Program-made: the position numbers and the translations under genes
DNA from: a virus
IMG/VR virus record: IMGVR_UViG_3300013131_000146
Coordinates: 1-32,049 of that record
Strand: one strand, 5' to 3'
Length of the DNA stretch: 32,049 nt
Shown: positions 1 through 32,049 of the stretch, piece after piece
Layout of the letters: the number at the start of each line of letters is the position of its first letter
How positions within the stretch are numbered: the stretch's first letter is position 1
Notes under the pieces: model-generated
Databases searched by the model: none
What the model saw: only the letters and a program-made list of their open reading frames with translations
Told to the model about the DNA's origin: nothing

Positions 1-252
1 ATTATCCAAGCATCAGGCTGTATGTGGATATGGGCAGATGATAGAGCTGGACCTTATGCGGCAGCATCATGGAATGCAAATACTGAAGGTCGCGGTTCGG
101 AATATAATGCGCCTAATGCTGGCCTCTTGGGCGGCCCCTGGGGCGATGGTGCTAACTGCGGGTCGCGTTGCTCGGGTTGGAACAATGCTGCATCTAGCTC
201 GGATAGCGTCATTGGCTCGCGCTTCGCGTGTGACCACTTGCAACTTGATTAG
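1..252 (+). CDS. DGR target protein, C-terminal part (C-type-lectin-like variable domain)
   Basis: The gene is cut by the left edge; the frame is open from base 1 to the TAG at 250-252. The visible 83 residues are rich in Trp, Gly, Asn and Ser, with the pattern LGG-W-GANCGSRCS-WNNAAS-GSRFACD near the end, as in C-terminal CLec folds of DGR target proteins such as Mtd-type receptor-binding proteins. The last part is the variable repeat. Compared with the template, nine codons changed, all altering the residue (Ile to Leu; Asn to Pro, Gly, Asp, Gly, Ser, Asp, Ser, Val). The role inferred is a tail-fibre or receptor-binding protein, because the phage has a lambda-like tail tip and DGRs in phages usually diversify adhesins. 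The N-terminal part, which would name the protein, is outside the window. Two Cys in GANCGSRCS lie in the fixed part and could form a disulphide. Confidence 0.88.
   Translation: MIQASGCMWIWADDRAGPYAAASWNANTEGRGSEYNAPNAGLLGGPWGDGANCGSRCSGWNNAASSSDSVIGSRFACDHLQLD
118..234 (+). repeat. DGR variable repeat (VR)
   Basis: This 117-bp segment aligns without gaps to 662-778. It differs at 124, 136, 137, 142, 143, 145, 175, 176, 197, 202, 206, 208 and 209, and every one of these is an A in the template (9 A to G, 3 A to C, 1 A to T). The last 24 bp (211-234) are identical to the template and GC-rich, which fits the initiation-of-mutagenic-homing end. Identity stops sharply at 235. The left border is within a few bases of 117. 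Confidence 0.96.
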
Positions 253-270
253 AGATGGCGAAAGCCATCT
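253..270 (+). promoter_or_regulatory. GAAA-loop hairpin downstream of VR (DGR target-site cruciform)
   Basis: The arms AGATGGC (253-259) and GCCATCT (264-270) are a perfect 7-bp inverted repeat around a GAAA loop (260-263). It starts one base after the stop codon of the target gene and 18 bases after the VR end. In the Bordetella phage BPP-1 DGR, a hairpin/cruciform with a GAAA loop just after VR is needed for efficient retrohoming; the match here in form and place is seen directly, the function is inferred. TR has no such GAAA hairpin after it. Confidence 0.85.
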
Positions 271-282
271 TGAAGGGCGAAA

Positions 283-657
283 ATGGAAGTTATTAAGGAT
301 GTATCGACTAGCTATGACCAAATGGCAATCATGGAAAAGTATGAAAGATTTATCAATTATATGTATCCCATTGCTCAATCATTGCCAAGAAAACATGGTG
401 TAGCTAGAGATATGTTTTTAAATGCACTATTTGGTCAGGCTGGACTGTTTTACGAAGCAGGAAAGTCTAACCAAGTTAGCAAAATATATGTCGCAGATGC
501 AGGATTGGCGCACTTGCGATTTTGGTTGCGTTTTTTAGTAATGCCCAGCATTCGTGGCATATCTAGTCATCAACATCAAGTAGCTTTAGTGATACTTTCT
601 GAAGTTGGCAATATGCTCGGTGCTTGGGTTGCTAAACGCAAAGGAAAAGATGGGTAA
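283..657 (+). CDS. avd: DGR accessory variability determinant (Avd, four-helix bundle)
   Basis: The 124-aa product has the size and composition of bAvd-family proteins, which form a positively charged pentamer of four-helix bundles that binds the DGR reverse transcriptase and the template RNA. Visible features are long amphipathic helices, a central LRFWLRFL stretch and a C-terminal helix SEVGNMLGAWVAKRKGK ending in basic residues. The start follows an AAGGG Shine-Dalgarno at about 272-276, only a few bases after the GAAA hairpin, so that hairpin could also affect translation. The stop at 655-657 lies five bases before TR, the same avd-TR-RT order as in BPP-1. The family assignment rests on position plus sequence character; I could not run a profile search. 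Confidence 0.85.
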   Translation: MEVIKDVSTSYDQMAIMEKYERFINYMYPIAQSLPRKHGVARDMFLNALFGQAGLFYEAGKSNQVSKIYVADAGLAHLRFWLRFLVMPSIRGISSHQHQVALVILSEVGNMLGAWVAKRKGKDG

Positions 658-661
658 AGAA

Positions 662-778
662 GCTGGCATCTTGGGCGGCAACTGGAACAATGGTGCTAAC
701 TGCGGGTCGCGTTGCTCGAATTGGAACAATGCTGCATCTAACTCGAATAACAACATTGGCTCGCGCTTCGCGTGTGAC
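662..778 (+). repeat. DGR template repeat (TR)
   Basis: This is the invariant donor of VR. It holds 26 adenines, 22 of them in 11 AAC/AAT codons when read in the VR frame, the codon type that gives the widest amino-acid range under A mutagenesis. Thirteen of the 26 have been changed in the present VR. TR begins right after the avd stop and lies between avd and the reverse transcriptase, so it is transcribed as part of the DGR RNA. The open frame that runs through it (605-904) is not considered a gene. Confidence 0.96.
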
Positions 779-922
779 GATAATAATTTATTGCTACATA
801 ACGGCTACGGCTTTATGTGCAGACCTTTAAGTAAGTTATGGTCAGCCGTCTTTTCCTGCTTCGGCAAATACTTTGCTTGGTCTATGATGCCCTTAGTATC
901 GTAAGAGAACGGGGCTAATAGC
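779..922 (+). ncRNA. DGR RNA spacer between TR and the reverse transcriptase
   Basis: This is 144 bp without a convincing gene. In BPP-1 the RNA downstream of TR is needed for cDNA priming and binding by RT-Avd, so this stretch is likely its counterpart. A hairpin ACATAA (796-801)/TTATGT (813-818), extended by GC/GC (793-794 with 819-820, one bulged T at 795), lies 14 bases after TR. A tandem ACGGCT (801-806 and 807-812) can pair with AGCCGT at 844-849 as an alternative. The end carries the GGGG ribosome binding site of the reverse transcriptase. The RNA ends are inferred. Confidence 0.6.
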
Positions 923-1906
923 ATGAATAGTTACAATAACCTTATTGATAAAATCGTCAGTAAGGAAAACATGGAATTAGCTTATAAGCGCACGTCTAAT
1001 GCAAAGCGAATGACATGGGGATATTTAGAATTTAAAGAATATAAGCAAATCAATTTAGATTTGCTTGCTAAAGAGATGGCTAGCGGGGAATATAAGATTG
1101 GCGGTTATCGTGAATTTGTTATTTACGAACCAAAGCCAAGATTGATTTCAGCATTAGACTTTAAAGATAGATTAGTGCAGCACGCTGTAGTGGCAATTAT
1201 AGAGCCTATTTTTGAAGCAACATTTTTGCCTAGCACGTTTGCGTGTAGAAAAGGACTTGGCACTCATGCTGGCGTTAAATACATACAAGCGCAGTTAAGA
1301 AAAGAAAATGCGCCAAAGTTTTATTTGAAAACAGATTTTAGTAAGTTTTTTCCAAGCGTTGACCACAATATATTGCTTGAGATGGTTGATAAAAAGATAA
1401 CCTGCGAGAGAACATTAAAGATAATTAAAGAGATTATTAAGCCTAATGAAGTTGGAATACCAATTGGAAGTTTAACTAGCCAATTATTTGCAAATGTTTA
1501 CGGCTCTAAGTTGGATATGTTTATCCAGCATGAACTAAAATGTAAACAATGGGCAAGATACATGGATGATGTTGTCATCCTAGATAACGATAAAAATAGG
1601 CTATTAGATTATTTTTCAAAGATTAAAGAATTTTCGGAAAGTAATTTAAAGTTAAAAATAAGCAAATGGCACTGCGGAAAAACAAGCAATGGCATTAACT
1701 TTCTTGGATATCGAATATGGAAAACACATAAGCTACTTAGAAAAGATAGTGTTACGAGAGCTAAACGTAAGATAAAATATTACATAACGCATAACAAGTT
1801 GCTTGATTTAGATAAATTTGCTGCTGCATGGGCTGGTCATGCTAGATGGGCAAATACAAATAACCTATATAACTGGATAAGGAAAAAATACAATGTCATC
1901 ATCTAA
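923..1906 (+). CDS. DGR reverse transcriptase
   Basis: This 327-aa protein is a typical compact DGR reverse transcriptase without RNase H or integrase domains. It copies the TR RNA into cDNA with errors at adenines, and the cDNA then replaces VR. Motifs seen: FYLKTDFSKFFPSVD with the catalytic Asp at residue 138 (motif A); IPIGSLTSQ at 179-187, the IGxxxSQ form typical of DGR enzymes rather than the QGxxxSP of group II introns; YMDD at 213-216 (motif C); and a C-terminal thumb with many Lys/Arg. The start follows GGGG at about 911. It is the last gene of the DGR cassette, and its 3' end overlaps the next gene by 14 bases. Motifs are intact, so the element looks active. Confidence 0.96.
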   Translation: MNSYNNLIDKIVSKENMELAYKRTSNAKRMTWGYLEFKEYKQINLDLLAKEMASGEYKIGGYREFVIYEPKPRLISALDFKDRLVQHAVVAIIEPIFEATFLPSTFACRKGLGTHAGVKYIQAQLRKENAPKFYLKTDFSKFFPSVDHNILLEMVDKKITCERTLKIIKEIIKPNEVGIPIGSLTSQLFANVYGSKLDMFIQHELKCKQWARYMDDVVILDNDKNRLLDYFSKIKEFSESNLKLKISKWHCGKTSNGINFLGYRIWKTHKLLRKDSVTRAKRKIKYYITHNKLLDLDKFAAAWAGHARWANTNNLYNWIRKKYNVII

Positions 1907-2138
1907 AGTTGTTATCAATACTAGAGCCGATTTAGATGCGCTTGAAGGAACTGAAGCACATAAAGAGTTTATGGAAAAACTAAAAGGCTCAATGACGCGC
2001 AAGCAAGACATTCAGACATATCCTGAAAACTACAATCAACCTGATTATGCTGGCGATAAACTAGAGCCAATCTGGGATGATGTAGAGGATTTAACAACGA
2101 TTGAGGCTTTTGGCTTCAAAAAATCTGATTTTAAATGA
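1893..2138 (+). CDS. Small conserved phage protein of unknown function after the DGR
   Basis: The 81-aa soluble protein has a basic middle (KLKGSMTRKQD) and an acidic end (WDDVEDLTTIEAFGFKKSDFK). It has no signal or membrane segment. The start overlaps the end of the reverse-transcriptase gene by 14 bases and has AAGGAAAA upstream, so the two are translationally coupled. I recall similar short proteins ending in an ST(I)E-FGF motif near tail-fibre genes of other phages, but no function is known to me. It could belong to the tail-fibre operon rather than to the DGR itself. Confidence 0.75.
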   Translation: MSSSKVVINTRADLDALEGTEAHKEFMEKLKGSMTRKQDIQTYPENYNQPDYAGDKLEPIWDDVEDLTTIEAFGFKKSDFK

Positions 2139-2149
2139 TTGGATAAGCC

Positions 2150-2374
2150 ATGAGTGACAAAGAAGCAGGCAAGGATATTGATTTGGTGCAGTATGGAATG
2201 ATTATTGCGAAAGTAAATATCATGGAATCAAAGATAGATACTTTGGAAAAAGACATCAAAGAATTGCTAGAACTTGCCAATAAATCAAAAGGTGGATTTT
2301 GGATGGGAATGACTATCGCTTCTAGTGTTGGCGGTTTCGTTGGCTTTATTGTTAATGCTTTATTGCATAAATAG
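2150..2374 (+). CDS. Small membrane protein with coiled coil, holin candidate
   Basis: The 74-aa protein has an N-terminal soluble part, a predicted coiled coil (about residues 20-48, MESKIDTLEKDIKELLELAN) and one C-terminal membrane segment (about 50-72, GFWMGMTIASSVGGFVGFIV) ending in a short basic tail. This layout resembles the haemolysin XhlA/holin-like proteins encoded next to phage endolysins. It lies directly before the endolysin gene, which supports a lysis role. One membrane segment alone does not prove holin activity; the 56-aa protein at 2888 is the other candidate. Confidence 0.6.
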   Translation: MSDKEAGKDIDLVQYGMIIAKVNIMESKIDTLEKDIKELLELANKSKGGFWMGMTIASSVGGFVGFIVNALLHK

Positions 2375-2382
2375 GTATCAGC

Positions 2383-2868
2383 ATGAAATGGTTAGATGAG
2401 GCACGTAAGCATATTGGGCAAAAAGAAGTCAAAGGCTCTGCATCAAATGAATGGATTGTTAAACTTTGGTCACTTAAAGACAAATGGTTAGGGTCAGATG
2501 ATAGTCTTGTCGCGTGGTGTGGCGCATTTATGCGTTTTGTTTTTGATAGTTGTGGCATTCCTACACCTAAGACATATTATCGCGCTAAAGATTGGTTAAA
2601 GTGGGGGCAGGGGCTAAATAGACCATGTGTTGGATGCGTAGTTGTATTTGACAGAGTTGGTGGCGGTCATGTTGGATTAGTCATTGGTCAGGATAAAAAG
2701 CATAACTTGCTTGTGCTTGGTGGCAATCAGGGCGATAGCGTATCAATCGCTGCTTTTCCTATTGGGAGAGTTTCAGGTTATCGCTTCCCGCCTAACAATC
2801 CACTCCCTAATGACTACACATTACCAATTTTAGATTTGAACGCAAAAATTAGTACTAACGAAGCGTAA
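2383..2868 (+). CDS. Endolysin, Cys/His peptidase of the TIGR02594/CHAP-like type
   Basis: The 161-aa protein has the signature of small phage peptidoglycan amidases/endopeptidases of the NlpC/P60-CHAP superfamily. The catalytic Cys is in VAWCGAF (Cys46), the His in GGGHVGLVIG (His96), with a polar third residue in LGGNQ (Asn115). The N-terminus (WLDEARKHIGQKEVKG) is the usual start of the TIGR02594 group. No signal peptide is seen, so release to the periplasm would depend on a holin. Neighbours are two small membrane proteins and a spanin-like pair, together a lysis cassette. The substrate bond is not known from sequence. Confidence 0.85.
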   Translation: MKWLDEARKHIGQKEVKGSASNEWIVKLWSLKDKWLGSDDSLVAWCGAFMRFVFDSCGIPTPKTYYRAKDWLKWGQGLNRPCVGCVVVFDRVGGGHVGLVIGQDKKHNLLVLGGNQGDSVSIAAFPIGRVSGYRFPPNNPLPNDYTLPILDLNAKISTNEA

Positions 2869-2887
2869 TTTTAACAAAGGAGTAATC

Positions 2888-3058
2888 ATGAAAGACTTTT
2901 TATTAGCTCGTGGTAAAGAACCATCATCATGGCGCGGATTAGTGGCAATCTTAACTGGTTTAGGTGTTGCGCTATCACCTGAACAAAAAGATGCAATTGT
3001 GGCTACAGGTTTATCCATTATCGGTCTAATTGGCGTATTTACTGCCGACAAAAAATGA
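2888..3058 (+). CDS. 56-aa two-helix membrane protein, second holin candidate
   Basis: ATG at 2888 is preceded by a perfect AAAGGAG at 2876-2882. The product has a basic N-terminus and two hydrophobic stretches (about residues 16-29 and 37-52) joined by a short polar turn SPEQKD, and ends ADKK. This hairpin form is common in class II-like phage holins and in small uncharacterised proteins next to endolysins. The stop overlaps the next start (ATGA). Its very strong ribosome binding site fits a protein made in quantity late in infection. Confidence 0.65.
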   Translation: MKDFLLARGKEPSSWRGLVAILTGLGVALSPEQKDAIVATGLSIIGLIGVFTADKK

Positions 3059-3258
3059 TAAGCATTGTTTCATTCTTGGATAGGGTGTTAAACCTTATCC
3101 AAGTTTATCTTAAAAAAATACAGGATAAGAGGGCGCAAGATGAACGCGACAAGCTGGAAAACGACCCTTTTGACTTTTATGTGCATCATTTTGATGGCGT
3201 GTCAGACACATCAAGTCAAACCAAAGCCGACAAAGCCGACTCTAATCATCCAGCCTAA
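3055..3258 (+). CDS. Putative inner-membrane spanin subunit (Rz-like)
   Basis: The 67-aa protein starts with a hydrophobic/amphipathic segment (about residues 1-20, MISIVSFLDRVLNLIQVYL) followed by a highly charged stretch (KKIQDKRAQDERDKLEND). The ATG overlaps the previous stop. A second gene with a lipoprotein signal is nested out of frame in its 3' half (3140-3340), the arrangement of Rz/Rz1 spanin genes. It is shorter than lambda Rz and the membrane segment is weak, so the call leans on the partner gene and on the lysis context. Confidence 0.55.
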   Translation: MISIVSFLDRVLNLIQVYLKKIQDKRAQDERDKLENDPFDFYVHHFDGVSDTSSQTKADKADSNHPA

Positions 3259-3340
3259 CAATGGCGGGATATGCCTAGATAAAGCCAATGCAGTCAAACT
3301 TGGCGCATATATCCTAGAACTAGAGAATTATAATGAATGA
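3140..3340 (+). CDS. Putative outer-membrane spanin lipoprotein (Rz1-like)
   Basis: The 66-aa product has a classic lipoprotein signal: basic N-terminus, hydrophobic core TLLTFMCII and lipobox LMAC with Cys21 as the lipidated residue. The mature part begins with a proline/lysine run (KPKPTKPT), as in Rz1. The gene starts inside the preceding Rz-like frame (+1) and runs past its end, overlapping the next gene start by eight bases. Spanins fuse inner and outer membranes in the last step of lysis, which implies a Gram-negative host. Confidence 0.72.
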   Translation: MNATSWKTTLLTFMCIILMACQTHQVKPKPTKPTLIIQPNNGGICLDKANAVKLGAYILELENYNE

Positions 3341-4490
3341 AGGCTTAAAGCAATTCTGTGCTACTGAACGCCAGCGTGAGCATTTAGATGCTTTGCTAGA
3401 ACACGGTTCGTTAAGAAAAGCCGCTAGTGCTTTAGGCGTACACGCAGGCACAATCCAATGCACCATTGATAAAATCAAGAAGCGTGCAGCACTTCAAGGC
3501 TATTCACCCGAACATGACTTAAACAAAGTCGCACCCAGTCCATTTGTCGTGCGTGGATATTCAAATTACTACGACAAAGACGGCAAGCTGCGCGGGCAAT
3601 GGCTGAAAACTAAGGTCGATGATAATAAACTGCAAGCGGTAATGCTTGAAACAATCGAGGCATTAAAAGAGGACATTCCTAGAGTATCGCTTATCAGTCC
3701 ACCGCCACTAGGCAACGACAATCTACTTAACTGCTATGTTATTACTGATTATCATTATGGGATGCTTAGTTGGCAAGAGGAAACTGGCGCAGACTGGGAT
3801 TTAAAAATAGCAGAGGATTTAATTATTAGATGGTTTGGTCAATCTATCCATCAATCGCCCGACGCTAACACAGCAATATTCGCACAATTATCAGACTTTC
3901 TACACTTTGATGGCATGGATGCCGTCACTCCAGCATCAAAACACTTATTAGACGTTGATACGCGTTTCGCAAAAGTTGTGCGTTCAGCTATTCGCATATT
4001 GCGTACAGTCATTGATATGTTGCTGCAAAAGCACCAACACGTTCATGTGCTTATGTTAGATGCCAATCACGACCCTGTATCACAGATTTGGCTTCGTGAA
4101 TGGTTCAATGTTTTTTATGAGAATGAACCACGAGTGACCGTCGATACCAGCCCAAGCCCTTATAATGCTTATGAGTTTGGCAATACGGCATTATTTTTCC
4201 ATCATGGACACAAACGCAACGTCAACAATGTAAGCGAAGTTTTTGCTGCACAATTCCGTGAAATGTTTGGTCGCACGAAATATGCTTATGCGCATTTAGG
4301 GCATTTGCACTCGATAGACGTAAAAGAAAACAATTTGATGGTAGTAGAGCAACATCGAACTTTAGCTGCGCCTGACGCCTACGCTGCACGCGGTGGGTGG
4401 CTTTCTGGTCGTGATGCTAAAGTGATAACGTATGACAAGCGTTTTGGCGAAGTGAGCAGGATTACGATTAACTCTGATATGCTTAAATAG
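3333..4490 (+). CDS. Phage calcineurin-like metallophosphoesterase with N-terminal HTH
   Basis: The 385-aa protein has an N-terminal helix-turn-helix-like part (about residues 10-50: REHLDALLEHGSLRKAASAL). It is followed by a metallophosphoesterase core with the family metal ligands: DYHYG (D-x-H), a conserved QLSDFLHFDGMD, DANHD (the GNHD motif with Ala for Gly), HHGH and GHLH. Related phage proteins are often labelled as SbcD-like nucleases or as exonucleases, but the natural substrate is not established. It closes the lysis-side operon and ends before the AT-rich control region. The Gly-to-Ala change next to Asn in the NHD motif is conservative. Confidence 0.8.
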   Translation: MNEGLKQFCATERQREHLDALLEHGSLRKAASALGVHAGTIQCTIDKIKKRAALQGYSPEHDLNKVAPSPFVVRGYSNYYDKDGKLRGQWLKTKVDDNKLQAVMLETIEALKEDIPRVSLISPPPLGNDNLLNCYVITDYHYGMLSWQEETGADWDLKIAEDLIIRWFGQSIHQSPDANTAIFAQLSDFLHFDGMDAVTPASKHLLDVDTRFAKVVRSAIRILRTVIDMLLQKHQHVHVLMLDANHDPVSQIWLREWFNVFYENEPRVTVDTSPSPYNAYEFGNTALFFHHGHKRNVNNVSEVFAAQFREMFGRTKYAYAHLGHLHSIDVKENNLMVVEQHRTLAAPDAYAARGGWLSGRDAKVITYDKRFGEVSRITINSDMLK

Positions 4491-4625
4491 TCGGTAGTAA
4501 CATATATGTGCCGACATTTAGTTTAAAAATTAACTTATAAGTTAACTCATAGTTTACTAAAACGACAAAATGTAAACCACGATTAACGATTTTTACCAGT
4601 TTTTTGTTGAAAATGCGATTTAACA
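4490..4625. promoter_or_regulatory. AT-rich control region with 16-bp perfect palindrome
   Basis: No gene is seen. TTAACTTATAAGTTAA at 4530-4545 is a perfect 16-bp palindrome, the form of a dimeric repressor site. Close by, GTTTAC (4552-4557) and GTAAAC (4572-4577) form a second inverted repeat, and GTCGG (4490-4494)/CCGAC (4511-4515) brackets the palindrome ACATATATGT. The region is very AT-rich. It could be an operator set, a replication origin, or only transcription-end debris between converging genes. Confidence 0.45.
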
Positions 4626-4628
4626 GGC

Positions 4629-4662
4629 AAAAAAAGAGCCGCATCAATTAAGAATACGGCTC
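4629..4662 (-). terminator. Intrinsic terminator of the minus-strand gene
   Basis: Read on the minus strand, GAGCCG (4662-4657) and CGGCTC (4641-4636) form a 6-bp stem with a 15-nt loop, followed directly by seven T (4635-4629). It lies 50 bases beyond the stop of the 54-aa gene at 4712-4876 and supports that gene as real. On the plus strand the stem is followed by A-rich sequence, so it would not terminate there. Confidence 0.75.
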
Positions 4663-4711
4663 AAAAAGGAGAAAGCAATTTGATTATTATGCTTTCCAAT
4701 TATTCTGTCAA

Positions 4712-4876
4712 CTACCATTCCAAGTTTGGGCGTTCATCCTGAATAGGGCATTGCGCCCGATTACATTCCTGCACACACGCTAAATTCTCACCGCAAATGG
4801 GGCATAGAACGTCATTATCTGACTTTAATGGCTTACTTGTAGCATCACAAGTGTTTGATTTGTTGTTATTTTCCAT
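4712..4876 (-). CDS. Cys-rich 54-aa protein, the only minus-strand gene
   Basis: The product is a small, acidic, soluble protein. Residues 1-24 are polar. Cysteines follow in the pattern CPIC (25, 28), Cys34, Cys38 and Cys43, which looks like a zinc-binding knuckle or ribbon. It is too short for family assignment and I do not recognise it. Support comes from the intact frame, the metal-site-like Cys spacing and a good terminator 50 bases after the stop. It is transcribed opposite to every other gene, away from the early promoter at 4915-4943. A lone gene of this kind could be a moron or a small regulator. Confidence 0.6.
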   Translation of the reverse strand: MENNNKSNTCDATSKPLKSDNDVLCPICGENLACVQECNRAQCPIQDERPNLEW

Positions 4877-4914
4877 AATATTTAACTTTTTTACATTATT
4901 TTGATTAAAAGTGC

Positions 4915-4943
4915 TTGCAATTCATAATCAGATGAATTATATT
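4915..4943 (+). promoter_or_regulatory. Sigma70-type promoter for the early operon
   Basis: TTGCAA (4915-4920) and TATATT (4938-4943) are spaced by 17 bp, close to consensus at both boxes. It lies about 50 bases before the first early gene (4994) and after the divergent minus-strand gene. TTGCAA is its own reverse complement, so it could also serve as a -35 box for the minus strand, although I see only a poor -10 there. Confidence 0.65.
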
Positions 4944-4993
4944 GGTTGCACAGCGTAAGTTTAGCTGTTATTTAATTACGAAAGAGCCAAAAC

Positions 4994-5188
4994 ATGAGAT
5001 ATAAATATGCAGTAATCAAACACGGTGAACTCGTTTTAGACGTGTGCATCGACACTCAAAATAATACCTTAGAAGGTATCTTTGCAACAGACAGTGAGCA
5101 AGACATCACTGACATCGTTGACGAAACAATCAAAAACAATCTTAAAGAGCAAGCCATTGACAGATTGGCGGTGCAAAATGAAGTTTAA
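4994..5188 (+). CDS. Early protein of unknown function (64 aa)
   Basis: The first gene after the early promoter encodes a 64-aa acidic soluble protein. It starts with a short beta-like stretch (MRYKYAVIKHGELVLDVCID) and ends in a helix rich in Asp, Glu and Ile. No motif is recognised. The start follows AAAGAG and its 3' end overlaps the next start by eleven bases, so it heads the operon. First genes after early phage promoters are often host-takeover proteins, but nothing in the sequence shows this. Confidence 0.65.
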   Translation: MRYKYAVIKHGELVLDVCIDTQNNTLEGIFATDSEQDITDIVDETIKNNLKEQAIDRLAVQNEV

Positions 5189-5381
5189 AGACCTTAAACT
5201 TGGCATGAAATTTGACATCGTTGACGAAGATAATCCTGCCAAGATTTACACTGGCAAAATCACAGACTTGTGGATGAAAGGCGACAGAATAAACGTTCAG
5301 TTTGATGATGAAGTCGGTTCATTTACTTGGGGCAACGCAGAGCAACTTATCCATAACTTTTTAATTTATAAGGGCGAATAA
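5178..5381 (+). CDS. Unknown small protein with SH3-like beta character (67 aa)
   Basis: ATG at 5178 is chosen because GGCGG lies just upstream and the upstream stop overlaps it; a longer reading frame from 5082 would run through the previous gene. The 67-aa product alternates hydrophobic and charged residues (KLGMKFDIVDEDNPAKIYTG, RINVQFDDEVGSFTW), as in a small beta barrel. I recognise no family. The stop shares a base with the next start (TAATG), so it is translationally coupled. Confidence 0.7.
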   Translation: MKFKDLKLGMKFDIVDEDNPAKIYTGKITDLWMKGDRINVQFDDEVGSFTWGNAEQLIHNFLIYKGE

Positions 5382-5464
5382 TGGAAAATTTAATTTATGT
5401 GCCAATAGCAATCGTAATTTTAGCTGTAATGGTCGCTGGCGAATTTATATGGGGTGAAAAATGA
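5381..5464 (+). CDS. 27-aa single-span membrane peptide
   Basis: This small frame is joined on both sides by start/stop overlaps (TAATG before, ATGA after), which is strong support in so compact a genome. The product is nearly all one hydrophobic helix (about residues 4-20, LIYVPIAIVILAVMVAG) with a charged end GEK. AAGGGCG precedes the start. The function is unknown; small early membrane peptides of phages may act in superinfection or membrane effects, but that is only a possibility. Confidence 0.6.
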   Translation: MENLIYVPIAIVILAVMVAGEFIWGEK

Positions 5465-6114
5465 GTGTATATAAAGCAATCAATAAAGTTCAGGCAGACC
5501 TAGCAAAAGCTGGCATTAGCAAAGGTCGCAGGAATACACAGGGCAGTGGATATAACTTTCGTGGCATTGATGACATTTACAACGTAGTTTCACCATTACT
5601 TGCAGAACACGGTTTATGTATATTGCCGCGTGTTATTTCAAGAGAATGTGTCGAACGTCAATCAAAAGCTGGTGGCGCATTATTTTATACGTCTGTTGAA
5701 GTTGAGTTTGATTTTGTATGCGCTGACGATGGAAGTATGCACACAGTTAAAACATTTGGCGAAGCGATGGATAGTAGTGACAAATCTACAAATAAAGCCA
5801 TGTCTGCTGCCTATAAATATGCGTGCTTGCAAGCATTTGCAATCCCAACCGAAGGTGATAATGATGCGGACTCACAAACACATGAAGTCGCATCTAAACC
5901 AACCATCGTTTACATAACGCCAGAGCAAGTTAAAACTGTGCAAACAACTGCCGACAATGCAGGCGTAAGTGCAGAGCAGATTTGCAAGACGTGTAATATT
6001 GCATCACTTAACATGATGCCAACACAGCTTTTTGATGGCGTGATGAAAAAGCTAAACTTATCTATCGAAAACAAGGGCAAACAAGATGAAAAAACAGACA
6101 CTCCGACTGCTTGA
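5461..6114 (+). CDS. erf: ERF-family single-strand annealing protein
   Basis: The 217-aa protein matches the ERF superfamily. It begins with a VYKAINKVQADLAKAGI stretch, then SGYNFRGIDDIYN and PLLAEHGL. The second conserved block is DKSTNKAMSAAYKYACLQAFAIPTE, ending in EGDNDAD. ERF proteins anneal complementary single strands in phage recombination and genome circularisation. The C-terminal third (from about residue 140) is a separate, polar domain ending in Lys/Asp/Thr. It sits three genes before SSB and with a Gp157-like gene, a common recombination set. Its 3' end overlaps the next gene by 29 bases. Confidence 0.92.
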   Translation: MSVYKAINKVQADLAKAGISKGRRNTQGSGYNFRGIDDIYNVVSPLLAEHGLCILPRVISRECVERQSKAGGALFYTSVEVEFDFVCADDGSMHTVKTFGEAMDSSDKSTNKAMSAAYKYACLQAFAIPTEGDNDADSQTHEVASKPTIVYITPEQVKTVQTTADNAGVSAEQICKTCNIASLNMMPTQLFDGVMKKLNLSIENKGKQDEKTDTPTA

Positions 6115-6301
6115 TTACTTGGAAGCAAAACGTACAGTGACACCAATGGAAGCGTGGTTTGATTTAGGCATTTACAGACTATCAGCGTGCGTGTTTAAAC
6201 TTCGGAAAATGGGTCATAACATTATTACTGGTCGTGTCACAGTCAAAAATAGATATGGCGAGGATTGTATCGTTGCTAACTATAAACTAATCGAGGCTTA
6301 A
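6086..6301 (+). CDS. Small winged-helix protein (HTH_39-like)
   Basis: The 71-aa product has the pattern of short phage helix-turn-helix proteins: RLLDYLEAKRTVTPMEAWFDLGIYRLSACVFKLRKMGHNIITG, with the recognition helix in the GIYRLSACVFKLR part, then a beta wing (VTVKNRYGEDCIVANYKL). It likely binds DNA. The start lies inside the ERF gene. It may control early transcription or work with recombination proteins; the sequence does not say which. Confidence 0.78.
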   Translation: MKKQTLRLLDYLEAKRTVTPMEAWFDLGIYRLSACVFKLRKMGHNIITGRVTVKNRYGEDCIVANYKLIEA

Positions 6302-6302
6302 T

Positions 6303-6449
6303 ATGACAACACTTATCATGAAGCACTTTTATAAAATGCCACCGCCTACACAAGCAGAGATTGATAAACGTGAGCAGGCTGTAAGACAAGTAATCGCATC
6401 AATGGGACATAAATATTGTTTAGCAAGACCAATGCCAAGAAAGGGCTAA
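6303..6449 (+). CDS. 48-aa basic protein of unknown function
   Basis: ATG at 6303 lies one base after the previous stop, and the frame ends two bases before the next start, so it fills the gap exactly. The product is basic (KHFYKM near the start, RPMPRKG at the end) with a helical middle (AEIDKREQAVRQVIASM). No domain is recognised. Packing within the operon is the main support. Confidence 0.55.
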   Translation: MTTLIMKHFYKMPPPTQAEIDKREQAVRQVIASMGHKYCLARPMPRKG

Positions 6450-6451
6450 AA

Positions 6452-6949
6452 ATGACATCGCTATATGAATTAAGCAATGAATACCAGCAAGCGCAGACTA
6501 AATTATTAGCGTCTGATTTTGATGAACAGACTATTAAAGACACGCTAGAGGGATTGGCTGGCGATTTAGAAGTCAAAGCTGTTAATGTCGCCATGTTTAT
6601 CCGCAATGTAGAAGTTACGGCAGATGCTATTAAACAAGCCGAAAAAGACATGGCAGATAGACGCAAGGCTTTGGAAAAGAAAGTCGAAGCAATGAAGCAA
6701 TATCTTAAAGAGAATATGCAGGCTTGTGGCATTACAAAAATCGAGTCGCCATATTTTGCATTAACGATTAAGAAAAACCCGCCTGCGGTGATTATTGACA
6801 ATGCTGGGCTTATCCCTAGCAATCTTTATGTCTATCCCGAAGCACCAGAGCCATATCCTGATAAAAAGGCTATCGCAGACGAAATTAAGGCTGGAAATGA
6901 AGTGGCAGGCGCACATTTAGAACAAGCAGAACGATTGGAGATTAAATAA
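6452..6949 (+). CDS. Siphovirus Gp157-like protein
   Basis: ATG at 6452 is preferred over 6416 because it follows the stop of the 48-aa gene and gives the usual family start. The 165-aa product shows the Gp157 features: MTSLYELSNEYQQAQ start, a long coiled coil (about residues 65-105, ADAIKQAEKDMADRRKALEK), then ITKIESPYFALTIKKNPPAVII and LIPSNLYVY. Gp157 was linked to phage resistance of its Streptococcus host in early work, but its role is unsure; its steady place beside ERF and SSB suggests DNA recombination or replication. It overlaps ssb by one base. Confidence 0.9.
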   Translation: MTSLYELSNEYQQAQTKLLASDFDEQTIKDTLEGLAGDLEVKAVNVAMFIRNVEVTADAIKQAEKDMADRRKALEKKVEAMKQYLKENMQACGITKIESPYFALTIKKNPPAVIIDNAGLIPSNLYVYPEAPEPYPDKKAIADEIKAGNEVAGAHLEQAERLEIK

Positions 6950-7374
6950 TGGCATCAGTAAATAAGGTTATCTTGATTGGCAATTTGGGGAACGACCCTG
7001 AAATTAGATATATGCCTAACGGTGAAGCAGTGGCTAACTTTAGCATTGCAACCACAGACCAATGGAAAGATAAGCAAGGACAAAAGCAAGAACGGACAGA
7101 ATGGCATCGTATTGTTTGTTATCGCAAACTTGCAGAGATTGTTGAAGCATACGTCAAGAAAGGTCGCAGCGTCTATGTAAGTGGTTCAATTCAGAGCCAA
7201 GAATACACGGACAAACAAGGTGTGGACAAAGTGTCGTTTCAAATCGTTGCGGATGAATTACGCCTGTTAGATAGGGCGCAGGAACAGCAACAACAATCAG
7301 CACCGAAAGAAAGCACACCGCCAGCAGATGCGCCTGATTTTGATGCGTTTGAGGATAACATACCTTTTAACTAA
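6949..7374 (+). CDS. ssb: Single-stranded DNA-binding protein
   Basis: The 141-aa protein is a standard SSB. The OB fold (residues 1-105) starts MASVNKVILIGNLGNDPEIRY and has the blocks VANFSIATTDQW, EWHRIVCYRKLAEI and KGRSVYVSGSI. It is followed by a Gln/Pro-rich linker and an acidic tip. The tip reads EDNIPFN rather than the usual DDIPF: there is one extra Asn after Phe, which would hide the free C-terminal Phe that partner proteins bind. It coats ssDNA in phage replication and acts with the ERF protein encoded upstream. Confidence 0.96.
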   Translation: MASVNKVILIGNLGNDPEIRYMPNGEAVANFSIATTDQWKDKQGQKQERTEWHRIVCYRKLAEIVEAYVKKGRSVYVSGSIQSQEYTDKQGVDKVSFQIVADELRLLDRAQEQQQQSAPKESTPPADAPDFDAFEDNIPFN

Positions 7375-7476
7375 GTGATGCGATAACACTATAAACACGG
7401 GCGAAAGCACGATTTTATTCTTACGAGATATAAAAATTTAGGCGTGTGAGTAGCCAATCTTTTTGAGGGCAAATAT

Positions 7477-7731
7477 ATGGGCAAAATAAATCACTGGACT
7501 AGGCAAGAAATTGATATTTTGCTTAGTAATTATTCAGAGTCAACAAACTATAAGATGCAAAGTTTATTGCCTTTTAGAACTTACGACTCCATCAAACAAA
7601 AAGCAATGTCACTTGGTCTTAAAAAGAATATGCGTGAGGAACACTCGCCAACATTAAACAAACATTCACGCATGATTGACAGCGGGATTATCACTAGAAC
7701 AGGCAATTTAACTATTCATAGGATGATTTGA
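7477..7731 (+). CDS. Small SANT/Myb-like DNA-binding protein
   Basis: The 84-aa product opens with HWTRQEIDILLSNYSEST and continues with LLPFRTYDSIKQKAMSLGLKK, a three-helix SANT/Myb-like pattern (W at the first helix, hydrophobic third helix with basic residues) common in small phage DNA-binding proteins. A GAGGG box lies just before the start. The C-terminal 30 residues are polar and unstructured. The 102 bases before it (7375-7476) hold no gene; I see no clear promoter there. Confidence 0.68.
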   Translation: MGKINHWTRQEIDILLSNYSESTNYKMQSLLPFRTYDSIKQKAMSLGLKKNMREEHSPTLNKHSRMIDSGIITRTGNLTIHRMI

Positions 7732-7732
7732 T

Positions 7733-7939
7733 ATGAGTCAATGGCAAAAGCTAATTGAAACGCGGCACGTCAACGTTCACCGCACAGGATGGCTTGGCGT
7801 TTTAGATGCGTTAAAGGCAGCAATCACTGGCGATAAGCGTCTAGTAGTAAATGTGCCAATGACATTAAGCCTTTACATTATGCAAAACGAAAAGAGCAAT
7901 TACATTGCTGGAACTAAGTTAGAGGTTGATTACAAATGA
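7733..7939 (+). CDS. Unknown 68-aa protein
   Basis: The product is a mixed alpha/beta small protein (HRTGWLGVLDALKAAITGDKRLVVNVPMTLSLYI) with no membrane segment or metal site. It starts one base after the previous stop and overlaps the next gene (ATGA). I do not recognise a family; the gene is accepted on length and operon packing. Confidence 0.65.
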   Translation: MSQWQKLIETRHVNVHRTGWLGVLDALKAAITGDKRLVVNVPMTLSLYIMQNEKSNYIAGTKLEVDYK

Positions 7940-8199
7940 ACAAACAAACTGAAGCATTGAAGATGGCGATTGAAGCGTTGGAAATTGTTATCGTTGCTTA
8001 TGACCAAGATGAACAATTTACTAAAGCAATCCAAGCCTGTAAAGAAGCATTAAAGATGGCGATTGGTTGGGCAGTTGAAGTATATAACGATGAAACCTGC
8101 GCTAAAGACTTGAGAGAAGGTGCAGATGAAGTTATCAACGCTTGCAAAGAAGCATTAGAACAGGAAATAAAAAATGATATTAACACAAGCAATACTTAA
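7936..8199 (+). CDS. N-terminal fragment of a phage protein split by an HNH gene
   Basis: The 87-aa product begins MNKQTEALKMAIEALE and contains two ACKEALxx repeats (QACKEALK at about 34, NACKEALEQ at about 69). In other proteobacterial phages I recall proteins of this style in which ACKEALEQ runs straight on into an EPVAW-type segment. Here the frame ends 25 bases into an HNH endonuclease gene, and the matching segment QEPVACPYPCGW is encoded just after that gene (8622-8981). The last residues (EIKNDINTSNT) are therefore probably read-through into the insert. The function of the family is unknown. Confidence 0.65.
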   Translation: MNKQTEALKMAIEALEIVIVAYDQDEQFTKAIQACKEALKMAIGWAVEVYNDETCAKDLREGADEVINACKEALEQEIKNDINTSNT

Positions 8200-8665
8200 A
8201 GATTTGCTTCACTATGATTCTGAAACAGGTATCTTTACATGGACTGACAATGCTGCGCCTAAAGTAAAAAATACTCGTGCTGGCAGAAAACATAATGATG
8301 GTTATGAATTGATAGCAATTGATTATGTGTCTTATCTATCTCACAGACTTGCTTGGATGTATGTATATGGTGAGTTTCCTAAAAACATGATTGACCATAT
8401 CAACGGAGTTAGAACAGATAATCGCATTGCTAACTTGCGTGAATCAACATTGCAACAAAATAACCATAATAGAAAATTAAACTCTAATAACAAATCAGGC
8501 GTTAAAGGCGTTTATTGGAATAAGCAAAATAAGAGTTGGCATGCAAGAATTAAAGTTAATGGTGTAAACAAACACATTGGCTCATTTAAAAACATTGATG
8601 ATGCAGAAAAGGCGATTAGAAATGAACGAGAAAAATTGCACGGACAATTCGCAAAACATGGTTAG
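8174..8665 (+). CDS. HNH homing endonuclease with AP2 domain
   Basis: The 163-aa protein has the usual free-standing phage layout. The HNH core is at about residues 50-95 (SHRLAWMYVYGEFPKNMIDHINGVRTDNRIANLRE, with the DHINGxxxDNRxxNLR signature). After it comes an AP2-like DNA-binding domain at about 105-150 (SGVKGVYWNKQNKSWHARIKVNGVNKHIGSF). Such enzymes cut DNA to spread their own gene. It starts inside the 3' end of the upstream gene and its end overlaps the downstream start by 44 bases, so it appears inserted in a once continuous gene. There is no room for a group I intron around it. Confidence 0.92.
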   Translation: MILTQAILKDLLHYDSETGIFTWTDNAAPKVKNTRAGRKHNDGYELIAIDYVSYLSHRLAWMYVYGEFPKNMIDHINGVRTDNRIANLRESTLQQNNHNRKLNSNNKSGVKGVYWNKQNKSWHARIKVNGVNKHIGSFKNIDDAEKAIRNEREKLHGQFAKHG

Positions 8666-8981
8666 CCAAGAGCAAGAGCCTGTGGCGTGTCCTTATCCTT
8701 GCGGATGGAATAACCTTTACAAGATAACGACTGAAAAAGGTGCTTATCTAGTTACGCATTTTGATATTGATAACCCTATGCCATATTCTTACTGGCAAGA
8801 AATATCATCAATGGTTGATACTGCTAGAACATTAGTTAAATGGGGAATGAACATTAAAACCCATACAGCACAGCCATTAAGTGATGATGTAGTTGGCGAA
8901 CTTATTGAAGATTACCATTTTGGAACGATGACAATTGGTGATTTTGTAAGGCATGTAGAAAAAGCACATGGGATAGAATAA
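8622..8981 (+). CDS. C-terminal fragment of the split gene
   Basis: ATG at 8622 is the first plausible start and lies inside the HNH gene; an earlier start at 8577 would add only residues from the HNH region. After about 18 residues the sequence becomes EQEPVACPYPCGW, then a 60-residue middle part, and ends with AQPLSDDVVGELIEDYHFG, a tail I know from multi-part phage proteins with ALEQ-EPVA joints. This suggests the authentic coding part starts near 8666 and belongs with 7936-8170. Function unknown; the fragment may still be translated. Confidence 0.62.
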   Translation: MNEKNCTDNSQNMVSQEQEPVACPYPCGWNNLYKITTEKGAYLVTHFDIDNPMPYSYWQEISSMVDTARTLVKWGMNIKTHTAQPLSDDVVGELIEDYHFGTMTIGDFVRHVEKAHGIE

Positions 8982-9127
8982 TGGATAAATTCTTAATAGC
9001 TTGCTGCGTATTTTCATTTATCACAGGAATGTACGTCACAGTGTTAGTTGAACAAGGTCGCGGATGTACAATAGAAGTTACTAAAGGTAAAACAACCACA
9101 GTTACGATTGGAAAAGTAAATGACTAA
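8981..9127 (+). CDS. 48-aa protein with N-terminal membrane or signal segment
   Basis: The start overlaps the previous stop (TAATG) and the end overlaps the next start by eight bases. The product has a hydrophobic N-terminus (FLIACCVFSFITGMYVTVLV) followed by a polar part GRGCTIEVTKGKTTTVTIGKV. It is probably anchored in the inner membrane. Its function is not recognised. Confidence 0.55.
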   Translation: MDKFLIACCVFSFITGMYVTVLVEQGRGCTIEVTKGKTTTVTIGKVND

Positions 9128-9233
9128 ATTTATTTATCAGCTTGTTTTGAGTGTTGCTTGGACATTCATTCTTGGATTATTGGCAGCGTTTATCGCAAGA
9201 GTTTTCATGCTTGGATGGAATATCGTTTACTAG
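9120..9233 (+). CDS. 37-aa membrane peptide
   Basis: The frame overlaps the preceding gene by eight bases and ends one base before the next ATG. Nearly the whole product is one hydrophobic helix (VLSVAWTFILGLLAAFIARV) with a short aromatic end. It is the third tiny membrane peptide in the early operon (with 5381 and 8981). No function can be named. Confidence 0.5.
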   Translation: MTKFIYQLVLSVAWTFILGLLAAFIARVFMLGWNIVY

Positions 9234-9234
9234 A

Positions 9235-9408
9235 ATGAAAACTACACGCGGTGGTAAACGTAACGGTGCTGGCAGACCAAAACTGCCATATAAGACAAAG
9301 CAATTTAAAATCACGTTGCCTGAAAACTTACACTATGCTTTTAGAATGATGGGCGGGTCGAAATGGATAGAACGATTATTATTATTGGAATTGCATAAAA
9401 ATGAGTGA
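9235..9408 (+). CDS. Small DNA-binding-like protein with GGKRNGAGRP motif
   Basis: ATG at 9235 is taken because it follows the previous stop and begins the recognised pattern; an earlier start at 9151 would run through the membrane peptide gene. The 57-aa product has the basic start RGGKRNGAGRPKL, seen in many short phage proteins, then a ribbon-helix-helix-like part (KQFKITLPENLHYAFRMMGGSKWIERLL). It probably binds DNA as a dimer. It overlaps the VRR-NUC gene by eight bases. Confidence 0.68.
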   Translation: MKTTRGGKRNGAGRPKLPYKTKQFKITLPENLHYAFRMMGGSKWIERLLLLELHKNE

Positions 9409-9742
9409 GCATGATGAACAGGTAGCACTTATTCGTTGGTTTAGGATGCAATTCCCTAAACTGTTGATGTTTTCTATTCCTAATGCAGCAAGACGAAGCG
9501 TAGGACTAGCTAATTATATGAGAGCAGAAGGATTGACGGCTGGCGTTAGCGATTTATTCTTAATGAAGCCTAATAAGCATTTTCATGGGCTATTCATTGA
9601 GATGAAGCAGGCTAAAGGTAAAGTGACAGACCAGCAAAAATACTTTATCGAGCAGGCAATATCGCAAGGTTATGCCGCTTATGTATGCTTTGGATTTGAT
9701 GATGCACAATCGGTCATTATTGAGTACCTGAAAGACGTTTAA
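9401..9742 (+). CDS. VRR-NUC domain nuclease
   Basis: The 113-aa protein is a single VRR-NUC (PD-(D/E)XK-type) domain: HDEQVALIRWF start, then AGVSDLFLM (catalytic Asp), GLFIEMK (the E-x-K pair) and KVTDQQKYFIE (the conserved Gln). It ends with a YAAYVCFGFDDA strand-helix. Stand-alone phage VRR-NUC proteins are thought to cut branched DNA as Holliday-junction-type resolvases. It fits the recombination and replication genes around it. The promoter of the following RNA element overlaps its last codons. Confidence 0.92.
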   Translation: MSEHDEQVALIRWFRMQFPKLLMFSIPNAARRSVGLANYMRAEGLTAGVSDLFLMKPNKHFHGLFIEMKQAKGKVTDQQKYFIEQAISQGYAAYVCFGFDDAQSVIIEYLKDV

Positions 9743-9751
9743 TGTTATAAT
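9743..9751 (+). promoter_or_regulatory. Extended -10 promoter before the structured RNA
   Basis: TGT-TATAAT (9743-9751) is a perfect -10 box with a TG extension. A poor -35 (TTGAGT at 9720-9725) is 20 bp away, too far for normal use, so this would act as an extended -10 promoter. A transcript would begin near 9757. Confidence 0.55.
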
Positions 9752-9756
9752 GTAGT

Positions 9757-9869
9757 TAAGTTGCTTGGTGGCAATTAAATTAGTGGGGTTACACATACGC
9801 ACTGACGGTTACTAATACCGTTCCACCAACATCCTAAAAAGATGAGTGCGTAGGTGTAGCCCTTTTTTT
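9757..9869 (+). ncRNA. Candidate phage small RNA or attenuator leader
   Basis: This 113-nt stretch has no gene but is highly structured. It runs from an extended -10 promoter to a strong intrinsic terminator. Inside the terminator loop there is a small hairpin ACGGT (9805-9809)/ACCGT (9817-9821), and CCACCAA (9823-9829) can pair with TTGGTGG at 9765-9771, which lies outside the terminator stem. The two pairings cross, giving a pseudoknot or a switch between forms. It could be a free small RNA or an attenuator of the DUF1376 gene 13 bases later. No known RNA class is recognised. Confidence 0.55.
9786..9869 (+). terminator. Long intrinsic terminator
   Basis: The arms 9786-9803 and 9845-9862 pair over 17 positions, including one U-G (9789/9859), with a single A/G mismatch (9795/9853). 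Seven T follow (9863-9869). The loop of 41 nt holds further structure. It stands directly before the ATG region of the next gene (9882), so read-through control is possible. Confidence 0.82.
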
Positions 9870-9881
9870 ATGGGTAAAGTT

Positions 9882-10616
9882 ATGCATTATTACAAAAGGA
9901 ATTTAGGCGATTATGCTAAAAAAGCTGGTCGTTTATCTATGTTGCAACACGGTGCGTACACGCTTCTTATAGACTCGTGTTATGACCGTGAACAATTCCC
10001 AACATTAGAACAAGCATTAGAATGGACTTGGGCATCTACAGATGCTGAAATAGAAGCTGTCAAATTTGTATTAAATAGATTTTTTAATTTGGATAAAGAA
10101 GGTCAATATATACAAGATAGGATACTTCAAGAATTATTGGAATATCATGCTAAATCAGATAAAAACAAAACGATTGCTATTGAAAGAGAAGCGAAACGTA
10201 AACAAAAAATAACGGAACGTTCACAAAACGTACACGAAACGTCACCAAACCAAGAACCAATAACCAACAACCATAAACCATTAACCAATAAATACATACC
10301 GCAAATTCCTGCGGAATTGCTTGCTGATTTTATGGTGATTAGAAAAGCTAAAAGATTAGGCAATGTAACGCAGACAGTTTTCAATGGATTAGAACGTGAA
10401 GCATTAAAAGCGGGACTTACTACAATACAAGCAATAACTATTGCAGTAGAACGTGGATGGGGGTCGTTCAAAGCAGACTGGGATTGGCAACCTAAACAAT
10501 CTAAATCAGCACAACGTGATGCAGACCGAGAATGGTTCGTAAATGGTGGCGGTCAAACAATAAATCCTGAAATCGTGATACAGCCAATTATTTCATTAGG
10601 GGCAGATAATGATTGA
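9882..10616 (+). CDS. DUF1376 (YdaU-like) replication-region protein
   Basis: ATG at 9882 is chosen over 9846 and 9870 because family members start M-YY-R-LGDYAK and because the earlier starts lie in the terminator. The 244-aa product has the DUF1376 domain at residues 1-85 (HYYKRNLGDYAKKAGRLSMLQHGAYTLLID, then a two-helix WTWASTDAEIEAV part). A basic, low-complexity linker (about 90-135) follows, then a C-terminal part resembling replication-protein ends (ITIAVERGWGSFKADWDW). Such proteins stand in for phage replication initiators next to a helicase loader, as here. Residues 85-135 may bind DNA. Confidence 0.85.
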   Translation: MHYYKRNLGDYAKKAGRLSMLQHGAYTLLIDSCYDREQFPTLEQALEWTWASTDAEIEAVKFVLNRFFNLDKEGQYIQDRILQELLEYHAKSDKNKTIAIEREAKRKQKITERSQNVHETSPNQEPITNNHKPLTNKYIPQIPAELLADFMVIRKAKRLGNVTQTVFNGLEREALKAGLTTIQAITIAVERGWGSFKADWDWQPKQSKSAQRDADREWFVNGGGQTINPEIVIQPIISLGADND

Positions 10617-10941
10617 TAGAGAAAAACAAGCGTTTTGGAACGCACTCAACGTTTTAATGGAATTATATCGCTGCCCTGCGTTATCTAAAGAAGCGGTGAC
10701 GATATGGTGGGCGAAACTTGAGAGATTTGAATTTTCGCAAGTGACGCGTGCTTTTGATAAGTGGACAGACGAAAATAGACGACAACCAACACCAGCAGAC
10801 ATCATAGAATTGTGTAAATCGCAAAAGGTTCACATGGAATTCACTGCACTAGGTCGCAAATTCACACCTGCGGAAAAAGCTCGAAATAAAGCAAAACTTG
10901 ATGATATTATGAAGTCATTGGGCTTACGAAAAACAATGTGA
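10609..10941 (+). CDS. Helicase-loader-like protein
   Basis: The 110-aa helical protein has the pattern FWNALNVLMELY...LSKEAVTIWWAKLERFEFSQVTRAFDKW...RRQPTPADIIELC. This matches the style of phage loader proteins such as the G40P loader/inhibitor group, where a short N-terminal helical domain binds DnaB and a PT-ADI helix follows. It overlaps the DUF1376 gene by eight bases, the usual initiator-loader pair. No phage helicase is seen in the window, so it would recruit the host DnaB. The assignment is by resemblance and context. Confidence 0.62.
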   Translation: MIDREKQAFWNALNVLMELYRCPALSKEAVTIWWAKLERFEFSQVTRAFDKWTDENRRQPTPADIIELCKSQKVHMEFTALGRKFTPAEKARNKAKLDDIMKSLGLRKTM

Positions 10942-10948
10942 GGATGCA

Positions 10949-11395
10949 ATGACTACAATCGCCTATAAAGATGGAATTATCGCCTGTGATGGCAGAGCAA
11001 CAAGCGGTTATGAGATTACAGAGGATAACTTTGACAAAATGGTCGAAGTGGATGGCGTTTATTTTTTCCTAAGCGGAACTATTTGCGACTTCGATAACTT
11101 TATCGACTGCTATCTCACTGGCGCAAAACCTACAAAAGGAAACGAAACGGCTGCGTTTGTTTACGATGACAAAAAGCTATATAAGGCTGCAATCTGTACT
11201 TACAACGGATTTTGGAAGCGCAAACTTAATCTAAAAAACAATTATTCAATTGGTAGTGGCGATGCTTATGCGCTTTCAGCGATGGATTGTGGTAAGTCTG
11301 CAAAAGAAGCTGTTGAACACGCAATGAAGCGTGACACCATGACAGGCGGTACTATTAAAGAGTACAAATTAAGTGAACTGGCAAAAAGTAAATAA
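10949..11395 (+). CDS. Ntn-hydrolase (proteasome/HslV-like) phage protein
   Basis: The 148-aa product begins MTTIAYKDGIIACDGRAT, the start of HslV/20S-beta-like subunits, in which removal of Met would free Thr2 as nucleophile. Further matches are FFLSGTICDFDNF, an alanine-rich helix near 63-80 and YSIGSGDAYALSAMDCGKSAKEAVEHAMKRDTMTGG, which equals the SGG-YA-AA-A-DxxTGG end of the family. Such single-copy phage proteins are known but their substrate is not; host-protein turnover or a non-protease role are both open. It is shorter than bacterial HslV (about 175 aa). Confidence 0.8.
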   Translation: MTTIAYKDGIIACDGRATSGYEITEDNFDKMVEVDGVYFFLSGTICDFDNFIDCYLTGAKPTKGNETAAFVYDDKKLYKAAICTYNGFWKRKLNLKNNYSIGSGDAYALSAMDCGKSAKEAVEHAMKRDTMTGGTIKEYKLSELAKSK

Positions 11396-11582
11396 TTGGT
11401 GCTATAAGTGGGGGAATTACACATTAACCTATGCGGAAAGCGTCAAATACAAATATTCACTGTGGCATTTAGTGAATGGTCGATATGACAATGCTGAATG
11501 TTTAGGACACTTTGAAACTAAGGGCGAGGCGATAGAATGTCTGCGATTACAAAAAGCGCAAGAGGCGAGCAGTGCCAAGTAA
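11373..11582 (+). CDS. Unknown 69-aa protein (GTG start)
   Basis: The GTG start at 11373 lies inside the preceding gene; no ATG is available nearby. The product is rich in Trp and Tyr (NWCYKWGNYTLTYAESVKYKYSLWHLVNGRYDNAEC) and ends with a helical FETKGEAIECLRLQKAQEA, a beta-then-helix pattern seen in small phage proteins. It overlaps the next gene by 46 bases. No function is recognised, and the exact start is unsure. Confidence 0.55.
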   Translation: MNWQKVNNWCYKWGNYTLTYAESVKYKYSLWHLVNGRYDNAECLGHFETKGEAIECLRLQKAQEASSAK

Positions 11583-11833
11583 GATTTTACTGGATTAACT
11601 ATCACAATCCTGAAACTGTGGTATTTGCGCACTCGAATAAGTCTAAACATGGCAAGGGCATGGGATTGAAAGCAAAAGATGAATTTGGTGCTTATGCCTG
11701 CTATCGCTGCCACGCCATTTATGACGGACACGAAAAGCGACCAGATTACGTTCCTAAAGAATATGTCGATGAAATATTCGAAAAAGGCATGGATAAGACT
11801 AGAGAGATATTAAAAACTAAGGGTTTATTGTGA
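11537..11833 (+). CDS. DUF1364 (YbcO-like) nuclease
   Basis: The 98-aa protein matches the lambdoid YbcO/DUF1364 nuclease family: SARGEQCQVR near the start, NPETVVFAH, then GMGLKAKDEFGAYACYRCHAIYDG with the HNH-like CxxCH. In the family as I remember it, a second Cys lies in PGVCN between the first Cys and NPET; here that place reads FYWINYH with no Cys. A zinc ligand may thus be missing or replaced. It lies close to NinB, as in lambdoid nin regions, and probably acts in recombination. Confidence 0.85.
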   Translation: MSAITKSARGEQCQVRFYWINYHNPETVVFAHSNKSKHGKGMGLKAKDEFGAYACYRCHAIYDGHEKRPDYVPKEYVDEIFEKGMDKTREILKTKGLL

Positions 11834-12294
11834 GAAAGTATCGCGCAGAGTCATTAAAGGTCAGGGCAAATGTATTACTTGCAATACAAAGAGGACACAA
11901 GACCATTGCTGATATTGCTGGGTTTATCAATACAAGTTATTCGTCTGTATTGCATCATGCTGAATTCTTGGTGAAACTAGAACAGATAAAACTTGGTGAA
12001 CGTGTAGCAAGACATGACGGTAATGGTTCATCGCAGGAATATATATTCATTCAAGATAGCGAAAACATTATTGAGCAGTACGCTTACTTGCCGAAAAAGG
12101 TAGAAGCACCAACAACACCATTCCTAAAGCAAATGATGGGTTATACAGACATCATTCCACCTAAAAACGGCAGGATATATAACGAAGCAAAGTTTAATCA
12201 GATTAAGCGTGAGCAACATTACACACGCTGGACTCCAGCAATCAAAAAGAAATTTAAAAATGCAGTCAGTGGCGGGTCATTATTATGGTTTTAA
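11830..12294 (+). CDS. Winged-helix DNA-binding protein (GTG start)
   Basis: The GTG overlaps the previous stop (GTGA). The 154-aa product starts with a helix-turn-helix (about residues 5-55: SLKVRANVLLAIQRGHKTIADIAGFINTSYSSVLHHAEFLVKLEQI), with a beta wing after it (RVARHDGNGSSQEYIFI). The second half is polar and basic (KREQHYTRWTPAIKKKFKNAV), possibly a further DNA- or RNA-contacting part. Its place at the end of the early genes would suit a late-gene regulator, but this is only inferred from position. Confidence 0.65.
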   Translation: MRKYRAESLKVRANVLLAIQRGHKTIADIAGFINTSYSSVLHHAEFLVKLEQIKLGERVARHDGNGSSQEYIFIQDSENIIEQYAYLPKKVEAPTTPFLKQMMGYTDIIPPKNGRIYNEAKFNQIKREQHYTRWTPAIKKKFKNAVSGGSLLWF

Positions 12295-12725
12295 AATTTC
12301 ACCTTAACGAACGCAACAAGCCTTATTTATTCGCAAAAATAGCAGAATTAGACTTCACGAAAGATTACTACGTCAAAATTGACGAATACGACAAGAGAAC
12401 TCTCGACCAGAATGCCAAAATTCACGCAATGCTGGGCGATATAGCGAAGCAATCCACACATTTGAACAAAGTATTAAGCGCGGATGATTGGAAGCGTCTG
12501 TGCGTTGCGCAATTCAGAACGGACTGTATTCAAAATGACGTGCCTAAGTTATCCGACTATTGGAAGCGCAACGAATTTAAACTCATGCCAAGCCTAGACG
12601 GTCAAACATTGGTTGCTTTGGGAAACCAGACGCGTGATTTTCCTATTTACGTCATGAGTGGATTTGTCGAATGGCTTTTGTATTATGGCGCAGAAAATAA
12701 TATAACTTGGTCAGACACTTACTGA
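12285..12725 (+). CDS. ninB: NinB-type recombination protein
   Basis: The 146-aa product agrees with NinB (Orf of lambda): FTKDYYVKIDEYDKRTLDQNAKIHAMLGDIAKQ, ADDWKRLCVAQFR, LMPSLDGQTLVALGNQTRDF and a C-terminal FVEWLLYYGAENNITW. Lambda Orf binds ssDNA and SSB and helps RecF-pathway-type recombination. It works with the ERF, SSB and VRR-NUC proteins encoded upstream. It overlaps the preceding gene by ten bases and is the last gene before a promoter and leader. Confidence 0.92.
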   Translation: MVLKFHLNERNKPYLFAKIAELDFTKDYYVKIDEYDKRTLDQNAKIHAMLGDIAKQSTHLNKVLSADDWKRLCVAQFRTDCIQNDVPKLSDYWKRNEFKLMPSLDGQTLVALGNQTRDFPIYVMSGFVEWLLYYGAENNITWSDTY

Positions 12726-12729
12726 TATA

Positions 12730-12756
12730 TTGACACTCTAAATAATGGGTTATAAT
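12730..12756 (+). promoter_or_regulatory. Promoter with consensus boxes
   Basis: TTGACA (12730-12735) and TATAAT (12751-12756) both match consensus exactly but are only 15 bp apart; a weaker TAATAT box at 12753-12758 gives 17 bp. It would drive the structured leader and then the packaging and virion genes. Confidence 0.72.
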
Positions 12757-12889
12757 ATTAAACATCATTTAACCAGCTTGCGAAACTGTTAGAATGACAC
12801 ATCAGCGTAACCAGTTGCGCTAGTCCTGACGAGATACTGCGAGTCCGTGCTACTTAGCGATGTGAAAAGCACATAAACATGAGGAAGCT
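12757..12889 (+). ncRNA. Structured leader RNA before the late genes
   Basis: This is 133 bp without a gene, between a consensus promoter and the next start. Several helices can form: (A) 12780-12788 with 12812-12820, eight of nine positions; (B) 12804-12810 with 12815-12821 around a CCAG loop; (C) CACATC (12798-12803) with GATGTG (12859-12864); (D) GTGCT (12847-12851) with AGCAC (12868-12872). B stacks directly on C, while A and B exclude each other, the design of a switch. C and D also cross. I match it to no known riboswitch. It could be a regulatory leader or a stable small RNA. Confidence 0.5.
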
Positions 12890-13279
12890 ATGAACCAATA
12901 TCCAATTCCAGTTATTCCATCTGACGCACAAATAAAAACAAACACACAAATTGCGATTGATTATTACCATCTAGGCGCAGTCAACCCAATGGCAGCTAAT
13001 GAACCATTTTGGGCAAAGATGGCTAAAATGTTTCGTGTCACTACGCCAGAAGTTAAGCGTATTCGTTGCGCAAATTGTGAATATTACGACAACACGCCAG
13101 AAATGATGCAAGCAATGGAAGCAATCCCACTCAATGAGTTTGATTTATTTGATGGACAAGTGCAACGTGGATATTGCCATCGGTTAGAATTTATTTGCCA
13201 CACATCAAGGCTTTGCTCTGTATGGGAACGCAAAGATTACGAAAATGAGGACATGGGAGATATGGAAAATGCCACTTAA
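12890..13279 (+). CDS. Cys-rich conserved phage protein
   Basis: The 129-aa product has a soluble N-terminal half and a cysteine cluster: CANC (62, 65), [19 protein letters not shown] (95, 102, 108). The CxxC-x30-C-x6-C-x5-C order suggests a metal or Fe-S site, somewhat like small high-potential iron-sulphur-type phage proteins. GAGG precedes the start. It is the first gene after the promoter and leader and comes before the packaging genes. The metal and role are not known. Confidence 0.68.
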
Positions 13280-13412
13280 AAAAGGTTACTCACCTAAAAC
13301 AATCAAAAAGAACATCGAAACTGAAATCAAAGCAGGCAAAGACCCGAAGCAGGCAGTCGCTATTGCATATTCAATCGCTAAAGAAGCAAAGAAAAAGGCG
13401 GGTAAAAAATGA
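13269..13412 (+). CDS. 47-aa Lys-rich conserved phage protein
   Basis: The start lies eleven bases inside the previous gene and the stop overlaps the next start (ATGA). The product contains [17 protein letters not shown] and [22 protein letters not shown], a pattern that I know as a common, very small phage protein with two helices and a strong positive charge. Its function is unknown; nucleic-acid binding is likely from charge alone. Confidence 0.68.
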
Positions 13413-13771
13413 CAGATGTAAATTCAACGCTTGATGAACGTGGCAGTCGCTATGGTTCATTCACTGGTCATGCTGATATTACGCAAGAACTTAAACTCGT
13501 TATTGCATATCATCTGGGCAGTCGCAAAAAACGATTAGCAAATGACCAACAAGAAGCACTCGACATGATTTGCCACAAGATTGGTCGCATCATTAACGGT
13601 GATGCTGACTATGCAGAGAACTTTCGTGATATTGCTGGATATGCTACACTTGTTATGAAGCGGTTACTTGAAACAGATGGTGCAACAGATGCACAAGTAA
13701 CTCATATCAGGCGAGTGGAAGGGGAGTGGCAAGATGAGCAAACTGGAAAAGAAATTACGACTAGCACATAA
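13409..13771 (+). CDS. DUF6378-type phage protein
   Basis: The 120-aa product carries the pattern [24 protein letters not shown], then [42 protein letters not shown], which I recognise from a widespread phage family placed before packaging genes (DUF6378). The fold is helical with conserved His, Asp and Glu that might bind a metal as in nucleotide pyrophosphohydrolases. The role is unproven. Its last 38 bases overlap the following endonuclease-like gene. Confidence 0.78.
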
Positions 13772-14282
13772 GAACATGATTGATAGATGCGTAAATGAGA
13801 AAAATAATTCATTTATACATTATGGCGGTAGAGGAATAAAAGTTTGTGATGATTGGATAGATAAAGAGTCTGGTCGATATAATTTCATAGAATGGGCGTT
13901 GCATAATGGCTTTGAAATTGATAAAAGCCTAGACAGAATTGATACAAATGGGAATTATTCCCCAGATAATTGCAAATGGTCAACCATAAGCGAACAATTA
14001 AATAATCAAAGACGCAATCATAGAATTTTATTTAACGGAAAAACTCAAACTCTGACTCAATGGGCTAATGAACTTGGAATAAATCCCAATACATTGCAAA
14101 GACGCATTGTTAAATACAAGATGGAGATAGATAAGGCATTTACTCCAATTATAAGAACATGGAAGCACGGAACTCGGCAAGGATATGAGTTTCATAAATG
14201 TAGATGCGATGAATGTCGTGAGGCAAATAATAAGCGGCATAGAGATAAGCGAGCAAAAATCAGAAACGGTGAGGTTAAATGA
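13734..14282 (+). CDS. Putative homing-type endonuclease of the LDRID/NCKW family
   Basis: The 182-aa protein has the motif chain HYGGRGIKVCDDW, KSLDRIDTNGNYSPDNCKWSTISEQLNNQRRN, which marks a mobile HNH-like family often free-standing in phages. A C-terminal helix-turn-helix follows (QTLTQWANELGINPNTLQRRI) and a basic Cys-rich end (CRCDECREANNKRHRDKRAK). It overlaps its neighbours on both sides (38 bases before, ATGA after), as expected of an inserted selfish gene. Cleavage activity is not proven by the sequence. Confidence 0.75.
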   Translation: MSKLEKKLRLAHKNMIDRCVNEKNNSFIHYGGRGIKVCDDWIDKESGRYNFIEWALHNGFEIDKSLDRIDTNGNYSPDNCKWSTISEQLNNQRRNHRILFNGKTQTLTQWANELGINPNTLQRRIVKYKMEIDKAFTPIIRTWKHGTRQGYEFHKCRCDECREANNKRHRDKRAKIRNGEVK

Positions 14283-14656
14283 CAGATATTAAAAATCCAG
14301 TAGGCAGACCTAATGAATTATTTGATAGCTTAGAGAAAGCAAAAGAATATCTTATGGGCGGATGGGAAAACATTGGGGATGTTATTCCTAATGTCGCTGG
14401 ATTGGCTTGTTATGTAGGGAAAAGACGCAGCACAATTTATGACTATGCTTCAAAGAATGAGGAATTTTCGGACATTGTTGAGGGAATATTATCTTTACAA
14501 GAAAATAGACTTATCAATGGTTCATTGCGTGGGCTACTAAATCCCACTATTACGAAACTATTGCTTACAAAGCATGGCTATACTGAAAAGCAAGAAATTG
14601 TTGCAGACATATCAACAAGAGAGTTGCCAGTAGCAAGTCTTGACGAGTTTGTGTAA
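14279..14656 (+). CDS. terS: Terminase small subunit (Gp3-like)
   Basis: The 125-aa product begins with the basic MTDIKNPVGRP and has a helix-turn-helix-like part (VAGLACYVGKRRSTIYDYASKNEEFSDIVEGI) and then QENRLINGSLRGLLNPTITKLLLTKHGYTEK, the signature of P22 Gp3-type DNA-packaging proteins. It forms a ring that recognises the packaging site and hands DNA to TerL. It overlaps terL by one base (TAATG). Headful packaging would follow from the P22 likeness, but no pac site is identified. Confidence 0.9.
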   Translation: MTDIKNPVGRPNELFDSLEKAKEYLMGGWENIGDVIPNVAGLACYVGKRRSTIYDYASKNEEFSDIVEGILSLQENRLINGSLRGLLNPTITKLLLTKHGYTEKQEIVADISTRELPVASLDEFV

Positions 14657-15879
14657 TGCCATTAAGCGAAATTCAGCGAGCCTTTGTCACATCAAGGGAA
14701 AAATTCCCTGCGTTCGTTGGTGGATTTGGTAGTGGAAAAACAGCAGCAGGTATCGCAAGAGCATTAGCATTAAAATCCATATTCCGTGATTGCAACATTG
14801 CATATTACCTTCCGACATATCCACTTGTTGAGGATATTGCCTTTCAACGCTTTCCTGATTTGCTTGACCGTAATGGCTGGGCTTATAAATTAAATAAACA
14901 ATCAGCCTATATTGAATTCCCTAATGCTGGGAAAATAATCTTTAGAACGATGGAACATCCGCACAGGATTGTCGGATATGAGGTTGCTCATAGCATCCTT
15001 GACGAATTAGATACGCTTCCAATCGAAAAAGCCCGTGACGTTTGGAATAAAGTTATTGCACGCAATCGTCAAAAATGCAGCATGGACAATACAGTTGCGG
15101 TCGTAACGACACCAGAGGGATTTAGATTTGTTTATGATAGATGGGTTCGTAATCCTGTCGAAGGCTATACATTGTATAGGGCAAAGACAATGGATAATGC
15201 GTCAAATCTACCAAGCGGATATATTGAAAACCTACAAAATTCATATCCATCTAATCTATTGCAGGCTTATTTAGAAGGCGAGTTTGTCAATTTAACGGCT
15301 GGAAGTGTATATGCGGAATTTGACAGAGAACTAAATGCAACAAGTGAAACGGTCAAGCAAGGCGAGCCACTGCACATAGGATTAGACTTCAACGTAACCA
15401 AGATGGCATCCGTCATTCATGTATTGCGTAATGATGAACCACACGCTGTAGATGAATTGACAGGTGTTTTTGATACGCCAGCAATGATACAATTACTTAA
15501 ATCAAGATACACAGGGCATAAAATTTTCATTTATCCTGACGCAAGTGGTAACAATCGCAAGTCACAAAATGCTAGTGAAAGCGATATAGCGTTGCTCAAG
15601 CAAGCAGGATTTATAGTAATGGTTAATGCTGCGAACCCTGCCATTAAAGACAGAGTTTTAGCAATGAATAAACTAATAGGCGAGAGAAAATATCGGGTTA
15701 ATCCTGATACTTGCCCTGAATTAGTGGAGTCATTAGAACGGCAAGCCTATGACAAGAATGGTGAGCCTGATAAGACAGGCGGATTTGACCACGTTTTAGA
15801 TGCAACAGGCTACTGTATAGCGTATCGTTACCCTATTAGAAGCCGTAATATTCAACATGTAAGGATGGCTGGTATATGA
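14656..15879 (+). CDS. terL: Terminase large subunit
   Basis: The 407-aa packaging motor has an N-terminal ATPase with Walker A GGFGSGKT (residues 22-29) and Walker B-like HSILDELDTL. The C-terminal RNase H-like nuclease has LDFNVTKMA (first catalytic Asp), YPDASGNNRKSQNASESDI and GGFDHVLDATGYCIAY (last Asp). It translocates DNA into the prohead and cuts the concatemer. It is shorter than many TerL proteins but all core motifs are intact. The stop overlaps the portal start (ATGA). Confidence 0.96.
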   Translation: MPLSEIQRAFVTSREKFPAFVGGFGSGKTAAGIARALALKSIFRDCNIAYYLPTYPLVEDIAFQRFPDLLDRNGWAYKLNKQSAYIEFPNAGKIIFRTMEHPHRIVGYEVAHSILDELDTLPIEKARDVWNKVIARNRQKCSMDNTVAVVTTPEGFRFVYDRWVRNPVEGYTLYRAKTMDNASNLPSGYIENLQNSYPSNLLQAYLEGEFVNLTAGSVYAEFDRELNATSETVKQGEPLHIGLDFNVTKMASVIHVLRNDEPHAVDELTGVFDTPAMIQLLKSRYTGHKIFIYPDASGNNRKSQNASESDIALLKQAGFIVMVNAANPAIKDRVLAMNKLIGERKYRVNPDTCPELVESLERQAYDKNGEPDKTGGFDHVLDATGYCIAYRYPIRSRNIQHVRMAGI

Positions 15880-17330
15880 ACGACAATAAACATAATGATT
15901 ATGCAGCGTTTGCTGAAAAGTGGTTTAAGACACGCTGCGCTGTTGAGGGACAAACTGCCGTTCATAAAGCTGGCGAGAAATTCCTGCCACGTTTAACAGA
16001 CCAGACCGATAACGATTACAGTTCCTATAAACTACGCGCCACATATTTTAATGCCACAGGTAGAACGCTTGACGGATTAGTCGGCATGGTATTCCGCAAA
16101 GAGATGAAAAAGAATTATCCATCCGCGCTTGAACCATTGATTGACGATATTGATATGGCTGGCAATTCACTCGACATGGTAGCGATGCGAACTATTGGCG
16201 ATGTCATTCAGGTAGGTCGTGCTGGTATCTTAGTGGAATATCCACAAGTTAATGAAGCCCCAGCAAGTCAAGCAGATGTAGTGCGTATGAACCTGCGCCC
16301 TTACACGACATATTATCCTGCCGAGTCTATTCTCGATTGGCGTGTTGAACGAGTGAATAACGTCATGCAACCAGTGATGATTAAACTTGCAGAAACCTAC
16401 GAAATCCAAAAGAATGAGTTTGAATTTGAAACTAAAGAGCAAGTCCGCGCTTTATTGTTGGTTGGCGGATATTATGTGCAGCGCATCTATCGCAAGAACT
16501 CTAAAGGAGATTGGGTTCAGTTTGGTAGCGATATCATTCCGCTTATGCGTGGCATCCCTATTCCGTTTATTCCATTCTGGGCTTTTGGTGCAAAAGAGAA
16601 TTCACTTAATTTACAAGACCCGCCAATCCTAGACCTAGCAGATATGAACTTAGCGCACTATCGTATTAGTGCTGACTATGAACGCGGCTGTCACTTTGCT
16701 GGCTTGCCTACACCTATCTTAGCTGGTTTCATGTTTGACGAAGGTGCAAAGATATCACTAGGCTCAACGACTGCGCTTGTAACACCTGACGCTACGGCTA
16801 AATGGGGCTTCTTAGAATTTACTGGGCAAGGTCTAACTTCACTTAAAGACAATCTAAAAGAAAAACAATCACAGATGGCTGCGCTTGGCTCTCGTATTCT
16901 CGCACCTGAAAAATCAGGCGTTGAATCAGAGGGTGCTTTGCTTATCCGTCACAGTGGCGAGAACAGCGTATTGTCTGCCATCGTAGAACTTGCGTCAGAG
17001 AACTTTGAGCAAATCATTACGTTTATGGGTGATTGGCAAAACGTGACAGGCGATGTTGAAATCGACTTCAACAAAGACTTCTTGCCAGTGCCAATGAATG
17101 CACAGCAACTCGACTCACTCATGAAAGCATGGCAGGCTGGCGGTATTCCACAAGAGGAACTATTCCACGCATTGAAACGAGGAGAAGTAATCCGTAATGA
17201 GGTTACTTATGACGAATATCTAACTGGCATCGAAACAGATACCGAAACATCTATCGGTGGCGTTGCTGAACCTGACGAACCTGACACGGGCGGAGTGTTA
17301 TCACAACTTAGACAGCGTTTAGGTCTATGA
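15876..17330 (+). CDS. Portal protein (DUF4055 family)
   Basis: The 484-aa product matches DUF4055 portal-like proteins: HKAGEKFLPRLTDQTDNDYSSYKLRATYFNATGRTLDGLVGMVFRK near the start, RAGILVEYP, LRPYTTYYPAESILDWR, and LADMNLAHYRISADYERG in the middle. It forms the dodecameric ring at the head vertex through which DNA passes. Its place right after terL is standard. The C-terminal tail (from about residue 455) is acidic. The stop overlaps the next start. Confidence 0.9.
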   Translation: MNDNKHNDYAAFAEKWFKTRCAVEGQTAVHKAGEKFLPRLTDQTDNDYSSYKLRATYFNATGRTLDGLVGMVFRKEMKKNYPSALEPLIDDIDMAGNSLDMVAMRTIGDVIQVGRAGILVEYPQVNEAPASQADVVRMNLRPYTTYYPAESILDWRVERVNNVMQPVMIKLAETYEIQKNEFEFETKEQVRALLLVGGYYVQRIYRKNSKGDWVQFGSDIIPLMRGIPIPFIPFWAFGAKENSLNLQDPPILDLADMNLAHYRISADYERGCHFAGLPTPILAGFMFDEGAKISLGSTTALVTPDATAKWGFLEFTGQGLTSLKDNLKEKQSQMAALGSRILAPEKSGVESEGALLIRHSGENSVLSAIVELASENFEQIITFMGDWQNVTGDVEIDFNKDFLPVPMNAQQLDSLMKAWQAGGIPQEELFHALKRGEVIRNEVTYDEYLTGIETDTETSIGGVAEPDEPDTGGVLSQLRQRLGL

Positions 17331-19312
17331 ACGAACTTATCGCCTTATTAACAGAGGCACTTGCCAAACTTAAAGACCGCTTCGATGCGCTAGAGGCTAT
17401 TACGCCACAAAAAGGCGACAATGGCGAACGCGGTGAGAAAGGTGACAAGGGAGATAAAGGCGAACGTGGGGAAAAAGGCGAGCAAGGTGAACGTGGGATT
17501 AAAGGCGATATTGGTCTAAAAGGCGACAAAGGCGAACGTGGCGAAGCTGGCAAAAACGGCTTAAAAGGCGACAATGGCGATAAAGGTGATGCTGGCAAAG
17601 ACGGAAAAGACGGCAAAGATGGTCGTGACGGCATCAACGGAAAAGATGGTCGCAATGGTGCAGATGGACTAACCATTAAAGGTGATAAAGGTGATAAGCC
17701 AAATCACGAATGGAAAGGCACCAGCATTCGCTTTGAATTGCCAGATGGAAAATGGGGAAAGTTTGTTGACTTACAAGGTCGTGATGGTATTGGTCGTTTT
17801 TTAGGTGGCGCAAGTGGACTGCAAGTTATTACATCAAGTGACAGCTCGATTGTCGTTACCCAAAACGGGCAAAATGTAGATTTAACTGTATCGCAAGAAT
17901 CGCCAGCATCTAATATCGTCAAACAAGTACGCAATGAAACAGGCGCAACACTCGTTAAAGGCACAGTCGTTTATATCAATGGCGCATCTGGCAATAAAGC
18001 CACTGTCACTAAAGCAATTGCCACAGGTGATGCAACATCGGCACAGACACTCGGTATTATCACTAACGACATTCTTACAAATCAAAATGGATATGTGACT
18101 GTATTCGGTTCGATTGTTGGGATTAACACGTCTGCATTTGCTAATGGCGCACAATTATATTTAAGCGCGACAACGGCTGGAACATTTACTGATGTTAAAC
18201 AATACGCGCCTGCGCATTTAGTTTATGTCGGCATCGTAACTCGCAGCCATCAAAATCAAGGTTCAATTGAGGTCAATATCCAAAACGGTTATGAACTCGA
18301 GGAACTTCATAACGTAAGCATCAATCCAGCAACGTTAGCGAATGATGACTCACTTAGATATGATGCAGCGACAGGTCTTTGGAAAAACAAGGCTGGCGGT
18401 GGCAGTTCAGGTTCTGTCACAAGCGTGGCATTGTCTGCGCCACTTGGCTTTGAGGTTGCTGGCAGTCCAATCACATCGACAGGCACGCTTGCGCTTTCGT
18501 TTGCTACTGGATATTCACTGCCAACTAATACGAAGCAAGCACAATGGGATACAGCGTACTCTTGGGGTAATCATGCCAGCGCAGGATATTTGACCAGTAT
18601 TAGTGGCGCAATGGTCACTGGCGCACTCGGTTTCATGCCATATAATGCAACTAATCCAGCAGGCTACATTAGCACCGAAACAGACCCAGTTTTTACAGCG
18701 CACGCTGCTTATGGTGTAACGCTGACCAAAATCGGAAACTGGGACACCGCCTTCGGATGGGGCAATCATGCGCTTGCTGGATACTTAACATCTGTTTCAT
18801 GGTCAATTATCTCTGGTAAACCTACATTTGCAACGGTGGCAACAAGTGGCGCATATGCTGATTTGTCAGGAACGCCAACAATTCCATCTAAAACAAGCGA
18901 TTTAACTAACGATAGCGGGTTCATTACTGGATATACTGAAACTGACCCTGTATTTGTTGCTCATGCTGCTTATGGTGTCACTTTGACAAAGATTGGTAAT
19001 TGGGATGCTGCCTATTCATGGGGGAATCATGCAAGTGCTGGTTATTTAACAAGCGTTTCGTGGAGTATAATCACTGGTAAACCATCATTTGCGACAGTGG
19101 CGACTACAGGCGCATATTCTGATTTGATTGGTAAGCCAACTATTCCGACAAAGACTAGCGACCTAACAAATGACAGTGGATTTATCACATCGGTGGCAAA
19201 GACGCTGCCTATTATGATTAGAAACACTACAGTTACATCGGTCAACGTGGCTTTAGGGTATCTGGCTATTTTGAATAGAAGTGGCTCAACAATTAACGTG
19301 GCGATTGTGTAA
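17327..19312 (+). CDS. Collagen-like fibre protein in the head gene cluster
   Basis: The 661-aa protein opens with a short helix (residues 1-28). Then come 28 unbroken Gly-X-Y triplets (30-113), mostly G-(D/E)-(K/R), a bacterial/phage collagen-like triple helix. A beta-rich middle (about 130-330) follows, and then repeats: an 87-residue unit starting TETDPVF occurs at 450-536 and again from 537, with three YSWGNHA-AGYLTS elements near 410, 476 and 563. These repeats are typical of phage tail-fibre shafts. The gene, however, lies between portal and MuF, so it may be a head fibre or decoration, or a tail fibre moved here. It overlaps the portal gene by four bases. Confidence 0.85.
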   Translation: MNELIALLTEALAKLKDRFDALEAITPQKGDNGERGEKGDKGDKGERGEKGEQGERGIKGDIGLKGDKGERGEAGKNGLKGDNGDKGDAGKDGKDGKDGRDGINGKDGRNGADGLTIKGDKGDKPNHEWKGTSIRFELPDGKWGKFVDLQGRDGIGRFLGGASGLQVITSSDSSIVVTQNGQNVDLTVSQESPASNIVKQVRNETGATLVKGTVVYINGASGNKATVTKAIATGDATSAQTLGIITNDILTNQNGYVTVFGSIVGINTSAFANGAQLYLSATTAGTFTDVKQYAPAHLVYVGIVTRSHQNQGSIEVNIQNGYELEELHNVSINPATLANDDSLRYDAATGLWKNKAGGGSSGSVTSVALSAPLGFEVAGSPITSTGTLALSFATGYSLPTNTKQAQWDTAYSWGNHASAGYLTSISGAMVTGALGFMPYNATNPAGYISTETDPVFTAHAAYGVTLTKIGNWDTAFGWGNHALAGYLTSVSWSIISGKPTFATVATSGAYADLSGTPTIPSKTSDLTNDSGFITGYTETDPVFVAHAAYGVTLTKIGNWDAAYSWGNHASAGYLTSVSWSIITGKPSFATVATTGAYSDLIGKPTIPTKTSDLTNDSGFITSVAKTLPIMIRNTTVTSVNVALGYLAILNRSGSTINVAIV

Positions 19313-19321
19313 GGATTTGAA

Positions 19322-19687
19322 ATGGCAAAGCGTTATCCATTAGTTTTAAATGCAACAAGCGTACAGGAATTGCAGGCTGGGGATTCGCTTGCGGCAACTC
19401 AATTTGCTATAACAGAGCAAACCAGCCTTACATTTGACTTATCTCAATCTAATAACTTTAAATGCACATTGTCTGCTGGCGGTGCATTAACATTTACAAA
19501 TCATGTTGCTGGTCAAAGCGGATTTATTTTGCTGATTAACGCTGGCGGATACGCAATCACTAAAGCGGCAACTACTAAAAGCGACGTGCTTTTTGTTTAT
19601 GATGTTTCAGCAGCAGGAACGTATCTTATTCAGTATTATGATGACGGCACTAATGCTTATGTATTAACGACAGAGGCTTTGAGTTAA
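19322..19687 (+). CDS. Small beta-rich virion protein next to the fibre gene
   Basis: The 121-aa product is rich in Thr, Ala, Gly and aromatic residues with strand-like alternation (FAITEQTSLTFDLSQSNNFKCTL, GFILLINAGGYAITK, YLIQYYDDGTNAYVLTTEAL). It has no membrane segment. AAGGA precedes the start. Position right after the collagen-like gene suggests a partner, tip or capsid-bound decoration protein; similar short proteins are known to me from fibre ends of other phages. No firm family is named. Confidence 0.6.
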   Translation: MAKRYPLVLNATSVQELQAGDSLAATQFAITEQTSLTFDLSQSNNFKCTLSAGGALTFTNHVAGQSGFILLINAGGYAITKAATTKSDVLFVYDVSAAGTYLIQYYDDGTNAYVLTTEALS

Positions 19688-20749
19688 TTGGCATCCGTCA
19701 ATGAGCAACTTCTAAACAAACAAGTAGCGCACGAAATTGATGTTTTGGGCTATGGCAATGCTTTATCCAAAAAAGTAATCAATATTCTCAATAAAAGTGA
19801 TATATCACTCTTTGAAAAATTAAGACGCATCCTAGACGAACTTCCAGCAGGTGAAATCAATGTTAAGAAGCTGGACAAGTTATTGCAGACTGTATTCAAT
19901 ACTAATAATACTGCTTACAGCGCAGCGCAAAATACAATTGAAACTGAACTTAAGGCATTCACTAAGCAAGAGTTAAGTTATCAAAAGAACATGATTGAGA
20001 AAGTCGCGCCCGTACAAGTGAAAGTAATATCGCCTGAACAGGTATTTGCAGCAGGAATGGCGCAACCGTTTCAAGGTCAATTACTTGGAGAATTCTTTAG
20101 CAAGTTAAGCCAACAAAAGCAAACCATGATTAACGATGCCGTAAGAATGGGCGTGATTGAGGGCAAAACGACAAATGAAATCGTTAAGGTTATTCGTGGC
20201 TCACGCGAACTAGACTATAAAGACGGAATGCTTGCAATCACACGCAGGAATGCGGACTCGGTTGTATTGACTGCCGTTGGTCATTTTCAGAACTTCGCAC
20301 AAGAGTCACTCTACGAAGCAAACGATGACATTATCAAAGGCTATCGTTATACAGCAACGTTGGACACTAGGACAACAGAGCTGTGTGCTAGTCGTGACGG
20401 GAACTTCTATCGCATTGGACAAGCAAAGCCTGCAATCCCAGCGCATTATCGTTGCCGAAGCAGATACACGCCAGTGATGAAGTCATTTAAAGAACTTGGA
20501 CTAGATATCAACGAGTTTGATGCAAGCACACGCGCCAGCATGGATGGGCAAGTGCCTGAAAAGGTCACATATCAAGACTGGCTTAAAAATCAATCAGCAG
20601 CACGACAAGACAAAGTGCTTGGAAAGCAAAAAGCAGAATTGTTTAGAAGCGGTCAATTAACATTAGATAAATTTGTATCGCCAAGCGGTCATGTTTACAC
20701 GCTTGATGAACTTTCTAAATTAAATGACATCACTTTGAACAATGATTAA
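19688..20749 (+). CDS. MuF/SPP1 gp7-like head morphogenesis protein (TTG start)
   Basis: The TTG start lies immediately after the previous stop; no in-frame ATG lies close. The 353-aa product has a long helical N-terminal part and the MuF core at about residues 215-260: YRYTATLDTRTTELCASRDGNFYRIGQ, PAIPAHYRCRSRYTPV. MuF-type minor head proteins bind the portal and are packaged into the head in small numbers. The short C-terminal part (TLDKFVSPSGHVYTLDEL) has no toxin-like domain. It stands between fibre and scaffold genes as expected of a head cluster. Confidence 0.88.
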   Translation: MASVNEQLLNKQVAHEIDVLGYGNALSKKVINILNKSDISLFEKLRRILDELPAGEINVKKLDKLLQTVFNTNNTAYSAAQNTIETELKAFTKQELSYQKNMIEKVAPVQVKVISPEQVFAAGMAQPFQGQLLGEFFSKLSQQKQTMINDAVRMGVIEGKTTNEIVKVIRGSRELDYKDGMLAITRRNADSVVLTAVGHFQNFAQESLYEANDDIIKGYRYTATLDTRTTELCASRDGNFYRIGQAKPAIPAHYRCRSRYTPVMKSFKELGLDINEFDASTRASMDGQVPEKVTYQDWLKNQSAARQDKVLGKQKAELFRSGQLTLDKFVSPSGHVYTLDELSKLNDITLNND

Positions 20750-20780
20750 ATATGGCATATAATTGTTTTTAGTGGAATTA

Positions 20781-20861
20781 GCGGCTGTGCCGCATATTCT
20801 GTTTTCGTGGCAGTGCCACATAGTAGTGAGGTCAGTGACCTAAACTTATCAGCCGTGCTGA
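20781..20861 (+). repeat. Four tandem 13-nt stem-loops of one design
   Basis: The 124-bp gap before the scaffold gene has four perfect 5-bp stems, each with a three-base loop NGT closed by C-G: GCGGC-TGT-GCCGC (20781-20793), GTGGC-AGT-GCCAC (20807-20819), AGGTC-AGT-GACCT (20829-20841) and TCAGC-CGT-GCTGA (20849-20861). Steps between starts are 26, 22 and 20 bp. Stems differ in sequence but pairing and loop are kept, which points to selection on structure. The last one touches the ribosome binding site (AAAGGGG) of the scaffold gene. There is no T tract, so they are not simple terminators. Confidence 0.8.
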
Positions 20862-20873
20862 AAGGGGCAAAAA

Positions 20874-21488
20874 ATGAAATTAGAGGATTTAACGCAAGAC
20901 AAGCTAGATGAAATTCTAGGCAAGAATGAGTCTTTGGAAGCTAGTGTTAATGGGCTTAAAAGCGATTTAGTTAAGTTAAAAGCAAAGGCTAAAGGTGCTG
21001 AAATTGACCCAGAGGAACATGCAAACCTGCAAGCTCAAGTCGCAGAATTAACTAGCAAGTTGGAAAACGAAGGTAAGGCAAGCAAGAAAGAGTTAGAGAA
21101 ATTAGCTAATCTTATTAAAGAGAAAGATGGCGCATTAACAACTCATTTGTTGGATGCTGGTCTAACAGACGCACTCGTGAAGTCTAAAGTTAAGCCCGAA
21201 CTAATGGATGCCGCAAAAGCACTACTTGGAAAACAGGCAGTGATTAAGAGCGATAACGGACAATATCAAGCTGTTGTTGGCGATAAAGCGTTAGGCGACT
21301 ATATTAAAGAATGGGTTGCAAGTGATAGTGGAAAGCACTTCGTAACACCTGACAGCAATAGTGGCGGTGGCGCAAGTGGTGGTGATAAAGGCTCTCAAAG
21401 CAAAGTCATTAGTCGTGCCGATTGGGATAGTAAATCTCACGCGGAACGCGCTAACTTAGCAAAAGAGGGCTTTAAAGTAACTGATTAA
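20874..21488 (+). CDS. Head scaffolding protein
   Basis: The 204-aa product has an N-terminal coiled coil (about residues 15-90, SLEASVNGLKSDLVKLKAKAKG and EHANLQAQVAELTSKLENEG). A helical middle (LLDAGLTDALVKSKVKPELMDAAKALL) and a Gly/Ser-rich hinge near 165 lead to a short basic-acidic C-terminal helix (SRADWDSKSHAERANLAKEGF). This is the design of scaffold proteins that sit directly before the coat gene and guide prohead assembly. AAAGGGG precedes the ATG. No protease domain is seen. Confidence 0.87.
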   Translation: MKLEDLTQDKLDEILGKNESLEASVNGLKSDLVKLKAKAKGAEIDPEEHANLQAQVAELTSKLENEGKASKKELEKLANLIKEKDGALTTHLLDAGLTDALVKSKVKPELMDAAKALLGKQAVIKSDNGQYQAVVGDKALGDYIKEWVASDSGKHFVTPDSNSGGGASGGDKGSQSKVISRADWDSKSHAERANLAKEGFKVTD

Positions 21489-21506
21489 CTTTAAAGGAAA
21501 ACTAAA

Positions 21507-22649
21507 ATGGCTAATATTTTAACCAATCTAGCTGCGGACTTATACAAAGCAGCCGACGTTGTAGGTCGTGAACTTACAGGCGTTATTTCAAGCGCAACTA
21601 TCAATGGCGATGCAAGCGACCGTGTAGCATTGAATGATGTGGTACGTTCACACTTCACACGTGCAGCTACAGCAGTTGATAACGCACCTTCTATGACTAT
21701 CCCAGAAGGTACAGACCAAACTGTTGACAGTAAAACATTGTCAATCACTAAATCTCGTGGCGTTCAAATCCCATGGACAGGTGAGGACATCCGTCATGTA
21801 AACAATGGCGCAGGTTTTGAAACTATTTATGGCGACCAAATCCGTCAAGCGATGCGTACATTGGCTAACGAAATCGAAGTGGACTTAGCAACTGCTGCTT
21901 ATGTAGGTGCTTCTCGTGCTTATGGTACTGCTGGCACTACTCCATTTGCATCAAACTTCAACGATGTTGCTGAATTGCGTAAAATCTTGGTTGACAATGG
22001 CGCACCAATGACAGATGTGACAATGGTATTGAACACTGCTGCTGGCACTAAATTGCGTAACTTGGCTCAATTGCAAAAAGCAAACGAAAATGGCTCAGGC
22101 CAACTATTGCGTAATGGCGTATTGCTAGACTTGCAAGGCATTATGCTTAAAGAGTCTGCTGGCATTCAATTGCCTGCTGTTGGTACAGGTGCAAGCTATC
22201 AAGTGAACAACGCTTCTGGTTACGCTGTTGGCGCAACTACAATCGCGCTTGATACTGGTTCAGGCACTATCTTGGCTGGTGACATCATCACTTTTGCTGG
22301 TGACACTAACAAATACGTTGTTGCTACTGCATTGACAGGCGGTAACGTAGTATTGGCTGCACCTGGCTTGCGTCAAACTCTTGCTGACAATGTTGCAGTA
22401 ACAGTGACAGCAGCTTCTACTCGTAACGTTGTATTCCATCGCAATGCTTTGGAATTGGCAATCCGCGCACCAGCGATGCCAGCAGGTGGCGATGCAGCAG
22501 TAGATGCAATGACAATCCAAGACCCATATTCAGGTCTTGTGTTTGAAGTGCGTGCATATAAAGGCTTCCAAAAAGCAATGTTTAACGTATCCGCAGCATG
22601 GGGTACTAAACTATGGAAACCAGAATTTGCAGCAGTGTTGTTAGGCTAA
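21507..22649 (+). CDS. Major capsid protein, P22 coat-protein type
   Basis: The 380-aa protein starts MANILTNLAADLYKAADVVGRELTGVI and goes on with ASDRVALNDVVRSHF, the beginning of the P22 Gp5 coat family (HK97 fold). Residues about 228-310 are a beta-rich stretch (NNASGYAVGATTIALDTGSGTILAGDIITFAGDTNKYVV) that may be an inserted domain, as P22 coat has its I-domain. The end (YSGLVFEVRAYKGFQKAMFNVSAAWGTKLWKPEFAAVLLG) is typical. AAAGGA lies upstream. It should be the most abundant virion protein; codons are noticeably uniform. Confidence 0.93.
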   Translation: MANILTNLAADLYKAADVVGRELTGVISSATINGDASDRVALNDVVRSHFTRAATAVDNAPSMTIPEGTDQTVDSKTLSITKSRGVQIPWTGEDIRHVNNGAGFETIYGDQIRQAMRTLANEIEVDLATAAYVGASRAYGTAGTTPFASNFNDVAELRKILVDNGAPMTDVTMVLNTAAGTKLRNLAQLQKANENGSGQLLRNGVLLDLQGIMLKESAGIQLPAVGTGASYQVNNASGYAVGATTIALDTGSGTILAGDIITFAGDTNKYVVATALTGGNVVLAAPGLRQTLADNVAVTVTAASTRNVVFHRNALELAIRAPAMPAGGDAAVDAMTIQDPYSGLVFEVRAYKGFQKAMFNVSAAWGTKLWKPEFAAVLLG

Positions 22650-22655
22650 ACCAAA

Positions 22656-22673
22656 GGCGGGGGAAACCCCGCC
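22656..22673 (+). promoter_or_regulatory. GAAA-tetraloop hairpin after the capsid gene
   Basis: GGCGGGG (22656-22662) and CCCCGCC (22667-22673) form a perfect 7-bp GC stem with a GAAA loop, seven bases after the capsid stop. No T run follows, so it more likely protects the capsid mRNA end or slows read-through than ends transcription. Confidence 0.7.
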
Positions 22674-22691
22674 ATATTAAGGGGCAAATAA

Positions 22692-22919
22692 ATGGGTAAA
22701 TCAGATAAAGTCGAGCAAGTAGAAGCAATCGAAACCGAAACTGTGGAAACAGCAGAGGCAGAGCAAGCTGAAACTGCGGAAGTCGAGCAAGTAGAAGCAA
22801 AGGCTGAAGGCGTAGTGAAAATGGTTCGTAGTGCGTCAGAATATCCTGAACCACACGAAGCAGATGTCGCTGCAAGTGAAGTCGAGCATTACAAAGGCTA
22901 CGGCTGGACAGAGGCTTAG
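22692..22919 (+). CDS. Acidic low-complexity 75-aa protein after the capsid gene
   Basis: The first two thirds are Glu/Val/Ala repeats (VEQVEA, ETVETAEAEQ), with VEQVEA encoded twice by an exact 20-bp direct repeat (22709-22728 and 22781-22800). The last third is a more ordered segment SASEYPEPHEADVAASEVEHYKGYGW. Short proteins with this ending lie after coat genes in other phages and may belong to the head or the neck, but their role is not known. AAGGGG precedes the start. Hairpins flank the gene on both sides. Confidence 0.72.
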   Translation: MGKSDKVEQVEAIETETVETAEAEQAETAEVEQVEAKAEGVVKMVRSASEYPEPHEADVAASEVEHYKGYGWTEA

Positions 22920-22927
22920 TGCAAAAA

Positions 22928-22956
22928 GTAGAAAGTCCCTTAGCGGGGCTTTCTGC
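22928..22956 (+). promoter_or_regulatory. Stem-loop between acidic protein and neck gene
   Basis: The segments 22928-22939 and 22945-22956 pair over twelve positions, ten of them Watson-Crick and two G-T (22929/22955 and 22936/22948), around the loop TTAGC. No T tract follows. It is another of the non-terminator hairpins in the virion block, perhaps limiting expression of downstream genes or protecting mRNA. Confidence 0.68.
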
Positions 22957-22976
22957 TGGGTGCATTGGGGAATAAT

Positions 22977-23495
22977 ATGACGCTAATTGTTGAAAACGGA
23001 ACAGGTCTAGCAGACGCAGAGAGTTTTATTAGCGTTGCAGACGCCAATACATACCACTCCAATCGTGGGAATACTTCTTGGGCGAGTTTAACGGACACCG
23101 TTAAAGAGCAGTGCCTACGCAGAGCAACTGATTACCTTGAACAAGTTTATCGTATGCGCTGGATTGGATATCGCCACACAGAAGCTCAAGCATTGAGCTT
23201 CCCTCGTGATGAAGTGCCTAGACGTGACTTCACTTATCTCAATCAGTTTAGTTATTATCCAAATGACGCAGTGCCTAGCGAAGTTAAAAACGCTTGCGCT
23301 GAACTCGCTTTAAAAGCCAATACCGAAACGCTTGCGCCTGACTTAGAACGTGTCACTAAACGCGAGAAAGTTGGTGTGCTTGAGGTTGAATACGATACAA
23401 ACAGCCAGCCTTACAAAAAATATCGCATCATCGACAACATGCTTGCGCCATTCCTAAGTGGTGACGGCATTCAGCGACCAGTGAGCCGTGTGTGA
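22977..23495 (+). CDS. Head-tail adaptor (DnaT-like family)
   Basis: ATG at 22977 with GGGGAA just before is preferred over a TTG at 22965. The 172-aa product has LIVENGTGLADAESFISVADANTYHSNRGN, then QCLRRATDYLEQVYRMRWIGYR and FPRDEVPRR, a pattern of proteins labelled DnaT-like ssDNA-binding in databases but placed in head-tail joining clusters. It is most likely the adaptor that binds under the portal. It overlaps the next gene by four bases. Confidence 0.82.
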   Translation: MTLIVENGTGLADAESFISVADANTYHSNRGNTSWASLTDTVKEQCLRRATDYLEQVYRMRWIGYRHTEAQALSFPRDEVPRRDFTYLNQFSYYPNDAVPSEVKNACAELALKANTETLAPDLERVTKREKVGVLEVEYDTNSQPYKKYRIIDNMLAPFLSGDGIQRPVSRV

Positions 23496-23845
23496 ACTAC
23501 GACAAACTTAAATCAACGGCTCGGAGTCTATTAAAGAGTTTCGGTCAATTGATGACGATTACTCGTGATGTCGCAGGCACTTATGACCCAGCAACAGGAA
23601 CGATAGTTAATACGCAAGCAACATATACAGACTATGGCGTTGTATTGCCTTATGGTGACGGCAGCGCAAGCGTAGCTGATAGTCTTATCCAACAAGGCGA
23701 TAGGCAAGTATTCATTCAAATCAGCACAGAGCCAAAGACAACAGACAAGATTACTATTGCGGGCATGACGTTTAACATCATTGCTGTAAAACCACTTGAG
23801 CCTGCTGGCGTTAATGTGCTTTATGAATTGCAAATCAGAAAATGA
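23492..23845 (+). CDS. Head closure (stopper) protein (GTG start)
   Basis: The GTG overlaps the previous stop. The 117-aa product is beta-rich in its second half (DYGVVLPYGDGSASVADSLIQQGDRQVFIQI, DKITIAGMTFNIIAVKPLEPAGVNVLYELQIRK), the style of SPP1 gp16/HK97-type stoppers which plug the portal after packaging. Order (adaptor, this gene, HK97 gp10-like, tail terminator) supports the call. Sequence similarity alone is modest. Confidence 0.75.
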   Translation: MNYDKLKSTARSLLKSFGQLMTITRDVAGTYDPATGTIVNTQATYTDYGVVLPYGDGSASVADSLIQQGDRQVFIQISTEPKTTDKITIAGMTFNIIAVKPLEPAGVNVLYELQIRK

Positions 23846-24297
23846 TTAAAACGCAAACAAATACGTTTAGGCTTAATTTGAACGGCTTATTAAGCAAAGC
23901 TGGCGCAAATGCCGAAGCGGTTGCGCGTAAAATTGCGCTTGAAACATATAGTCGAGTAGTTAAGAAAAGCCCTGTTGATAGTGGCAGACTGCGTGGCAAT
24001 TGGAATGTTGGCGTCAATAATGCTGACATCGCAGAATATCCTGCCGACAATGGCGCACTTGGAAGCGAACCAAGTCCAGCGAAAGCGTTAAGTGCTTTAT
24101 CTGAATTTAAACTAGGCGACAGGATTTTAATCACGAATAATTTGCCCTACGTTCACAAATTGGAATATGGGCTTTATGGTGAAGGCGAAAAGACAGTCAA
24201 TGGCTTTTCAAAACAAGCACCGCATGGATTTGTCAGGATTACTTACAAGGAAATTGCAAGCAATCTTGAGAATATTGGTAGAAAGGCAGTCAAATGA
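23842..24297 (+). CDS. HK97 gp10-like tail-completion protein
   Basis: The 151-aa product contains ALETYSRVVKKSPVDSGRLRGNWNVGVN, LGDRILITNNLPYVHKLEYG and an APHGFVRITYKEI ending, all hallmarks of the HK97 gp10 family. These proteins sit at the head-tail joint or complete the tail. It overlaps neighbours by four bases on each side, in the usual order before the tail terminator. Confidence 0.9.
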   Translation: MIKTQTNTFRLNLNGLLSKAGANAEAVARKIALETYSRVVKKSPVDSGRLRGNWNVGVNNADIAEYPADNGALGSEPSPAKALSALSEFKLGDRILITNNLPYVHKLEYGLYGEGEKTVNGFSKQAPHGFVRITYKEIASNLENIGRKAVK

Positions 24298-24701
24298 GTA
24301 TCTTGAAAATAAGTGCAGCTTTTGAAAAAAAGTTAGCGACTATTGCAAGTCCACTTTCCACTGCTTATGAGAACGTGCCTTTTACGCCAGTGACAGGAAC
24401 ACCTTATCAGCGTGTAAGGTTGTTGCCAGCATCGCCTGAAAATCCAACTCTAGGTGATGGATACTACAGGGAAGTTGGTTTTTTCGAGGTCGTGCTGTTT
24501 TACCCACTTAATGACGGCAGGGCTGCTGCACAAACGCGCGCAGAGGCAATTAAAACATTATTCCCTAGAGGTTTGAGCATGATTGAATCTGGTCAGACAG
24601 TTGTTATTCCACGTACTCCAACAATCGGTTTGGCTACGCAACTTGACGATAGATATATCGTGCCAATCACGATAGAATATTATTCAGAGATTATCCCTTA
24701 A
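24294..24701 (+). CDS. Tail terminator (DUF4128-like)
   Basis: The 135-aa product has IASPLSTAYENVPFTPVTGTPYQRVRLLPA, GYYREVGFFEVVLFYPLNDGRAAAQTRAEAIKTLFPRG and the ending IVPITIEYYSEI, matching DUF4128 proteins that cap the tail tube like lambda gpU. It directly precedes the tail tube gene. A strong AAAAAGGAC box lies in the 25-base gap after it. Confidence 0.84.
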   Translation: MSILKISAAFEKKLATIASPLSTAYENVPFTPVTGTPYQRVRLLPASPENPTLGDGYYREVGFFEVVLFYPLNDGRAAAQTRAEAIKTLFPRGLSMIESGQTVVIPRTPTIGLATQLDDRYIVPITIEYYSEIIP

Positions 24702-24726
24702 TGGATTTTTAAAAAGGACAGATAAA

Positions 24727-25917
24727 ATGGCATCATCACAAGGTATTAACAAGGTCATTACCTACAAGAAAGAAGCGTCTTGGGGTACAAAACCAGCATC
24801 AACAGGCGGTCAAGCATTACGTCGTGTTACTGGCTCATTCCAATTGGAAAAAGACACTTACGCTTCAAATGAAATTCTAACTACACAACAAGTGCGCGAT
24901 ATGCGTCATGGCACACGTCGTTCAAGCGGTGCAATTAGCGGTGAATTATCAGGTAGTGCATATTCTGACTTCATTGCTGCTGCATTGCGCAAAGACTTCG
25001 CTGCTGGTGCAACTACTGGCGCAATCATTGTGTTGGCTTCTACAGCAACAACAATCACGCGTTCTAGCGGTTCATTCGTAACTGACGGCTTCAAGGTTGG
25101 TGACGTGGTAAACGTGACAGGATTTACAGACGCAGGCAATAACGGCTTATTCCTAGTGAAAACTGTTGCTGCTAGCACATTAACTGTTGCTGCGCTTGCT
25201 GGTCAAACTCGTACTGTTGAAGCTGCTGGCGATACAGTGACGGTTGCTGTTAAAGGCAAAAAGACATACGTTCCTACAACTGGTCATACAGACGATAGTT
25301 TTACATTTGAGGAATGGTACGCTGATACAACTATCAGCCGCACATTCTTGGGCGAGCAAGTGGACACAATGAGTGTTGCTTTGCAACCTAACTCAATGGC
25401 AACAATCGACTTTGGCTTTATGGGTAAAGACGCGGAAGAAGCGACAACATCGCAATACTTCACAAGTCCTACTGCTATCACTGGCGAAGGCATTTATTCT
25501 GCACCTGACGGCTTCTTGTTTATCAATGGAGTTGCAAACGGTGTGGTAACAGGTCTAAACATCAACGTAGCGAATAACATTGCTCAAGAAGCTGTGATTG
25601 GCTCTAACTCAATTGGTGCTAAATCACGCGGCAAGGTTGCTGTGACGATTGACGGCTCTGCAATCTTTGAGGACAACACTGTATTGAACTATTTTGATGC
25701 TGAAACTGAAATTAGCATCACTTACGTTTTAATGAGTGCTGACAATACAAATGCTTTTGTAGTTCACATGCCACGCGTTAAGATTGGCAGCGCATCTACA
25801 GACGATGGTGAAAAGGTCGTGATTTTGAGTTTCAACGGCACTGCGCTTGAATATACAGGCTCAACAACTGGCGTTGAAGCAACAACTATTCAAATTCAGG
25901 ATACAACTATCGTGTAA
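24727..25917 (+). CDS. Major tail tube protein
   Basis: The 396-aa product has NKVITYKKEASWGTKP at the start, GSFQLEKDTYASNEI, RHGTRRSSGAISGELSGSAYSDF and EWYADTTISRTFLGEQVDTMSVAL, all typical of siphophage tail tube proteins of the TTP_3 kind. Residues about 95-175 are an Ig-like beta insert (FVTDGFKVGDVVNVTGFTDAGNNGLFLVKTV) probably exposed on the tube surface. High uniformity of codons fits strong expression. A large stem-loop follows. Confidence 0.9.
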   Translation: MASSQGINKVITYKKEASWGTKPASTGGQALRRVTGSFQLEKDTYASNEILTTQQVRDMRHGTRRSSGAISGELSGSAYSDFIAAALRKDFAAGATTGAIIVLASTATTITRSSGSFVTDGFKVGDVVNVTGFTDAGNNGLFLVKTVAASTLTVAALAGQTRTVEAAGDTVTVAVKGKKTYVPTTGHTDDSFTFEEWYADTTISRTFLGEQVDTMSVALQPNSMATIDFGFMGKDAEEATTSQYFTSPTAITGEGIYSAPDGFLFINGVANGVVTGLNINVANNIAQEAVIGSNSIGAKSRGKVAVTIDGSAIFEDNTVLNYFDAETEISITYVLMSADNTNAFVVHMPRVKIGSASTDDGEKVVILSFNGTALEYTGSTTGVEATTIQIQDTTIV

Positions 25918-25922
25918 CAGAA

Positions 25923-25976
25923 TAGTCATGGCTAGCATTGCGAAAAGAACGCCCGCCCTCGTTCCTGCCATGACTA
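25923..25976 (+). promoter_or_regulatory. Two-tier stem-loop after the tail tube gene
   Basis: TAGTCATGGC (25923-25932) and GCCATGACTA (25967-25976) pair perfectly over ten bases. Inside, GAACG (25947-25951) and CGTTC (25960-25964) form a second 5-bp stem. No T tract follows. Its place between the abundant tube protein and the scarce chaperone suggests mRNA protection or partial transcription stop. Confidence 0.8.
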
Positions 25977-26004
25977 CCTTATAGGGCATATAAAGGGCTG
26001 AACT

Positions 26005-26409
26005 ATGACAAAGACGCTAGACATTACCGCATTTAACGCTATCGCGGAGTCCGAACAAGGCTTCGAGATGAACATGAAAGCCACTGACGGCTCTGAAACA
26101 GGCGTTATCTTTATCATCATTGGTCGATATTCTGACGCAGTACAAAAATGGTCTAAAAAAGTTTTCTCTGAATATCAAACGGAACTTAATCTTGCCAAAC
26201 GCAAGGGCAAAGAACCGCCAGAAAAAACAATTGACGAATTGCGCGAGCAGAATGTGCAAGGCGCAATGGTGCGTGTAATCGGATGGAAAAACGTCAAACA
26301 AGAATTTTCAAAAGAATTATTGCAGCAAGTATTGGCTAACAATCCACACTGGGTTGATGCCATCATTGAGGAAAGTGATAACGCAGCAAATTTCACGAAA
26401 GCCTTGTAG
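26005..26409 (+). CDS. Tail assembly chaperone G
   Basis: The 134-aa product is a small soluble protein in the lambda gpG position, between tube and tape measure. It has a beta N-terminus (FEMNMKATDGSETGVIFIIIGRYSD) and a helical C-terminal half (DELREQNVQGAMVRVIGWKNVKQEFSKELLQQVL). AAAGGG lies upstream. At its 3' end a slippery heptamer and a hairpin allow a fraction of ribosomes to shift to -1 and make the longer GT product. G and GT bind the tape measure and guide tube assembly. Confidence 0.87.
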   Translation: MTKTLDITAFNAIAESEQGFEMNMKATDGSETGVIFIIIGRYSDAVQKWSKKVFSEYQTELNLAKRKGKEPPEKTIDELREQNVQGAMVRVIGWKNVKQEFSKELLQQVLANNPHWVDAIIEESDNAANFTKAL

Positions 26410-26435
26410 ATGCGTTAATCGCTTATTGCAAGGCT
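26388..26435 (+). promoter_or_regulatory. Programmed -1 ribosomal frameshift signal
   Basis: The heptamer A-AAT-TTC (26388-26394) sits in the right frame (codons AAT and TTC of gene G) and fits the X-XXY-YYZ rule, so both tRNAs can re-pair as AAA and TTT. After a spacer of five bases, AGCCTTG (26400-26406) and CAAGGCT (26429-26435) form a 7-bp stem. The G stop at 26407 is in the loop. This is the layout used in lambda-like G/GT genes, where the slip site is GGGAAAG. Confidence 0.85.
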
Positions 26436-26732
26436 GAATTTGCACTAAACAAACTATCCAAAGACAAAAAGCATACAATCCGAGAGCATTACATATCGGC
26501 AGGAATACCTGAAAGCGAATGGGGTATTCCTGAAATGCCTAAGAGCCTTTTTTATGTTTGGGATTGGTTCGTAAAATTAAATAATACGCGACAATCTGGC
26601 GTTTCACTTTCACCAATAACGCATCAAGAGATTTTGTCATTTTGCCTGTTGTATGATATTAAAATGCGACAATGGGAAGTAGATTTGATAAAATTGCTCG
26701 ACAGAGTGGTGATTACTGAAAAGGATGAATAA
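26394..26732 (+). CDS. Tail assembly chaperone T extension (made as GT by frameshift)
   Basis: This frame has no start of its own near the left end; an ATG at 26535 is internal. It is open without stops from the slip site to 26732. Joined to G it gives a product of about 242 aa (130 from G, 112 from T). The T part (SLVDALIAYCKAEFALNKLSKDKKHTIREHYISAGIPESEWGIP, then YVWDWFVKL and ITHQEILSFCLLYDIKMRQWEVDLIKLL) is the helical domain which binds the tape measure. Two bases separate its stop from the tape-measure start. Confidence 0.83.
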   Translation, partial: HESLVDALIAYCKAEFALNKLSKDKKHTIREHYISAGIPESEWGIPEMPKSLFYVWDWFVKLNNTRQSGVSLSPITHQEILSFCLLYDIKMRQWEVDLIKLLDRVVITEKDE

Positions 26733-26734
26733 AT

Positions 26735-29242
26735 ATGGCGATTGATATTCTAGGGCTTGGAATAAGCATTGATACATCGCCATTAAAAGGCTTATCTAAA
26801 GCTATGAATGATGTTGGTAAAGCATCATCAAAGATGGCTGACGATATTGACAAATCATCCACCAAAACAGAAAAACTAGGAAAAACATCATCAACGCTTG
26901 CATCACAGCTTAAAGGCTTGGTTGGCGCATACGCTGGTATTGCTGGCATTGGCGCACTTGGTCGCACTGTCGATGACTATACAAAATTCACAGCGCAGTT
27001 AAAACTTGCCACAAATAGTCAGCGCGAATTCACTGACGCTTACGAAAACTCAATCGCTATTGCTAAATCAGCGCAGGCTGATATTGGCGCGGTCGGCAAT
27101 ACTTATTCACGCCTTGCGCGTTCATTGTCTGATTTAGGCGCATCACAAACGCAAATCTCGAACGTTACTGAAACAGTCGCGCTTGGCTTGAAAGTATCTG
27201 GCGCGTCAGCAATCGAAGCATCTAACGCGATGTTGCAACTTTCTCAAGCGTTTGCGGCTGGCAAGCTATCAGGTGACGAATTTAGGTCAATGGCTGAAAA
27301 TGCGCCTGTGTTAATGCGTGCGCTTGCAGATAGCATTGGCGTTCCTGTTGGGCAATTAAAACAAATGGCTGCTGACGGTAAACTTACCGCAGATGTCATG
27401 GCTAATGCGTTCAAAAATCCTGCACTTGTCGCTTCATTACGCGCACAAGCTGGCGAGATTAAAACTATCTCTGGCGAATATCAGAATTTAAAAAACGAAC
27501 TCACTATTGCGATTGGTGAATTCGACAAAGCCACTGGAGCATCAAAAGCAATTGCAAGCGGTCTAAAACTCATTTCAGACAATCTTAATATTGTTGTGCC
27601 GTTGCTTGGCGGTCTTGCCGTTGCGCTTGCTGGTATCTATTCTGCAAGCATTCTTAGAGGTATTGCTTCAGTTGCTACTGGCATTGGCTCGATTATCACC
27701 GTGTTATCTGGCCCAGTTGGTCTTGTTGCTGCGCTTGCTGCTGCTGGGCTAGCTTTCTTGTCTTTTGGGAAAGACGCAACAAAAGGCGTTGATGATGCGC
27801 TGAACAAATATAAGCAAATGACAGAGGAAGTAAAAAAAACTAGCATCTCTGCACAATATGACGACATTAACGCGAAAATTGTTGAGCAAACAAAGGTATT
27901 AGCTGGCGCATACAAAGAACTCGAACGTTTAGAGGGCAAACGTAAAGCAATCTCTGACCATCCTGCCTACGCTGCTGCAATGCAAAACATTACAGACAAG
28001 ATTACAGAGCAACGTCAAATTATCGTTGGCGCGACAGGAAAACTTGCGGAGTTTAACGACAAAGTAAACGAAATCTCGAAAGCTGGTGAAAACCTGAAAC
28101 CAGTGGCAGTTGTTTCACCAGAAGATGCGAAAGCTGCTGAAAACTTCATTGAAAAAATACGCAAACAAGCAGCGACATTTGATGACGCTAAATCATCTAC
28201 GCTTGAGTATGAAGCGTCATTGCTTAAATTCGATGGTACGCAATTATCGACTGTGCGTTCAACATTGTCACAAATTGCCGCGCAGGAACGACTAACTGAA
28301 CTGCGTAAGGAATTGGCATCATATACGTCTGACTTAACAGCTATTTTTACGTTAAATCAAAGCGAAAAAGACAATGTGACAGTCATGCAAGAACGCTTAG
28401 ATTTGATGGTGCAATTATCGCCAGCAATGCGTCAAATGGCGCAAGACCAAATCGACTTGGCGCGTGCAAATCAAGATATGGCTGACTCTATTAAGCAAAC
28501 TAATGAAGTCATGGCAGCAACGCAAGAATATGACGATGCTGCGGCAGCGCGTAGCAAAACCTTCGAGGATGAATATAACAAAGTGATGCGCGAAACGGAG
28601 GATTTAAATACCGCTATTATCACTAATGACAAAGAACGCGCTAGAAAACAGATTGAGATTGAGCATAACCGTCGTGTCGAGCAATATGCTTTGAACAAGG
28701 ATTGGACTCAAGAGGAAATCGACCTAGCTATCGAAGCCGAAAATAAACGCTATGAAATTGCGAAACAGCAAACAAGCGCAACACGCGACTTGGTCAAAGA
28801 GCTAGGTTTGACGTTTACAAGCGCATTTGAGGATGCAATCGTAGCTGGTAAAGGCTTGTCTGACGTGCTTAAAGGTATCGCGCAGGACATCATTAAATTG
28901 ATGGCGCGTAAAATGGTCACAGAGCCACTTATGAATTCATTTTCTGGCATCTTTGATAATATCTTTGGCGGATTTAGAGCAGATGGCGGTTCAGTATCGG
29001 CAGGAACGCCTTATATCGTTGGCGAACGCGGTGCTGAAATGTTTGTGCCAAGCACGTCAGGCACGATTATTCCTAACAATAAATTGAACTCTGGCAATCA
29101 AGTCAATAATGTATCAATCACGATTAACGATAGTGGCGCACGTCAAGAGCAAGGGAATACAACACAAATGGCTAAACAAATCGAAGCTGCCGTTGTTAAG
29201 GTATTGATTGACCAAAAACGTCAAGGTGGTGTCTATGCCTAA
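26735..29242 (+). CDS. Tape measure protein
   Basis: The 835-aa protein sets tail length. The N-terminal part (residues about 60-210) contains the conserved tape-measure segment (DDYTKFTAQLKLATNSQREFTDAYEN, AAGKLSGDEFRSMAENAPVLMRALADSIGV). A hydrophobic zone at about 284-346 has two to three membrane-like helices, used for DNA passage. Long coiled coils follow to about 690, and the end has SFSGIFDNIFGGFRADGGSV and GERGAEMFVPST, common in this family. At about 0.15 nm per residue the tail would be near 125 nm. The last eight bases overlap gene M. Confidence 0.95.
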   Translation: MAIDILGLGISIDTSPLKGLSKAMNDVGKASSKMADDIDKSSTKTEKLGKTSSTLASQLKGLVGAYAGIAGIGALGRTVDDYTKFTAQLKLATNSQREFTDAYENSIAIAKSAQADIGAVGNTYSRLARSLSDLGASQTQISNVTETVALGLKVSGASAIEASNAMLQLSQAFAAGKLSGDEFRSMAENAPVLMRALADSIGVPVGQLKQMAADGKLTADVMANAFKNPALVASLRAQAGEIKTISGEYQNLKNELTIAIGEFDKATGASKAIASGLKLISDNLNIVVPLLGGLAVALAGIYSASILRGIASVATGIGSIITVLSGPVGLVAALAAAGLAFLSFGKDATKGVDDALNKYKQMTEEVKKTSISAQYDDINAKIVEQTKVLAGAYKELERLEGKRKAISDHPAYAAAMQNITDKITEQRQIIVGATGKLAEFNDKVNEISKAGENLKPVAVVSPEDAKAAENFIEKIRKQAATFDDAKSSTLEYEASLLKFDGTQLSTVRSTLSQIAAQERLTELRKELASYTSDLTAIFTLNQSEKDNVTVMQERLDLMVQLSPAMRQMAQDQIDLARANQDMADSIKQTNEVMAATQEYDDAAAARSKTFEDEYNKVMRETEDLNTAIITNDKERARKQIEIEHNRRVEQYALNKDWTQEEIDLAIEAENKRYEIAKQQTSATRDLVKELGLTFTSAFEDAIVAGKGLSDVLKGIAQDIIKLMARKMVTEPLMNSFSGIFDNIFGGFRADGGSVSAGTPYIVGERGAEMFVPSTSGTIIPNNKLNSGNQVNNVSITINDSGARQEQGNTTQMAKQIEAAVVKVLIDQKRQGGVYA

Positions 29243-29564
29243 CACATTTACTTACAATCCTACTTATGGCGCGTCAGAGGTTACTAAACCGAGAGTGCTG
29301 GTAACTACTTTTGGCGATGGATATGAACAACGTGTTGTTGACGGCATCAATCATATTCGCAGGGTATGGAATTTAACATTTTCTAAAACTGGCGCGGATA
29401 TGGCTGCGGTAATTTCATTCCTAGAAAATGAGGGTGGTGTGACTTCGTTTAATTGGACACCGCCACGCGGAAGTGCTGGTCTTTGGGTGTGCCGTGAGTG
29501 GAGTCGCGCTGTTAATGATGCGTTTGACCAAGTGACACTGCAATTCGTTGAGGTGTTTGAGTGA
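29235..29564 (+). CDS. Minor tail protein M-like
   Basis: ATG at 29235 follows AAGGTGG and gives the family start; a TTG-initiated frame from 29208 would only add tape-measure sequence. The 109-aa product has FTYNPTYGASEVTKPRVLVTTFGDGYEQR and FLENEGGVTSFNWTPPRG, the lambda gpM (phage minor tail) signature. It joins the tail tip after the tape measure. It overlaps the next gene by four bases. Confidence 0.92.
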   Translation: MPNTFTYNPTYGASEVTKPRVLVTTFGDGYEQRVVDGINHIRRVWNLTFSKTGADMAAVISFLENEGGVTSFNWTPPRGSAGLWVCREWSRAVNDAFDQVTLQFVEVFE

Positions 29565-30253
29565 TTACCAGTGACATTCAGCAAGCCTACGCTGGAAAGA
29601 TAGTCGAACTATTCGAAGTCGATTTAACGACTATCGGTATTAGTGAGCATTATTATTTCCACAATGGCGTGAATGAACTTGGCGACAATGTAGTTTTTAA
29701 TGGCATTGCTTATATTCGTTATCCTATTGAGGCTGGAGGATTTGAACGCAATGGTAATGGCAAACAGCCGCGACCAACGATTAAGATAGCCAACGCTGAC
29801 GGCATCATAGGTACATTATCACGCGCTAATAACGACTTAGTGAAAGCTAAAGTCATTAGACGTAGAACATTCATGAAATATCTTGATGCTGTTAATTTCA
29901 CTGGAGGTGTCAATCCTACCGCAGACCCGAATGCAGCATTGAATGACGAGATTTGGTACATTGACCGCAAGACAAGCGAGAATAAGATTTATGTCGAATG
30001 GGAATTGGTAAGCGGACTTGACCTTGAGAATAGTTATTTGCCAAAACGCCAGTGCATTCAAAACGTATGCGTCTGGAAGTATCGAAGCGCAGAGTGTAGC
30101 TATGCTGGTGGTGCAGTAGCCAATAAAAATGACCAGATTACGTCTGTTTTGTCAGAGGATGACTGTGGCAAGCGCGTATCATCATGCAAATTGCGCTTTC
30201 CTAATCAAACATTGCCGTTTGGCGGCTTTCCTGCGATTACGTTAATCCGATGA
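29561..30253 (+). CDS. Minor tail protein L-like with Cys cluster (GTG start)
   Basis: The GTG overlaps the M stop. The 230-aa product agrees with lambda gpL: FNGIAYIRYPIEAGGFERNGNGKQPRPTIKIAN and a C-terminal zone with four Cys of the metal-site pattern (RQCIQNVCVW, AECSYAG, DDCGKRVSSC), which in gpL-like proteins bind a Fe-S cluster. It forms the hub at the end of the tail tube. The Cys here number five in this area. Overlap with the K gene is four bases. Confidence 0.92.
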   Translation: MITSDIQQAYAGKIVELFEVDLTTIGISEHYYFHNGVNELGDNVVFNGIAYIRYPIEAGGFERNGNGKQPRPTIKIANADGIIGTLSRANNDLVKAKVIRRRTFMKYLDAVNFTGGVNPTADPNAALNDEIWYIDRKTSENKIYVEWELVSGLDLENSYLPKRQCIQNVCVWKYRSAECSYAGGAVANKNDQITSVLSEDDCGKRVSSCKLRFPNQTLPFGGFPAITLIR

Positions 30254-30957
30254 AATACTTTGAAAAGTTATTAGGTGTAATCAATGACCATGTGAACAGC
30301 TCGCCTGCAAAAGAGGTGTGCGGACTAATCATTAGCCATAAGCGCAAATATCAATATATCCCATGTGAAAATATTGCAGATAGCGCAAACGAATTTATTA
30401 TTGACCCAAGTGAGTTTGCGGATGCCGCAGATAAAGGCACTGTGCTAGCCGTGGTGCATTCTCATGTGAACATTAACCCTAACCCATCCCAAGCGGATTT
30501 AATCTCAATAGAACGCCACAAACTGCCGTTCCTGATAGTTAATTATCCGTTAAACACTTGGACTTATACAGAACCAACGGGATATAAAGCACCATTGATA
30601 GGTCGCCAGTTCGTTCATGCGATTACTGATTGTTATGCTTTGCTGATTGATTACTATAAGCAGGAACTCAAATTAGATATAATGGACTTTGATAGGCGTT
30701 CCGAGTGGTGGGCAAAAGGTGACAATCTTTACTTGGAAAACTACGAAAAAGCTGGATTTGTGAAAGTAGATGATTTGCAAAAGCATGACATCATACTTAT
30801 GCAAGTTGGCAGCCAAGTACCTAATCATTGCGCCATCTACTTAGGCGACAATATTATTTTGCATCATGTAATGGGCAAGGCTTCAAGCCGCGATGTTTAT
30901 GGCGGTTATTGGAAAAAGATAACAACACACATTGTTAGACACAAATCATTATGCTGA
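30250..30957 (+). CDS. Tail tip peptidase K-like (JAB plus NlpC/P60)
   Basis: The 235-aa product has two catalytic domains. The N-terminal JAB/MPN metallopeptidase part has Glu22 in EVCGLI and HSHVNINPNPSQAD at 70-83 with His70, His72 and Asp83 as zinc ligands. The C-terminal NlpC/P60 part has Cys128 in TDCYALLIDYY and His193 in PNHCAIYLG. Lambda gpK is the counterpart; it may cut peptidoglycan or a tail protein at infection or assembly. Both active sites look whole. It overlaps the I gene by seven bases. Confidence 0.93.
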   Translation: MKYFEKLLGVINDHVNSSPAKEVCGLIISHKRKYQYIPCENIADSANEFIIDPSEFADAADKGTVLAVVHSHVNINPNPSQADLISIERHKLPFLIVNYPLNTWTYTEPTGYKAPLIGRQFVHAITDCYALLIDYYKQELKLDIMDFDRRSEWWAKGDNLYLENYEKAGFVKVDDLQKHDIILMQVGSQVPNHCAIYLGDNIILHHVMGKASSRDVYGGYWKKITTHIVRHKSLC

Positions 30958-31538
30958 CCGTTAAATTATATGGGCATCTAGCCGACAAATTTGGTGCAAC
31001 ACATAAAATAAGCGCGAACTCGCCAGCAGAGGTTATTCGTGCGTTTTGTGCTAACTATAAAGACTTCAAACAATCCATCATTCAAGATGGCAAAGCCTTA
31101 TATAAAATAATTGTCGGCAAAGAAAATCGTTCAGACGTTGGTCAAATCCATCTTGGCGCATCTAAAGTAATTAAAATTGTGCCTGTAATTGTTGGCGCAG
31201 GCGGTCTTGGTAAAGTGGTGCTTGGTGCTGCGCTTATTGTGGCTTCGTTTTATATGCCGAGTTATTTTGCAACATCAGGATTGTTTGCATCCACGAGCCT
31301 TTCATCAATTGCAAGTTCTATTGGATGGTCTTTGGTATTAGGTGGCGTTTCGCAAATGTTATTCTCACCGCCTAAAATGAAAATGAATTCAGGTGAACGC
31401 CCAGAGAACTTGCCATCATACGCATATGCTGGTGCGGTTAATACGACAGGGCAAGGCAATCCAGTTCCTATTTGTTATGGCAGACTGCGCGTTGGCTCGC
31501 AAGTTATTTCATCAGGATTGAGTGTGGCGCAATTATGA
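30951..31538 (+). CDS. Tail assembly protein I-like
   Basis: The 195-aa product begins with a ubiquitin-like part (MLTVKLYGHLADKFGATHKISANSPAEVIRAFCANY), then a glycine-rich hydrophobic zone (VIVGAGGLGKVVLGAALIVASFYM) and ends NLPSYAYAGAVNTTGQGNPVPICYGRLRVGSQVISSGL, all as in lambda gpI. It acts in tail-tip assembly with K and J. The stop overlaps the J start by four bases. Confidence 0.92.
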   Translation: MLTVKLYGHLADKFGATHKISANSPAEVIRAFCANYKDFKQSIIQDGKALYKIIVGKENRSDVGQIHLGASKVIKIVPVIVGAGGLGKVVLGAALIVASFYMPSYFATSGLFASTSLSSIASSIGWSLVLGGVSQMLFSPPKMKMNSGERPENLPSYAYAGAVNTTGQGNPVPICYGRLRVGSQVISSGLSVAQL

Positions 31539-32049
31539 CAGATATTAAAAAAGGCAATATTGCAATTAGTGGCGCAAAAGGCGGTGGCGGCAAAGGCGGT
31601 GGCGGTGGTTCAACTCGTGTCGCGCAAGAAGCCCCAGACTCGCTTCGTTCAATTCAATATGCAAACTTTATTGACCTTGTAAGCGAAGGCGAAATTGAAG
31701 GTCTAGTAAATGACCTTAAATCTGTCTATCTTGATGACACGCCAATCCAAAACTTAGATGGCTCATATAATTTCACCAACGTTAAATTAGTTGGTCGTAC
31801 TGGCACGCAAAATCAAACATATATTGATGGATTTAGCACAGCAGAGTCAGAGGTTGGAGTTGGCGTTGAAGTAACGCATGCTGGTTCAGTAACTCGTAAC
31901 ATTACAACACCTAATGTGGATGCGGTGCGCGTAACTATTTCAGTCCCGCAGCTTACTAGCCAAAACACAACAAATGGCGATATCAATGGCTCTGATATTG
32001 AACTTGCGATTGATATTCAAACAGACGGTGGCGGTTTCGTAGCGCAAGA
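31535..32049 (+). CDS. Host-specificity protein J-like, N-terminal part (cut by the window)
   Basis: The gene starts at 31535 and runs off the right edge after about 171 codons. After a Gly/Lys-rich lead (GAKGGGGKGGGGGST) it has DSLRSIQYANFIDLVSEGEIEGL and KSVYLDDTPIQN, the characteristic J beginning. J forms the central tail hub and fibre in lambda-like phages and contacts the receptor. Whether the DGR target at the left edge lies downstream of J cannot be seen, but it would be the usual place for such a gene. Confidence 0.93.
   Translation, partial: MTDIKKGNIAISGAKGGGGKGGGGGSTRVAQEAPDSLRSIQYANFIDLVSEGEIEGLVNDLKSVYLDDTPIQNLDGSYNFTNVKLVGRTGTQNQTYIDGFSTAESEVGVGVEVTHAGSVTRNITTPNVDAVRVTISVPQLTSQNTTNGDINGSDIELAIDIQTDGGGFVAQ

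Follow-up and report, generated by a model that had tools for sequence, protein, structure and literature searches.

Record IMGVR_UViG_3300013131_000146 of IMG/VR was analyzed in its entirety (32,049 bp, classed as linear; hereafter the window), and we have very little doubt that it carries at its left end a diversity-generating retroelement (DGR) of the BPP-1 type, by which a siphovirus-like phage diversifies the lectin-like domain at the C-terminus of a receptor-binding tail protein of the Mtd type. Elements of this kind were discovered in a Bordetella phage, where random changes are introduced into the tip of the host-binding protein. The target gene with its variable repeat (VR), avd, the template repeat (TR), and the reverse transcriptase (RT) gene follow one another on the plus strand, as do the hairpin, spacer RNA, and bbp4 homologue described below. 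This order, which the first-pass annotation had likened to that of BPP-1, agrees with the mtd-avd/bbp7-TR-brt arrangement down to a fifth part, a bbp4 gene overlapping the stop codon of the RT gene, and Mtd, Avd, and Brt all have homologues here. The same annotation had called the DGR complete, which is true of avd, TR, RT, and VR, and of the hairpin described below, but not of the target gene: the two ends of the record lie in gene J and in mtd, which leaves the 5′ part of the target outside it. Missing from it were the IMH-like end of VR, the hairpin at 253-270, the spacer RNA at 793-922, and the linked gene at 1893-2138.

With a known type of DGR, a known RNA family, and a place in a catalogued class of phage DGRs, the element is an ordinary member of a widespread family, and the picture of how DGRs work is unchanged by it. 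It adds a well-preserved BPP-1-type member in which all of the cis elements are identified, and the BPP-1 type is spread widely over uncultured phages, siphovirus-like ones included. About 80 homologous cassettes offer natural tests that go beyond BPP-1 alone, namely RNA covariation, VR turnover, and DGR-free mtd-bbp4 loci. Metagenomic phage DGRs target host-attachment proteins and are broadly active in nature (Roux et al. 2021, PMC8144416), and like those in that catalogue the DGR of the window is a phage DGR aimed at a host-attachment protein.

The variable and template repeats

VR (118-234), in the C-type-lectin-like C-terminus of the Mtd homologue, and TR (662-778) form an ungapped 117-nt direct repeat, 89% identical and 544 bp apart, and the first 3 kb contain no other long one. 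The two copies differ at 13 positions, every one of them an adenine in TR (nine A to G, three A to C, and one A to T), such that 13 of the 26 TR adenines are changed in VR and none of the 91 other bases. The hypergeometric probability that 13 mismatches would all be placed on adenines is 1.7 × 10⁻¹⁰. A recount reproduced exactly the coordinates and counts of the first-pass annotation, including the 11 AAY codons in TR.

Nine codons differ between VR and TR and the encoded residue is altered in all nine, which had been taken as a mark of selection. However, 11 of the 15 adenine-bearing codons in TR are AAY, and because any change at the two adenines of AAY is non-synonymous, an altered residue in nine of nine codons follows largely from the design of the codons and is no sign of selection. 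The theoretical space of 4 to the power 26 stands as a ceiling for DNA (4.5 × 10¹⁵), but not for proteins, for which the ceiling is about 5.5 × 10¹⁴ because each AAY codon yields 15 amino acids under adenine mutation, and never a stop codon; the protein ceiling would be lower still if the last TR adenine, beside the priming end, escapes mutation. Unlike that of BPP-1, the TR of the window has both AAC and AAT codons.

The target gene and cis elements at VR

The target gene is represented by its C-terminal 83 codons (1-252), a frame that is open throughout and truncated by the left edge of the record. Over its entire length the fragment aligns with residues 299-380 of the BPP-1 major tropism determinant, Mtd (1yu4; phmmer, E = 2.2 × 10⁻¹⁸), matches the tail protein family phrog_11262, and is 71% identical to the mtd product of the relative L012, which lies on contig G001. 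From its match to the C-terminal domain of 1yu4, the variable domain is predicted to be C-type-lectin-like.

The 3′ end of VR and the remainder of the gene (214-252) make up an IMH-like segment, consisting of GGCTCGCGCTTCGCGTGTGAC, which is common to TR, followed by CACTTGCAACTTGATTAG, which is absent from TR. Set side by side with the VR and TR of BPP-1 and of about 70 relatives, GGCTCGCGCTTCGCGTGTGAC-CACTTGCAACTTGATTAG matches the BPP-1 IMH TGTGACCACCTGATTCTTGAGTAG, and the two share the form TGTGACCACYTG...CTTGA.TAG. The homology between VR and TR stops at GTGTGAC, such that IMH differs from IMH*, and it is the VR side that matches the BPP-1 IMH. The divergence from IMH* is complete, whereas in BPP-1 there are five mismatches in 21.

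Directly after the mtd stop codon, and starting 18 bp past VR, is an inverted repeat (253-270) with a perfect 7-bp stem (AGATGGC/GCCATCT) and a GAAA loop, a target-site DNA hairpin or cruciform with a predicted DNA folding energy of −7.2 kcal/mol (z = −4.2). BPP-1 has a GAAA-loop hairpin in the same position just past the target stop. BPP-1 requires such a hairpin or cruciform to home efficiently (Guo et al., PMC3240598), and the published rule is a GC-rich stem of 7-10 bp and a GRNA loop, at a distance of 4-34 bp from the end of VR. The GAAA loop of the window fits 5′-GRNA; its stem has G-C in four of seven pairs and is less GC-rich than the published stems, including that of BPP-1. TR has neither the IMH sequence nor the hairpin.

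avd, reverse transcriptase and spacer RNA

The avd gene (accessory variability determinant; 283-657) encodes an intact product of 124 aa that matches Pfam bAvd (4 × 10⁻²⁷), scores above the cut-off of NCBIfam NF033474, and aligns to the solved Bbp7 chain (PDB 4dwl) with E = 4.5 × 10⁻⁴⁴. The RT gene (923-1906) encodes a 327-aa orthologue of Brt, as indicated by Pfam RVT_1, by comparison with BPP-1 Brt and PDB 8ub7, by alignment, and by phylogeny. Rereading of the frames and motifs bears out the earlier description of both genes as intact, the RT retaining TDFSKFF, GIPIGSLTSQ, and the catalytic YMDD. Compared with the BPP-1 proteins, Avd is 59% identical and the RT is 55.6% identical over 98% of its length.

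Sequence comparison places the enzyme among DGR RTs: it scores 407 bits against the solved Brt (8ub7) compared with 71 bits for the best group II intron RT, and it matches phrog_1423. In a maximum-likelihood tree it groups with L012 and L013 in a set of 14 rows, all of them inside the BPP-1-type clade.

Between TR and the RT gene lies the DGR spacer RNA (793-922), which matches Rfam RF03022 (Phage_DGR) over its full length (1-127 of 127) with 84.7 bits (gathering threshold 50) and E = 2.3 × 10⁻¹³; BPP-1 likewise has a structured spacer RNA. The subclade of the window departs from RF03022 in a shorter 3′ helix region, in which ATGCCC...GGGCT replaces GGCATAACGC...GCGNGGCC. Alignment of 46 relatives gives five helices with compensatory changes and a 25-pair consensus in which 97% of cells form standard pairs. 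Compensatory changes occur at 19 of the 25 pairs, a level matched by none of 500 shuffles, and structures slid along the alignment are 26-43% paired, which argues that the spacer RNA is under structural selection. From the RF03022 match and the covariation the spacer is presumably a structured RNA that recruits RT-Avd, with binding as in BPP-1.

Activity and alternative readings of the locus

A profile search of viral contigs yielded 80 loci with an RT 54-73% identical to that of the window, and nearly all of those on a long enough contig have mtd, avd, TR, and RT in the same order, followed by bbp4. The IMG/VR relatives L012 to L017 (RT 65-73% identical) have the same cassette; L012 sits in a partly syntenic lambda-like phage, G001, but the flanking early and lysis genes are mostly unshared.

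The BPP-1-type clade diversifies VR in nature, because in close pairs, with RTs near-identical and TRs the same or nearly so, the VRs show 12-18 differences, of which nearly all are at template adenines. The RTs of L022 and L024 are 99.6% identical and their TRs are the same, and their VRs have 16 differences, all at template A. L002 and L052 have a single difference in 966 bp of the RT gene and the 541 bp preceding VR are the same in both, while their VRs have 18 differences at A and two elsewhere; L044, L045, and L046 show the same behavior. Over 68 VR/TR pairs, 954 of 1766 template adenines differ (54%) compared with 82 of 5513 other bases (1.5%); the segment finder was tolerant of mismatches at A, which biases this total toward A.

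Judging from its intact parts and from these near relatives, the copy in the window is probably working as well. The alternative, that this is a genuine DGR which is dead in the window phage, with VR a record of past events, strikes us as unlikely. It has in its favor that activity of this particular copy is argued by analogy, that avd and RT were not found in some contigs with mtd-bbp4, and that L018, a member of a sister clade, has a TR depleted of adenines (9 compared with 29), from which it seems that cassettes may be lost or damaged. However, the three reading frames, catalytic motif, spacer RNA, IMH, and hairpin of the window are all intact, TR keeps its 26 adenines, and VR and TR have accumulated no differences at bases other than A, which points to recent copying.

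The depleted segment in L018, at the TR position (4385-4496; compare its sister L019), resembles an already mutated VR copy, and may be an assembly chimera or a VR-to-TR conversion. An exact 29-base avd probe found no second contig of the window phage in a collection from which very near records may be absent, an 18-base VR/TR probe had its sole match in an unrelated phage contig (L008), and a host search by RT genome scan returned distant RTs only (L010 and L011).

Assembly breaks may mark hypervariable sites: among the left ends of 45 contigs, eight lie within a 140-bp stretch around VR, where 1.2 would be expected (P = 2 × 10⁻⁵), and there is no such pile-up in TR (two ends). Left ends inside VR were noted in L003, L013, L021, L037, L042, L056, L073, and L084. 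The left end of the window itself, 117 bp before VR, falls within a second small cluster of contig ends. That the DGR was joined to unrelated DNA at this end by an assembly artefact is highly improbable. The record does begin within mtd and end within J, and IMG/VR gives it as linear, but in the 41.7-kb contig G001 the genes run in the order terminase, capsid, tail, J, mtd, avd, RT, and bbp4, the last five contiguous. This is the order given by joining the two ends of the window, the J and mtd matches being about 4.2 kb apart in G001, and the break is accounted for by circular permutation and hypervariability. Because the gene order of G001 is that of the joined ends, the best reading of the window is a permuted genome of roughly 36 kb from which a little is missing.

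Poorer still is the reading in which VR and TR arose by ordinary tandem duplication of a gene, have since drifted apart under selection and chance, and have no connection with the RT next to them. TR does have an in-frame reading, with a translation similar to the lectin domain, but the confinement of the mismatches to adenines, at the probability given above, refutes a duplication, and the RF03022 spacer RNA and an identical anatomy in about 80 contigs and in the experimentally proven BPP-1 also speak against it. Scarcely any probability attaches either to the RT being that of a group II intron, a retron, or a defence system and adjoining the repeat by chance, a reading that the sequence refutes, since the weak matches to NCBIfam models are all below their curated cut-offs (group II RT/maturase TIGR04416, the best, 121 against 300 bits; retron St85, 54 against 235 bits; Drt models), whereas the score to Brt, the GIPIGxLTSQ motif, the adjoining avd and RF03022 RNA, and the position in the tree all belong to the BPP-1 type.

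A proposed mechanism of mutagenic homing

For BPP-1, spacer-primed cDNA synthesis, misincorporation opposite adenines, and hairpin-assisted homing are established (PMC12875486, PMC3240598). By extension from BPP-1 to the window phage, RT together with an Avd pentamer would bind an RNA that spans the end of avd, TR, and the structured spacer, and an adenine in this spacer would prime cDNA synthesis at the 3′ end of TR, at IMH*. RT would misincorporate opposite template adenines, and the cDNA would replace VR, guided by IMH and the GAAA hairpin past the mtd stop. TR would be kept unchanged because it is without the VR-side IMH sequence and hairpin, which would explain the one-way transfer. The predicted outcome is a population of virions with differing receptor-binding surfaces, mostly at the 11 AAY codons.

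In E. coli the BPP-1 bRT has a strong NAC context bias (PMC12875486). Among 65 natural VR/TR pairs we found no difference between the substitution spectra of AAC and AAT codons (p = 0.87 and 0.75), AAT contributing only 81 codons. Because the spectra are alike despite the bias in E. coli, errors made in nature, or by these enzymes, do not simply follow the laboratory profile of BPP-1.

bbp4 and mtd loci without a DGR

The gene that overlaps the RT stop by 14 bases (1893-2138) encodes an 81-aa homologue of Bbp4, 63-65% identical to Bbp4 of BPP-1-like phages, and is a tail-locus gene linked to mtd; no Bbp4 match was found in the 'phages' database beyond the BPP-1-like phages. In every relative sequenced far enough, bbp4 comes after RT. 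Scanning with the bbp4 alignment gave 75 loci with enough upstream sequence, of which 59 have RT upstream and 16 have mtd upstream without avd or RT between. For most of these 16, the start of bbp4 is no more than about 20 bp from the end of the mtd match; mtd closely followed by bbp4 was noted in L093, L101, L102, L114, L115, L128, L129, L130, L131, L147, L148, and L153. No RT was found elsewhere in 15 of the 16 records, most of which are fragments, in a search run without a positive control.

These 16 loci rule out bbp4 as a fourth DGR component and place it in the mtd tail locus. Because bbp4 follows mtd also where avd-TR-RT is absent, the hairpin-avd-TR-RT unit looks, from the gene arrangements compared, like an optional insert between the tail genes mtd and bbp4. 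We would go further with only even confidence, namely that the DGR may be a removable cartridge that has been gained or lost many times at the mtd-bbp4 junction. If so, related phages exist with frozen and with self-mutating receptor-binding proteins. L129 keeps AGTAGCGGGGCCGA, the left arm of a BPP-1-like hairpin, before bbp4, possibly as a deletion scar.

L096 (1526-3940) contains two full-length tandem mtd genes (383 and 384 aa) with differing C-termini and has bbp4 after the second copy; no RT was found in this contig. Its kin among the 16 loci (L097, L099, and L100) apparently also have two mtd genes in tandem, as read in L096.

The short form of the bbp4 product is predicted to fold with a pLDDT of 88.5, and its model has no structural match in PDB or BFVD. 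Longer forms (about 140-170 aa) have an extra C-terminal domain, which in some matches phrog_6034; these are found in L003, L039, L054, L060, L061, L065, L066, L072, L074, L076, L078, L082, L083, L087, L088, and L089. Where scanned against family libraries, the bbp4 N-terminal domain was unmatched.

Other features of the phage genome

The tail genes (L, K-like, I-like, J, tape measure, and tube) are of the lambda/siphovirus type, in agreement with the lambda-like tail proposed in the first-pass annotation, and the coat protein is P22-like. The phage differs in its lambda-type tail genes from BPP-1, which is a podovirus.

Between portal-type and Mu-F-like genes, the window encodes a 661-aa protein with collagen-like Gly-X-Y repeats (17327-19312), and the gene has internal repeats around 18677-18900. 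The early region includes an HNH endonuclease gene (8174-8665) and a small gene (13734-14282) that is homing-endonuclease-like by eye and without a Pfam match. Downstream of the DGR is a CHAP-type lysin-like gene (2383-2868), the product of which resembles the C-terminal part of a tail lysozyme (phrog_1259).

Follow-up and report, generated by a model that had tools for sequence, protein, structure and literature searches.

Conservation, stem covariation and strand asymmetry of the hairpin behind VR in a BPP-1-like DGR cassette

The DGR cassette of the window

The window analysed here is the full stretch of the virus record IMGVR_UViG_3300013131_000146 (32,049 bases), which starts inside the target gene of a DGR. 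The 3′ part of this gene, open at the window start, occupies positions 1-252 in the list of open reading frames, contains VR (116-234, delimited by alignment to TR) and ends with a TAG stop codon at 250-252; its segment of 83 aa gave no match in Pfam. All further features of the cassette lie on the same plus strand. Behind VR are two CTTG units at 237-240 and 244-247 with a spacing of 7 (the YYTG array, 237-247, recognized from sequence, array statistics and codon choice), followed by the hairpin that is the subject of this study (253-270, supported by sequence, DNA fold and covariation), the motif GAAGGG (272-277), a possible avd Shine-Dalgarno seen in the sequence but not conserved in relatives, and avd itself (283-657, ATG at 283; Pfam PF22296 bAvd, E 4e-27). 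TR, paired with VR, follows at 660-778, the TR-RT spacer matches the Phage_DGR RNA (793-922; Rfam RF03022, 84.7 bits, E 1.4e-14), and the DGR reverse transcriptase (RT) is encoded at 923-1906 (PF00078, E 4.9e-22).

VR and TR differ by 14 mismatches, 14 of 14 at TR adenines and 0 elsewhere, and a search of both strands of the window found no second VR. The aligned RT carries IGSLTSQ and YMDD, the two motifs of the DGR RT signature ((I/V/L)GxxxSQ and YxDD; PMC3521204), and is thus of the DGR type. Both avd and the DGR RNA are located between VR and RT, as in BPP-1-type DGRs, and in a comparison that matched the RT to 156 phage records, BPP-1 and its kin came out on top (55.6% identity to BPP-1 Brt). 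By its sequence, the cassette is a BPP-1-type DGR.

The hairpin and its counterpart in BPP-1

The hairpin is formed by AGATGGC (253-259), GAAA (260-263) and GCCATCT (264-270). Its perfect 7-bp stem, with four G-C pairs out of seven, and its 4-nt loop directly abut the stop codon and start 18 nt past the VR end, just as a first, sequence-only reading had described. A DNA fold of positions 235-300 returned the hairpin as the centroid (-7.2 kcal/mol), with a minimum-energy z-score of -2.59. Perfect hairpins of at least 7 bp with a 4-nt loop number three in the 32-kb window and 3.25 on average in 20 shuffles, and given this lack of excess the claim could not rest on the sequence alone; for a GNNA-loop hairpin just 3′ of VR, we estimate from the shuffle rate a chance of about 0.0005 per 80 nt. 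It is the comparative evidence, conservation and covariation in relatives, that decides the reality of the hairpin. Elsewhere in the window, GGCGGGG-GAAA-CCCCGCC at 22656-22673 lies just 3′ of the stop of the ORF at 21507-22649; it is closed by G-C and has neither a T-run nor a VR nearby.

The target role of such a hairpin has already been published (Guo et al., 2011; PMC3240598), and the window is an ordinary further case. According to the passages of that work, the hairpin is required by experiment for efficient BPP-1 homing, in accord with the need of BPP-1 for a GAAA-loop hairpin near VR that the sequence-only reading had named; the structure of the stem counts and its sequence does not, loop sequence and loop size both matter, and a swap of four G-C pairs to A-T strongly lowers function. 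Deletion of the hairpin impairs homing in E. coli as well (PMC12875486). The BPP-1 sequence reads TAG-cggggcc-GAAA-ggccccg and then avd, which puts its hairpin in the same place as that of the window, and the two share the location between the stop of the VR gene and avd, the GAAA loop, a perfect stem that is free to covary, the C-G closing pair and the cassette order VR-avd-TR-RT. They differ in the stem, which in BPP-1 is 8 bp long and all G-C; the less GC-rich stem of the window counts against a target role, since the G-C to A-T swap weakened function in BPP-1.

For other phage DGRs, stems of 7-10 bp, GRNA loops and distances of 4-34 bp after VR are given (PMC3240598); the window hairpin lies inside both ranges, and its GAAA on the sense strand fits the loop rule. 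VHML-like and other phage DGRs (Figure 5 of Guo et al., 2011; Vibrio phage VP58.5 is L010 of our survey) resemble the window in the GNNA loop, the C-G closing pair and the location behind VR, whereas their hairpins lie farther from VR and have mainly GATA, GGTA or GGCA loops, often with several TCTG units between VR and hairpin. Archaeal DGRs likewise have a stem-loop behind VR, but with GRA triloops (3 nt) and within the target gene (PMC4372165); L094 of our survey resembles these. Group IIC introns, as described in PMC3240598, are similar in that RT-linked targeting takes place beside a DNA stem-loop, but there the loop sequence is of little weight and the stem-loops are terminators with T-runs, which the window hairpin lacks. 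The passages of PMC10743442 concern protein beta-hairpins, not a DNA target hairpin.

Conservation and covariation among close relatives

We collected 487 sequences around DGR RTs, the window included, from viral scans, a genome scan and named phages. A TR/VR pair was obtained in 413 of these, and the 412 with an RT of at least 230 aa were clustered at 90% RT identity (RT90), which gave 265 clusters, each represented by one VR; clustering also removed the duplicates that arose where different scans had fetched the same contig repeatedly. Part of the data had already been seen when we settled on the hairpin rules and the YYTG pattern, and the controls (post-TR and pre-VR sequence, reverse complements and shuffles) were scored under identical rules. 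Close relatives are the 59 RT90 clusters with an RT at least 54% identical to that of the window.

A GNNA-loop hairpin is found behind VR in 58 of the 59 close-relative clusters: 49 have at least five Watson-Crick pairs, four a tandem G·A, four one mismatch and one a stem of four pairs. Together with the homologous place in BPP-1, this upholds the view that the hairpin is a conserved target feature. In an ungapped alignment of the 58 relatives (54 distinct rows), 86.0% of stem cells in the distinct rows are paired versus 59.5% in shuffles, 77 stem cells are changed on both sides versus 22.3, and the stem covariation score is 0.528 versus 0.105, a value reached in 0 of 500 shuffles; slid structures, used as a control, are only 27-51% paired. 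The stem is thus kept as a structure rather than as a sequence, in line with the criterion of Guo et al. (2011). The C-G closing pair is invariant among the 58 relatives, and the loop varies within GNNA. The earlier expectation of stem covariation with a constant GAAA loop therefore held for the stem and failed for the loop, where the rule is GNNA.

Some observations count against the reading as a target hairpin. Relatives without any hairpin, named beforehand as a sign against it, amount to one of the 59 clusters: L341 (RT 60%) lacks a comparable hairpin despite a VR that departs from TR at 19 adenines. L099, the closest relative recovered by the viral scan (RT 73%), has just four Watson-Crick pairs in its stem, and the G·A stems described below are predicted to be weak. 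With position, homology to BPP-1, loop rule, stem covariation and attachment to VR all observed, we consider it very probable, by homology, that the window hairpin serves as the target-recognition hairpin of a BPP-1-type DGR. The contrary notion of a chance hairpin or a transcription terminator could draw on the window-wide count, which equals that of shuffles, but chance is refuted by the conservation and covariation at this place; a terminator here would have avd, TR and RT all downstream, and neither a terminator-like site nor a T-run after the stem was found in positions 1-1000 of the window. We regard its probability as practically negligible.

Hairpins across DGR loci

Under a broad rule, which accepts 4-nt-loop hairpins scoring 6 or more, a hairpin is present after VR in 195 of the 265 clusters (173 with GNNA loops, one with TNNC), as compared with 127/264 after TR (16 GNNA) and 174/795 shuffles (5 GNNA, 9 TNNC). 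GNNA hairpins with at least five Watson-Crick pairs occur in 146/265 clusters after VR, 13/264 after TR, 1/257 before VR and 19/2650 shuffles. A stricter rule divides the 265 clusters into class I (146), tandem G·A class II (25), one-mismatch stems (13), 4-bp stems (12) and none (69), where the reverse complement of the same stretch yields 4, 0, 3, 1 and 257, respectively; relaxing the rule for G·A stems leaves 60 of the 265 without a GNNA hairpin. Of 184 hairpins in this survey, 178 are closed by C-G, and the commonest loops of GNNA hairpins after VR are GATA, GAAA and GGTA. The RNA-side hairpins after TR often have CAAG, TACG or CACG loops, unlike the GNNA loops after VR.

Strand asymmetry and G·A stems

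Loops of the hairpins after VR are highly asymmetric, with 173 GNNA against a single TNNC. A similar imbalance is evident for single internal mismatches in the GNNA hairpins, where G·T outnumbers A·C by 26 to 3 in RT90 clusters, which are not independent in this count, and by 17 to 3 in RT70 clusters; without the GNNA restriction, the 195 hairpins contain 34 G·T, 11 A·C, 23 G·A and 6 T·C mismatches. As a G·T mismatch appears as A·C on the complementary strand, the fold of the sense strand seems to matter, although a bias of the coding strand towards C-to-T mutation could also account for the G·T excess.

In the class II stems, the two loop-proximal pairs are Watson-Crick, the next two are A·G and G·A, and the outer ones are Watson-Crick again. 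These stems are found in 25/265 clusters (15 RT70 clusters; examples are L034, L036, L021, L258, L108 and L357), with a pyrimidine 5′ of GA in 22 of the 25. Adding stems with a third purine pair (three in L284, L289, L293, L217 and L298) or a single outer pair, stems of the sheared G·A type amount to 34/265 after VR, against 0/265 after TR, 0/265 reverse complements and 1/2650 shuffles. A direct comparison of the two classes is offered by L196, a class I hairpin with the sequence GGCCTCGC-GATA-GCGAGGCC, and L036, a class II hairpin with the sequence GGCCGAGC-GATA-GCGAGGCC, in which the TC of L196 has become GA opposite the same GA; the RT of L036 is 70% identical to that of L309, which shares one contig with L196. 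At least nine changes between the stem classes are needed on a FastTree of the 265 RTs, a quick tree taken irrespective of support values. The predicted DNA stability of class II averages -2.05 kcal/mol versus -9.43 kcal/mol for class I. DNA favours cGNNAg loops, and also tandem 5′-GA-3′ pairs in a Py-GA-Pu setting.

The loop, G·T and G·A asymmetries all suggest that the sense strand is the relevant one, and we infer that the hairpin works as DNA on this strand. Two other possibilities have to be weighed here. The first is a strand-symmetric cruciform in which the hairpins of both strands are equally needed: BPP-1 hairpins extrude on both strands of a supercoiled plasmid (PMC3240598), and the antisense strand of the window hairpin folds as well (DNA fold, -6.7 kcal/mol). 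However, the GNNA to TNNC and G·T to A·C ratios speak against equal roles, as do 25 A·G/G·A doubles at pairs 3-4 against 0 T·C/C·T doubles, given that the complement of a class II stem, the antisense arm, would bear T·C mismatches; such a cruciform appears rather doubtful. The second is a hairpin acting at the RNA level, in mRNA processing or as part of the DGR RNA. Tolerance of G·T and G·A pairs on the sense strand would suit RNA as well as ssDNA, and an RNA fold of 235-300 reaches -17.3 kcal/mol, but pyrimidines occupy the third loop position in 108 of the 173 GNNA loops after VR, contrary to the purine rule of RNA GNRA loops (in GNNA loops after TR this position holds a purine in 14/17). 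Moreover, the sole Rfam match in the window is the known Phage_DGR RNA, which begins at 793 and not at the hairpin, and the BPP-1 data concern target DNA (PMC3240598), so that a role in the transcript is distinctly unlikely.

The YYTG array

Between VR and hairpin, many loci contain an array of [CT][CT]TG units, which we scored at 7-8-nt spacing within -5 to +65 of the VR end. At least two units are present after VR in 207/265 clusters, at least three in 90 and at least four in 64, the arrays reaching up to six units with few above five; arrays of at least two units are seen in 2/265 post-TR, 3/259 pre-VR and 5/265 sequences at +100 to +170, and in 212/2650 shuffles, six of them with three or more units. 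BPP-1-like loci have two units in 56/59. In the BPP-1-like DGR L341/L140 the hairpin is missing and a CCTG/TTTG pair is retained. ATCTG repeats behind VR are frequent in hairpin-less loci (array examples L031, L211 and L255), and other short direct repeats occur behind VR in L084, L053, L055, L069 and L072, among them CCCTTT in a cyanobacterium, GACGG in an archaeon, and CTTGA and ACTCTAA in candidate-phylum bacteria.

The array is coding in BPP-1-like loci (His-Leu-x-Leu; 58 of 59 parsed). In 58/58, the first of the two Leu codons has TG as its last two bases, where 0.48 is expected from RT codon use, and the second is CTT in 55/58, where 0.18 is expected on the same basis with the kinship of the loci uncorrected; this skewed choice of Leu codons is a sign of constraint at the DNA level. 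At the end of VR, BPP-1 has TCTGTGACCACCTGATTCTTG, as against TCTGTGCCCATCACCTTCTTG at the end of TR, a difference by which the CCTG unit is lost in TR. We infer that the YYTG array is part of the IMH. The distance from the last unit to the loop is 11.3 nt (sd 0.6) in 54 BPP-1-like loci, while in 102 others the base of the stem is mostly found 1-5 or 15-20 nt past the last unit, two distances that differ by about two array periods. With a spacing of 7-8 rather than 10-11, the array did not suit a helical-phase reading, which was dropped.

In the passages of the open-access literature searched, we found no account of G·A stems, of sense-strand asymmetry after VR or of a YYTG array after VR, any of which may be known elsewhere; the passages of PMC3521204, PMC4372165, PMC8867640, PMC7290462, PMC4891356, PMC6642488 and PMC11054128 are without them.

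Relation of the hairpin to avd

The window hairpin ends 12 nt before the avd ATG, with GAAGGG in between, and a role in translational control is conceivable, in which the hairpin would act on avd initiation, by coupling or repression, and serve as a target mark only secondarily. An avd-like ORF is present within 250 nt after VR in 248/265 clusters. With avd taken to begin at the first start codon in frame behind the stem, a rough rule, 26 of the 58 relatives have this codon within 6 nt of the stem, and in 6/58 it overlaps the stem end. On the other hand, a Shine-Dalgarno-like motif separates hairpin and avd start in only 7/58, and their distance ranges from -2 to 33 nt; the plausible Shine-Dalgarno bordering the hairpin, pointed out in the sequence-only reading, is present as a sequence in the window and is not conserved among its relatives. 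The hairpin is also kept behind VR where another small gene comes next (L039, L323, L439), and L094 has its VR 3′ of RT, within a long ORF, with a GAA-triloop hairpin behind it. In BPP-1, the hairpin works in cis on the target while avd is supplied in trans (PMC3240598). The suggested coupling of target marking to avd expression did not survive these comparisons, and avd coupling as the main role was dropped on the evidence of the 58 relatives and of the loci with a different gene after VR; we consider it very improbable. The hairpin belongs to VR, not to avd, and its adjacency to the avd start would be a by-product of gene order.

Implications for target recognition

Returning to the target-recognition reading, we suggest the following scenario. 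The antisense cDNA has to pair with the sense strand, which could be exposed by supercoiling, replication or transcription; the exposed 3′ flank of VR would then form a DNA-type cGNNAg hairpin beside the IMH/YYTG array, and the folded hairpin may hold the site open or dock the RT-Avd-cDNA complex. The cDNA would thereby enter VR and not TR, which as a rule is without both marks. The route by which mutagenized cDNA enters the target is described as still open (PMC12875486), where editing is better with the cDNA-complementary strand as lagging-strand template and the stem-loop is proposed to prolong the open state of the target, both of which fit a sense-strand mechanism; an inverted BPP-1 target homes normally (PMC3240598), and the replication-strand preference is thus not absolute.

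A more specific proposal, to which we give an even chance, is a two-part code in sense-strand ssDNA: a YYTG array with a period of 7-8 nt, which would be the working core of the IMH, set in register with a cGNNAg hairpin whose stem may be either Watson-Crick or of a tandem, sheared-type G·A form available to the sense strand only. Binding of the array could proceed unit by unit, with the Avd ring as one candidate.

The window contributes a naturally occurring, close BPP-1 relative whose stem differs, and the comparative set sharpens the statement that a hairpin is needed: it predicts that G·A stems would work on the sense strand and not on the antisense strand, and that breaking the 7-nt YYTG spacing with the protein unchanged would impair homing. 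This would provide a better-defined minimal tag for programmable DGR targets.
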